A stretch of DNA of 43,109 nucleotides, taken from contig DASYCE010000012.1 of NCBI GenBank assembly GCA_036500345.1, positions 1-43,109 of the forward strand, read 5' to 3'. This DNA comes from Gemmatimonadales bacterium. GTDB taxonomy: Bacteria > Gemmatimonadota > Gemmatimonadetes > Gemmatimonadales > GWC2-71-9. A model generated the notes under the pieces. That model saw nothing but the letters and a program-made list of their open reading frames with translations, ran no database searches and was not told the origin of the DNA. The position numbers and the translations under genes are program-made. Position 1 is the first letter of the stretch. Every line of letters begins with the position of its first letter. Below, piece after piece: positions 1 through 43,109 of the stretch.

Positions 1-665
1 GTCGTGATGTAGTTGAAATACTGGATCCGAAGATGCTCCGCGCGCGCCGATGTGCCGAGGTAGTTCTCGCGATCGCCCAGCCCGAGGCCACCTTGCAGAA
101 GAAACGCGACGTAGCTGCGCTCGCCGTGAATGCTCGGTTCCACCGACAAGCCGAGGATATGCGACGAGCGATAGATCCCCCAGTTGAGCGGATCGACATC
201 GGCCGGCGTTTCGCGGCCGAGGTACCGGGTCAGCGCCACGTTGTCGCGGAGTTGGTCGATGGTGTCGAGGGCGGATCGAAGTGGCTCGATCCCGTGCGCT
301 TCGATCGTCGCGTCGTCGAGCCACGCGGCGCGAAAGTCGGCGATTCTGCGCTGATTCGATCCCGGAGGAGCCGTCGCTGCGTCGTCGAGAAGCTGCACGA
401 TGCGCTGCCGGGTCCGCTGGTCGATTTCGTTGCGCGCACCCCAGCGCTCCATTCCCGCCGGGATCGGCGTGGAGTGGAGCCACTCGCCGTTGGCGTAGGC
501 AAAGAAGTCGTCCCCGGGGCGGGTATGCGGGTCGACACCGGTCAGCAGTGGCGATGGCTTCGAGGTCCCCGCGTCCTGGGCACGGAGAGCGAGGGGCCGA
601 ACGGACGCCAGGGTGGCGAGGATGGCGAGGGTGCTTCGCGAAATCGTACGAAGAGTTCTGATCAT
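1..665 (-). CDS. M13-family metallopeptidase, N-terminal part (cut by window edge)
   Basis: Reading leftward from ATG at 663-665, the protein opens with a signal peptide: basic MIRTLRTISR, a hydrophobic stretch, then a likely cut after ALRA. The M13 (neprilysin/PepO) N-terminal signature DDFFAYANGEWL follows, with P and G residues of the family around it. About 221 residues are visible, so the HExxH zinc site lies beyond the left edge. M13 enzymes are secreted or surface zinc endopeptidases acting on small peptides; a periplasmic or outer location is inferred from the signal peptide. The gene is divergent from the GlxA-type regulator. No Shine-Dalgarno is seen; a TAGCCT hexamer ends 7 nt before the ATG. 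Family assignment is strong, substrate unknown. Confidence 0.85.
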   Translation of the reverse strand, partial: MIRTLRTISRSTLAILATLASVRPLALRAQDAGTSKPSPLLTGVDPHTRPGDDFFAYANGEWLHSTPIPAGMERWGARNEIDQRTRQRIVQLLDDAATAPPGSNQRRIADFRAAWLDDATIEAHGIEPLRSALDTIDQLRDNVALTRYLGRETPADVDPLNWGIYRSSHILGLSVEPSIHGERSYVAFLLQGGLGLGDRENYLGTSARAEHLRIQYFNYIT

Positions 666-672
666 GGCGCGA

Positions 673-678
673 AGGCTA
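673..678 (-). promoter_or_regulatory. -10-like hexamer of M13 peptidase gene (leaderless type)
   Basis: TAGCCT on the minus strand ends 7 nt before the ATG of the M13 gene, with no Shine-Dalgarno between. The spacing suggests that transcription starts at or next to the start codon. No clear -35 was found. Confidence 0.4.
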
Positions 679-806
679 TCGGGCGCGACCGATGTCCGCG
701 CTGCCGCCGCGCGACAAGTTCAGATCAATTTCGGACGACGGGGTAGTCTCATTGGTTGAAATGCCAGAATTCGTGCTATCGTTCCGACCATGCCGGATGT
801 CCTGAA

Positions 807-1883
807 ATGATCGCTCGTACCGAGACGATCGATCTCCTCTTCGTCATCGTGCCGCACGCGCTGCTGCTCGACATTGCCGGCCCCGCCGAAGCGTTCCGCC
901 TGGCGAACCTGCACCGTGAGCGTCAGGGGTTGCCGCCGCGCTTCGTCCTGCGGTTTGCCGGGCCATCATCGACCATGCCGACGTCGGTCGGCCTTGCCCT
1001 CGGCGAACTCGAACCACTGCCGCGGCACCTCCCCGCGCCGACGTGGGTCGTCGTGGTTGGTCAGCCGACCGCGCACACCACGCAGGCGACACCTGCGATC
1101 ATGGCGACCGCGCGATGGCTCAATCAGATCCTTCACTCGTCGCTGCGAGATGCCGGCGCGCCACATCGTCTGGTGACGATCTGCTCGGGAGCGCTCCTCG
1201 CTGCGCGTGCCGGTCTCCTCGGCGGCCGCCGCTGCACCACGCATCACGAACTCCTCGATGCGCTGCGCGCGCTGGCACCCGGCGCCCAGGTCATCGACAA
1301 CCGCGTCTTCGTCCTCGACGGCGCAATCGCCTCGAGCGCGGGCGTCACGGCGGGAATCGACATCGCGTTGCATCTCATCGCCGAGGAGTGCGGCGAGGCA
1401 TTGGCGGCAAGCGTGGCCGAAGACATGGTGGTCTACCTGCGGCGATCGCCGCGCGATCCGGAGCTCTCGCCGTTCCACATGCACCGGCGGCACTTGCACG
1501 CCACGGTCCACCGCGTGCAGGACGCCATCATCACCCGCCCCGAGCACGAGTGGGACATGCCGGCGCTCGCGGCGGTCGGAAACACCACCACCCGTCATCT
1601 GCTCCGGCTCTTTGTCGAGCACGCCTGCATCTCGCCGCTCGACTTCCTCCGGTCGATTCGCCTGGAACGCGCCCGCCAGTCACTCGAATACGGCGCCTCG
1701 GTCAGTCGCGCCGCGAAGGTCGCCGGTTTCAGTTCGGGTCTGCAATTGCGACGGGCGTGGCGGAATCAGTGGGGCGGGTCGCCGCGCGACGTGGTGCGAG
1801 CAGCGGGTCGATCGGAAAGGAACAGCACGGGTGTGGCGGGGGATGCGGTCGAAGCGCGCCGGCGGGGGATCACCTCGGCATGA
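807..1883 (+). CDS. GlxA-family transcriptional regulator (DJ-1/PfpI + AraC HTH)
   Basis: This 358-residue protein has two parts. Residues about 8-195 form a DJ-1/PfpI-like domain, with the nucleophile-elbow motif TICSGALLAARAGLL (Cys126) followed by GRRCTTHHE. Residues about 230-325 form an AraC-type double helix-turn-helix, ending in the conserved AKVAGFSS...QWGGSPRDV pattern. This is the GlxA/FtrA architecture, in which the DJ-1 domain usually senses a small molecule rather than acting as an amidase. I chose ATG 807; an in-frame ATG at 756 would add 17 non-conserved residues. The gene is monocistronic, divergent from the M13 peptidase and followed by tRNA-Phe on the other strand. Its targets cannot be told from the sequence. 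Confidence 0.85.
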   Translation: MIARTETIDLLFVIVPHALLLDIAGPAEAFRLANLHRERQGLPPRFVLRFAGPSSTMPTSVGLALGELEPLPRHLPAPTWVVVVGQPTAHTTQATPAIMATARWLNQILHSSLRDAGAPHRLVTICSGALLAARAGLLGGRRCTTHHELLDALRALAPGAQVIDNRVFVLDGAIASSAGVTAGIDIALHLIAEECGEALAASVAEDMVVYLRRSPRDPELSPFHMHRRHLHATVHRVQDAIITRPEHEWDMPALAAVGNTTTRHLLRLFVEHACISPLDFLRSIRLERARQSLEYGASVSRAAKVAGFSSGLQLRRAWRNQWGGSPRDVVRAAGRSERNSTGVAGDAVEARRRGITSA

Positions 1884-1972
1884 AAGAAGCCCGACATGAG
1901 TCCCCGAACATCTCCCCGAACTGTCCGGGAGTCGTCGAGTCTACGATCGGGCTAAGTCGTTGTGCGACAACA

Positions 1973-2045
1973 TGGCCAGGGGCAGAATCGAACTGCCGAC
2001 ACCGTGATTTTCAGTCACGTGCTCTACCAACTGAGCTACCTGGCC
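1973..2045 (-). tRNA. tRNA-Phe (GAA)
   Basis: The minus strand folds into a 73-nt cloverleaf. The 7-bp acceptor stem GGCCAGG/CCTGGCC ends with discriminator A. A D-arm with AGCTCAGTTGGTAGAGC follows, then a 5-bp anticodon stem CGTGA/TCACG around loop CTGAAAA (anticodon GAA), and a T-arm with GTTCGATTC. CCA is not encoded. The gene stands alone, convergent with the GlxA-type regulator. Confidence 0.97.
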
Positions 2046-2235
2046 GAACGCGACGACAAGCTTAATGGCGGAGCTTCCGGGGTGCCACGTGCGCCTGCCG
2101 CGATCATCGGGACGTCGGCCGGCCGGATCGGGATTTCGCTACCCCGTTTTGAGCGCCCGTCGAGTTGAACGGGGCTTCCCCCCGACGAAACATCGCGTCC
2201 GGCCCTCGAGACACTGGTTCTGGCAGTTGAGACAT

Positions 2236-2660
2236 CACTTCCGCGCGTCCCGACGCGGCCCCGACGTGACGCAACGCGATTTCAGCCCAATCGAAACGAC
2301 TTCCGCCGAATTCGACTTCACTTCCGCCGAATCACGCCAGACTTCCGGCGAATTCGACCTCACTTCCGCCCAATTCGATCTGACTTCCGCCGATTCTACG
2401 TGGCTTCCGCCAACGCGTTCGTCCCGTCCGGGATTGCGATCAGCCGATCCGCCGCAGTTTCCGTCCATTGTTTCCGGAATTCGAAGCTTCCGGTCTCGGA
2501 TACACCACTTCCGACGACGCGGAGGTCACTTCCGCGCGGCTATCGGCCGCTCCGTTTTCGAATTCGCCTCTTCAGCCGCCGCGTTCGTCGCTTCCGGGTG
2601 CCGTTCGGACGATCCGGCGCCGCGTCGATCGCTTCCGCCGGGCGCGCACCCCGCAGTTCC
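2236..2660. repeat. Degenerate 21-bp-period tandem repeat array (about 20 units)
   Basis: Units start at 2236, 2257, 2278, 2299, 2320, 2341, 2362 and 2383, then continue with one slip at 2403, 2424 and 2445. After an irregular patch the phase resumes at 2486, 2507, 2528, 2549, 2570, 2590, 2611 and 2631. The best-preserved unit is ACTTCCGCC followed by GAATTCGA and a variable 3-4 nt; the TTCCG core is the most constant part and GAATTC recurs in several units. It fills the 650-bp gap between tRNA-Phe and the exporter gene. Both strands contain short open frames with 7-residue repeats because 21 is a multiple of 3, but no start, Shine-Dalgarno or recognisable protein was seen, so I treat it as non-coding. 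Confidence 0.8.
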
Positions 2661-2693
2661 GGCGGAGGAGCATCAATCCTCTCGTTGCGCACT

Positions 2694-3020
2694 TCACTTT
2701 GCGAGTCGCAACCCCACGATTCCCGCGACAATGACCGCGATCGACAGCAGCCGCAGCGGCTGACGCGATTCGCCGAGGAGGACGATCCCGAGGATCGCCG
2801 TGCCGACGGCGCCGATTCCGACCCAGACGGCGTAGCTCGTCCCGGCGGGAAGGACCCGGATCGCCTGCGCGAGGAGCCACATCGAGGCGAGCATCGCGAT
2901 GACAGTGATCACCGTCGGCAGCGGCCGCGAAAAGCCGTTGCTGTACTTGATGCCGACCGCCCAGACCATTTCCAGCAGGCCGGCGACGATGATGAAGATC
3001 CAGGCGCGGGATTCGGTCAT
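2694..3020 (-). CDS. gdx: SMR-family transporter, Gdx/SugE-type guanidinium exporter
   Basis: This 108-residue protein has four predicted transmembrane helices, the normal length for the small multidrug resistance family. Helix 1 has the essential acidic residue Glu17 in LLEMVWAVGIKYSNGF, the Gdx (SugE) version of the motif, and helix 3 has GTSYAVWVGIGAVG. Members work as dual-topology dimers exchanging guanidinium or quaternary cations for protons at the inner membrane. I started at MTESRAW (ATG 3018-3020), which overlaps the upstream stop by 4 bp; the open frame continues further upstream inside the neighbouring gene. It is the last gene of a translationally coupled run. The overlap leaves no room for a guanidine riboswitch. 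Confidence 0.88.
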   Translation of the reverse strand: MTESRAWIFIIVAGLLEMVWAVGIKYSNGFSRPLPTVITVIAMLASMWLLAQAIRVLPAGTSYAVWVGIGAVGTAILGIVLLGESRQPLRLLSIAVIVAGIVGLRLAK

Positions 3021-3889
3021 CGGCGGCCGATGGTGAACAAAACTCGCTGCCGTACCAATTGCTTCACCGGACATCCTGCCGTGCGGGCCGGGGTGAATGT
3101 CGATGTCATGATTGCGTCGATCGCCGACTTCGCGAAGTCCTGAGACGGTGCCGAGATGAGTCGGATAGATCCGGGCAACGTGCGACCAGACTCATCGACG
3201 ATGTACTGGAGATCGACGATCGCTTCGATCCCATCTGCCCGCGCGGATAACGGATAGTAAACCTTCCCCGCGCGACGCATCACGCTCGGGGTATCGATCT
3301 CGACCTCCGGAATCCTCAGACGCACCAGCGGAGCGATCGCGTTTGTTGAATCCTGGGCGACCAGCTGAACATGAATCGGCCGATGCTGCTGGCCCGCGAG
3401 CGTCGCGAGGATTCTCGCGTCGGATGTCCCTCCGGTCTCGTTCAGCGCCGCAAGCAGGGCGGCATCGGTCGCGAACTCTCCAGTCGGTTCCAACCATTTC
3501 AACGTGCTGAACGTCCCGTCCGGCTCGATCACGAGGTCGAGTGTGCCGAAAACCCGTGGCCTGTCGGCGAATGCCGATTTCCGGGTGTCCTGTGTGGGAG
3601 GGCGTTTCGGATTCTTCGGGGGCCCGGTGAACGGATAAAACAGCGCTCCAATCGACGGCGGAGGCTGAAAGCGTTGCCGAATCATTGAGGCGATTGCGTC
3701 AGACATGACTGAATCGTCGGAGGCATCACCCTGATGACTGGCCCGAAGCGAAAGGATCTCGACTGTCGTATCCCGATGCGCCGCGGTATCGAACACGCAG
3801 GCCTTGGGCGCTGCCTCGTTCTTGTGCCCCTGCGCAGCCACCGCAGCCGGCATCAGTCCAGCAACTGCAACCAGCGCTACGAGCCTCAT
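3017..3889 (-). CDS. Secreted protein with TonB C-terminal-like domain
   Basis: This is a 290-residue protein starting at ATG 3887-3889 with a signal peptide ([20 protein letters not shown]). The last 80 or so residues fit a TonB_C fold: [20 protein letters not shown], then DESG, a conserved Ala-rich helix and [12 protein letters not shown]. The middle 150 residues are not recognised. TonB_C domains bind TonB boxes of outer-membrane receptors, but here there is no N-terminal membrane anchor beyond the signal peptide and no ExbB/ExbD nearby, so a stand-alone periplasmic role is inferred. Its start overlaps the RidA stop (ATGA) and its stop overlaps the Gdx start. Confidence 0.7.
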
Positions 3890-4284
3890 CCCACCACCGC
3901 GTCGGCCTCGATTTCCACCAGCATCCGGTCGTCGATCAGCCGCGACACCTCGACCATCGTCGTTGCCGGCATGATCGCGCCGAACGCTTCGCGATGCGCC
4001 CGGCCGACCTCTTCCCATCGCGAGATGTCGGTGACGTAGATCCGCGTGCGCACCACATCCTCCAGTCGCGCACCGCCCTTCTCCAGTGCGCTGGCGATGT
4101 TCGCGATTGCCTGCACCGCCTGCGCGTACATGTCACCCGCGCCGACGATCGCGCCGTCGGCATCGGTCGCCGTGGTGCCGGTGACATGCACCAGCGGTCC
4201 CACCCGCACCGCGCGCGAATAGCCGACGATCGATTCCCATTTCGCGCCGCTGGCGATGTTCTGCCGCGACCACGAACCGCTCAC
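3886..4284 (-). CDS. RidA/YjgF-family enamine/imine deaminase
   Basis: This is a 132-residue protein of normal RidA length. Visible family features are [24 protein letters not shown], cited here only by its ends (GYSRAVRVG and HVTGTTATD), the helix [29 protein letters not shown] and the terminal [11 protein letters not shown]...VEIEADAV. RidA proteins hydrolyse reactive enamine/imine intermediates from PLP enzymes in the cytosol. The catalytic Arg of RidA is likely the one in VVRTRIYV. The start is GTG 4282-4284, overlapping the preceding stop (GTGA). It sits inside a five-gene overlapping run with the guanidinium exporter, so a link to nitrogen-compound detoxification is possible but not shown. 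Confidence 0.88.
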
Positions 4285-4493
4285 GGGCGCTTGCCGCTGG
4301 TGAGCACCAGCACCAGCCCGCCGAGCGCCACGATCCCGCCGATCCACGGTGCCACCGATTTCTTGCTGTCGGTCGTGACCCGCACCTGGCCAATGTCGAG
4401 CACATCCTTCTTGGTGTGATACGAGAGGCCGCGCGCCAGGATGATCCCGCCGAGAAGGATGCACGTCGCGCCAATGATGACGCGAAGTCTCAT
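4281..4493 (-). CDS. Small two-helix membrane protein (DUF3185-like layout), unknown function
   Basis: This 70-residue protein has an N-terminal helix ([19 protein letters not shown]), a charged middle ([21 protein letters not shown]) and a C-terminal helix ([19 protein letters not shown]). The pattern of a short loop between two Gly-rich helices resembles small DUF3185-like inner-membrane proteins, but I cannot confirm that family. Start and stop each overlap a neighbour by 4 bp (ATGA with DinB, GTGA with RidA), strong evidence that it is really translated. Confidence 0.7.
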
Positions 4494-4993
4494 GGCATCA
4501 CCGGATCGCTGAGCGGCGGAATCGTCACCATGCCGAGGCCGGTCGTTTCGCCGGTGACGAGGCGGCGATGAATGTCGGCCTGGCCGAGATGGTATCCCAG
4601 ATGGGAGACATGATGAATCAGGAAGCGTTCGGTCGAGAGCGTCACCTTGCCGAGCGGTATGGGGAAATCGCGCGGCAGGAGTTCGGGGTCGAGATGATCC
4701 AGGGCGCGCGAAACTTCGTCGCGAGTCACCGCGAGGAGCATCTCGAGTTCGACGCGCGGGAGCCCCCGCACCGCGAACTCCGCTTCGCGATCGCGCACGT
4801 AACCGCTCCGGCCAAGCACCCCGCCGATGAAGTGACGCAATGCGCCGCAGCAGTGTACCACCAGCGTCCCGGTCGAATTGCTCACGCCACGCGGGAGCTC
4901 CCACACTGACGCGTCGGTGGGAAAGGCGTCGAGCTGGAGCCCGAACCCTGCGAGGTCCCGGAGAAAGCATCGCTTCACCGCATCGGCGACCAT
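4490..4993 (-). CDS. DinB-family putative metal-dependent protein
   Basis: This is a 167-residue protein with a four-helix DinB layout. The three usual metal-binding histidines can be placed in [12 protein letters not shown] and in [21 protein letters not shown] near the C terminus. DinB/YfiT relatives include bacillithiol S-transferases and maleylpyruvate isomerase-like enzymes; the exact reaction cannot be assigned. A strong Shine-Dalgarno (GAGGGAGGG) lies just before ATG 4991-4993. It opens the chain of 4-bp-overlapping genes running to the Gdx exporter and sits 10 bp after the lipoprotein gene. Confidence 0.82.
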
Positions 4994-5003
4994 TCGCCCT
5001 CCC

Positions 5004-5582
5004 TCACATCGTCATGGTGAACATGATGTGCGCCTTCGGCGTCCCGGCATCCATCAGCCACGGTCCCTGCGCCAGCGGCTGATCCGGGAGCCCTGTAGAC
5101 GCGGCGGTGGCGAACGGCGTGTACACCGAGTAGCGGAGCTTGATGGCACTCGTCACCGTCCCGGCCTTGGCATCGACGCCGCTCATCGGACCGTCGAGCG
5201 CCCAGAGTGCCGCGGGCTGCTCCGGCATCTTGATCGTCCCCGCCTTCACCTGGGCGAAGCGTGCGCTGTCGACGTTCTTGACGCCCTTGCCGCGCAGCGT
5301 GCGACCGGCCGCCATGAACGGCTCCATCGTGTTCGCGTAGCACGCCGCGTGAAAGACCGAATCACCGGGGACACCGGCGAGGCAGGTCATCGATCCGCTC
5401 CCCGGGCGAAGCGTCACCAGCTTGCGGGCGTTGTCGTAGCCGAGCACGGTGGCGCCGGCGCGGAAATTCATCGGCAGCGGCAGCACCGCGAGCGCGATCT
5501 GTTGTGCCGGCGGCAGCGGCTTCTGGCCACAGGCGGCGACGGGGAGGACAAGCACCATGACAGCTGCGCGAATGAGTCGCAT
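5004..5582 (-). CDS. Putative lipoprotein, unknown function
   Basis: This 192-residue protein begins with a lipoprotein signal peptide: MRLIRAAVMVLVLPVAAC, with lipobox LPVAAC and Cys18 as the lipidation site. The rest has no family I recognise; it contains three further Cys residues, two of them in TCLAG and AACYANTMEP. A GGAG about 7 nt before the ATG could be the ribosome site. It is the first gene of the run 5582-2694 and probably co-transcribed with DinB, RidA and Gdx. Translocation to the periplasmic face by lipidation is inferred. Confidence 0.72.
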   Translation of the reverse strand: MRLIRAAVMVLVLPVAACGQKPLPPAQQIALAVLPLPMNFRAGATVLGYDNARKLVTLRPGSGSMTCLAGVPGDSVFHAACYANTMEPFMAAGRTLRGKGVKNVDSARFAQVKAGTIKMPEQPAALWALDGPMSGVDAKAGTVTSAIKLRYSVYTPFATAASTGLPDQPLAQGPWLMDAGTPKAHIMFTMTM

Positions 5583-5633
5583 GATCTACTCCAGCGAAGG
5601 ACGCTCAACGATGCCACGAAACGCCCCGGGGCG

Positions 5634-6377
5634 CTACCCGACCCGACCCGCCACGATCGTCAGCGGCCAGTGAATCGTTCGCGGTACCGCTCCCCAGTCG
5701 CGTCGCAGTCGTGCACCGAAGTTCTCGACCGGATCGGCCCGGTTCACCTCGATGTATCGTCGCACCGCCGACCAGGTTCGCAGGTATCCGAGGAACTGGT
5801 CGACGGTCCACTCCGCGCTCATGTCGATCGGCGGCGGTTCAATCGGATCGAACGGCAGCGCGATCCGGCGATATCCCTGGTCGACATGTCCCCGCTCCTT
5901 CGGCCAGTACTCGCCGACCACGTCGTCGTGAAAGTGTCGCAGCTGGTCGCTGGTGGCGGGATCGTCGAGCGTGGCGAGGCCGTAGCTCCACGCCACGAAG
6001 ATGCCGCGCGGGGCGAGGACGCGGCGCACCTCGATCCAGAATCGGGGCAGGTCGAACCAGTGGAGCGCCTGCGCGACTGTCACGGCATCGAAGGCATGAT
6101 CCGCGAGGCCGCTCGATTCCGCCGCGGCGACGCGCCAGGTGATTCGCGGGTTCTTCGGCGCCTCGCGAAGCTGTTCCGCGCTGGCGTCGGTGCCGGTGAC
6201 CTGCTCGAAACGTTCGGCGAGAGGCAGCGTCGCCTGGCCGCTGCCGCAGGCGCAGTCCCAGGCATTCCCCCGCGATGGTGCCGTCGTAGCGATCCAGTCG
6301 AACAGCGCCGCCGGATAGGTCGGACGATACCGGGCGTACGAGGCGGCGATGCTCGAAAAGTGATCGGGGAAGGTCAC
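5634..6377 (-). CDS. Class I SAM-dependent methyltransferase
   Basis: This 247-residue protein starts at GTG 6375-6377. The Rossmann SAM-binding motif I is WDCACGSGQATLPLAERF (residues about 40-57), followed by GTDASAEQL as motif II and VTVAQALHWF as the motif IV region. These match the UbiE/Methyltransf_11 group, and the LHWF variant is common in the trans-aconitate methyltransferase-like subfamily. The substrate is unknown. The gene starts 9 bp after the clpP-like stop and is probably co-transcribed with it. Confidence 0.88.
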   Translation of the reverse strand: MTFPDHFSSIAASYARYRPTYPAALFDWIATTAPSRGNAWDCACGSGQATLPLAERFEQVTGTDASAEQLREAPKNPRITWRVAAAESSGLADHAFDAVTVAQALHWFDLPRFWIEVRRVLAPRGIFVAWSYGLATLDDPATSDQLRHFHDDVVGEYWPKERGHVDQGYRRIALPFDPIEPPPIDMSAEWTVDQFLGYLRTWSAVRRYIEVNRADPVENFGARLRRDWGAVPRTIHWPLTIVAGRVG

Positions 6378-6386
6378 CGCCCGACG

Positions 6387-6974
6387 TCAGCCAAGTTCAC
6401 TCTGCGTGGAGATGATCGTCCCGACGAGGCCGTACTCCTTCGCCTGGTCGGCGTCGAGCCAGAAGTTGCGCGTGGTGTCGTCCTCGATCCGTTCGATCGT
6501 CTGTCCCGTCTCGCGCGCGAAGATCCTGTTCAATCGTTCGCGCATCTTGACGATCTCGCGCGCTTCGATGGCGATGTCCGACGCCGTGCCGCCCATCCCG
6601 CCCGCCGGCTGGTGCAGCAGGAAGCGGGTGTTGGGGAGGCAGTACCGCAGCTTGCGCGGCACCGAGACGTAGATCAGCGCGCCGGCACTCGCCACCCATC
6701 CGGTCCCCACCATCCGGATCTCGGGAGTGACGAAGCGGAGCATGTCGTGGATCGTGTCGCCGGCTTCGACGTGCCCGCCCTGCGAATTGATGAACACGGT
6801 GATCGGCTTGTCGGAGTCGGCCGAGAGGGTGAGCAGCTGCGACAGGGTGCGATCGGCGACGCTCTGCGTGATCTCGCCCGAGATGATCACCGTCCGCGCC
6901 TTGAAGAGCTTCGCGGCGAACGGATCGAACGGCGACGGGGACGACGCGGCATCAGGAAGATCGGTATCGGGCAT
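6387..6974 (-). CDS. clpP: ClpP-family serine protease with Asn at the catalytic Asp position
   Basis: This 195-residue protein has the ClpP fold: [19 protein letters not shown], the nucleophile motif [11 protein letters not shown] (Ser96), LLHQPAGG (His121) and a C terminus that aligns without gaps to the classical ERD..LSAPEAVEYGLVD segment. At the Asp position of that segment the sequence reads TRN, so residue 170 is Asn (codon AAC on the minus strand). Ser-His-Asn triads are known from ClpP1 of Listeria, which is poorly active alone and needs ClpP2. No clpX or second clpP is next to it; a canonical clpP elsewhere in the genome is likely. The N terminus is longer than mature ClpP. Confidence 0.9.
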
Positions 6975-7060
6975 GGTCTCGGGTGCGGTGAATGTGAACG
7001 ATCGTACCGGGCGTGAACCCTAGCACGGCATCGCGCGGATGGCCATTGGCGACGAACCCC

Positions 7061-7122
7061 CGTCAGCGGTCGGTGCCGCCGACGAGGGTTCAGCCACGGT
7101 TGCGCAACGCCTCGTCAGCGGC
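7061..7122 (-). terminator. Overlapping inverted repeats after CarboxypepD_reg-like gene
   Basis: GCCGCCGACGAGG (7075-7087) pairs with CCTCGTCAGCGGC (7110-7122) with one mismatch. CGTCAGCGG (7061-7069) can instead pair with CCGCCGACG (7076-7084). The hairpins overlap the 3' end of the gene ending at 7115 and precede clpP's start region. No T-tract follows, so the role as terminator is uncertain. Confidence 0.35.
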
Positions 7123-7495
7123 CCTGCGGCTCCAGCTCGCAGACGTGCCGCGGGTACGCTACCCGCCCCGAGTCGCCGCCGCGGATCAGCGAGAAGTCGA
7201 CCCGGGCCGACGAATCCGACACCGTCATCGTGTCGGTCTGCCGGCTCAGGTACCCGCGGAACGACGCCGTCAGCGTGAAGGTCCCCGCCGGCGGGTTCAG
7301 CAGGTGATAGTGACCGTTGGCCAGGGTGGTCGCCCGGGCGTTCGAGTTGGTCACCTGGATCTGCACGCCGCGGAGCGGGCAGCCGGTGGTGTCGTCAAAA
7401 ACCCGTCCGCTCACCGCGCGCGGCGCCGCCTGCGCCTGTGCCACTGCCGGTGCCGCAACGGCAAGCGCCAGAATCAGAATCGTCATTCGTGACAT
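7115..7495 (-). CDS. Secreted protein with carboxypeptidase-regulatory-like domain
   Basis: This is a 126-residue protein with a signal peptide (MSRMTILILALAVAAPAVAQAQA) and a single CarboxypepD_reg/transthyretin-like beta-sandwich domain: VSGRVFDDTTGCPLRGVQIQV, quoted here by its ends, then ATTLANGHYHLLNPPAGTFT and ASFRGY. Such domains usually occur at the N terminus of TonB-dependent receptors; here it stands alone. The start ATG 7493-7495 is fixed by the strong Shine-Dalgarno AAAGGAG; the upstream in-frame extension is Gly/Pro/Arg-rich and unlikely to be coding. A lone domain of this kind could be a surface adhesion or folding module; function unknown. Confidence 0.78.
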   Translation of the reverse strand: MSRMTILILALAVAAPAVAQAQAAPRAVSGRVFDDTTGCPLRGVQIQVTNSNARATTLANGHYHLLNPPAGTFTLTASFRGYLSRQTDTMTVSDSSARVDFSLIRGGDSGRVAYPRHVCELEPQGR

Positions 7496-7580
7496 TGCTG
7501 TCTCCTTTCGTGAACCGAACCGGCTCGTCACCGCACCTGATGACGATCCAGCCGGTGGCGCCGCCACGAATGGGGCCCGA

Positions 7581-8093
7581 TCAGGACCGCGGAGGCTTCC
7601 GGGGTGCCCCCGAATCGGCGGGGACGATGACCGACGAGGTATGCCCAATGAGGAAGCGCCATCCCGAGTCGCCGTGGACCGCGGTCATCGACAACGCGCC
7701 GGCGAGTCCGATCGTCTCCCCGGTGGTGTCGGTGATCTTCTCGGCGAAATTGGTGGTGACGATCGCCACCCCCGGCGCCACCGGCGTGATCTCCGGCTCG
7801 ATCAGCGACATGCCGAAGTCGCGCACCACGGGCGCCATCGCGAGCATCGTGTCGGCGAGTTCGCGAGCGGACCGGTACTTGAGCTCGCCATCCTGGAACC
7901 AGCGGAAGGCCGAGTCGGACGAGTAGAACGTTGCCGCGCGGCCAAAGTCGCGGGCAGCGAGCGCGCCGCGCCACGCGTCGAGCATCTGTGCCACGCTGTC
8001 GCGCTCCGCCGCCCGGTGCCCCGCGGTGAATTGCGATGCGTGACATCCGCCGAGAGCCAGGGCGACGACGAGTGCCGCACAGGCCGCCCTCAT
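7581..8093 (-). CDS. Lipoprotein with NTF2-like (DUF4440/SnoaL-type) domain
   Basis: This 170-residue protein begins with a lipoprotein signal (MRAACAALVVALALGGC, Cys17). The remainder fits an NTF2-like cone fold: MLDAWRGALAARDFGRAATFYSSD, quoted here as ends MLDAWRGAL and AATFYSSDSAF, then ITPVAPGVAIVTTNF and a WRFLIGHTS C-terminal strand. Members serve as small-ligand-binding or enzyme domains; no catalytic residues can be named. Its start overlaps the DUF4019-like gene's stop by 4 bp (ATGA), so the two are translationally coupled. Confidence 0.78.
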   Translation of the reverse strand: MRAACAALVVALALGGCHASQFTAGHRAAERDSVAQMLDAWRGALAARDFGRAATFYSSDSAFRWFQDGELKYRSARELADTMLAMAPVVRDFGMSLIEPEITPVAPGVAIVTTNFAEKITDTTGETIGLAGALSMTAVHGDSGWRFLIGHTSSVIVPADSGAPRKPPRS

Positions 8094-8635
8094 GGATGGT
8101 GCGGCGCCACGGTGGTGCGCGGCGGAGCGGCAGCAGGCGGCGCCTCGCGCTGCTGACGATGCTCCCGCACCACGATCGGGTCACCATCGACATTGGGGAA
8201 GAGATCGTACGTCGCCGGCTTCCACGATCCGTCGGATTCGTGCGCCATGATCATCCGTTCGCCGACTTGCCGGTCATCGCCCAGGTCGGTCAGCCAGCGC
8301 AGCACGACGTACTCCGCCGCAGGCAATGGCGGTTCGTCCTTGAGCCAGTGTGCCTCCACCAGCTTGCGCAGATCGGCGCGGTGGAACTGGCGGTCGAGCC
8401 GGCCGGCATTGACGGTCCACTGTTCGCGCGAGACGTGCTGGCGAAAGAAGCTGTCGGTCTGCGCCCAGCTGGCGCCGTAGTTGGCATCGGCGAGGAGCGC
8501 GAACCAGGAGCGGGCGGCGTGCACGGCGCCGTCGATCGCGGTGTCGGCAGCCACCCCCGTGGCCTGCGCCGGGAGCCGGGTCGCGGCCGTCGCCGCGATC
8601 AGCAGCGTTGCTCCTCCCACCAGATAGCGGTGCAT
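8090..8635 (-). CDS. DUF4019-like secreted protein
   Basis: This is a 181-residue protein with a signal peptide (MHRYLVGGATLLIAATAATRLPAQA). After it comes a DUF4019-like pattern, AARSWFALLADANYGASW and TDSFFRQHVSREQW, with YVVLRWLTDL and a C-terminal strand. The last 30 residues are Pro/Ala/Arg-rich and probably disordered. Function is unknown for the family. It is the first gene of a two-gene operon with the NTF2-like lipoprotein and is divergent from upp across 126 bp. Confidence 0.75.
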   Translation of the reverse strand: MHRYLVGGATLLIAATAATRLPAQATGVAADTAIDGAVHAARSWFALLADANYGASWAQTDSFFRQHVSREQWTVNAGRLDRQFHRADLRKLVEAHWLKDEPPLPAAEYVVLRWLTDLGDDRQVGERMIMAHESDGSWKPATYDLFPNVDGDPIVVREHRQQREAPPAAAPPRTTVAPHHP

Positions 8636-8761
8636 TGTCTCTCGATTACGCGAGATCGCCGCGACCCGTTCCCTCGCTGCGGCGGCGGACCGGCATTCGG
8701 CCGCTCCGGAAAAGGTACCTCGTCATTGCCAATCCTCCCCCGGCGGCGTGACCTTTCCCCA

Positions 8762-9403
8762 ATGGCCCCTGCATCCCGTCGCGGGTTGACGGTCATCGAT
8801 CATCCGCTCATCCGGCACAAGATCGCCCTCCTCCGCGACGCGACGACGTCGACCAGGGACTTCAAGCAACTGGTCGGCGAAATCGCCGCGCTGATGACGT
8901 ACGAGGTGACGCGCGACCTCCCGACCGAGCCGGTCGAGGTCGTGACGCCGCTGGAGACCACCACCGGCGAGCGGGTCAGCGGGAAGATCGCCCTGGTGCC
9001 GATCCTTCGCGCCGGCCTCGGAATGGTGGACGGAATCGTCCAGCTGATACCGAACGCGCGGGTCGGGCACATCGGGCTCTATCGTGATCACGTGACGCTC
9101 CAGCCGGTGTCGTATTACTTCAAGGTTCCGACGCCGGCCCCCGATCATCGCTTCTTTCTTCTCGACCCGATGCTGGCGACCGGCGGCTCGGCCATCGCTG
9201 CCGCGGCCGAACTCCGGCGGGCCGGCGTGACCGACATTTCGCTCCTCTGCCTGGTTGCCGCCCCCGAGGGCGTGGCTGCATTCACGAGTGCGCACGCCGA
9301 TATTCCGATCTACGCAGCCGCCTTCGACCGGGAGTTGAACTCCCTCGGCTACATTCTTCCAGGCCTCGGCGACGCCGGGGACCGCCTCTTCGGAACAAAA
9401 TGA
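8762..9403 (+). CDS. upp: Uracil phosphoribosyltransferase
   Basis: This is a 213-residue enzyme of normal length for Upp, converting uracil and PRPP to UMP in the pyrimidine salvage pathway. Visible motifs are IDHPLIRHKIALLRD at the N terminus, PILRAGLGMVDG, the PRPP-binding loop LLDPMLATGGSAIAAA and the uracil-binding end LNSLGYILPGLGDAGDRLFGT. I chose ATG 8762; the open frame extends far upstream through the antisense of the DUF4019-like gene but has no family match there. The stop overlaps the next gene's ATG by 4 bp, which places it first in the operon reaching to the Nudix gene. Confidence 0.97.
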   Translation: MAPASRRGLTVIDHPLIRHKIALLRDATTSTRDFKQLVGEIAALMTYEVTRDLPTEPVEVVTPLETTTGERVSGKIALVPILRAGLGMVDGIVQLIPNARVGHIGLYRDHVTLQPVSYYFKVPTPAPDHRFFLLDPMLATGGSAIAAAAELRRAGVTDISLLCLVAAPEGVAAFTSAHADIPIYAAAFDRELNSLGYILPGLGDAGDRLFGTK

Positions 9404-10752
9404 GCGCTCCTCGTACCCTGACATTCTTCGGCGGCGCAGCGACCGCAACCGGTTCGATGATTCTGCTCGAAGCGGCCGGCGCGCGCGTCCTCCTCGATGC
9501 GGGGCTCTTCCAGGGGAATGTGGCCCAGGCGGACCAGAGCAACCGCGATCTCCCGCTCGATCCGGCCCGGGTCGACGCGATCCTCCTCTCCGATGCCGGG
9601 CTCGCCTCCGGTGGCCGGGCACCCCAGCTGGTGCGCCACGGCTACAAGGGGCCGATCTACGCCACCCCCGCCACGCGCGACGGCATCGCCATCCTTCTGG
9701 CCGAGACGGCGCTCGAGCTGGAGGCCCGGGGACACCTGCTCTATTCGCTGGAGGATGTCTTCGCCACGCTGCGCCAGACCGTCGGGCAGCCGTGCCGCCG
9801 TGCATTGCACCTCCGCCGCAACCTGGTCTTCGAATTCACCGAGGCGGGGCACACGCTCGGCTCGGCCAGCATCGAATTGCGGACCGGTGAAGGCGGGTCG
9901 CATCGGATCGTGTATTCGGGCTGCATCGGGCGCCCCGGGACGACAGTCTTCCGCGACGCCGATCCCAACCCGGGCGAGGTCGATACCCTGATCATCGGCT
10001 CACCATTCGCGCATCTGCGCCACCCGATGTTCAGTGACGCGCGCGAACGGATCGCCGCCGTGATCAACGACACCGTGGCGCGCGGCGGGCAGATCATCGT
10101 GCCGGCGGCGACGATCGGACCGATTCACGAGTTCGTGCGTGTGGTGCAGGAACTCTGGCATCGCGGCGCGATTCCCGAAATCCCGATCTGGATGGACGTC
10201 CCGACTCCGGTGTCGCTCACGACCGTGTTGCGGATGCATCCCGAGACGATCGCGGCAGGCGAGCGTGCCTATCTCGACGAGACCGGCGCCTTCGACCGAT
10301 CGCTGCTCCACTATCTCCCGCAGGGAAAGCGCGACGTCGTCGCCACGCTCGAGGGCCCCGCGATCATCGTGGCGCCCAACGAGACCTGCGACGCCGGCCG
10401 CTCGGCGTTTCACCTCCGTCGCTGCCTCGGCGATCCACGCCACACGATTCTTCTCACCGCGTTTCAGGAGGAAGGTTCGATCGGCCGGCTCCTCCAGGAC
10501 GGCGCGACGTCGGTGGAGCTCGACGGCGCGGTGATCGAGCGCCGCGCGGCGATCGAAACGATGACTGCGTACTCCGGCTTCGCCGATGGCGAGGAGATGC
10601 GCGGCTGGATCCGTTCTCTTGGTGGTCCGGTGAAACGTGCCTTCGTGGTGCAGGGCGACGACCTGGCCGTCGCGATGATGGTGACGATTCTCCGCGAAGA
10701 AGGAGTTCGCGACGTCATCGTGCCGCGCCGCGGGGAGTCCTTTCCGTTCTGA
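9400..10752 (+). CDS. Inactivated metallo-beta-lactamase/beta-CASP paralogue
   Basis: This 450-residue protein aligns along its whole length with the intact MBL/beta-CASP enzyme two genes downstream (FFGGAATATGSMILLE against FWGAAGQVTGSCHLLE; LLDAGLFQG against LLDCGMFQG). The zinc-binding positions are changed: HAHIDH is replaced by DAGLAS (residues 65-70), the motif 4 Asp in SGDIGR is Cys, and the His of YSAHAG becomes YSGFAD. Only the motif 3 His (AGHTLGSA) remains. It therefore probably has no hydrolytic activity but keeps the fold, suggesting a structural or regulatory subunit, perhaps a partner of the active copy. Reading frame, codon use and start overlap with upp (ATGA) are normal, so it is not a pseudogene by decay. 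Confidence 0.85.
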   Translation: MSAPRTLTFFGGAATATGSMILLEAAGARVLLDAGLFQGNVAQADQSNRDLPLDPARVDAILLSDAGLASGGRAPQLVRHGYKGPIYATPATRDGIAILLAETALELEARGHLLYSLEDVFATLRQTVGQPCRRALHLRRNLVFEFTEAGHTLGSASIELRTGEGGSHRIVYSGCIGRPGTTVFRDADPNPGEVDTLIIGSPFAHLRHPMFSDARERIAAVINDTVARGGQIIVPAATIGPIHEFVRVVQELWHRGAIPEIPIWMDVPTPVSLTTVLRMHPETIAAGERAYLDETGAFDRSLLHYLPQGKRDVVATLEGPAIIVAPNETCDAGRSAFHLRRCLGDPRHTILLTAFQEEGSIGRLLQDGATSVELDGAVIERRAAIETMTAYSGFADGEEMRGWIRSLGGPVKRAFVVQGDDLAVAMMVTILREEGVRDVIVPRRGESFPF

Positions 10753-10784
10753 CGCGCCGCGCCCGCCCGTGGATTGCTGGTGCG

Positions 10785-11342
10785 GTGGGAGCGGTTGCGT
10801 GCATCTATGTCGTGTCGTTGGCCGATGTCATCCGGACCGCTCGCCGCGACGAGCGCCGCCCCTCCGACGCGATCGTTGTCCTTGGCGCCGCGCAGTACAA
10901 CGGTCACCCGTCACCGGTCCTCAAGGCTCGACTTGACCACGCCTTCGATCTCTATCGGCAGCATCTCGCCCGATTCATCATCGTGACCGGCGGCATCGGC
11001 GAAGGCGACCGGATGAGCGAATCGACCGCGGGCCAGAAATACCTCGTGGCTGCCGGGGTGCCGGCCGATTCGGTGGTCCTCGAGGCCGGCACGAGCACCG
11101 CGACGTCGATCGATTCGGTCGCACAATACCTGCACTTCCAGGGGATCTCGCGGGTGATCCTGGTCAGCGATCCGTTCCACATGGCGCGCCTCCATCTCGA
11201 AGCGCGCCGCGTCGGGCTCGAGGCGTACACCTCGCCGACCCGCACTTCGCCGATCTCGCGCAACTTCTCGACCCAACTCGGATACTTTCTGGCGGAGGCC
11301 GCCAAGGTTCCGCTCATCTTCGTCAAAGGACTGCTGTCGTGA
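10785..11342 (+). CDS. DUF218/YdcF-like (SanA/ElyC family) membrane-anchored protein
   Basis: The DUF218 core is clear: SDAIVVLGAAQYNGHPSPVL, quoted in full at 20 residues, then RFIIVTGGIGEGDRMSE, VLEAGTSTATSI and VILVSDPFHMARLHLEA. The YdcF/SanA/ElyC family acts at the cell envelope, with roles in peptidoglycan or membrane integrity reported for some members; the reaction is unknown. With GTG 10785 the protein is 185 residues but begins inside a hydrophobic segment. The same frame is open back to the preceding stop (TRRARPWIAGAVGAV...), so a non-ATG start near 10749, which would complete a membrane helix, is possible. Its stop overlaps the next GTG (GTGA). Confidence 0.82.
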   Translation: MGAVACIYVVSLADVIRTARRDERRPSDAIVVLGAAQYNGHPSPVLKARLDHAFDLYRQHLARFIIVTGGIGEGDRMSESTAGQKYLVAAGVPADSVVLEAGTSTATSIDSVAQYLHFQGISRVILVSDPFHMARLHLEARRVGLEAYTSPTRTSPISRNFSTQLGYFLAEAAKVPLIFVKGLLS

Positions 11343-12742
11343 CCATTGCAGTGACCTTCTGGGGCGCCGCCGGGCAGGTGACCGGTTCGTGCCATCTGCT
11401 CGAGTGGAGTGGGCGCCGCGTCCTCCTCGATTGCGGCATGTTCCAGGGCAAGCGCGCCGATGCCGCGAAGCTCAACGCGACGATGTCGTTCGATCCGCGC
11501 CAGCTCGATGCCGTGGTCGTGAGTCACGCACACATCGATCACACCGGACGTCTGCCGCTGCTCACGGCGCACCAGTTCAACAAGACGATCCATGCCACGC
11601 CGGCGACGCGAGATCTTGCCGCTTCGATGCTGCCCGATTCGGCGCACATCCAGGAGAGCGACTTCCTCTATCTCAAGAAGAAGGGACGCGCGGCTCCGGA
11701 GTCGGCGCCGCTGTATACCATGCCCGATGCCCTCAGGGTGATGGACTTGATCGAATCCCATCCGTACGAACGGCCGTTCACGGTGGCGCAGGAGCTGACC
11801 GTGACCTATCGGGACGCGGGGCACATCATCGGGAGCGCCAATGTCGACGTGCAGTTCGGCGGTTCGACGCCGCACCGGCTGGTCTTTTCCGGCGACATCG
11901 GCCGGTGGGGACAGCCGATCATCCGCGATCCCACCGGCCCGCGCGGCGCGATCGACACGCTGATCATCGAGAGCACTTACGCGCTCAAGAATCACGACAC
12001 GTCGAACACCGCGACCGATCATCTCGGTGAAATCGTCCGCCGGATCGCGGCGCGAAAGGGGCTGGTCCTGATTCCGTCATTTGCACTCGGCCGCACGCAG
12101 GAGCTGATCTACGCCCTCCATCAGCTCGCCGATGCGAAGCAGATTCCGCAGATCCCCATCTATATCGATTCGCCGCTCGCCGTCGAGGCGACCGCGGTCT
12201 TCCGCATGCACCCCGAACTCTTCGATCAATCGGAGGAGCTGATCCGGGCTGATTCGAGACTCTTCGACTACCATCTCGTCACCTATGTGCGCGACGTCAA
12301 CGAATCGAAGCAGCTCAATTCGCTGCAGGGTCCCGCGATCATCATCGCGGCGTCGGGGATGGCGGAGAACGGACGGATCACCCATCATCTCGCCAATCAT
12401 TGCGAGGACTCGCGCAACTGCATCCTCCTCGTCGGGTACCAGGCCGAAGGAACCCTCGGCCGTCGCATCCAGGATGGGCAGCGCGATGTCCGGATTCTTG
12501 GCGAGCCGCATCACATCACTGCCGAAGTCGCAACGATCGACGGCTACTCGGCCCACGCCGGGCGCGACGAATTGCGCCGCTGGGTTCGCGAGCTCGGCGG
12601 CCCGATTCAGCGGGCGTTCTGCGTGCACGGCGAACCGGAGTCGCTCGTCGCGATGCAGAAGATCCTGCAGGAAGAAGGGGTCAAGGAGGTCCACGTGCCG
12701 AAGCAGGGTGAGCAATTCGTGCTGGCCGGAGATGCGGCGTGA
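11339..12742 (+). CDS. MBL-fold/beta-CASP RNA-processing exonuclease-like protein
   Basis: This is a 467-residue protein with intact metal ligands: motif 2 SHAHIDHTGRLP (His63, His65, Asp67, His68), motif 3 AGHIIGSA, motif 4 SGDIGR, then ESTYALKNH, the beta-CASP signature ASGMAENGRITHHL and the motif C His in GYSAHAGRDEL. This is the CPSF-73-like bacterial group typified by Thermus TTHA0252, a ribonuclease of similar length, so an RNA-degrading or RNA-processing role in the cytosol is likely. GTG start overlaps the DUF218 stop, and its stop overlaps the Nudix GTG. Its inactivated paralogue lies two genes upstream in the same operon. Confidence 0.92.
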   Translation: MTIAVTFWGAAGQVTGSCHLLEWSGRRVLLDCGMFQGKRADAAKLNATMSFDPRQLDAVVVSHAHIDHTGRLPLLTAHQFNKTIHATPATRDLAASMLPDSAHIQESDFLYLKKKGRAAPESAPLYTMPDALRVMDLIESHPYERPFTVAQELTVTYRDAGHIIGSANVDVQFGGSTPHRLVFSGDIGRWGQPIIRDPTGPRGAIDTLIIESTYALKNHDTSNTATDHLGEIVRRIAARKGLVLIPSFALGRTQELIYALHQLADAKQIPQIPIYIDSPLAVEATAVFRMHPELFDQSEELIRADSRLFDYHLVTYVRDVNESKQLNSLQGPAIIIAASGMAENGRITHHLANHCEDSRNCILLVGYQAEGTLGRRIQDGQRDVRILGEPHHITAEVATIDGYSAHAGRDELRRWVRELGGPIQRAFCVHGEPESLVAMQKILQEEGVKEVHVPKQGEQFVLAGDAA

Positions 12743-13284
12743 CGCTGATCAGCAGCGAGCGAGTCTACAATGGTCGCATTGTGTCGCTCGATGTCGACAC
12801 CGTCCGCTTTCCGAACGGCGTGGTCGGCACGCTCGAGATGTTGCGCCATCCCGGTGCGGCGGCGGTGGTCCCGTTCCTCGACGACCCGGCCAGCGACGAC
12901 CCCCGCGTCCTCCTGATCCATCAGTTCCGGCACGCGACCGGCGGCATGCTGTGGGAGATTCCGGCCGGCCGGCGCGATGGCGACGAAGCACCCGAGGAGA
13001 CGGCGCGCCGTGAGCTCGGCGAAGAAACCGGATACAGCTGCCGCACGCTGCGCCGCCTGACCCGGATCTGGACCACGCCCGGATTCACCAACGAGACGAT
13101 CGACCTCTTTCTCGCAACCGATCTCACCCCGGGCGAGACGCGGCACGAAGCCGACGAGATTCTCGAGATTCATCCGATCCGATGGTCGGCGGTCCGCGGG
13201 ATGATCCGGGAGGGCGAGATCACTGACGGCAAGACGCTCTCGGCGCTGCTCTATGTCGCGTCGGAGGTTCGCGGCGGCCGGTGA
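12739..13284 (+). CDS. Nudix hydrolase, ADP-ribose pyrophosphatase type
   Basis: This 181-residue protein has a complete Nudix box Gx5Ex7REuxEExGu: GRRDGDEAPEETARREL followed by GEETGY. Preceding it are IHQFRHATGGMLWEIPAG, typical of the ADP-ribose pyrophosphatase group (YRP or HATG in NudF-like enzymes), and after it PGFTNETIDLFLA. Members hydrolyse ADP-ribose and related nucleoside diphosphate sugars. It starts at GTG 12739 with 4-bp overlap and is the last gene of the operon that begins at upp. Confidence 0.92.
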   Translation: MTLISSERVYNGRIVSLDVDTVRFPNGVVGTLEMLRHPGAAAVVPFLDDPASDDPRVLLIHQFRHATGGMLWEIPAGRRDGDEAPEETARRELGEETGYSCRTLRRLTRIWTTPGFTNETIDLFLATDLTPGETRHEADEILEIHPIRWSAVRGMIREGEITDGKTLSALLYVASEVRGGR

Positions 13285-13324
13285 TTCCGATCGTCTGACC
13301 TTCTCACCCGGCTCGCGGCCCGGG

Positions 13325-13330
13325 TAGTTT
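13325..13330 (+). promoter_or_regulatory. -10-like hexamer of holA fusion gene (leaderless type)
   Basis: TAGTTT ends 5 nt before ATG 13336 with no Shine-Dalgarno. The -35 region is not conserved. Confidence 0.45.
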
Positions 13331-13335
13331 GCAGC

Positions 13336-15291
13336 ATGGCTGCGACCGATCTCTCGGGGCTCCGCCGCTCACTCGCGAAAGCGCCGCCCGCAGGCTCCTA
13401 CTACATCTTTGGCGCCGAGGGAATCTTCAAGGACGAGGCGCTCGCGCTGCTGCTCGACCGCGCCCTCGATCCCGCGACCCGCGACTTCAATCTCGACATC
13501 CATTCAGCGCAGCAGCTCGACCCCGGCGCGCTCGCCGCGGCATGCGCGACGTTGCCGATGATGGCCGAGCGGCGAGTCGTTGTCGTACGCGACATCGAGG
13601 CGTGGAAGAAGAAGAGCAAGGCGAAGCTCCCGGCGGTGGAGTACCTCCGTCGTCCGATGCCCGAGACGGTTCTGGTCCTGGTGCAGGCCAACGACGACGA
13701 TCCCGACAATGATCTCGCCTCGCAATGCACCGCGATCGAATGCCGCGCACCGGTCGGTGACCAGCTCGAGGCGTGGCTCGATGCCCGGCTCGCGGCGCAG
13801 CAGGTCGAGATCGCGGCGGCGGCGCGCGAACACCTGCTCCGCGCCACCGGCGGCGATCTCGGCATGCTGACCGCCGAAGTGGAGAAGCTCGCAGCACTCG
13901 ACGTGCGCGGCCCCGTGAATACCGAGATGGTGGCGGCACTCGTTGGTGTGCGCTTCGGCGAGACCGCCGATGACTGGCGTGACGCTGTCCTGTCGGACGA
14001 CACCGCCCGCGCGCTGACCACCCTCCCCGATCTGCTGGAAGTGAGCGGCAATTCCGGGGTGCGGCTCGTCTCGCTTCTGGGGACGTCGCTCCTCGTCCTG
14101 CGATGGGCGCGGGTGACGGCCGAGCGGCGGAAGATTCGCGATCGCGCGCTGGCGGAACAGGTGAAGTCGTTCTGCTTTGCCAATCGCCCCGGCGTCGGAA
14201 GTTACGGCCCCTTCGCGCAGCTGGCCGGTGCCGTCGTCGGCCGCTGGCCGCTGGCGCGCCTTCGCGCGGCCACCGCCGCGACCCTCCAGGCCGACGTCGC
14301 ACTCAAGGCGACCCGAATCTCGGACGAAGCTGGAGTGGTGACCGATCTCGTTCTCTCGCTGGCGGCGTCGCGGATCAAGCGCGCGGCGACAGTGGCGACG
14401 CTGCTGCTGCTGCTGGTGCTCGGCATCCGGCCGGCATCCGCCCAGGCGGCGCTCCTGCCGACGTCGCCGCGATTCAGGGAGATCGTGCAGCTGGCGCAGG
14501 ATGGATACGGCGATTCGGCCCGCGCTGTGATTGGCCGGGTCCTGGCCCGCACGGCGAAGACCGATTCGAACTATCCCGAGGCGCTCTACACTGCCGGCGC
14601 GGTCGCCAACACCGGCGACGGGATGCGTTCGCGCTTCGCGGACATCGTGGTGAACTATTCGTCATCGGCATGGGCCGACAAGGCGCTGCTCCGCCTCGCA
14701 CAGCTCGACTACGGTAATGGCGACATGACCAGCGTGATGAATCGCGTCACGCGGCTGTTCACGGACTATCCCGCATCGCCGGTCATTCCGAACGCTGCAC
14801 TCTGGGGCGCGCGGGCGGCGTTCGATCGCCAGAAACTCCAGCAGGGGTGCGACTGGCTGACGCGAGGCATTGCCGCCGCGGGCGACGACTTCGAAGTCCG
14901 CAATCAGTTGCAGTTCGCCAAGCAGCGGTGCGACATCGGTGGAGGCGTCCAGCTCGCGCCGATGAATCGCGACTCGCTCCGCGCGCCGCCGTCATTCCCC
15001 GACACCTCCCGGCGAAGCGCGAGCCAGTCACCCCCGGCCGCTCCGCCACCGGCAAAGGGAGCCGAGGGGATCTGGCGGATACAGGTCACCGCGGTGAGCG
15101 ACCAGGCGGTGGTGCGCCGCGTGGTCCAGAAGATCGAACACGCCGGCTTCAAGGCGTACACCGTCCGCGGACCCGGGAAGCTCACCAAGGTGCAGGCCGG
15201 GCCGTTCGCCACCCGGGCCGCGGCGGCGGCGGCGCTTTCCAGGGTGGCCGCGGCCGCCGGCGGCAAGCCGTTCATCACCACGGCGCCGTAA
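13336..15291 (+). CDS. holA: DNA polymerase III delta subunit fused to a membrane-segment/TPR-like/SPOR protein
   Basis: This single 651-codon frame holds two units. Residues 1 to about 345 form a complete HolA-like clamp-loader delta (YYIFGAEGIFKDEAL near the N terminus, PMMAERRVVVVRDIEAW, ATGGDLGMLTAEVEKL, SGNSGVRLVSLL). Immediately after, residues about 351-373 read as a signal peptide or membrane helix (TVATLLLLLVLGIRPASAQA). Residues 375-545 are helical repeats with a TPR-like look, then a Pro-rich linker, and the last 75 residues are a SPOR domain (IWRIQVTAVSD ... VQAGPFATRAAA), which in other proteins binds denuded peptidoglycan. No stop separates them. Either this is a true fusion, or the second half is translated separately from an internal start such as GTG 14392, which has no good ribosome site. 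Confidence 0.8.
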   Translation: MAATDLSGLRRSLAKAPPAGSYYIFGAEGIFKDEALALLLDRALDPATRDFNLDIHSAQQLDPGALAAACATLPMMAERRVVVVRDIEAWKKKSKAKLPAVEYLRRPMPETVLVLVQANDDDPDNDLASQCTAIECRAPVGDQLEAWLDARLAAQQVEIAAAAREHLLRATGGDLGMLTAEVEKLAALDVRGPVNTEMVAALVGVRFGETADDWRDAVLSDDTARALTTLPDLLEVSGNSGVRLVSLLGTSLLVLRWARVTAERRKIRDRALAEQVKSFCFANRPGVGSYGPFAQLAGAVVGRWPLARLRAATAATLQADVALKATRISDEAGVVTDLVLSLAASRIKRAATVATLLLLLVLGIRPASAQAALLPTSPRFREIVQLAQDGYGDSARAVIGRVLARTAKTDSNYPEALYTAGAVANTGDGMRSRFADIVVNYSSSAWADKALLRLAQLDYGNGDMTSVMNRVTRLFTDYPASPVIPNAALWGARAAFDRQKLQQGCDWLTRGIAAAGDDFEVRNQLQFAKQRCDIGGGVQLAPMNRDSLRAPPSFPDTSRRSASQSPPAAPPPAKGAEGIWRIQVTAVSDQAVVRRVVQKIEHAGFKAYTVRGPGKLTKVQAGPFATRAAAAAALSRVAAAAGGKPFITTAP

Positions 15292-15338
15292 CCGGCGATC
15301 TCGCCGCGCGTTTCCCTTCTTTCCCGGTCGTTTCTTCA

Positions 15339-15344
15339 TAGACT
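15339..15344 (+). promoter_or_regulatory. -10-like hexamer of mutS (leaderless type)
   Basis: TAGACT ends 6 nt before GTG 15351, in the 59-bp gap after the SPOR gene; no Shine-Dalgarno is present. Confidence 0.45.
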
Positions 15345-15350
15345 TGTCGC

Positions 15351-18011
15351 GTGTCCGACTCCGCGACTCCGCTGCTGGCGCAATACCGGGAAATCAAGGC
15401 GCGTCACACCAACGCGATCCTTTTTTTCCGGATGGGCGATTTCTATGAAATGTTCTACGACGACGCCCAGATCGCCGCGCGCGCCCTCAACATCACCCTG
15501 ACGGCTCGCGGGGACGGAGTGCCGCTGGCCGGCGTCCCGGTGAAGGCCGCCGCGGGATACCTCCGCCAGTTCATCGCCCAGGGCTACCGGGTCGCGATCT
15601 GCGAGCAGGTCGAGGACCCGAAGGTCGCCCGCGGCATCGTCAAGCGCGCCGTCGTCGAGACGATCACCCCCGGCGCCTTTCTCGACGAGGAATGGACGCC
15701 CGGCGCGCGCAACAACTGGCTGGTCGGGGTCCTCCCGGTCGAACACCAGGTCGGCGTCGCCGCGATCGATCTTTCGACCGGGGAATTCACCCTCGAAACG
15801 GTCCCCGCCGATGCGCTTGATGAAGTGATCTCGCGGCTCAATCCCGCTGAAGTGGTGGTGCCGGGCGACGCCAGGATCACGCTTGACGAAGCGACACTTC
15901 GCAGTGCGCGCGAGGCGTGGGAGTTCGACGGCGACCTCGGCTCCGAGGAACTCGCCCGCCGCTTCAATCTCGCGTCGCTCGACGGCCTCGGTCTCGCCGG
16001 CGGCGATCGCGCGGCCGTTGGCGCGGCAGGTGCCCTGCTCCGCTACATCGCCGAACTGCAGCCGAGCGGACTGCCGCACTTGGCGCGCCCGCAGGTGCGC
16101 CGCAGTGAAGAGCTGTGCTGGATCGACGAGATGACGCGCCGCAACCTCGAACTGGTGGAACCGCTTCGCGCCGGCGCGAAGGGCGTCACGCTGCTCGAAA
16201 CGCTCGACCGGACGGTGACGCCGATGGGCGCGCGTCTCCTGAGGCAGTGGATCGTCTCGCCGCTGCGTGATCCGGCGCGGATCACCGTCCGCCTTGATGC
16301 CGTCGACATTCTCGTCGCGGCGGGGCGCGCCCGCGCCGGTCTCCGCGAGGCACTCGACGGCGTGCGCGACGTGGAGCGTCTCGCCGCGCGTGCCGCCTCG
16401 GGCCGTGCGACGCCGCGCGAACTCGGCGCCCTGCGCGATTCCCTGCAACGGCTGCCACAGGTGCATTCCTCGCTCACCGATCTCGCGTCGCTCTCCACCA
16501 CGCGATCGTCGGACTCGATGGCGCTCCTGCCGCACGCCGCCGCAACGCTTGACCCGCTGACCGACCTTGCAGCAGAACTCGGACGCGCACTGGTCGAACG
16601 GCCGCCGGCTGCGCTCGCCGATGGCGACGTCATCGTGGCGGGATATGATGCCGAACTCGACGAGGTGCGCGCGCTCCGCGAAAACGGCAAGCGGGCGCTG
16701 GCCAGCATTCAGCAGCGCGAACGCGAGCGGACCGGGATTCAGTCGCTCAAGGTCGGCTACAACAAGGTGTTCGGGTACTACATCGAAGTGACGCACGCCA
16801 ACACCGCGTCGGTCCCCGCAGACTACGAACGGCGACAGACGTTGAGCGGCGCCGAGCGCTACGCGACGCCCGAACTCAAGGAATACGAAACCCGCGTCCT
16901 CGGCGCCGAGGAGCGGATCGCCGAGCAGGAGTCGGCGCTGTTCACCGCGTTGCGCAACCGCGTCGGCCGGGAGATCGATCGCATCCAGCGGACGGCGCAA
17001 CTCCTCGCCCGCATTGACGTCGTCGCGGCGCTGGCCGAGGTGGCGGCCACCCAGCAGTACACCAGGCCGGTGGTCCACGACGGCTTCGGCCTCAGGCTCA
17101 CGGCGTCGCGGCATCCGGTGATCGAACGGATGATGGCGCGCGAGCGGTTCGTCCCCAATGACGTGCGGTTCGACGAGGCGGCGCGGGTGCTGCTCGTGAC
17201 CGGGCCCAACATGGCCGGCAAGAGCACCATTCTGCGGCAGATCGGCCTCTGCGTGCTGCTGGCGCAGATCGGTTCATTCGTGCCGGCGGCCGAGGCGGAG
17301 ATTGGCGTCGCCGATCGCCTTTTCACGCGGGTCGGCGCGAGCGACAACCTGGCGCGCGGACAGTCGACCTTCATGGTCGAGATGAGCGAGACCAGCGCGA
17401 TCCTGCACAACGCGACCGCGCAATCGCTGGTACTGCTCGACGAGATCGGGCGCGGCACCAGCACCTATGATGGCGTCGCCATCGCATGGGCGGTGACCGA
17501 GCATCTGCACGACCGGATCGGCTGCCGCACCATGTTCGCCACGCACTACCACGAGCTGATGCAGCTGCCGGAAAAGCTGGCGCATGCGCGCAATCTCAAT
17601 GTCGCGGTGCGGGAGACCGACAAGGGGATCGTTTTCCTGCACCGCCTCGAGGCGGGCGGGACCGATCGATCGTACGGCATTCACGTCGCGCATCTCGCCG
17701 GGCTCCCCGGCAGCGTGGTCAATCGGGCCAGGGAGGTCCTTGTCACGCTCGAGGGCGATCACCGGGTAGTCGCCGGTGCGCCGCCGCGCGATGCCGACCC
17801 GGCGCAGCCCTCGCTCTTCGATGGTGCATCCGGTTCGTCGCCACGATCTCGTGATGCGCAGCCGCGCGATTTGTCCCCGAGCGACCAGCGGGCGATCACC
17901 CTCGCCCTCCGCCTCCGCGGCCTCGATCCCAACACGATGACGCCGATTCAGGCGCTGCAGGAGCTGGCGCGGATTCGCGACGAACTCGAAGATGCCCCGC
18001 CGCCAGCGTGA
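15351..18011 (+). CDS. mutS: DNA mismatch repair ATPase MutS
   Basis: This 886-residue protein has full MutS architecture. Domain I has the mismatch-probing FRMGDFYEMFYDDA (Phe-x-Glu motif, residues about 26-40), followed by connector, core and clamp domains. The ABC ATPase domain has Walker A GPNMAGKST (about residue 618), DNLARGQSTFMVEM signature region and Walker B LLDEIGRGTSTYDG, then the ATHYHEL switch. A C-terminal helix-turn-helix region ends in PIQALQELARIRDEL. It recognises mispaired bases and recruits MutL; mutL is not in this window. The start is GTG 15351. Confidence 0.98.
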   Translation: MSDSATPLLAQYREIKARHTNAILFFRMGDFYEMFYDDAQIAARALNITLTARGDGVPLAGVPVKAAAGYLRQFIAQGYRVAICEQVEDPKVARGIVKRAVVETITPGAFLDEEWTPGARNNWLVGVLPVEHQVGVAAIDLSTGEFTLETVPADALDEVISRLNPAEVVVPGDARITLDEATLRSAREAWEFDGDLGSEELARRFNLASLDGLGLAGGDRAAVGAAGALLRYIAELQPSGLPHLARPQVRRSEELCWIDEMTRRNLELVEPLRAGAKGVTLLETLDRTVTPMGARLLRQWIVSPLRDPARITVRLDAVDILVAAGRARAGLREALDGVRDVERLAARAASGRATPRELGALRDSLQRLPQVHSSLTDLASLSTTRSSDSMALLPHAAATLDPLTDLAAELGRALVERPPAALADGDVIVAGYDAELDEVRALRENGKRALASIQQRERERTGIQSLKVGYNKVFGYYIEVTHANTASVPADYERRQTLSGAERYATPELKEYETRVLGAEERIAEQESALFTALRNRVGREIDRIQRTAQLLARIDVVAALAEVAATQQYTRPVVHDGFGLRLTASRHPVIERMMARERFVPNDVRFDEAARVLLVTGPNMAGKSTILRQIGLCVLLAQIGSFVPAAEAEIGVADRLFTRVGASDNLARGQSTFMVEMSETSAILHNATAQSLVLLDEIGRGTSTYDGVAIAWAVTEHLHDRIGCRTMFATHYHELMQLPEKLAHARNLNVAVRETDKGIVFLHRLEAGGTDRSYGIHVAHLAGLPGSVVNRAREVLVTLEGDHRVVAGAPPRDADPAQPSLFDGASGSSPRSRDAQPRDLSPSDQRAITLALRLRGLDPNTMTPIQALQELARIRDELEDAPPPA

Positions 18012-18027
18012 ATCGAAGCGACCGCAC

Positions 18028-18033
18028 TATTCT
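18028..18033 (+). promoter_or_regulatory. -10-like hexamer of TonB-type lipoprotein gene (leaderless type)
   Basis: TATTCT ends 6 nt before GTG 18040. It lies downstream of mutS and supports 18040 as the true start rather than the in-frame ATG 17992 inside mutS. Confidence 0.45.
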
Positions 18034-18039
18034 TCCCCG

Positions 18040-18420
18040 GTGCGAACTGCATCGTTGTGCGCGCTCGCCTCACTCGCCGCCGCCTGCCGGCAAGCGCCGC
18101 CCGCCGACACCATCACGCCAGCGGTGCTCGTCTCGGGCGACTCCTCGATTCCGTATCCGCCCGATCTCTATGCGCAGCGTGTCGAGGGCGCGGTAATGCT
18201 CTACGTCGTGGTCGACTCGTCCGGCGCGGTGGTGCGTGACTCCACTCGCGTCACCAGGTCGAGCGGCCATGCGGCGTTCGATGCTGCCGCGCTGCAGGCG
18301 GCGCCCCGCCTCCGCTTCACGCCGGCATTTCGCGGCACGGTCCCGGTGGCCGCCCCGATCAAGGTTCCGATCCGGTTCACCCTTCCCGATTCCCTTCGCA
18401 GGTCATCCGGCACGCATTGA
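18040..18420 (+). CDS. Lipoprotein with TonB C-terminal-like domain
   Basis: This 126-residue protein begins at GTG 18040 with a lipoprotein signal (MRTASLCALASLAAAC, lipobox LAAAC). The rest is one TonB_C-like domain: YPPDLYAQRVEGAVMLYVVV, DSSG, HAAFDAAALQAAPRLRFTPA and VPIRFTLP. Like the gene at 3017-3889 it is a TonB_C module without the usual transmembrane anchor and Pro-rich spacer; lipidation would tether it to a membrane. No ExbB/ExbD is near. The stop TGA shares its A with the ATG of the cystathionine beta-synthase gene, so the two are probably translated from one mRNA. Confidence 0.75.
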   Translation: MRTASLCALASLAAACRQAPPADTITPAVLVSGDSSIPYPPDLYAQRVEGAVMLYVVVDSSGAVVRDSTRVTRSSGHAAFDAAALQAAPRLRFTPAFRGTVPVAAPIKVPIRFTLPDSLRRSSGTH

Positions 18421-19805
18421 TGGCACACAATCTCCGCCCGTACGACTCGGTCCTCGACACGATCGGCTGGACCCCGATGATCCGCCTCGCCCGCATCGGC
18501 CGCGGCATCAGGACGCCGATCCTCGGCAAGGCCGAGTATGCCAATCCCGGCGGATCGGTGAAAGACCGCATCGGACTCGCGATCATCGAGGGTGCGGAAC
18601 GCTCCGGCGCGCTCAAGCCGGGTGGCGTGATCGTCGAGGGGACCGGTGGCAACACCGGCGTCGGCCTTGCGGTCGCCGCGGCGATCAAGGGATATCGCTG
18701 CATCTTCACGATGCCCGACAAAATGAGCCAGGAAAAAGTGCGCCTGCTCAAGGCGTATGGTGCCGAAGTGGTCACGACGCCGACCGCAGTGCCGCCGGAT
18801 CACCCCGAGAACTACATCATGAAGGCGAAACAGATCGCCCATGACACCCCTGGAGCGATCCTCGCCAACCAGTTCTACAATCCGCTCAATCCGGAGGCGC
18901 ATTACGCCACGACCGGCCCGGAGATCTGGGAGCAGACCGCCGGCAAGGTGACGCATTTCGTCGCCGGCGCCGGGACCGGCGGGACCGTGAGCGGCGTCGG
19001 GAAGTATCTCAAGGAAAAGAATCCATCGATCAGGATCATCGCCGGCGATCCTGCTGGCTCGCTCTACGCCGGCTATTTCAGGACCCACGAGCTCGGCGGC
19101 GACGGCGCGCCGTACAAGGTCGAGGGGATGGGCGGCGACAAGGTCCCGACGACACTCTGGTGGGATGTGATCGACGAATTCCGCACCGTCGCCGACAAGG
19201 ATTCGATGGCAATGGCGCGCCGGCTTGCGCGCGAGGAAGGGATTCTCGCCGGAGGCTCGACCGGTCTCAACCTCCACGTCGCGCTCGCCGTGGCGCGCGA
19301 ACTCAACGATCCCGATGCCTGCGTCGTGGTGATCCTCGCCGACACCGGCGAACGCTATCTCTCCAAGGTGTTCAACGACGCGTGGCTGCAGGAGAACCAG
19401 CTCCTCGACGCACCGCGTGCCACGGTTTCCGATTTGCTGCGCCGCCGCTCGCCCGATGCCCCCGCGCTGGTCCAGGTGGCACCCGCGGCGCAGGTGCGCC
19501 AGGCGCTCAACCTCATGGGAACGTTTGGTGTCTCGCAGCTTCCGGTGATCGAGGCCGGAACGTGCGTCGGATCGCTGGTGGAAAACTCGCTGATGACCGC
19601 AGCGCTGGAGGACCCGTCGCTGCTCGATCGCGCCGTACGCGATGTGATGGAAGCGCCGTTCCCGCTGGTCGAGGCGACCCTGACACTCGATCGCCTGGCG
19701 CCGATGCTGACACGTGAGACGCCGGCAGCACTCGTCGCCGAACATGGGGCGCTGCTGGGAATTGTCTCGCGCTACGACGTATTGCAGCTCATGATCGGGC
19801 GCTAG
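18420..19805 (+). CDS. Cystathionine beta-synthase (PLP domain + CBS pair)
   Basis: This is a 461-residue protein. Residues 1-325 are a fold-type II PLP enzyme: GWTPMIRL, the PLP lysine in ANPGGSVKDRIG (Lys48), substrate loop EGTGGNTGVGLA and phosphate-binding GAGTGGTVSGVG, then GGSTGLN. Residues about 335-455 form two CBS domains ending in IVSRYDVLQLM. This layout is that of cystathionine beta-synthase, making cystathionine from serine and homocysteine; cysteine synthase activity cannot be excluded. The start ATG shares an A with the preceding stop (TGATG). Confidence 0.93.
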   Translation: MAHNLRPYDSVLDTIGWTPMIRLARIGRGIRTPILGKAEYANPGGSVKDRIGLAIIEGAERSGALKPGGVIVEGTGGNTGVGLAVAAAIKGYRCIFTMPDKMSQEKVRLLKAYGAEVVTTPTAVPPDHPENYIMKAKQIAHDTPGAILANQFYNPLNPEAHYATTGPEIWEQTAGKVTHFVAGAGTGGTVSGVGKYLKEKNPSIRIIAGDPAGSLYAGYFRTHELGGDGAPYKVEGMGGDKVPTTLWWDVIDEFRTVADKDSMAMARRLAREEGILAGGSTGLNLHVALAVARELNDPDACVVVILADTGERYLSKVFNDAWLQENQLLDAPRATVSDLLRRRSPDAPALVQVAPAAQVRQALNLMGTFGVSQLPVIEAGTCVGSLVENSLMTAALEDPSLLDRAVRDVMEAPFPLVEATLTLDRLAPMLTRETPAALVAEHGALLGIVSRYDVLQLMIGR

Positions 19806-19836
19806 CGCGCCTCGCCATTCCGCGACACCCAGCGGC

Positions 19837-19842
19837 TACCTT
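19837..19842 (+). promoter_or_regulatory. -10-like hexamer of ddl (leaderless type)
   Basis: TACCTT ends 6 nt before ATG 19849 and 3 nt before the alternative ATG 19846. The spacing favours 19849. No Shine-Dalgarno is present. Confidence 0.4.
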
Positions 19843-19848
19843 TCGATG

Positions 19849-20859
19849 ATGAAGATCTGTGTCCTCACCGGCGGCTCGTCGGCCGAGCGTGACGTCGCGT
19901 TCGCGTCGGCGGCACAGGTCGTTGCAGCGTTGCGACGCCGGGGCCATGAGGTCACCGTCGCCGATTCCACGACCGGCATTCTTGATTCCGCGGGTGAATC
20001 GCGGTTGCTGGTCCCGCTGGTCAGGATCGCGCCCCCCGACGTGCAGGAGCTCGCGGCACTCGCCGCCGCCGAACGGCGTATTCTCTTTGGCGGGCTGCTC
20101 GGCGAGCCGGCACTCCGCGACGCCGATGTCATCTTTCTGGGGCTGCACGGTGGACGTGGCGAGGATGGAACGGTCCAGGCGCTCCTCGAAACCGCCGGAA
20201 TTCGTTACACCGGTGCAGGGCCGCTCGGGAGCGGCGTCGCCATGGACAAGGACCTCACCAAGCGACTCTTCCTCCAGGCGGAGGTGCTGACCGCGGCGTG
20301 GTTGATGGCCCCGGTGACAGCCGCCGAAGTCGACCGGGAACTCGACTGGCCGGTCGTGGTGAAACCTGGGAGCCAGGGGTCCACCGTAGGGTTGACGGTC
20401 GTCCGCGATCCGGCTGGGCTCGCCGCGGCGATCGCGGAGGCGGGGCGCCACGACGACGAGGTGATGGTGGAAGCGTTCGTACCGGGTCGTGAACTGACCG
20501 TGGGCATTCTGGGCGACGATGCGTTGGCGGTCGGGGAGATCATCCCGCGCCACGAACTCTTTGATTATGAGTGCAAGTACACGCCCGGCATGTCCCAGGA
20601 GATCTTCCCGGCGGAGATCCCGGACGCGCTGGCAGAGGAAGTACGTGAAATCGCGTTGCGCGCGCATGATGCGCTCAAGCTCGAGGGGTATTCCCGGGTG
20701 GACTTCCGGCTGACCGACGACCATCAACTCTTCTGTCTCGAGGTCAACACCCTTCCCGGGATGACCGCGACGTCGTTGATGCCGCAGTCCGCGGCGGCGG
20801 TCGGAATCGATTTTGCAACGCTGTGCGAGCGGATCTGCGAACTGGCGGTCGAAGGATGA
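19849..20859 (+). CDS. ddl: D-alanine--D-alanine ligase
   Basis: This 336-residue ATP-grasp enzyme joins two D-Ala for peptidoglycan precursors. Visible are the N-terminal CVLTGGSSAERDVAFASA, LGLHGGRGEDGTVQALLE, ATP-grasp KPGSQGSTVGLTVV, EAFVPGRELTVGIL and the metal-binding and C-terminal EVNTLPGMTATSLMPQSAAA. I chose ATG 19849 over 19846 because of the TACCTT element. murC/F or ftsQ are not adjacent, so ddl is outside the usual cell-wall cluster here; it is followed by a rhomboid gene. Confidence 0.97.
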   Translation: MKICVLTGGSSAERDVAFASAAQVVAALRRRGHEVTVADSTTGILDSAGESRLLVPLVRIAPPDVQELAALAAAERRILFGGLLGEPALRDADVIFLGLHGGRGEDGTVQALLETAGIRYTGAGPLGSGVAMDKDLTKRLFLQAEVLTAAWLMAPVTAAEVDRELDWPVVVKPGSQGSTVGLTVVRDPAGLAAAIAEAGRHDDEVMVEAFVPGRELTVGILGDDALAVGEIIPRHELFDYECKYTPGMSQEIFPAEIPDALAEEVREIALRAHDALKLEGYSRVDFRLTDDHQLFCLEVNTLPGMTATSLMPQSAAAVGIDFATLCERICELAVEG

Positions 20860-20877
20860 TGCAGGATGGGAGGGGCG

Positions 20878-21735
20878 ATGAGTGATACCGCACCGCGGAT
20901 CACGCCATGGGTAGGTCGCCTGCTGGCGGTCAACGCCGTCATCCTGCTATTGCAGGAAACGGTCTTCACCTCCGACTACCTGACCCAGCTCCTGTCGTTC
21001 GATCCCGGCCTCGCGATCGCCCGGCCGTGGACCTTCTTCAGCTACATGTTCGTCCACGCCGGCCTCTGGCATCTCGCCGGCAATGCTCTGGCACTCTTCG
21101 TCTTCGGACCGACCGTCGAACGGCGGCTCGGATCCTCGACCTTCATCGTCTACTACCTGTATTGCGGCATCGGTGCCGCGATCGGCGCGCTTGCGTTGCA
21201 GTCGCTCGGGATCGATGTCGGTTCCTTCATCGGGGCATCCGGCGCCATTCTCGGCGTGGCGTACGCCTTTGCGAGGATGGTTCCTGACGCGCCGCTCCTC
21301 GTCTTTCCGCTTCCGGTCCCGATCCGCGCCAAGTGGTTGATCGCGATGCTGGCGGCGTACGATACCGTCGGGCTCTTCTTTCTCCACGATCACATTGCGC
21401 ACGGCGCCCACCTCGCCGGGCTCGCGTCGGGGATCTTCTACTTCGTGCTGCGCGGGATCGCGCGCCCTGCCGGACCGATGCCGCTCCCCACGATGCGGCC
21501 GCGCGTTCCGGTGGTCGCCCGCGGCGCCGGGAGCGAGCATCAGCCTGCAATCGCTGCCCGGAAGGCGCCCGCCACGCCGGAGCCGACGCGCGAGACCAAG
21601 GGCCGCAGCGATGAAACCGCAGAAATCGATCGGGTCCTCGACAAGATCAGCGCGACCGGGATCGAGTCGCTGACGACCGAGGAGCGTCGCTTCCTCGACG
21701 CGGTCGCTCGCCGTCGGCGCGATCCGCCCCACTGA
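20878..21735 (+). CDS. Rhomboid-family intramembrane serine protease
   Basis: This is a 285-residue protein with six predicted transmembrane helices. HAGLWHLAGNALAL holds the conserved H-x-x-x-N pattern, GASGAILGVAYAF contains the nucleophile Ser, and AHGAHLAGLASG contains the catalytic His, so the Ser-His dyad is present. The cytosolic tail ends with a short domain (EIDRVLDKISATGIESLTTE and beyond) resembling DUF6576 of other rhomboids. ATG 20878 is preceded by Shine-Dalgarno GGAGGGG; an ATG at 20866 lies before it. It cuts transmembrane substrates; which ones is unknown. Confidence 0.92.
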   Translation: MSDTAPRITPWVGRLLAVNAVILLLQETVFTSDYLTQLLSFDPGLAIARPWTFFSYMFVHAGLWHLAGNALALFVFGPTVERRLGSSTFIVYYLYCGIGAAIGALALQSLGIDVGSFIGASGAILGVAYAFARMVPDAPLLVFPLPVPIRAKWLIAMLAAYDTVGLFFLHDHIAHGAHLAGLASGIFYFVLRGIARPAGPMPLPTMRPRVPVVARGAGSEHQPAIAARKAPATPEPTRETKGRSDETAEIDRVLDKISATGIESLTTEERRFLDAVARRRRDPPH

Positions 21736-21737
21736 CA

Positions 21738-22547
21738 GTGATCGTCGATCTCGTCTCACCGTGGATGGCGGCGGTAGAGGCGAGCGACACGGTTCGCGCG
21801 CGGCAGGAGTTCCGCGCTCGCCACGCGCCGCTGCTCGACCTGATCCGCCAGCAGCGCGTTCCGCATCTCACCGAGTTGCCGCTTTCCGATGACCGACCTT
21901 CGCTGCGCTTGATCCGCGAACGCGCCACCGACCCCGGCACGTTCGCGACGCTGACAGACACCGTGGCGCGTGCATCGGCGCACGGCGCCGACGGATGCCA
22001 ATCGGTCATCCTCCTTCCCGCCGGCGCCGGCGACGCTCCCGCAGAAGCACTTCCCGGGCTGGGCGGGACCGTCGTCGCGTTCATCGCCGCAGATCCGTTA
22101 TCGGACGCGGATCTCGTGGCAATCCTGCTCGCCATCGCATCGCTGACGCGGTGGGAACGGGTGCATCGATGGAGCGGCGCGTGGAATCGCTGGGAGGCGG
22201 CCAGGGACTATCCACTCCGCGAGTGGATCTACAACGCAGGGCTCGGCCTGCATCTGGCGCTGAGTGTTCTTGCGATCGAAGCCCACCAGGCGATGGCGCT
22301 CAGCCGCACGACCTTCGCACGACTGCGCCAGCAGGAGAAGGTGTTGATGGCGCGGATCGATGGCGATCTCGATCAGCGTGGAACCGGCCTGGTGATGCGG
22401 TGGTTGGTGCCATCAGCGCCGAGATCACTGAGGACCGTCGACGGCGTCACGCTGCCGCCGATGGCCGGACACTATCTCGCGTGGCGGCTGGTATCGCCCC
22501 GCGTCGCGCGAGCGGGGTTGCGCGACGCAATGCTTCTCGGCGCTTGA
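21738..22547 (+). CDS. Protein of unknown function, possibly degenerate DUF2268-like
   Basis: This 269-residue protein has a GTG start 3 bp after the rhomboid stop and is likely translated from the same mRNA. I do not recognise it with certainty. Two blocks recall DUF2268-type putative metalloproteases: VILLPAGAGDAPAEAL before a strand VVAFIAADP, and LREWIYNAGLGLHLALSVL, where such proteins have a second-metal-ligand Glu region. The expected HExxH is absent (the corresponding helix reads LTRWERVHRW). No signal peptide or clear membrane helix is seen. Confidence 0.6.
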   Translation: MIVDLVSPWMAAVEASDTVRARQEFRARHAPLLDLIRQQRVPHLTELPLSDDRPSLRLIRERATDPGTFATLTDTVARASAHGADGCQSVILLPAGAGDAPAEALPGLGGTVVAFIAADPLSDADLVAILLAIASLTRWERVHRWSGAWNRWEAARDYPLREWIYNAGLGLHLALSVLAIEAHQAMALSRTTFARLRQQEKVLMARIDGDLDQRGTGLVMRWLVPSAPRSLRTVDGVTLPPMAGHYLAWRLVSPRVARAGLRDAMLLGA

Positions 22548-22576
22548 GCGCGGCGCTCAGGTCACTTTTTCTTTTT
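22545..22576 (+). terminator. Intrinsic terminator after the ddl-rhomboid run
   Basis: Stem TGAGCG (22545-22550) pairs with CGCTCA (22554-22559) with a 3-nt loop, followed by a T-rich tract (22566-22576) that doubles as the Lys codons at the yidC 3' end. It would end plus-strand transcription at the convergent junction with yidC. Confidence 0.6.
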
Positions 22577-24262
22577 CGGAGCCGGGGCGGGAGGCGGCTG
22601 CATGGTACGCCGCTCCTTCATCACCAGCCACTGCTGTGGAATCGACGTGAGGTTCTGGATCGCGTAGTACAGGTTCAATCCCGATGCGAATCTCGCGAAG
22701 ATCACCAGCATGACGACTGGCATCATCCACGTCATCATCTTCGCCTGCGGATTCGGCGGCAGCCCCATCTGGCCGATCCGCGACACCGCATACATCGACG
22801 CCGCCATCAGGATCGGGATCAGGTACAGCGGATCGGCACGGGAAAGATCGGTCATCCAGAGGAATGACACCCCGCGCACTTCAATCGAATACTGGAGCAC
22901 GAAGAAGACCGCGACGAGCACCGGATACGGCAGCAGCATCGGCCAGCACCCGCCCAGCGGATTGACCTTGTGTTCCTTGTAGACCTTGAAGGTCTCCTGC
23001 TGCAGCACCTGCGGATTGTCCTTGTACCGCTCCTGCAGTGACGTCAGGATCGGCTGGACCGCCTGCATTCGCGCCATCGACCGCATCGATGAGCGGCTCA
23101 GCGGCCACATCAGGATGCGCACCAGCAGGCCGAACAGGATGATCACCATCCCGTAGCCGAGACCGAGTGCGTTGTGCATCCAGACGAAAATCGCGCGGAC
23201 CCAGACGGCAAATGGCCGGATCACGGGGCGCAGCCACGACCATCCGTATGGATTCACGTCGTCGAAGTCGTGTCCCATCCGATGCAGGCGCGAGTATTCC
23301 ATCGGGCCGAGATAGAGGCGCCAGTGGAAGGCGCCGTCGGCCGGAATGGCGATCGATGCGGCGACGTGCGCGCGAACCGGGCGGCTCACGGTGTCCGACG
23401 GGAACGCCTGGAGACCGACGACATTCGGCTTGATCGTGGTGCCGCTCGAGTCGTACGAAAAGAGCCCCGCGACGAAGTATTTCGACTTCACGGCGATCCA
23501 CTCGAACGGGCCGCTCTGCTGGAACATCTGTCGCGGCTTCAGTTTCCCGAATAGCGTGAGCGATGTCTTCTCGAGCTTGGTGACGAGGCCGATCTGCGCG
23601 TTATCCGCGGCGGTCGCTTCGACCGGCCGGAAACCGTTGCCGAAATTGATCAGCAGCAGGCCGCCGGTCGGCCCAAGGCCGCTCACCTTGCCCGAACCGA
23701 TCACCTCGTAGTCGTCCGCGAGGAACTGATAGGTCAGGTCAATGGTGTAGTTCCCCGATTGACCGTGCAGGATCAGCGATGCTGGCGCCTCGAGCGAGTC
23801 GCCGCTGGCGGTGAAGTTGATCTGGTCGAGCCGGATCGTGTCGGTCCCGGCGATGAGCGTCCCGCCGAGCAGCCCGGCATCGGCCGGGAGGAGCTCCAGC
23901 GTGTCGCGGTGATCGCTCTCGGCCATCGACTGGTAGTGCAGCAAGCGGGACGAGACGATCACACCGCCGCGCGTCGAGACGGCGTACCGGTACAGCTTCG
24001 ACCGTACCACGACGGTGTCGGCGGGGCCGGACGCAGTCGTCAGTGCCGCAACGGCAGTGTCCGCGCCAGCGGGCTTGCTTGCCACCGTCCCGGCGGGCGA
24101 CGACACCGGCGTTGCTGCCGCCTGCGAAGCCTGCGTCGTGCTGACACTGTCGTGCCGGGTGAGCGCCCCCGCCTTCGGCGCAGATCGCTTGAGCAGAATG
24201 GTTGGCAACAGCGCGATGACCATGATCAGCGCGAGTGCCGACAACAGGCGACGATCGTTCAC
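22562..24262 (-). CDS. yidC: Membrane protein insertase YidC
   Basis: This 566-residue protein has an N-terminal membrane helix (SALALIMVIALLPTILL), a large beta-rich periplasmic domain (about residues 60-330), and the conserved Oxa1 core of five helices with GYGMVIILFGLLVRILMWPL, cited by its ends, WPMLLPYPVLVAVFFVLQ and MMTWMMPVVMLVIF. The C-terminal tail is Lys-rich (PKKKK). It inserts proteins into the inner membrane with or without SecYEG. It is in the standard cluster rpmH-rnpA-yidD-yidC, 15 bp after yidD. Its last codons also supply the T-tract of a terminator on the other strand. Confidence 0.97.
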   Translation of the reverse strand: MNDRRLLSALALIMVIALLPTILLKRSAPKAGALTRHDSVSTTQASQAAATPVSSPAGTVASKPAGADTAVAALTTASGPADTVVVRSKLYRYAVSTRGGVIVSSRLLHYQSMAESDHRDTLELLPADAGLLGGTLIAGTDTIRLDQINFTASGDSLEAPASLILHGQSGNYTIDLTYQFLADDYEVIGSGKVSGLGPTGGLLLINFGNGFRPVEATAADNAQIGLVTKLEKTSLTLFGKLKPRQMFQQSGPFEWIAVKSKYFVAGLFSYDSSGTTIKPNVVGLQAFPSDTVSRPVRAHVAASIAIPADGAFHWRLYLGPMEYSRLHRMGHDFDDVNPYGWSWLRPVIRPFAVWVRAIFVWMHNALGLGYGMVIILFGLLVRILMWPLSRSSMRSMARMQAVQPILTSLQERYKDNPQVLQQETFKVYKEHKVNPLGGCWPMLLPYPVLVAVFFVLQYSIEVRGVSFLWMTDLSRADPLYLIPILMAASMYAVSRIGQMGLPPNPQAKMMTWMMPVVMLVIFARFASGLNLYYAIQNLTSIPQQWLVMKERRTMQPPPAPAPKKKK

Positions 24263-24277
24263 GCGCCGCTCGCCACG

Positions 24278-24499
24278 TCAGGGAACTGGGTCATAACCGC
24301 CTGGATTCCAGGGATGGCACCGTGCGATGCGCTTGGCAGCGAGCCAGCCGCCGCGCAGTGCACCGTACCGGTCGATCGCGTCCAGCGCGTACCGCGAGCA
24401 CGAAGGCGTGAAGCGACACGACGGAGGGAACGCGGGAGAAATGAATCGCTGGTACCCGCGAATGCACAGGATGGCACCCCGCCGCGGCCACGTTGCCAT
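24278..24499 (-). CDS. yidD: Membrane-insertion efficiency factor YidD
   Basis: This 73-residue protein is Yid[21 protein letters not shown], then [19 protein letters not shown] and [17 protein letters not shown]. Three conserved Cys residues are present. It helps YidC-dependent insertion at the inner membrane face. I use ATG 24497-24499, which overlaps the rnpA stop region and has Shine-Dalgarno GGGAG at normal spacing; an ATG at 24538 in the same frame would add 13 residues inside rnpA. Confidence 0.92.
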
Positions 24500-24500
24500 C

Positions 24501-24785
24501 TCATCTCCCTCGCTCCTCGCACCAGGCCGCGACATCATCGTTCAATCGCTGGTACGGCGCATCATAACCCGCCGACCGCGCACGGAATACTACGTCCCAC
24601 GCAGGGAGCCGGGTCCGGGTTTCACGTCGCCAGATCTCCCGCAGCTGACGGCGCAGGCGATTGCGAGCAACAGCGGTCCGGCGGAGCTTCGGCACGATCA
24701 CGCCGAGGCGGGGGAAACCCGCCTCGTTGTCGGTCCAGAAAATGTCGATGTGGGGCCCGTGCTGGCGATGGCCGGCGGTGAGCAC
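24501..24785 (-). CDS. rnpA: RNase P protein component
   Basis: This protein subunit binds RNase P RNA (rnpB, at 32.6-33.0 kb) to mature tRNA 5' ends. The RNR signature is clear: [19 protein letters not shown], with GVIVPK just before. From GTG 24785 it is 94 residues, but the frame continues upstream with conserved-looking RnpA sequence ([18 protein letters not shown]) before an in-frame TGA inside rpmH, and that stretch has no ATG, GTG or TTG. A CTG at 24810-24812 is one candidate start. The typical RnpA N terminus suggests that the longer form is real; the coordinates given are the conservative version. Confidence 0.88.
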
Positions 24786-24843
24786 GCGGCGAAGGTCTGC
24801 GGGGTGAACCAGCCGGCGGGAGCGCGGGAGGCGCTCGTCGCCG

Positions 24844-25002
24844 TCAGGTGCGGGCGTGCTTCGAGCCGAGGGAAACCGTCAGGCGCTTCCGACCCTTTTT
24901 CCGGCGGCGCGACAGGACGGCACGGCCCCAGCGGTCGGCCATCCGCTTGCGGAATCCATGCTTGGCGATCCGTCGCTTGTTGCGCGGACGATACGTCGGC
25001 AT
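24844..25002 (-). CDS. rpmH: 50S ribosomal protein L34
   Basis: This 52-residue protein is L34: [20 protein letters not shown], then [20 protein letters not shown] and a short tail [12 protein letters not shown]. The usual ends of L34 (KRTxQPxNxKR...HGFR.RM) are recognisable. An adjacent ATG at 25003-25005 could add one Met. It is divergent from dnaA across 145 bp and begins the rpmH-rnpA-yidD-yidC operon. Confidence 0.96.
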
Positions 25003-25035
25003 CATTGCAGTAACGACCCCTCTGAAGAGCCGGAC

Positions 25036-25065
25036 AACCTACCGTCCCGAGACCAAAAAGGTCAA
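25036..25065 (-). promoter_or_regulatory. rpmH promoter
   Basis: On the minus strand, -35 TTGACC (25065-25060) is separated by 18 bp from -10 TAGGTT (25041-25036). The expected start lies about 25 nt before the rpmH ATG. Sequence AGAGGGG in the leader may serve as ribosome site. Confidence 0.6.
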
Positions 25066-25068
25066 GGT

Positions 25069-25097
25069 TTGACTTTTCCACATGCGGGCCGTAGAAT
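25069..25097 (+). promoter_or_regulatory. dnaA promoter
   Basis: -35 TTGACT (25069-25074) and -10 TAGAAT (25092-25097) are separated by exactly 17 bp, a near-consensus sigma-70 promoter. The start would be near 25104, which rules out ATG 25082 as the dnaA start and supports ATG 25148. The -35 is only 3 bp from the divergent rpmH -35. Confidence 0.75.
25074..25082 (+). promoter_or_regulatory. DnaA box inside dnaA promoter spacer
   Basis: TTTTCCACA differs by one base from the consensus TTATCCACA and lies between the -35 and -10 of the dnaA promoter. DnaA binding here would block RNA polymerase, giving autorepression as known in several bacteria; it could also affect the adjacent rpmH promoter. 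Confidence 0.65.
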
Positions 25098-25147
25098 CGG
25101 CCTCCCGAAAAACACACCGGCCTACTCGCACCCGAAAAATCGACACG

Positions 25148-26539
25148 ATGCAGCTGTCAGCCAAAGATCTCTGGAAGCGAGTTCTCGAGGGCGCCAAGCG
25201 CGATATCCCCGAGCCGATGATCCAGACCTGGCTGTCCAGCAACGAAGCGATCTCGTTCGAACGCGGCACGCTGGTCGTGTCCACTCCCGACGACTTCGCC
25301 AAGCGCTGGAACGAGGAGAAGTACTCCTCGGCGCTCGGCGCGTGCGCCACCGAAGCTGCCGGCGAACCGGTTGCCGTCTCGTTCTGCGTCGCTGCTGACC
25401 GGCAGAAGCGCCCGCAGATGGACCTGTTCGTCCCTCAGGTTGCGATGGACCCCCCCGCGACGCCACTGGTCCCGGTCAATCCGAGCACCCAGCCGCTCAA
25501 CGATCGCTACGCCTTCGCCGCGTTCGTGATCGGGAAATCCAACGAGCTCGCCGCCGCCGCCGCCCACGCGGTTGCGGAGGCCCCCGGGAAGCACTACAAC
25601 CCGTTCTTCATCTACGGGCCGACGGGGCTGGGCAAGACCCACCTGATGCAGGCGATCGCGCACGAGGTCCTCAACAAGATCCCGTCCACTCGCGTCCTGT
25701 ACGTCGGTGCAGAGCAGTTCATCAACGAAGTGATCGAGGGGATCCACGGGCGAACCATGCCCGACCTCCGGAAGCGGTACCGCACCGACGTCGATCTCTT
25801 CCTCGTCGACGACGTGCATTTCCTCGAGGGGAAGGAAGCGACCCAGGAAGAGTTCTTTCATACCTTCAACGCGCTCTACGAGGCCGGGAAGCAGATCGTC
25901 CTGACCTCGGACCGCGCCCCGAAGGAGATCCCCGGTCTCGAAGCACGGCTGGTGTCGCGGTTCGAGTGGGGAATGGTGGCCGACGTCAAGCAGCCCGACC
26001 TCGAGCACCGCATCGCCATCCTGCGCAAGAAGCAGGAGATGGATCACCTCCAGACCACCATCCCCGACGACGTCCTTGCGTTCATGGCGGAGAACATCCG
26101 CTCGAATGTTCGCGAACTCGAAGGGTGCATCATCAAGCTGCTCCTCTACGCGTCGCTCAGGCATCGCGAGATCTCGATCGATTTGGCGCGCGAAGCACTC
26201 GCCGACCGGATCCGCCCCGGCGATGACGGCGACATTCGCTCGCGCACGCTCCCGACGATCGAACGCGTCCAGGAAGTCGTGGCGCGCCGCTGGGGCGTGA
26301 CGCCGGAAGGTCTGCGCTCCAAGGCACGGATCAAGACGCTCACCGTCCCGCGCCAGATCGCCATGTTCCTGGCGCGCGACCTGCTGCAGATGCAGCTGGT
26401 CGAAATCGGGCAGGCGTTTGGCGGACGGGATCACTCGACGGTGATCCACAGCGTCGACAAGGTGCAGACGCAACTCGGACGCGACCGCCAGTTCCGCGAG
26501 CGCGTAGAATCGGCACGCGCAGAGTTGTTGACAGTGTAG
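25148..26539 (+). CDS. dnaA: Chromosomal replication initiator DnaA
   Basis: This 463-residue protein has the four DnaA domains: an N-terminal DnaB-interaction domain (DLWKRVLEGAKRDIPEPMIQTW cited by its ends), a linker, the AAA+ domain with Walker A GPTGLGKTHLMQAIAHE and Walker B LFLVDDVHFLEGKEATQEEF, then the DNA-binding domain with FGGRDHSTVIHSVDKV. It melts oriC and loads helicase. ATG 25148 fits the promoter and the usual DnaA N terminus; the open frame begins at ATG 25082, inside the promoter. Next is dnaN after 232 bp. Confidence 0.97.
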   Translation: MQLSAKDLWKRVLEGAKRDIPEPMIQTWLSSNEAISFERGTLVVSTPDDFAKRWNEEKYSSALGACATEAAGEPVAVSFCVAADRQKRPQMDLFVPQVAMDPPATPLVPVNPSTQPLNDRYAFAAFVIGKSNELAAAAAHAVAEAPGKHYNPFFIYGPTGLGKTHLMQAIAHEVLNKIPSTRVLYVGAEQFINEVIEGIHGRTMPDLRKRYRTDVDLFLVDDVHFLEGKEATQEEFFHTFNALYEAGKQIVLTSDRAPKEIPGLEARLVSRFEWGMVADVKQPDLEHRIAILRKKQEMDHLQTTIPDDVLAFMAENIRSNVRELEGCIIKLLLYASLRHREISIDLAREALADRIRPGDDGDIRSRTLPTIERVQEVVARRWGVTPEGLRSKARIKTLTVPRQIAMFLARDLLQMQLVEIGQAFGGRDHSTVIHSVDKVQTQLGRDRQFRERVESARAELLTV

Positions 26540-26549
26540 TTCACACTGT
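26531..26549. promoter_or_regulatory. Inverted repeat overlapping the dnaA stop codon
   Basis: ACAGTGT and ACACTGT flank a 5-nt centre (AGTTC), a perfect 7-bp inverted repeat that includes the dnaA TAG. It may be an operator or hairpin at the head of the dnaA-dnaN gap; a TTGACA overlaps its left edge but no matching -10 was found. Confidence 0.4.
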
Positions 26550-26771
26550 GTGCGGACGTATCGTGGATGGTGTTGGAGCGTGCGGATTGCCGTGGGGAAA
26601 CGATGGCAGCATCCCCGCGCTCCACGACGACTCCACGCGAAGGTGAACGCGCAGTACGTGTGGTGCGAGCAGGTTACGGCGACGGTCCACATTTCCGGAC
26701 CCTCTACTGCTACGATTAGATCAGTTAATAGGATGGAAACAGCAGTACTTCTGGCAAACCCGGGGTAGCCG
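26540..26771. other. dnaA-dnaN intergenic region, candidate oriC or dnaN leader
   Basis: This 232-bp gap holds weak DnaA-box-like sites (CGTGGATGG at 26562-26570, CGTGGGGAA at 26591-26599, CGGTCCACA at 26683-26691) and a locally AT-rich stretch around 26711-26735. An extended -10-like TGCTACGAT (26708-26716) could drive dnaN. None of the boxes is a close match, so oriC here is only a candidate; the rpmH-dnaA gap with a better box is the other. Confidence 0.4.
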
Positions 26772-27884
26772 ATGAAGTTCACGATCACTCGCGAGCAGCT
26801 GCAGGAAGGCCTCACCGCCGTGGCGGCGGCAGTGCCGACCAAGACCACGCTCCCGGTGCTCGCCAACATCCTGCTCGAAGCCACCAAGGATGGGCTGCGG
26901 CTCTCGGGGACCGACCTCGACATCGCCGTTGGCACCACGGTTCCTGCGGCGGTCGACCAGGAAGGGGCGATCACCCTTCCCGCGCGCAAGCTGGTCGAAC
27001 TGGTGCGCGAGCTCCCCAGTGCCGGGATCAGGATCACGACGCAGGGCGAGCAGCGGGTCACCATCGAGTGCGGCCGCTCGAAGTTCAAGCTCCTGGGACT
27101 TCCGCGCGAGGAGTTTCCTTCGTTCCCGCAGCTCGCCTTTGATGGGTCGTCACGCACCACTGCCCGCGAACTGCAGAAGCTGATTGCGCACGTTGCCTTT
27201 GCTGCAAGCACGGAAGAGAGCCGGCCGGTGCTCAACGGCGTCCTCTGGCAGCTCCTGCCCGACCGGATGCGCATGGTCGCGACCAATGGGCACCGGCTCG
27301 CCAAGATGGAAATCCCGATGCAGAGCACCGTGGCGCAGCAGGCCGAACTGATCGTACCGCCCAAGGCGCTGGAGCAGTTCCGCAAGCTCTTCGGCCCCGA
27401 CGACGAGATCGAGATCGGCCGGTCCGACAATCACCTCGGCTTCCGTTCCACGACGACGCAGGTCTTTACCCGGTTGATCGAAGGTCCCTACCCCAATTAC
27501 GAACAGGTCATCCCGCGCGAGAACGACAAGGCGGCAACCGCGGAGAAGGCCTCGCTGATGTCGGCGCTGCGTCGCATGAGCATCGTCGCGAGCGATCAGA
27601 CCCATCGGATCCGGATGGCCTTCGGCGATGGTTCGTGTCGTCTTTCCGTGACGACGCCGGATCTCGGCGAAGCGCAGGAAGAGATCACCGTGTCGTACGA
27701 AGGTGAGCCGCTCGATATCGGGTTCAACGCCAACTACCTCCTCGAAGTGCTCAAGTACATGCCGACTGATGAGGTACGCATGACGTTCAAGGCCCCTGAG
27801 CGCGCGTCGACGATCGAGCCGGTTGGCTGGGACGATCCCGCGGCATACCTCACCCTCGTCATGCCGCTTCGACTGCTCGATTGA
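26772..27884 (+). CDS. dnaN: DNA polymerase III beta sliding clamp
   Basis: This 370-residue protein is the clamp of the replicative polymerase. Features include the N-terminal MKFTITREQLQEGLTAVA, VPTKTTLPVLANILLEA, the second domain FAASTEESRPVLNGVLW and the C-terminal PVGWDDPAAYLTLVMPLRL (usual end PVR or PMRL). It is followed not by recF but by an M28 peptidase gene and strong hairpins, so the dnaA-dnaN-recF order common in bacteria is broken here. Confidence 0.98.
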   Translation: MKFTITREQLQEGLTAVAAAVPTKTTLPVLANILLEATKDGLRLSGTDLDIAVGTTVPAAVDQEGAITLPARKLVELVRELPSAGIRITTQGEQRVTIECGRSKFKLLGLPREEFPSFPQLAFDGSSRTTARELQKLIAHVAFAASTEESRPVLNGVLWQLLPDRMRMVATNGHRLAKMEIPMQSTVAQQAELIVPPKALEQFRKLFGPDDEIEIGRSDNHLGFRSTTTQVFTRLIEGPYPNYEQVIPRENDKAATAEKASLMSALRRMSIVASDQTHRIRMAFGDGSCRLSVTTPDLGEAQEEITVSYEGEPLDIGFNANYLLEVLKYMPTDEVRMTFKAPERASTIEPVGWDDPAAYLTLVMPLRLLD

Positions 27885-27892
27885 TTGCTCGA

Positions 27893-27922
27893 GGCGGCGG
27901 CGTCCGTGCGGACGCTGCCGCC
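27893..27922 (+). terminator. Strong hairpin after dnaN
   Basis: GGCGGCGGCGTCCG (27893-27906) pairs along 14 positions with CGGACGCTGCCGCC (27909-27922), one of them G-T, beginning 8 bp after the dnaN stop. No T-tract follows, so it may be a non-canonical terminator or an RNA-stability hairpin. Confidence 0.5.
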
Positions 27923-27932
27923 GCACCACCCG

Positions 27933-27946
27933 CCCGCCCGGGCGGG
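27933..27946 (+). promoter_or_regulatory. GC-only palindrome before the M28 start
   Basis: CCCGCCCGGGCGGG is a perfect palindrome ending 7 nt before ATG 27954. Its right arm GGGCGGG could be the Shine-Dalgarno of the M28 gene, so folding would mask it. Regulation of this kind is an inference. Confidence 0.35.
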
Positions 27947-27953
27947 TCACCAG

Positions 27954-29849
27954 ATGGAGACTCCCGTGGTTCGGAACATCGCAGCGTCCGCAGTGACCGC
28001 CCTGCTCTTCTCCGTGACAACACTCCACGCCCAGGCACCCTCGAAGGCAGCGCGTCCCGCCATCCGACCGGTCTGGCCTGACGAAGACGGCCCGATGAAG
28101 TGGGCGCCGCGACCGACAGCCCCGGCGATCACGGCGAACGACCTGCGCACGCGCCTCTACCAGTTCGCCGATGATTCAATGCAGGGGCGGCGAATCGGCG
28201 AGCTCGGGAACTACAAGGCAACGGCGTACATCGCGTCCGAATTCAAGCGGATCGGACTCAAGCCGGGTGGCGACAACGGCACCTATTTCCAGGAACTCGA
28301 TTTCGGGCCGCTCGGCTTCGACGTCGCCGCGTCGACGCTCGCGGTCGGCGGAATGGCGCTTGCCCCGCGGACCGAGTGGATCCCCACCGCACCCAACGCG
28401 ATGAACGGCGCGGGCGGTACCGTCGATCTGCGCGACACGCCGGTGGTCTTCGCCGGGACGTGGGGCGAAAGTGTTCCGCTCGATGCTGCCGCCTATCGCG
28501 GCAAAGTTGTTGTCTTCGTTTCACCGGCTGCGGGTGGCACGGGACGTGGCGGCGGCAGAGGTCGTGGTGGGGCAGGCGCTGATGGCGCGGGAGCCGTCTG
28601 CCCCGCCGACGCCGGCTTCCCCAATCAGCGCGGTGCAGCCGAGGCACTCGCGCTCGCCGCGCCTGCGGGGAATCGGGGCGGCGCGGGTGGCGGCCGGGGC
28701 GGCCAGGTCCGGGACACCCGTGCCGCCGCGGTCGGAGCGGCGGCGGTGCTGCTCGTCGAAGAGTCGATTCCGGCCAATGCCGCGAACGCGGCGTTCGGCG
28801 CGCGCGGCGCAATGAAGCCGATGCTGACCGCCGCCGGCGTCCCGATGGCGACGATCTCCGCCGCGGCGGCGAACCGGATCTTCGGCAAGAATGTCGAGCA
28901 ATTGACGCCGGGAACGACGGGCCAGCCGGTCAGCGCACGGTGGAACTACGAATGGCACAAGTCGGCGACGCCGGGGCGCAATGTGGTCGGGATTCTGCCG
29001 GGATCGATTCCGGCACTCGCCGGCGAGTACGTCCTGCTCAGCGCGCACAACGATCACATCGGCGTCTCGCCGACCGCCGTCGACCATGATTCACTGCGCG
29101 CCTACAATCGCGTGATGCGTCCGCAGGGCGCCAATGATCGCGTGACGTGTCCGCCAACGCCATTGCAGCAGCACCTGATCGACTCGATGATCGCGCGTGC
29201 CCGCAGCATCCGGCCGCCGCGTCGAGACTCGATCAACAACGGCGCGGAGGACGACGGATCCGGGACCGTCATCCTCCTCGAGGTCGCCGAGAAGTTCGCC
29301 AGCGAACATCCGCACCCGGCGCGCTCCCTGATTTTTGTCTCCCACACCGGCGAAGAAGCCGGCCTCCTCGGCTCGGCGTGGTTCACCTCGCATCCGACGA
29401 TTCCGCTCGACTCAATCGTCGCCGCCAATAACATGGACATGGACTCGCGCGGCCGTACGACCGACGTGAAGTTCGGTGGGCCGCACTCGGTCCAGACGCT
29501 GGGATCACGACGGGAATCGAAGGCGTTCGGCGACATCATCGACTCGGTGAACGCGCTCTCGCCGTCGCCGATGGCGATCGACCGTTCGTGGGACGTGACA
29601 GCGAATCCGTCGAACCGGTTCTGCCGCAGCGATCAGGTGAACTATGTCCATCACGAGATCCCGACGACCTACTACTCGACGGGTTACTACGAAGACTATC
29701 ACCAGGTCACGGATGAGCCCGAATACACCGACTACAACCACGGCGCTGCGATTGGCAACTTCATGCACTCGATCATGACCGCGATCGCCAACCGGAAGGA
29801 CAAACCGTTCAAGGATGGCCCCGACCCGAGCTACCCTGCCTGCCGCTGA
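27954..29849 (+). CDS. Secreted M28-family metallopeptidase with PA-type insert
   Basis: This 631-residue protein starts at ATG 27954 with a signal peptide (VVRNIAASAVTALLFSVTTLHAQ). The M28 di-zinc ligands are visible: LLSAHNDHIG (His), NNGAEDDGSGT (Asp), HTGEEAGLLGS (catalytic Glu and zinc Glu), NNMDMDSRG (Asp) and YYEDYHQVTDEPEY (His). A PA-like domain lies between residues 130 and 320 and includes an unusual Gly-rich run (GTGRGGGRGRGGAGADGAGA) and a second one around GNRGGAGGGRGG. M28 enzymes are aminopeptidases or carboxypeptidases; periplasmic or extracellular location is inferred. Confidence 0.92.
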   Translation: METPVVRNIAASAVTALLFSVTTLHAQAPSKAARPAIRPVWPDEDGPMKWAPRPTAPAITANDLRTRLYQFADDSMQGRRIGELGNYKATAYIASEFKRIGLKPGGDNGTYFQELDFGPLGFDVAASTLAVGGMALAPRTEWIPTAPNAMNGAGGTVDLRDTPVVFAGTWGESVPLDAAAYRGKVVVFVSPAAGGTGRGGGRGRGGAGADGAGAVCPADAGFPNQRGAAEALALAAPAGNRGGAGGGRGGQVRDTRAAAVGAAAVLLVEESIPANAANAAFGARGAMKPMLTAAGVPMATISAAAANRIFGKNVEQLTPGTTGQPVSARWNYEWHKSATPGRNVVGILPGSIPALAGEYVLLSAHNDHIGVSPTAVDHDSLRAYNRVMRPQGANDRVTCPPTPLQQHLIDSMIARARSIRPPRRDSINNGAEDDGSGTVILLEVAEKFASEHPHPARSLIFVSHTGEEAGLLGSAWFTSHPTIPLDSIVAANNMDMDSRGRTTDVKFGGPHSVQTLGSRRESKAFGDIIDSVNALSPSPMAIDRSWDVTANPSNRFCRSDQVNYVHHEIPTTYYSTGYYEDYHQVTDEPEYTDYNHGAAIGNFMHSIMTAIANRKDKPFKDGPDPSYPACR

Positions 29850-29856
29850 ACTGAGT

Positions 29857-30756
29857 TCAGGGTCGAGTCGGAAACTTTGACCGGGACGTCGTGTCCGAAG
29901 GCGGCGGAACGGCTGTAGCAACGGAATCAACCGAGGCCGTGGTGTCGGCATCGACCGGCACCCGGCTCACGCTATCGGGCAGAATGATTGCCGGACGGCC
30001 TCCCATTCTCGCCAGAATCAAATTTCTCCTCCAGATCATTCGCCCAGGTCGGTAGTCTGGATTGCTACTCCTAGGGAACGGAAGTAGTGCCGCCAAGGAA
30101 GCCGATTCCTCTCTTGTCATCCGGAGGGCGGGGATGCGGTAATACGCCTCGCTCGCGGCATCGGCCCCCCAAATCTCCTTCCCCATTTCAGACGTGTCGA
30201 GATAGAGCTCGAGAATCCTGTCCTTTGGGAGCCAGAATTCGAGCCTCCACGCCGTGACCGCCTCCTTCACCTTCCTGAGCGGATTCCGTGAAGGCGAGAG
30301 ATAGAGGTTCTTCGCGAGTTGCTGGGTGATGGTGCTGGCGCCCCGGATTCGGCCGGGATGGGTGACGCTCCGTTCGATGGCATGCCAGAGATCGGAGCGG
30401 TCGCGGCTGCTCATCCACGAATAACTGTCTCGCGGATAGCCCATTGCGCGGCGCATTTCGACGTAGTCAATCCCGTGATGCTGATAGAAGCGAACGTCCT
30501 CGCCGATCAGAGCCGATCGCCGGAGCGCCATCGGAATCCCGCCGAGGCGCACAGGGTGATAGCGACGATGGAGCGCTCCTGCCGGGTCCTGGTGACGACG
30601 CAGAGCCATGAACGCCGTTTCGCCCGGGTAGTTCCATCGATACCAGATCGGAGGCGGCCAGACGCCAAAGAGCCACACCACGAAGAGGACGGCGGCGATG
30701 GCCACCCCGCGGCGAAGCCACCGGCGCGTTCGAGGAGGATTAGTCGGACTGTCCAC
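29857..30756 (-). CDS. mtgA: Monofunctional peptidoglycan glycosyltransferase (GT51)
   Basis: This 299-residue protein has a short cytosolic N terminus, one membrane helix (GVAIAAVLFVVWLFGVW) and a periplasmic GT51 domain: IGEDVRFYQHHGIDYVEM with the catalytic Glu, RGASTITQQLAKNLYLSPSR and KVKEAVTAWRLE with the second Glu, then ILELYLDTSEMGKEIWGADAASEAYY. It polymerises lipid II into glycan strands without cross-linking. The family fits MtgA rather than a class A PBP because no transpeptidase domain follows; the last 55 residues are a Pro/Ser/Thr-rich tail. It overlaps the next gene upstream by 17 bp. Confidence 0.93.
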   Translation of the reverse strand: MDSPTNPPRTRRWLRRGVAIAAVLFVVWLFGVWPPPIWYRWNYPGETAFMALRRHQDPAGALHRRYHPVRLGGIPMALRRSALIGEDVRFYQHHGIDYVEMRRAMGYPRDSYSWMSSRDRSDLWHAIERSVTHPGRIRGASTITQQLAKNLYLSPSRNPLRKVKEAVTAWRLEFWLPKDRILELYLDTSEMGKEIWGADAASEAYYRIPALRMTREESASLAALLPFPRSSNPDYRPGRMIWRRNLILARMGGRPAIILPDSVSRVPVDADTTASVDSVATAVPPPSDTTSRSKFPTRP

Positions 30757-31615
30757 GCATCTGTGAGAAGAAGTGCACCGATGTCCTCGAATAGCGCGTC
30801 GTCGGGATCAGCTGCCTGGTTCCCGGGATGGAGATGAGCATTGTCACCGAATCGCTAAGCTGGGCATCTGTGATCCGACCATCTGACTGAATGTAGTACA
30901 CGCCGCTACTCCGCCCCTGCGATGTCATTGACATCTTCTGTCCGCCCTCCGCCCCGCTCCCCAGCTGTTCGAATTCCTGGTGCACCGACACGGGGAGGAG
31001 CCTGTCTCGTCCTGCGACGGGTCCAGCGCTCCATGTGGCTGTGCGCCGCTCGCTTCCCGAGAAGATATCAACCTGAACCTGGCCGTTTGACGTGTCCGCC
31101 CACGAGAGTCCGGCCCGGGCGCCGGACCGCGGGAGCCGCGGGAGCAGCTCGCGGACCATCGTGGTGAGGGGCGCGGCCGATGCGCTGGCGCGGCCGTGCA
31201 GCTGCAGTGCATTGAGATGATCGCCCGCCACCTCACCAGTCCAGACAGCCCCGACCGGATTTCCGGCGTCGCCGCTCGTACGCGGCTTCACGACGAGCGA
31301 GTCAAGCGTGATCGTAACGTCGCCGCCATCGGAGACCTTCATCAGAAACGAGGCTCGCCGGGAAAAGCGCTGCAATTGATGATCCCCCGACGGCAACGTC
31401 AGGATGATCGAGTCGTCACGGTCCACCACAACCCGCGCACGCCAGTCGTCACTCAGCAGGATACCGACATTGCGCCGGGAATTGGCGCGAGGGGAAGGCG
31501 CGGTTTGCGGATGGTGTCCGGCGCACCCCGCGAGTGCGGCAGCGGCAAGGAATAGCACCGCGAAGCCGCCGTGGTCGGCGGCGGCGGTCGTGGCACCAGC
31601 AGTTTTGGCTTTCAT
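30740..31615 (-). CDS. Putative lipoprotein, paralogue of the gene at 31698-32486
   Basis: This 291-residue protein has an N-terminal signal with lipobox ALAGC (FAVLFLAAAALAGC). The C-terminal third contains GARAGLSWADTSNGQV and MLISIPGTRQLIPTTRYSRT, which match in order and spacing with GAKVGEGWSDTTNIVA and MAISVPGMSTPIPGKTTAS in the next minus-strand gene, so both likely share a fold. No known family recognised. It overlaps mtgA by 17 bp and is likely co-transcribed with it, so a role at the envelope is plausible. Confidence 0.72.
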   Translation of the reverse strand: MKAKTAGATTAAADHGGFAVLFLAAAALAGCAGHHPQTAPSPRANSRRNVGILLSDDWRARVVVDRDDSIILTLPSGDHQLQRFSRRASFLMKVSDGGDVTITLDSLVVKPRTSGDAGNPVGAVWTGEVAGDHLNALQLHGRASASAAPLTTMVRELLPRLPRSGARAGLSWADTSNGQVQVDIFSGSERRTATWSAGPVAGRDRLLPVSVHQEFEQLGSGAEGGQKMSMTSQGRSSGVYYIQSDGRITDAQLSDSVTMLISIPGTRQLIPTTRYSRTSVHFFSQMRGQSD

Positions 31616-31697
31616 GTGAAGTGCGACGACGGTTCGTGGCGAGCAGACACATTTCGGGAACCGAGTGTCAATCGCGGGCCTCGGCTCGCGTCACGGA

Positions 31698-32486
31698 TCA
31701 GGGCAACGGCACGAGCGAAAGCGATGCCGTCGTCTTCCCCGGGATTGGCGTCGACATGCCGGGGACCGAGATCGCCATGTCATTGGCCGTTTCGATCGTC
31801 GCGCGGCGCAGCGGGCCGGCTGGCGGAATCACGACGTGCTCGCGCGTGGTTCCGCTCAGTGTCATCGACTGGCCATGGGTCGGATCATCGGTCTTGGTGT
31901 GCGTCGTGGAGCTTCCGTCCAGTACCAGGGCATTTCCTTCATTGCCCACGACCTTCCAGACGGAAATGACCTGCCCATTGGTCTGCGGCTGCTGCGTTTG
32001 CGATGCATTGCCGGCCACGATGTTTGTGGTATCCGACCACCCCTCGCCGACCTTTGCGCCCCGGCGCAGCGAGGGAAAGAGGACGGCGAGTGCCTGCGCA
32101 ACTGCGCCGAGCGCCTGGTTCGTCGAATCAGAAAAGACTGGAGGTCCGTGAATCCGGCCGCGCACGATGTACTGCGACACCCGTGCGCCCCTAGCGCTAC
32201 GGGCCAAGCCAGGGTTGTTGCGCAGCTGATCTGCGAGCGCGCCGCTCGGGTCGAGCGTCAACGAATCGACGGTCGCCTCGGCGACAATTCCGTCGGCGCT
32301 GTCCCGGGTGACCACGGAAATCAATGCCGTGGTGGCGAGCCCTTCCGACAGCTTGGGGCGCCCCACTGCCGATTGGTCGACTTCGCGCGATGTCCTGACT
32401 TCGAGTCGATAGCGGTACGGCGGTGTTTGTGTCGCGGCGGGTGACGGTCCCTGCGCCAGCGCGAGTGCAAAGAGGGTCGTCAGCAT
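31698..32486 (-). CDS. Secreted protein, unknown function (paralogue pair member)
   Basis: This 262-residue protein starts at ATG 32484-32486 with Shine-Dalgarno GAGGAA and a signal peptide (MLTTLFALALAQG and following). The open frame extends back into the RNase P RNA gene, but that part is not protein-like. The protein has strands and a Gln/Thr-rich loop (SQTQQPQTNGQ), with the C-terminal block shared with the lipoprotein at 30740-31615. It is separated from that gene by 82 bp. Family unknown; envelope location inferred. Confidence 0.72.
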   Translation of the reverse strand: MLTTLFALALAQGPSPAATQTPPYRYRLEVRTSREVDQSAVGRPKLSEGLATTALISVVTRDSADGIVAEATVDSLTLDPSGALADQLRNNPGLARSARGARVSQYIVRGRIHGPPVFSDSTNQALGAVAQALAVLFPSLRRGAKVGEGWSDTTNIVAGNASQTQQPQTNGQVISVWKVVGNEGNALVLDGSSTTHTKTDDPTHGQSMTLSGTTREHVVIPPAGPLRRATIETANDMAISVPGMSTPIPGKTTASLSLVPLP

Positions 32487-32531
32487 CGGGTTCCTCGCTG
32501 CTGGGTGTGAACAGGTGACGCCGACTGCGTG

Positions 32532-32556
32532 GCCGCGCCGCACGAAGCGGCGCGGC
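32532..32556 (-). terminator. Hairpin at 3' end of rnpB
   Basis: GCCGCGCCGC (32532-32541) and GCGGCGCGGC (32547-32556) form a perfect 10-bp stem with a 5-nt loop right after the RNase P RNA. A T-tract is missing, so termination would rely on the stem strength or on a processing event. Confidence 0.6.
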
Positions 32557-32957
32557 AGGGCAGGACCGTAAGCCGAGTTCTGTTTCCCGGCCAACCTGGC
32601 CCGGGAGACGATCATCTCTCTGGGACGACCGTCGCCGGTCGCCTCAAGCAGCCTACCCGCGGCTCGAACGGTGCGGGCCGCACCTCGCCGCCTATTTGGC
32701 CTTGCTCCGACCGGGGGTTACCGTGCCCCCGCGATTACGCGCGGGGCGGTGGGCTCTTACCCCACCGTTTCACCCTTGCCTGTGTCCCTCGACTCGCGCT
32801 TGCGCGCTCCCTCGGGACCATCGGCGGTCTGCTCTCTGTTGCCCTGTCCGTCGCCTTGCGGCGCCCAGGCGTTACCTGGCGGTCTGCCCTGTGGAGCTCG
32901 GACTTTCCTCGATCCCCGGCTTGCGCCCGGAACCGCGATCGTCGCGTCCTGCCCCGA
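32557..32957 (-). ncRNA. rnpB: RNase P RNA, class A
   Basis: The minus strand carries the invariant landmarks of bacterial RNase P RNA in order: P1 strand GGGCAGGAC, GAGGAAAGTCCGAGCTCC, CAGGGCAG, GGTAACGCCTGGG, ACAGAGAGCAGACCGCC, AAGGGTGAAACGGTGGGGTA, AGAGCCCACC, GGTAACCCCCGG, GGAGCAAGGCCAAATAGG, TTGAGGC, AGAGATGATCGTC and CAGAACTCGGCTTACGG, ending with the partner strand GTCCTGCCC. Ends are estimated from P1 and the -10. The RNA cleaves tRNA 5' leaders with RnpA. Confidence 0.96.
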
Positions 32958-32961
32958 CCGA

Positions 32962-32967
32962 AATCTA
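32962..32967 (-). promoter_or_regulatory. -10 element of rnpB
   Basis: TAGATT on the minus strand ends 5-7 nt before the expected 5' end of RNase P RNA. No good -35 was found; a hairpin CGCGGC/GCCGCG (32973-32987) lies just upstream. Confidence 0.5.
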
Positions 32968-33068
32968 GTCGTCGCGGCAAAGCCGCGCCGCCGCTCGCTT
33001 TCGACGACGGATTGATCTCCTGTTGATGGAGTGGTGCGAGGCTCACGGTCCCTTCTCCGGAGCCCCCA

Positions 33069-33908
33069 ATGCCCACCTCCACGACGCCCATCGTTGCCGC
33101 CGTCGTCGATCCATTCGAGCGACCCCGCGTCGACGCTGCAGGGAGCGGCTGCTTCTCGCTGGTCCATCGCGAGTCGGTGCGCGACGCGTTGCGGCTCTTT
33201 CGCGAGCGATCGGTCGATGCAATGCTCGTCTCGGTCCGCCGCTGCGACGGCGAGGCACCGGCACTGCTCGAGCAGTTCGCTCGCGCCTTTCCGTCGGTGC
33301 CAACGGTCGCGCTGGTCACCTCGCGCGAAGCCGGCGATGCCGAGGCGCTGCTCCGCCTCGGCGCAACTGGTGTGCGCCAGGTGGTCGACGCCACCAATCC
33401 CGCCGGGTGGCGGCGACTTCGCGAGGTCCTCGGCACCCCACCGACCGAACGGGCGCAGGCGATTCTGACACCGATTCTTGTCGCGCTCGGAGCGATGCCA
33501 GCATCGAGCGTCCGTTTCTGGGAACAGTTGGCCCGATCGGCGCCGCGAACCACAACGGTGCGTCAACTCGCGGCAGCGCTGGATGTCACACCATCCACTT
33601 TCGTGTCGCGGTTTGCGCGAGCGGGGTTGCCGAGCCCGAAGGATCATCTCGTTGCGATGCGGCTCTGCTATGCCGCGCGCCTCTTCGATGAAGGTGAGCT
33701 CACCATCGCCGACGTGGCGTACCGCCTGGAGTATGCGTCGCCTCAATCGTTCGGACGCCACCTGCGCATCGTCCTGGGGATCACGCCGAGCGAGTTTCGC
33801 GCGCGCTTTCCCTTCTGTGCCGTCCTCGACCGGTTTCTTGACCGATTCGTCCACCCGTATCGCGAAACGTGGAGGGAATTCAAGCCGTTGGCGCCGGGCC
33901 GCGGGTGA
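33069..33908 (+). CDS. AraC-type regulator with degenerate receiver-like domain
   Basis: This 279-residue protein has an N-terminal receiver-like alpha/beta domain (residues 1-125: AVVDPFERPRV, VDAMLVSVRRCDG, VALVTSREAGDAEALLRLGA) and a C-terminal AraC double HTH (residues 160-255: TVRQLAAALDVTPSTFVSRF, quoted at 20 residues, then IADVAYRLEYASPQSFGRHL and GITPSEFRARFP). Where a receiver has the phospho-accepting Asp at the end of strand 3, the sequence has Ser (MLVSVRR), so phosphorylation is unlikely. It is divergent from rnpB. Targets are unknown. Confidence 0.8.
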   Translation: MPTSTTPIVAAVVDPFERPRVDAAGSGCFSLVHRESVRDALRLFRERSVDAMLVSVRRCDGEAPALLEQFARAFPSVPTVALVTSREAGDAEALLRLGATGVRQVVDATNPAGWRRLREVLGTPPTERAQAILTPILVALGAMPASSVRFWEQLARSAPRTTTVRQLAAALDVTPSTFVSRFARAGLPSPKDHLVAMRLCYAARLFDEGELTIADVAYRLEYASPQSFGRHLRIVLGITPSEFRARFPFCAVLDRFLDRFVHPYRETWREFKPLAPGRG

Positions 33909-33982
33909 CCGTTCGAACCGGCGCTGTGTCCCGGCCCGCTTGTGCCACGTCATCTTCGCGACATCGACGCCGGGGGTCGGGG

Positions 33983-34816
33983 ATGAACGGCCGGGACATG
34001 GTTGGCGCACGAACGCCGTCGAGCATCCGCATTGGCGACATCGACGTGTCGGCGGGGAGCCGGGTGCGGCTCGCCCCGCGCGCCAGCCGCGACTTCCTCG
34101 ATCTCGCACTGGCGGGAAAGGCCGCGACCGTGGAATCGATCGAGCTCGACATCGAGGGCTCACCGCATTTCATTGTCTCCGTCGACGACGATCGTGTGCG
34201 CGAGTTCCGCGATCACCAGATCTTCGGTCATCGATTTTTCTTCCGCGTCGACGAGGTGATGCCGGTCGACCGCGCCTTCCATGACGCAGCCTCGCGGGTC
34301 CTCGTCGCGGGGATCGGCAACATCTTCAAGGCGGACGATGGCTGGGGCATCGAGGTGGTGCAACGCCTCAAGGCCGACGGCAAGGTTGTCGGCGCCGACG
34401 TCGTTGATTTCGGCGTTCGGGGAATGGATCTCGCCTACGCCATCGCACAGTACGACACCGTCCTCCTCGTCGATGCGGCGCCGCGCGGGATCTTGCCGGG
34501 GACAGTCACACTCGTCAATGCCGATCGCGCGTGGCCTGACGCCGGACACGACGTCCACGGCGTGGATCCCTTCCGCGTGCTCGCGCTGGCGCGCTCGCTC
34601 GGCGCCATGCCAGTCCGGATACTTGTGGTGGCGTGCGAGCCGGAGCAATCGGGCGACGGTGATGACGTGACTGTGGGATTGTCGCCGGCGGTGGCCGCTG
34701 CGATCGACCCTGCGGTGGCGATGATCGTTTCACTGGTGCGAGACGCGCGGAGCGAGAGAGGATGGGACGACCCGGGAGAGGTCACGAGTGAGCGACCGGC
34801 GCTCACGCTGATGTAG
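33983..34816 (+). CDS. Hydrogenase-maturation-type protease with N-terminal extra domain
   Basis: This 277-residue protein has two parts. Residues about 10-105 form a domain (RVRLAPRASRDFLDLALAGK, then HFIVSVDDD and HRFFFRVDEVMPVD). Residues 108-260 are a HycI/HyaD-type peptidase (VLVAGIGNIFKADDGWGIEV with the metal Asp/Glu region, DFGVRGMDLAYAI, VLLVDAAPRG, DVHGVDPFRVLALA with His). These proteases trim the C terminus of the NiFe hydrogenase large subunit. No hydrogenase, hyp or nickel transport gene is in this window, so the substrate is unclear. ATG 33983 is the first supported start; 33998 is possible. Confidence 0.82.
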   Translation: MNGRDMVGARTPSSIRIGDIDVSAGSRVRLAPRASRDFLDLALAGKAATVESIELDIEGSPHFIVSVDDDRVREFRDHQIFGHRFFFRVDEVMPVDRAFHDAASRVLVAGIGNIFKADDGWGIEVVQRLKADGKVVGADVVDFGVRGMDLAYAIAQYDTVLLVDAAPRGILPGTVTLVNADRAWPDAGHDVHGVDPFRVLALARSLGAMPVRILVVACEPEQSGDGDDVTVGLSPAVAAAIDPAVAMIVSLVRDARSERGWDDPGEVTSERPALTLM

Positions 34817-34897
34817 GGCGCGGCCCAGTCCTGTCCGCTCGCCGTCGCCGCGATTAGCATAGGGTCCGGTTGAGTTCCCTTCCGCACCGGATGCCGC

Positions 34898-35557
34898 ATG
34901 CCCGCTTCGCGACGAACCTTTCTCTCATACCTCGGACTGGGCGCTGTTGCGTCGACGTTGCACGCGACGACGCTCTCCGCCGCCGACGTTGAACGCGCCG
35001 GGCGCCTCGATCCGGTGGACGAGGCATGGGACCTTTCGTGGACCAAGAAGATCCGCGGCAAATACCGCGCGGTCTTCGATATCCCGACGATGGTTGGAGA
35101 CCCGACCGCTCGGGCCGTGATGTGGCGTGACCAGTACAAGAAGGTCTTCGGTCTGGGCGACAAACAGCTGTCGACTGTCGTTGTCGTACGGCATCAGGGG
35201 ATCGCCCAGGTGATGGACGATGCCTATTGGAATGAGTTCAATCCTCGCCGTCCCGCGGCCGGCGGCCGAGGCGGCGGGTCGGCGGTAAACCCGACTCCCG
35301 CGGACAGCACCGCACCGGCCACGCACTCGACCCATGGCAACAGCGGAAGCAAGGAGATCACCGCCTTCATCGCTGCCGGCGGCATCGTGCTGGCGTGCAA
35401 TGTTGCCTTCGGCATGATGGTGGCGGACTTCCACGGGAACGATGCCCGCGCCCAGGCGATCAAGCATCTCATCCCCGGGGTGATTCTGCAGCCGTCCGGG
35501 CCGTTTGCGTTGATGCGCGCGCAAGACGAGCGGTGTCATTACATGATGGCGGGTTAA
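34898..35557 (+). CDS. Tat-exported DsrE-like protein
   Basis: This 219-residue protein has a twin-arginine signal (SRRTFLSYLGLGAVASTLHA). The rest resembles the DsrE/DsrF fold: TVVVVRHQGIAQVMDDAYW, GGIVLACNVAFGMMVADF with a possible active Cys, and the C-terminal LIPGVILQPSGPFALMRAQD, cited at 20 residues. A Ser/Thr/Pro/Gly-rich low-complexity insert lies between residues about 115 and 150. DsrE-like proteins often take part in sulfur transfer; a periplasmic, Tat-exported one is less usual and may work as a sulfur or thiol-handling module, but this is inferred. Confidence 0.68.
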   Translation: MPASRRTFLSYLGLGAVASTLHATTLSAADVERAGRLDPVDEAWDLSWTKKIRGKYRAVFDIPTMVGDPTARAVMWRDQYKKVFGLGDKQLSTVVVVRHQGIAQVMDDAYWNEFNPRRPAAGGRGGGSAVNPTPADSTAPATHSTHGNSGSKEITAFIAAGGIVLACNVAFGMMVADFHGNDARAQAIKHLIPGVILQPSGPFALMRAQDERCHYMMAG

Positions 35558-35600
35558 CGCTATGGTGGTCTCATGAACGACTACTAGCCATCGGCCGGTG

Positions 35601-35627
35601 CCAAGTCTTTTGGTTCAAAGAACTTGG
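35601..35627. terminator. Hairpin between convergent DsrE-like gene and pyrE
   Basis: CCAAGTCTTT (35601-35610) and AAAGAACTTGG (35617-35627) pair with one bulge around TGGTTC. It is AT-richer than its surroundings and lies between convergent genes, so it may stop transcription from either side. Confidence 0.5.
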
Positions 35628-35646
35628 AGCAATCAATGAAATTGTC

Positions 35647-36198
35647 CTAGCTGATTCCAAGCTCGGATGCCAGAACCAGGGCACGGACGCCGACACCGGT
35701 CGTCTCGATCCGCTCTCGACCGCCGGATTCTCGATCAACCAGCGCCACGACCCCGATCACCTCGCCGCCCTCAGCGCGGATCGCACTGATCGCATCGAGG
35801 GCCGATCCCCCCGAAGTAATCACATCCTCGACCACGACGACTCGCGATCCGGACCGGAAATTTCCTTCGATCCGCTTTGCCGTCCCGTGTTTCTTCGGCT
35901 CCTTCCTCACCGAAAATGCGTCGATCGGTGTCCCTGCACGCGCACTTGCCGCGGCGATCGCATAGGCGACCGGGTCCGCGCCCATTGTGAGGCCGCCGAT
36001 CGCATCCGGATTCCACCCGGCGCCACCGATCGCGGCGAGCGCCAGCGGGCCGATCGCGAGTTGTCCTGCCGCCGACATCGTGGTCAAGCGGCAATCGATG
36101 TAGTAGTGGGAATGAGCACCGGACGCGAGGATAAAATCACCGAAGCGGATCGATCGCTGCTTGAGAAGATCGATCAGCTGGTCCCGCTCGGACATCAT
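35647..36198 (-). CDS. pyrE: Orotate phosphoribosyltransferase
   Basis: This 183-residue enzyme converts orotate and PRPP to orotidine 5'-phosphate in pyrimidine synthesis. Recognisable are IRFGDFILASGAHSHYYIDC, quoted at 20 residues, GLTMGADPVAYAIA, VRKEPKKHGTAKRIEG and the PRPP loop VVVVEDVITSGGSALDAI. The start overlaps the kinase stop by 4 bp (ATGA), so kinase and pyrE are co-transcribed. The other salvage gene upp is 27 kb away. Confidence 0.96.
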   Translation of the reverse strand: MMSERDQLIDLLKQRSIRFGDFILASGAHSHYYIDCRLTTMSAAGQLAIGPLALAAIGGAGWNPDAIGGLTMGADPVAYAIAAASARAGTPIDAFSVRKEPKKHGTAKRIEGNFRSGSRVVVVEDVITSGGSALDAISAIRAEGGEVIGVVALVDRESGGRERIETTGVGVRALVLASELGIS

Positions 36199-37091
36199 CC
36201 GTCGCGCTTGAACAGCGACGAAAAGAACCCGCCCTTCTTCTCCGGCTCAGCGGTTGCCGCATCGCAGAAGGCGCGGGTGAAGTCCATCACGGTCTTCCAC
36301 CGCTTCGACAGGTCGCGCGCCAATCCCTTCATGACGACTTCCTCGAGCCGGCCGCTGAACTTCACGCTGCGATCGGCCTGATTGAGGGCGATCGGCTCCT
36401 GCGTCAGCAGCTGCTGGAAGAGTTCACGGGGATTCTTTCCCGGGAACGGCGTGACTTCGGTCAGAAGCTGGTAAGCGATGACCGCGAGCGAATAGACGTC
36501 CGCCTGCTCGCCGACGAGTTCGCCGGAAAGCGCTTCAGGAGCCACATACTGGAGGGTTCCGACGAAGAACCCGGCGCGCGTGAGGCGTTCTTCCGCGGGA
36601 AGCTCCGAGTCGCGCGCGATACCGAAATCGAGCAATCGCGCCGTCTGTGTCGCCGGGTCGTACATGATGTTCGCCGGCTTGAGATCGCGGTGAATGATGC
36701 CGACCTTGTGCGCTTCTTCGAGGGCGGCCCCGAGCTGCTGAATGATGTTGGCTGCCACCGGCGGAGCGAGCTTTCCCGATCGCGCCAGAAAGCTCTCCAA
36801 CGGCTCGCCTTCCGCCCATTCGAGCGCGAGGTACTGCACGCCGTCGGACTCGCCGAAGTCGAACGTGCGGACCACGTTCGGATGGGTCACGCGGGCGCCG
36901 AATTCGGCTTCGCGAAGGAATCGCTTCACCGCGATCGCGTCGGTGGCAAGACGCGGCCGGAGCACCTTGAGCGCGACCTTGCCGCGTTCGGGGTGTTCGG
37001 CGAGATAGACCTGGGCGGTACCGCCTTCGCCGACAGCCTTGCGAACGGTGTAGCCGGCGATCGTCCTGCCTACGAGGGGATCTGGTGGCAT
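36195..37091 (-). CDS. Ser/Thr protein kinase (Hanks type)
   Basis: This is a 298-residue soluble kinase. Visible are the Gly-rich loop GEGGTAQVYLAEH, VALKVLRP (lysine), the catalytic HRDLKPANIMYD, DFGIARD, GTLQYVAPEAL and the conserved DVYSLAVIAYQLL. There is no membrane helix or PASTA-like sensor after the kinase domain; the C terminus ends in EKKGGFFSSLFKRDG. Start is uncertain: ATG 37091 gives the common MPPDPLVGRTIAGY opening but has no Shine-Dalgarno, while ATGs at 37151 and 37172 lie upstream; the latter overlaps the next gene's start. pyrE follows with a 4-bp overlap. Confidence 0.92.
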   Translation of the reverse strand: MPPDPLVGRTIAGYTVRKAVGEGGTAQVYLAEHPERGKVALKVLRPRLATDAIAVKRFLREAEFGARVTHPNVVRTFDFGESDGVQYLALEWAEGEPLESFLARSGKLAPPVAANIIQQLGAALEEAHKVGIIHRDLKPANIMYDPATQTARLLDFGIARDSELPAEERLTRAGFFVGTLQYVAPEALSGELVGEQADVYSLAVIAYQLLTEVTPFPGKNPRELFQQLLTQEPIALNQADRSVKFSGRLEEVVMKGLARDLSKRWKTVMDFTRAFCDAATAEPEKKGGFFSSLFKRDG

Positions 37092-37159
37092 GGGGATCGG
37101 CAAAGGTATCGCCCGTACTTGCCACCCGGCAAGCGCAAGCGGTCTCGCCATGGTCGTCG

Positions 37160-37165
37160 TATTAT
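37160..37165 (+). promoter_or_regulatory. -10-like hexamer of GWxTD gene (leaderless type), shared by the divergent kinase
   Basis: TATTAT ends 5 nt before ATG 37171. Read on the other strand, the overlapping GATAAT (37166-37161) is a good -10 for the kinase gene. One short AT-rich element may therefore serve both directions. Confidence 0.5.
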
Positions 37166-37170
37166 CTGTC

Positions 37171-38601
37171 ATGCGCCGTTTTTCAGTGGGTATCCCGGCA
37201 GCAGGAGCTCCACTGGCCCTCGCGCTCGCGATGGTCGGATGCGGTGGGACCGGGACCTGGCAGCGCGTCGGATCTACCCCGCAGACCGATACGCGGTCCG
37301 AAGCGGCCAGGATGCTCGATCCCAGCACCCTCTACTCGCAGTTGGGCCGCCTGGTCTCATCTCAGGGTATCCCCTACATCGGATCGGTCGCCTTCGTGGC
37401 AGGGGCGGGCGATTCGACCGAAGCGATTGTCGCGCTCTCCCTGGCCAACCGCGCGTTCGGCTTCGAGAAGAGCGGCAGCGCCTTCGCGGCCCGCTACCGG
37501 GTCGAGTACGAATTCGAGCGTGCCGGCGCGCCGCCGGTCATCGTCGGACGCGATGAATCGGTTCGGGTCGGTTCGTTTGCCGAAACCCAGCGCACCGACG
37601 AAAGCATCCTGCTGCAGCAGCGAATCCCGCTCGTCCCGGGGAGCTACCAGCTCGCCGTCCGGGTGCGCGACCTGGGCAACAACCAGGTGGGAACTGCCCA
37701 GCGAAAGGTCGAGGCGCCGGTCTTCGACGCGGGGAGTTACACGGCACCGATCCTGGCCTACAGCGTTCGCGGCCGGGCCACGCGCAACGATTCGCTGTCG
37801 ATCGTCCTCAATCCGCGCGGCACCGTGTCGTACGGTGGCGATACGCTGCTGATCTACGTCGAGGGGAACGGCTTCACCAAGCCGACTGATGTCCCGATGC
37901 AGGTCCGCGATGAGCACGATTCGCTGGTGATGCACACCAGCGTGCATTTCACCGGCAACGGTGCGATCGAGGGGCGCGTCATCCGGCTCGCTCCCGACTC
38001 GGCACCGCTTGGACAGCTCGACATCCTGATCGGTCCCAACGCAGCCCGCACCGGCGCACAGCCCGAGCGATTCGCGGTCGGCGCCGGTCTCGACCAGACC
38101 CACCGCACCAGTGCAGTTGTCTCGTTCTCGTCGGCGTGGATCGTGACCAACTTCGATGATCTTCTCTCGCTGCTGCGCTATTTCGGCGAGGATCGCCGCA
38201 TCGAGGCGATGCGACGGGCGAAGAATTCCGACCGGATCCAGATGTGGCAGGATTTCTACAAGGCGACCGATCCGAATCCGTCGACGCCGGAAAACGAAGC
38301 CCTCGACATCTACTTCGGGCGGCTGGCACAAGCAAATCAGCGCTTCCGGGAGGCGGGCGATCCAGGCTGGCGTACCGATCGCGGTGAGGTCTTCATCACG
38401 TTGGGCGAGCCCGACGAAATGCACGACCAGTCGGCGCAGCTGCAGAACGCCGGCCGGATCTTCATCTGGCAATACACCGATTACCGGCTGGTGCTGTATT
38501 TCCAGGACGTGAACGGGTTCGGTCATTTCCTGCTCACCCCGCAATCGCGCTCCGACTTCCAGAACATCCGCAATCGGATTCAGCGCTCACCCTCGCAGTG
38601 A
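37171..38601 (+). CDS. GWxTD-domain lipoprotein
   Basis: This 476-residue protein begins with a lipoprotein signal (MRRFSVGIPAAGAPLALALAMVGC at ATG 37171, cited by its ends MRRFSVGIP and ALAMVGC). Residues 100-330 are beta-rich. The C-terminal third holds a helix region (LLSLLRYFGEDRRIEAM) and the GWxTD signature at PGWRTDRGEVFITLGEPDE, with IWQYTDYRLVLYF after it. GWxTD proteins occur in Gemmatimonadota, Acidobacteria and relatives, with unknown function. It is divergent from the Ser/Thr kinase and upstream of polA. Confidence 0.85.
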   Translation: MRRFSVGIPAAGAPLALALAMVGCGGTGTWQRVGSTPQTDTRSEAARMLDPSTLYSQLGRLVSSQGIPYIGSVAFVAGAGDSTEAIVALSLANRAFGFEKSGSAFAARYRVEYEFERAGAPPVIVGRDESVRVGSFAETQRTDESILLQQRIPLVPGSYQLAVRVRDLGNNQVGTAQRKVEAPVFDAGSYTAPILAYSVRGRATRNDSLSIVLNPRGTVSYGGDTLLIYVEGNGFTKPTDVPMQVRDEHDSLVMHTSVHFTGNGAIEGRVIRLAPDSAPLGQLDILIGPNAARTGAQPERFAVGAGLDQTHRTSAVVSFSSAWIVTNFDDLLSLLRYFGEDRRIEAMRRAKNSDRIQMWQDFYKATDPNPSTPENEALDIYFGRLAQANQRFREAGDPGWRTDRGEVFITLGEPDEMHDQSAQLQNAGRIFIWQYTDYRLVLYFQDVNGFGHFLLTPQSRSDFQNIRNRIQRSPSQ

Positions 38602-38623
38602 ACCTCGGTCGCTCCGCGCACGT

Positions 38624-38629
38624 TATTTT
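38624..38629 (+). promoter_or_regulatory. -10-like hexamer of polA (leaderless type)
   Basis: TATTTT ends 6 nt before ATG 38636, in the short gap after the GWxTD gene. No Shine-Dalgarno is present. Confidence 0.45.
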
Positions 38630-38635
38630 CGGGTG

Positions 38636-41500
38636 ATGCCAGAGCATACCCCGCCACAGCTGTTCCTCATCGATGGCTACGCATTGATCTACCGGGCGTT
38701 TTTCGCGCTCATTACCCGGCCACTGCGTACCGCGCGCGGCGAGAACACCTCGGCCGTATGGGGAGTCACCAACTTCCTGCTGCGGCTACGCGAGAAGTAC
38801 CGTCCCGACTACGTCGTGTGGGTCAACGACGCCGGCGATTCGTTCCGGACCGCCGAATATGCGGAGTACAAGTCGACCCGGGAAAAGCTCGACGATGAGC
38901 TGCAGGCCGATTTCGATCGCGCCGTCGAGCGGGTACGCACGCTGCTCGAGGGGTTCCGGATTCCATTGATTGACGTCGCGGGCTACGAAGCGGACGATGT
39001 CATCGGGACCTTGGCGCTCCGCGCGGCGGCGGCAGGTCTGCAGGCGGTCATCGTGTCGGGTGACAAGGATTTCTACCAGCTCATCCGGCCGGGCGTGGCG
39101 CTGCTCAACCCCGGGCGCGGCGGTCCGGCTGGTGTTGATGAAGTGTGGGTCACCGAATCGAACGCCTCCGAACGGCTCGGCGTGCCGCCGTCGCAGGTGA
39201 CCGACTGGCTCGCGCTGGTGGGCGACACGTCGGACAACGTCCCCGGGGTGAAGGGAATCGGTGAAAAGGGTGCGGTGCAGTTGCTGCAGCAGTTTGGCAG
39301 CGTGGAAGTGCTTCTCGACCGCGCCGGCGAGATCACGCAGAAGCGCGCGCGCGAAGCATTGCAGCAACAGGGCGATGCCGCGCGGCTTTCCAAGCGCCTG
39401 GTCACCATCAAGACCGATGTCCCGGTCGAGCTCGACCTGTCGACCATCACCGCGCACGCGCCCGATCGTCTCATGCTGGCGCGGTTCTTTGCCGAGCTGG
39501 AGTTCAACTCGATCATCCCGAGGCTCGAGCGACTGACGTCAACGGGTAACGATGCGCCGCCGGCCGACGCCGATACCCGCGCTGGTGATGCCACGATTCC
39601 CGCAACGGTCGATATCCCCGAAATCCCCTTCGTCGATTGCAACGCCGTCGTGGTCGACGATGCTGCGCTGCTGCCGGCGATTGCCGCGGAGCTCCGCGCC
39701 GCGTCGCTCGTGGCGTTCGACTGCGAGACATCATCACTGCAGCCGCACGATGCCGAACTGATCGGGCTCTCCCTCGCCGCGGCGCCGGACCGCGTCTGGT
39801 ATCTCTCCTTTGGCCACCGGGCACCGGCGCGAGATCTCTTTGGCGGTGACGGCGTCACTGCCGACTCGTCGCCACCGCCGCCTCGCAATCTCCCGCCGCT
39901 GACCGCGCCGGAATGCGCTCCGATCAAGGCGCTGCTTGAGGACGCCGCGGTGCCGAAGGCGGCCCACAACGCGAAGTACGACATCGCGGTGTTGCGGCGG
40001 GCGGGCGTTGAGGTACGTGGATTGGCGTACGATTCGATGCTGGCATCGTTTGTCCTCGATCCGTCCCGGCGATCGCACGGCATCGACGCCCTGGCACTCG
40101 AGTTTCTCGGCCGGCGCATGAGCCTCTACACTGATCTTGCCGGGAAGGGGAAGACCGAGATCCCCTTCGCCGAGGTGGCAGTGCAGCGCGCGGCAGCGTA
40201 CTGCGGAGCGGACAGTGCCACCGTGCTCTCGCTGCATCGCCATTTCGCGGCCGACCTCGAACAGCACAAGCTCAATCCGCTGTTGCAGACGATCGAACTC
40301 CCCCTCGTGCCGGTCCTGGTCGACATGGAATGGGACGGTATCGCCATCGACGCGGTCGCATTTGCGGAACAGGCGCGCGAACTCGCCCGCGACCTCGAAC
40401 AGGTGAGCGCCCAGATTCAGGCCGCCGCCGGCGGCAAGGCGCTCAACATCAACTCGCCGCGGCAACTTGCCGCGATTCTCTTCGAGGATCTTGGATTGCC
40501 GGTGCTCAAGAAGACGCGCACCGGCCCGTCGACCGATGCCGACGTGCTCGAGCAGCTTGCCGATCAGGGGCATGCCCTTCCCCGGCTGATCCTTGGCTAC
40601 CGCGAACTGCAGAAGCTCAAGAGCACCTACGTCGATGTCCTGCCCCTCGCCGTGAATCGCGAGACCGGACGGATTCACACGTCGTACAACCAGGTCGGTG
40701 CGGCGACCGGACGGTTGTCATCGAACGATCCGAACCTGCAGAATATTCCGGTGCGCACACCGCGCGGTGAGGGCATCCGGCGCGGATTCGTGCCGGCGGC
40801 CGGAAACCTGTTCGTCGTCGCCGATTACTCCCAGATCGAACTGCGGCTGATGGCTCACCTGTCGCACGATCCCGCGTTCATCGGCGCGTTCCAGCGCGGC
40901 GAGGACATTCATCGCCAGACTGCAGCGATCATCTTCGGCGTGCCGATCGGCGAAGTCACCAGCGAAATGCGCGGCCGCGCCAAGACAATCAACTTCGGCA
41001 CCATCTACGGGCAGGGCGCTTTCTCGCTCTCGAAGATGCTCGGCATTCCGCAGGACGAGGCGAAGCGATTCATCGCCGACTATTTCGCGCGGTTCGCCGG
41101 AGTGCGTGAGTATCTCGACCGGCAGGTGGCAGTCGCGCGGGAACAGGGGTACGTCGAGACGCTCTTTGGCCGCCGCCGCTATCTCCCCGAGATTCGCGAC
41201 CGGAACTTCAACATCCGGGCCTTTGGCGAGCGGCTGGCGCAGAATACGCCGTTGCAGGGATCCGCAGCCGATCTGATCAAGCGAGCGATGATCGCCATTC
41301 ACGCAGCGCTCCCCGCCGCGGGCCTCCGCGCGCGGATGCTTCTCCAGGTGCACGACGAACTGGTGATCGAAGCGCCCGAATCCGAAGCCGAGCGCGCGGC
41401 CCAGCTGGTCAAGGAGCACATGGAGGGAGCGGCCACACTCGACGTCCCGCTCGTGGTGAGTGTGGGGATCGGGAAGAACTGGGTCGACGCCAAGCGCTGA
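38636..41500 (+). CDS. polA: DNA polymerase I
   Basis: This 954-residue protein has all three Pol I domains. The 5'-nuclease is residues 1-300 (LFLIDGYALIYRAFFAL, YEADDVIGTLA, SGDKDFYQLI, VGDTSDNVPGVKGIGEKGA). The 3'-5' exonuclease is residues about 335-530 and keeps its metal residues (AFDCETSSLQ, AAHNAKYDIAVL, YCGADSATVLSL), so proofreading should be active. The polymerase domain has VVADYSQIELRLMAHLS and LLQVHDELVIEAP. It fills gaps in repair and Okazaki processing. ATG 38636 is preferred over GTG 38633. Confidence 0.98.
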   Translation: MPEHTPPQLFLIDGYALIYRAFFALITRPLRTARGENTSAVWGVTNFLLRLREKYRPDYVVWVNDAGDSFRTAEYAEYKSTREKLDDELQADFDRAVERVRTLLEGFRIPLIDVAGYEADDVIGTLALRAAAAGLQAVIVSGDKDFYQLIRPGVALLNPGRGGPAGVDEVWVTESNASERLGVPPSQVTDWLALVGDTSDNVPGVKGIGEKGAVQLLQQFGSVEVLLDRAGEITQKRAREALQQQGDAARLSKRLVTIKTDVPVELDLSTITAHAPDRLMLARFFAELEFNSIIPRLERLTSTGNDAPPADADTRAGDATIPATVDIPEIPFVDCNAVVVDDAALLPAIAAELRAASLVAFDCETSSLQPHDAELIGLSLAAAPDRVWYLSFGHRAPARDLFGGDGVTADSSPPPPRNLPPLTAPECAPIKALLEDAAVPKAAHNAKYDIAVLRRAGVEVRGLAYDSMLASFVLDPSRRSHGIDALALEFLGRRMSLYTDLAGKGKTEIPFAEVAVQRAAAYCGADSATVLSLHRHFAADLEQHKLNPLLQTIELPLVPVLVDMEWDGIAIDAVAFAEQARELARDLEQVSAQIQAAAGGKALNINSPRQLAAILFEDLGLPVLKKTRTGPSTDADVLEQLADQGHALPRLILGYRELQKLKSTYVDVLPLAVNRETGRIHTSYNQVGAATGRLSSNDPNLQNIPVRTPRGEGIRRGFVPAAGNLFVVADYSQIELRLMAHLSHDPAFIGAFQRGEDIHRQTAAIIFGVPIGEVTSEMRGRAKTINFGTIYGQGAFSLSKMLGIPQDEAKRFIADYFARFAGVREYLDRQVAVAREQGYVETLFGRRRYLPEIRDRNFNIRAFGERLAQNTPLQGSAADLIKRAMIAIHAALPAAGLRARMLLQVHDELVIEAPESEAERAAQLVKEHMEGAATLDVPLVVSVGIGKNWVDAKR

Positions 41501-41524
41501 TGGACTCCCGCGGAGCCGGTGCGC

Positions 41525-43109
41525 TCAGTCGACGTCGGGGTGATCCTCCCGCGGTTCGCGCACGCCGGGCCACCAGTTCCAACGCCCTGCGATCTGCATG
41601 AATGCCGGTACCAGCACCATGCGCACCAGGGTGGCGTCGAGGAAGACCGCGACAGCCAGGCCGAATCCGATGAACTGCATCAGCAAAATGTGCGCAAAGG
41701 CGAAGGCGCCGAATACCGCGATCATGATCAGCGCCGCCGAGGTGATTACCGACGCGGTCGCCGACAATCCCTCGCGCGTCGCACGGGTATTCTGGCCGCT
41801 GCTGTCGAACGACTCCTTGATCCGCGCGAGGAGGAAGACCTCGTAGTCCATCGACAATCCGAAGACCACGGCGAAGACCAGCACGGGCACGAGGACGTAG
41901 ATCGCCGAAGTCGGCCCGCCGATGCCGAAGATCTGGCTGCCGATCCCGTGCTGAAAGACGAGCACGACGATCCCGAACGTCGCGGCAACCGAGAGCGAAT
42001 TCATCACGATCGCCTTGATCGGTACCAGGACTGATCGGAAGACGATTGCCAGCATCAGGCCGGTTACGCCGAGAATGAGCGCGACGATCAGCGGGAACCG
42101 CGCCAGCAGCAGGCGCTGGAAATCGAGCGCCGCGGCGACATATCCGCCGACCCGGATGGTCGCGCCCTGAAGCTGCCGAATCCGACGGGACGCCACGAGT
42201 GCGCGCACATCCCGCACCACGTCCATCGTGGTGGTGAGTGATGTCGTGTCGGATGGAATCACATCCATCAGCGTCGTCCGGCCGTCGCGTGCGAGATACG
42301 CGTCGAGAAAGTCGGGATAGCGGGCACGGACGGTGTCCGGTTCGCTGTACAGCAGCGAATATTCGAGCACGCTCCTGCCGGGACTCAGATCGACCAGCGA
42401 CTTGACGTCGCGAATCCGCGGATCGGCACGGAGCGAATCGGAGAGATGCTTGAGTCCGCGCAGCGCGACAGCACTGGTGGCCGCGGTCCCCTCCGGAAAC
42501 TCGATGATCATACGGAGCGGTTGCACGTACCCCGACATTCCCATCCGGTCGAGGGTTGCCACACCGGCTCCCGCTTCGGTTTCCGTGGGCCACCAGTTGC
42601 GGCTCGGAAGGCCGATACGCAGGAAGAAGGCGGGGATCGTCAGTAGCGCGATGATGCAGCTGCCGATGATCACCGCGCGATATGGATGGCGCGACAGCGA
42701 TCTCGCCCACCGCTCCCACACCGCCGGCCGGTGATACCACGCCAGCCGCCGTGCGATCCACCGTGGCCGATCGATCGACCGCCCCAGGACGGCGAGCAGC
42801 GCCGGGAGGAGGGTGATCGACAACAGGACCGCGACCGCGACCACCACCAATCCCGCGATCCCGACGCTCTTCGTCTCCGAGAGGGGCGTCAGCAGGAGCG
42901 CCGCGAAGCCGACCACGACGGTCATCCCCGACGTCAGCACGGCGTGTCCCGAGGTGGCGAAGGTGCGGGCGGCAGCCTCCCCCGCGTCGAGCCCCGCGTT
43001 GAGCTCTTCGCGGAAACGCGTGACGACGAGCAGTGAATAGTCGATCCCCACGCCCAAACCGATCATCGAGATCATGTTGAGGACGAACACCGACATGGAC
43101 ATGTGTTGC
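41525..43109 (-). CDS. MMPL/RND-superfamily transporter, C-terminal part (cut by window edge)
   Basis: About 528 residues are visible, reading leftward from the right edge; the true start is beyond the window. Transmembrane blocks include MISMIGLGVGIDYSLLVVTR, quoted at 20 residues, which has the GxxxDY motif of MMPL pumps, LTSGMTVVVGFAALLL, and in the second half IYVLVPVLVFAVVFGLSMDY and IMIAVFGAFAFA. A periplasmic domain lies between the two membrane blocks. MMPL proteins export lipids or drugs using proton motive force. It is convergent with polA across 24 bp. Confidence 0.9.
   Translation of the reverse strand, partial: QHMSMSVFVLNMISMIGLGVGIDYSLLVVTRFREELNAGLDAGEAAARTFATSGHAVLTSGMTVVVGFAALLLTPLSETKSVGIAGLVVVAVAVLLSITLLPALLAVLGRSIDRPRWIARRLAWYHRPAVWERWARSLSRHPYRAVIIGSCIIALLTIPAFFLRIGLPSRNWWPTETEAGAGVATLDRMGMSGYVQPLRMIIEFPEGTAATSAVALRGLKHLSDSLRADPRIRDVKSLVDLSPGRSVLEYSLLYSEPDTVRARYPDFLDAYLARDGRTTLMDVIPSDTTSLTTTMDVVRDVRALVASRRIRQLQGATIRVGGYVAAALDFQRLLLARFPLIVALILGVTGLMLAIVFRSVLVPIKAIVMNSLSVAATFGIVVLVFQHGIGSQIFGIGGPTSAIYVLVPVLVFAVVFGLSMDYEVFLLARIKESFDSSGQNTRATREGLSATASVITSAALIMIAVFGAFAFAHILLMQFIGFGLAVAVFLDATLVRMVLVPAFMQIAGRWNWWPGVREPREDHPDVD

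Follow-up and report, generated by a model that had tools for sequence, protein, structure and literature searches.

An open frame in a Gemmatimonadales bacterium joins a subunit of the DNA polymerase III clamp loader to a SPOR-domain protein, and it raises the question of whether the two are truly made as one polypeptide and, if so, whether that polypeptide stays whole. The frame lies in the window analysed here, a stretch of 43,109 nucleotides, at positions 13336-15291 of the forward strand. In the assembled sequence it runs from ATG to TAA through 651 amino acids without an internal stop, and the uninterrupted 651-codon frame described in the first-pass annotation was thus correctly placed. 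Its parts are as follows:

13336-14388, forward strand: holA part, the delta subunit of the DNA polymerase III clamp loader (residues 1-351; TIGR01128)
14383-14394, forward strand: fusion junction GCG GCG ACA GTG, where in relatives the stop overlaps the next start as (A/G)TGA or TGATG/TAATG
14392-14394, forward strand: in-frame GTG, the only plausible internal start near the junction, with background-level Shine-Dalgarno pairing
14392-14442, forward strand: segment VATLLLLLVLGIRPASA, apparently once the SPOR signal peptide; probable signal peptidase I site just ahead of Q370
14461-14946, forward strand: helical, TPR-like region (residues about 376-537), with weak BamD/YbgF similarity and helices in a low-confidence model
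15064-15279, forward strand: SPOR domain (residues 577-648; PF05036)

The NCBIfam holA profile TIGR01128 matches residues 22-341 over profile positions 2-315 of 316 (E 9e-47, 159.9 bits against a cut-off of 80), and the Pfam SPOR profile PF05036 matches residues 577-648 (E 3e-14, 53.5 bits against a gathering score of 21), so the earlier reading of a full-length delta followed by a C-terminal SPOR domain stands above both family cut-offs. The frame belongs by these matches to the HolA/delta family and its C-terminal part to the SPOR-domain family, with clamp loading and binding to denuded septal peptidoglycan as the predicted activities. Similarity to BamD/YbgF-like TPR proteins at residues 431-498 is weak, the scores of about 19-22 bits falling below the curated cut-offs of 90 for YbgF/CpoB (TIGR02795) and 81 for BamD (TIGR03302), and a single-sequence structure model of the fusion, with a mean pLDDT of 45, is not good enough for a fold comparison and backs the succession of helices and strands only weakly. 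Because alignments with relatives run to about residue 351 for delta and from about residue 353 for the SPOR protein, the frame is judged to join two whole proteins, which excludes a chance open frame. Both halves are conserved, with 61-70% identity to G009, a well assembled relative, and the window delta is 57-70% identical to the stand-alone delta proteins of its genus, which terminate immediately beyond the matching ...AA. A profile search of the genome returned a single holA match above the cut-off, the fused frame itself, so the fused ORF has to supply delta; a second, weak holA match sits in a 616-codon frame and probably represents another clamp-loader ATPase. The whole protein, used as a query against its own genome, gave one match, and the profile search found two SPOR domains.

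The first-pass annotation had proposed aligning close relatives in case the fusion is conserved, and that alignment spoke against conservation: holA and the SPOR gene are separate in all 38 related genomes read at the junction. The two genes overlap by four bases in 27 of these and by one base in four (31 of 38 together), five have both genes in the same frame with the stop intact and the start 7-25 bases further on, and the remaining two have another junction spacing. A six-frame search of 60 relatives likewise matched the protein as two pieces wherever both halves were found, and on contigs of named genomes the matches were to SPOR domains of Proteobacteria only. Within the genus, a TGA or TAA stop closes delta after ...KKAA or a similar ending and overlaps the SPOR start as ATGA/GTGA or TGATG/TAATG. 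Overlaps of four bases or one base are a layout associated with termination-reinitiation coupling (PMC10666635), and from this arrangement SPOR translation in the relatives is probably coupled to holA termination. Five genomes (G101, G274, G079, G108 and G085; loci L061-L065) carry holA and the SPOR gene in frame with a stop codon and a few bases between them, and there one stop-codon change or read-through would fuse the pair.

The pair also has conserved neighbours:

12739-13284, forward strand: NUDIX-like gene, upstream, found in the same place in relatives
15351-18011, forward strand: mutS, the next gene, with 74-77% identity to orthologues in G001, G004 and G009

In most relatives whose locus is long enough, mutS lies downstream of the pair. 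The gene arrangement NUDIX - holA - spor - mutS (window 12739-18011), including the coupling at the holA-spor junction, persists through much of the order, and this conserved holA-spor-mutS coupling is a more durable observation than the fusion. It raises the question of why a clamp-loader gene and a cell-wall-binding gene are translated together. Further upstream, two neighbouring metallo-beta-lactamase-fold genes (9394-10749 and 11339-12742) match each other at about 37-40% identity, apparently as products of an ancient tandem duplication; the second of them has a four-base overlap with each of its neighbours. The metallo-beta-lactamase-NUDIX pair, with its four-base overlap in the window, was considered as a control for the rate of fusion and rejected, the genes being kilobases apart in the listed same-genus genomes.

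At the window junction, delta reaches its usual last residues, ...ASRIKRAA, at 14388 and passes straight into TVATLLLLL, the codons after 14388 (ACA GTG GCG ACG CTG) placing the SPOR signal peptide in frame. The stop/start overlap of four bases or one base that marks the coupled pairs is absent here. Taking two bases out of an (A/G)TGA overlap in the ancestor would give exactly the window junction, with the stop and the SPOR start lost together; a larger deletion of 3n+2 bases is a possible alternative route, since the signal peptides of several relatives are a few residues longer. Comparison with relatives thus favours the lost stop codon, which the first-pass annotation had listed among its options. 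The membrane- or signal-like helix noted there is present as a hydrophobic segment that corresponds to the cleavable signal peptide of the separate SPOR protein in relatives: a leucine-rich stretch at about residues 353-363 precedes an A-S-A/Q site at 367-370, and the hydrophobic core LLLLLVLG followed by IRPASA/QA places AxA before Q as in the signal peptides of relatives, at the same position. By this resemblance, the helix is taken to be the old signal peptide of the separate SPOR protein, with its AxA-Q site kept.

The frequency of such junctions was assessed in 297 genomes of the phylum, 102 of the family and 288 of the order, of which 270 had a match. For the order, a junction-spanning profile was used, with matches listed down to about 174 bits. 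Among the matches listed from the 270 genomes, two junctions are free of stops, that of the window and that of G324, and in a further 12 genomes the two genes share a frame but are parted by one stop or more. A fused match should score above about 174 bits, as the in-frame pairs do, and a third close fusion is therefore unlikely; distant ones could be missed by the listing. G324, which falls in the same family but a different genus, has its fusion in a 649-codon span (L111, 1462-3408). Across the junction this gives ...RPRRATAAAG-M-SLVGVLLALIFLAAAPLRAQTDP..., in which the SPOR ATG is still in frame. Elsewhere in the genus of G324, delta is followed by a stop at each of ten loci from nine further genomes, most of them with an ATGA/GTGA overlap. 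Given the different genera, the different junction sequences and the stop after delta in the congeners of G324, the two fusions most likely arose separately. With two of 270 genomes fused among the matches listed, in different genera and at different junctions, this is not a conserved domain fusion; stop loss appears to have joined the pair at least twice, rarely and without conservation, and the result has the look of a minor accident in one lineage, not of a link built to connect replication with division. A search of the literature found no paper on such a delta-SPOR fusion.

A small deletion introduced in draft sequencing or assembly, the living organism having two normal overlapping genes, is an unlikely alternative. 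The change is only a few bases long and falls at a point where nearly every relative has two genes, frame transitions seen in single genomes or left unclustered are often sequencing errors (PMC3711429), and the window genome is a draft of 32 contigs in which a 16S rRNA gene was not found. Against this, the 176-kb contig was compared with G009 over 134 orthologous genes (130 kb). Nine split matches were seen, and nine in the reverse comparison; those inspected, not all by eye, proved to be neighbouring genes, pre-start extensions or frames on the opposite strand, and none was a clear frameshift inside a gene besides holA-spor, which was conspicuous as a frame of the window contig whose two halves are both long and well conserved. 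The contig shows no sign of a general indel problem, and a second, different fusion is present in G324; the fusion is probably not an artefact. The other suspicious spot is rpmH-rnpA (window 24504-25010, reverse strand), which adjoins a dnaA-like gene. In the family, rnpA mostly offers only CTG (14 loci) or TTG (3 loci) as a candidate start, and there the rpmH stop overlaps it by four bases. The window and G008 are shifted in frame by one base at this point and have no ATG, GTG or TTG start ahead of the conserved RnpA N-terminus. Since G008 is arranged alike, the idea of a second assembly indel at the rnpA start was dropped.

If the fusion is real, its product could still differ from a single precursor in two ways. 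The GTG at 14392, proposed in the first-pass annotation as an internal start, exists and is in frame just before the hydrophobic core, where the SPOR genes of relatives start, and G324 retains an in-frame ATG; the cell would then hold both fused delta-SPOR and free SPOR. This is quite unlikely. Pairing at this GTG, computed with the usual 16S tail assumed as anti-Shine-Dalgarno since no 16S gene was found in the assembly, is -3.1 kcal/mol, the 41st percentile of background, against an average of -6.0 in 16 relatives; at the former SPOR start of G324 it is +0.4, so that both fusions are at background level. Such loss of pairing is only suggestive as support for fusion, because three of the unfused relatives are about as weak as the window. 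Reinitiation, moreover, declines within about 20 bases (PMC10666635) and no termination lies near the GTG to supply it, and the n-region of MATLLLLLVLG has no basic residue. If the sequence is correct, translation begun at 13336 meets no stop at the junction, and each ribosome that reads through yields the fusion; an internal start could add free SPOR only, never free delta. The other departure, also put forward in the first-pass annotation, is an uncleaved fusion that anchors delta to the membrane or at the division site and connects clamp loading with the cell wall. Its topology is plausible from the sequence, with delta inside, basic residues before the hydrophobic segment and SPOR outside, but it lacks comparative support: only two of 270 genomes are fused among the matches listed, all other relatives manage without a tether, and the hydrophobic segment resembles a typical cleavable signal whose AxA-Q site is common to relatives with separate SPOR proteins. 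A lasting tether is thus very unlikely, and as the main explanation it was set aside for want of conservation of the fusion. There is a similarly slender chance that the fusion is expressed and incompletely cleaved, with part of delta anchored in the inner membrane and the SPOR domain outside. Were that so, the recurrence of the fusion in two genera would mirror a genuine functional connection of clamp loading with a cell-wall protein, one served elsewhere by the coupled separate pair.

The explanation favoured here, with somewhat better than even confidence, is a real, lineage-specific stop-loss fusion of a coupled pair, giving one precursor that is probably split by signal peptidase. In the ancestor, holA and an exported TPR-SPOR gene would have been separate, with overlapping stop and start codons and the second probably coupled to the first. 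We infer that removal of two bases from (A/G)TGA then abolished the stop and the start and joined the frames at once, so that ribosomes from 13336 would make one 651-residue precursor. Basic residues ahead of the core of a Sec signal hold its N-terminal side back in the cytosol. The delta part would accordingly stay cytosolic and retain its activity within the fusion, while the retained signal segment, with the basic R-I-K-R of delta before the hydrophobic core, would engage the export machinery and carry the SPOR part to the periplasm; export with a 351-residue cytosolic domain ahead of the signal is plausible. Signal peptidase I would probably cut at ASA/QA, releasing a normal mature SPOR protein and leaving delta with a short hydrophobic tail.

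If this stop-loss reading is right, a four-base stop/start overlap can give way, in one small step, to a polypeptide that joins a cytosolic replication protein to an exported one, and the intervening signal peptide possibly rescues both products. It also carries a warning for annotation, namely that relatives should be checked before such an ORF is called a membrane-tethered replisome.

Compared with coupled gene pairs having overlaps of four bases or one base (PMC10666635), the holA-spor junctions of relatives are the same, whereas the window has lost the overlap and reads both frames as one. The window protein matches HolA (TIGR01128) at full length but carries about 300 extra C-terminal residues, comprising the signal segment and SPOR. 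DedD and FtsN are bitopic SPOR-domain proteins of the divisome. The window protein resembles them in having a C-terminal SPOR domain after a linker and a plausible N-in topology, its match to DedD being weak and far below the family cut-off. Unlike DedD and FtsN, its cytosolic N-terminal part is a replication protein, and its hydrophobic segment looks cleavable.
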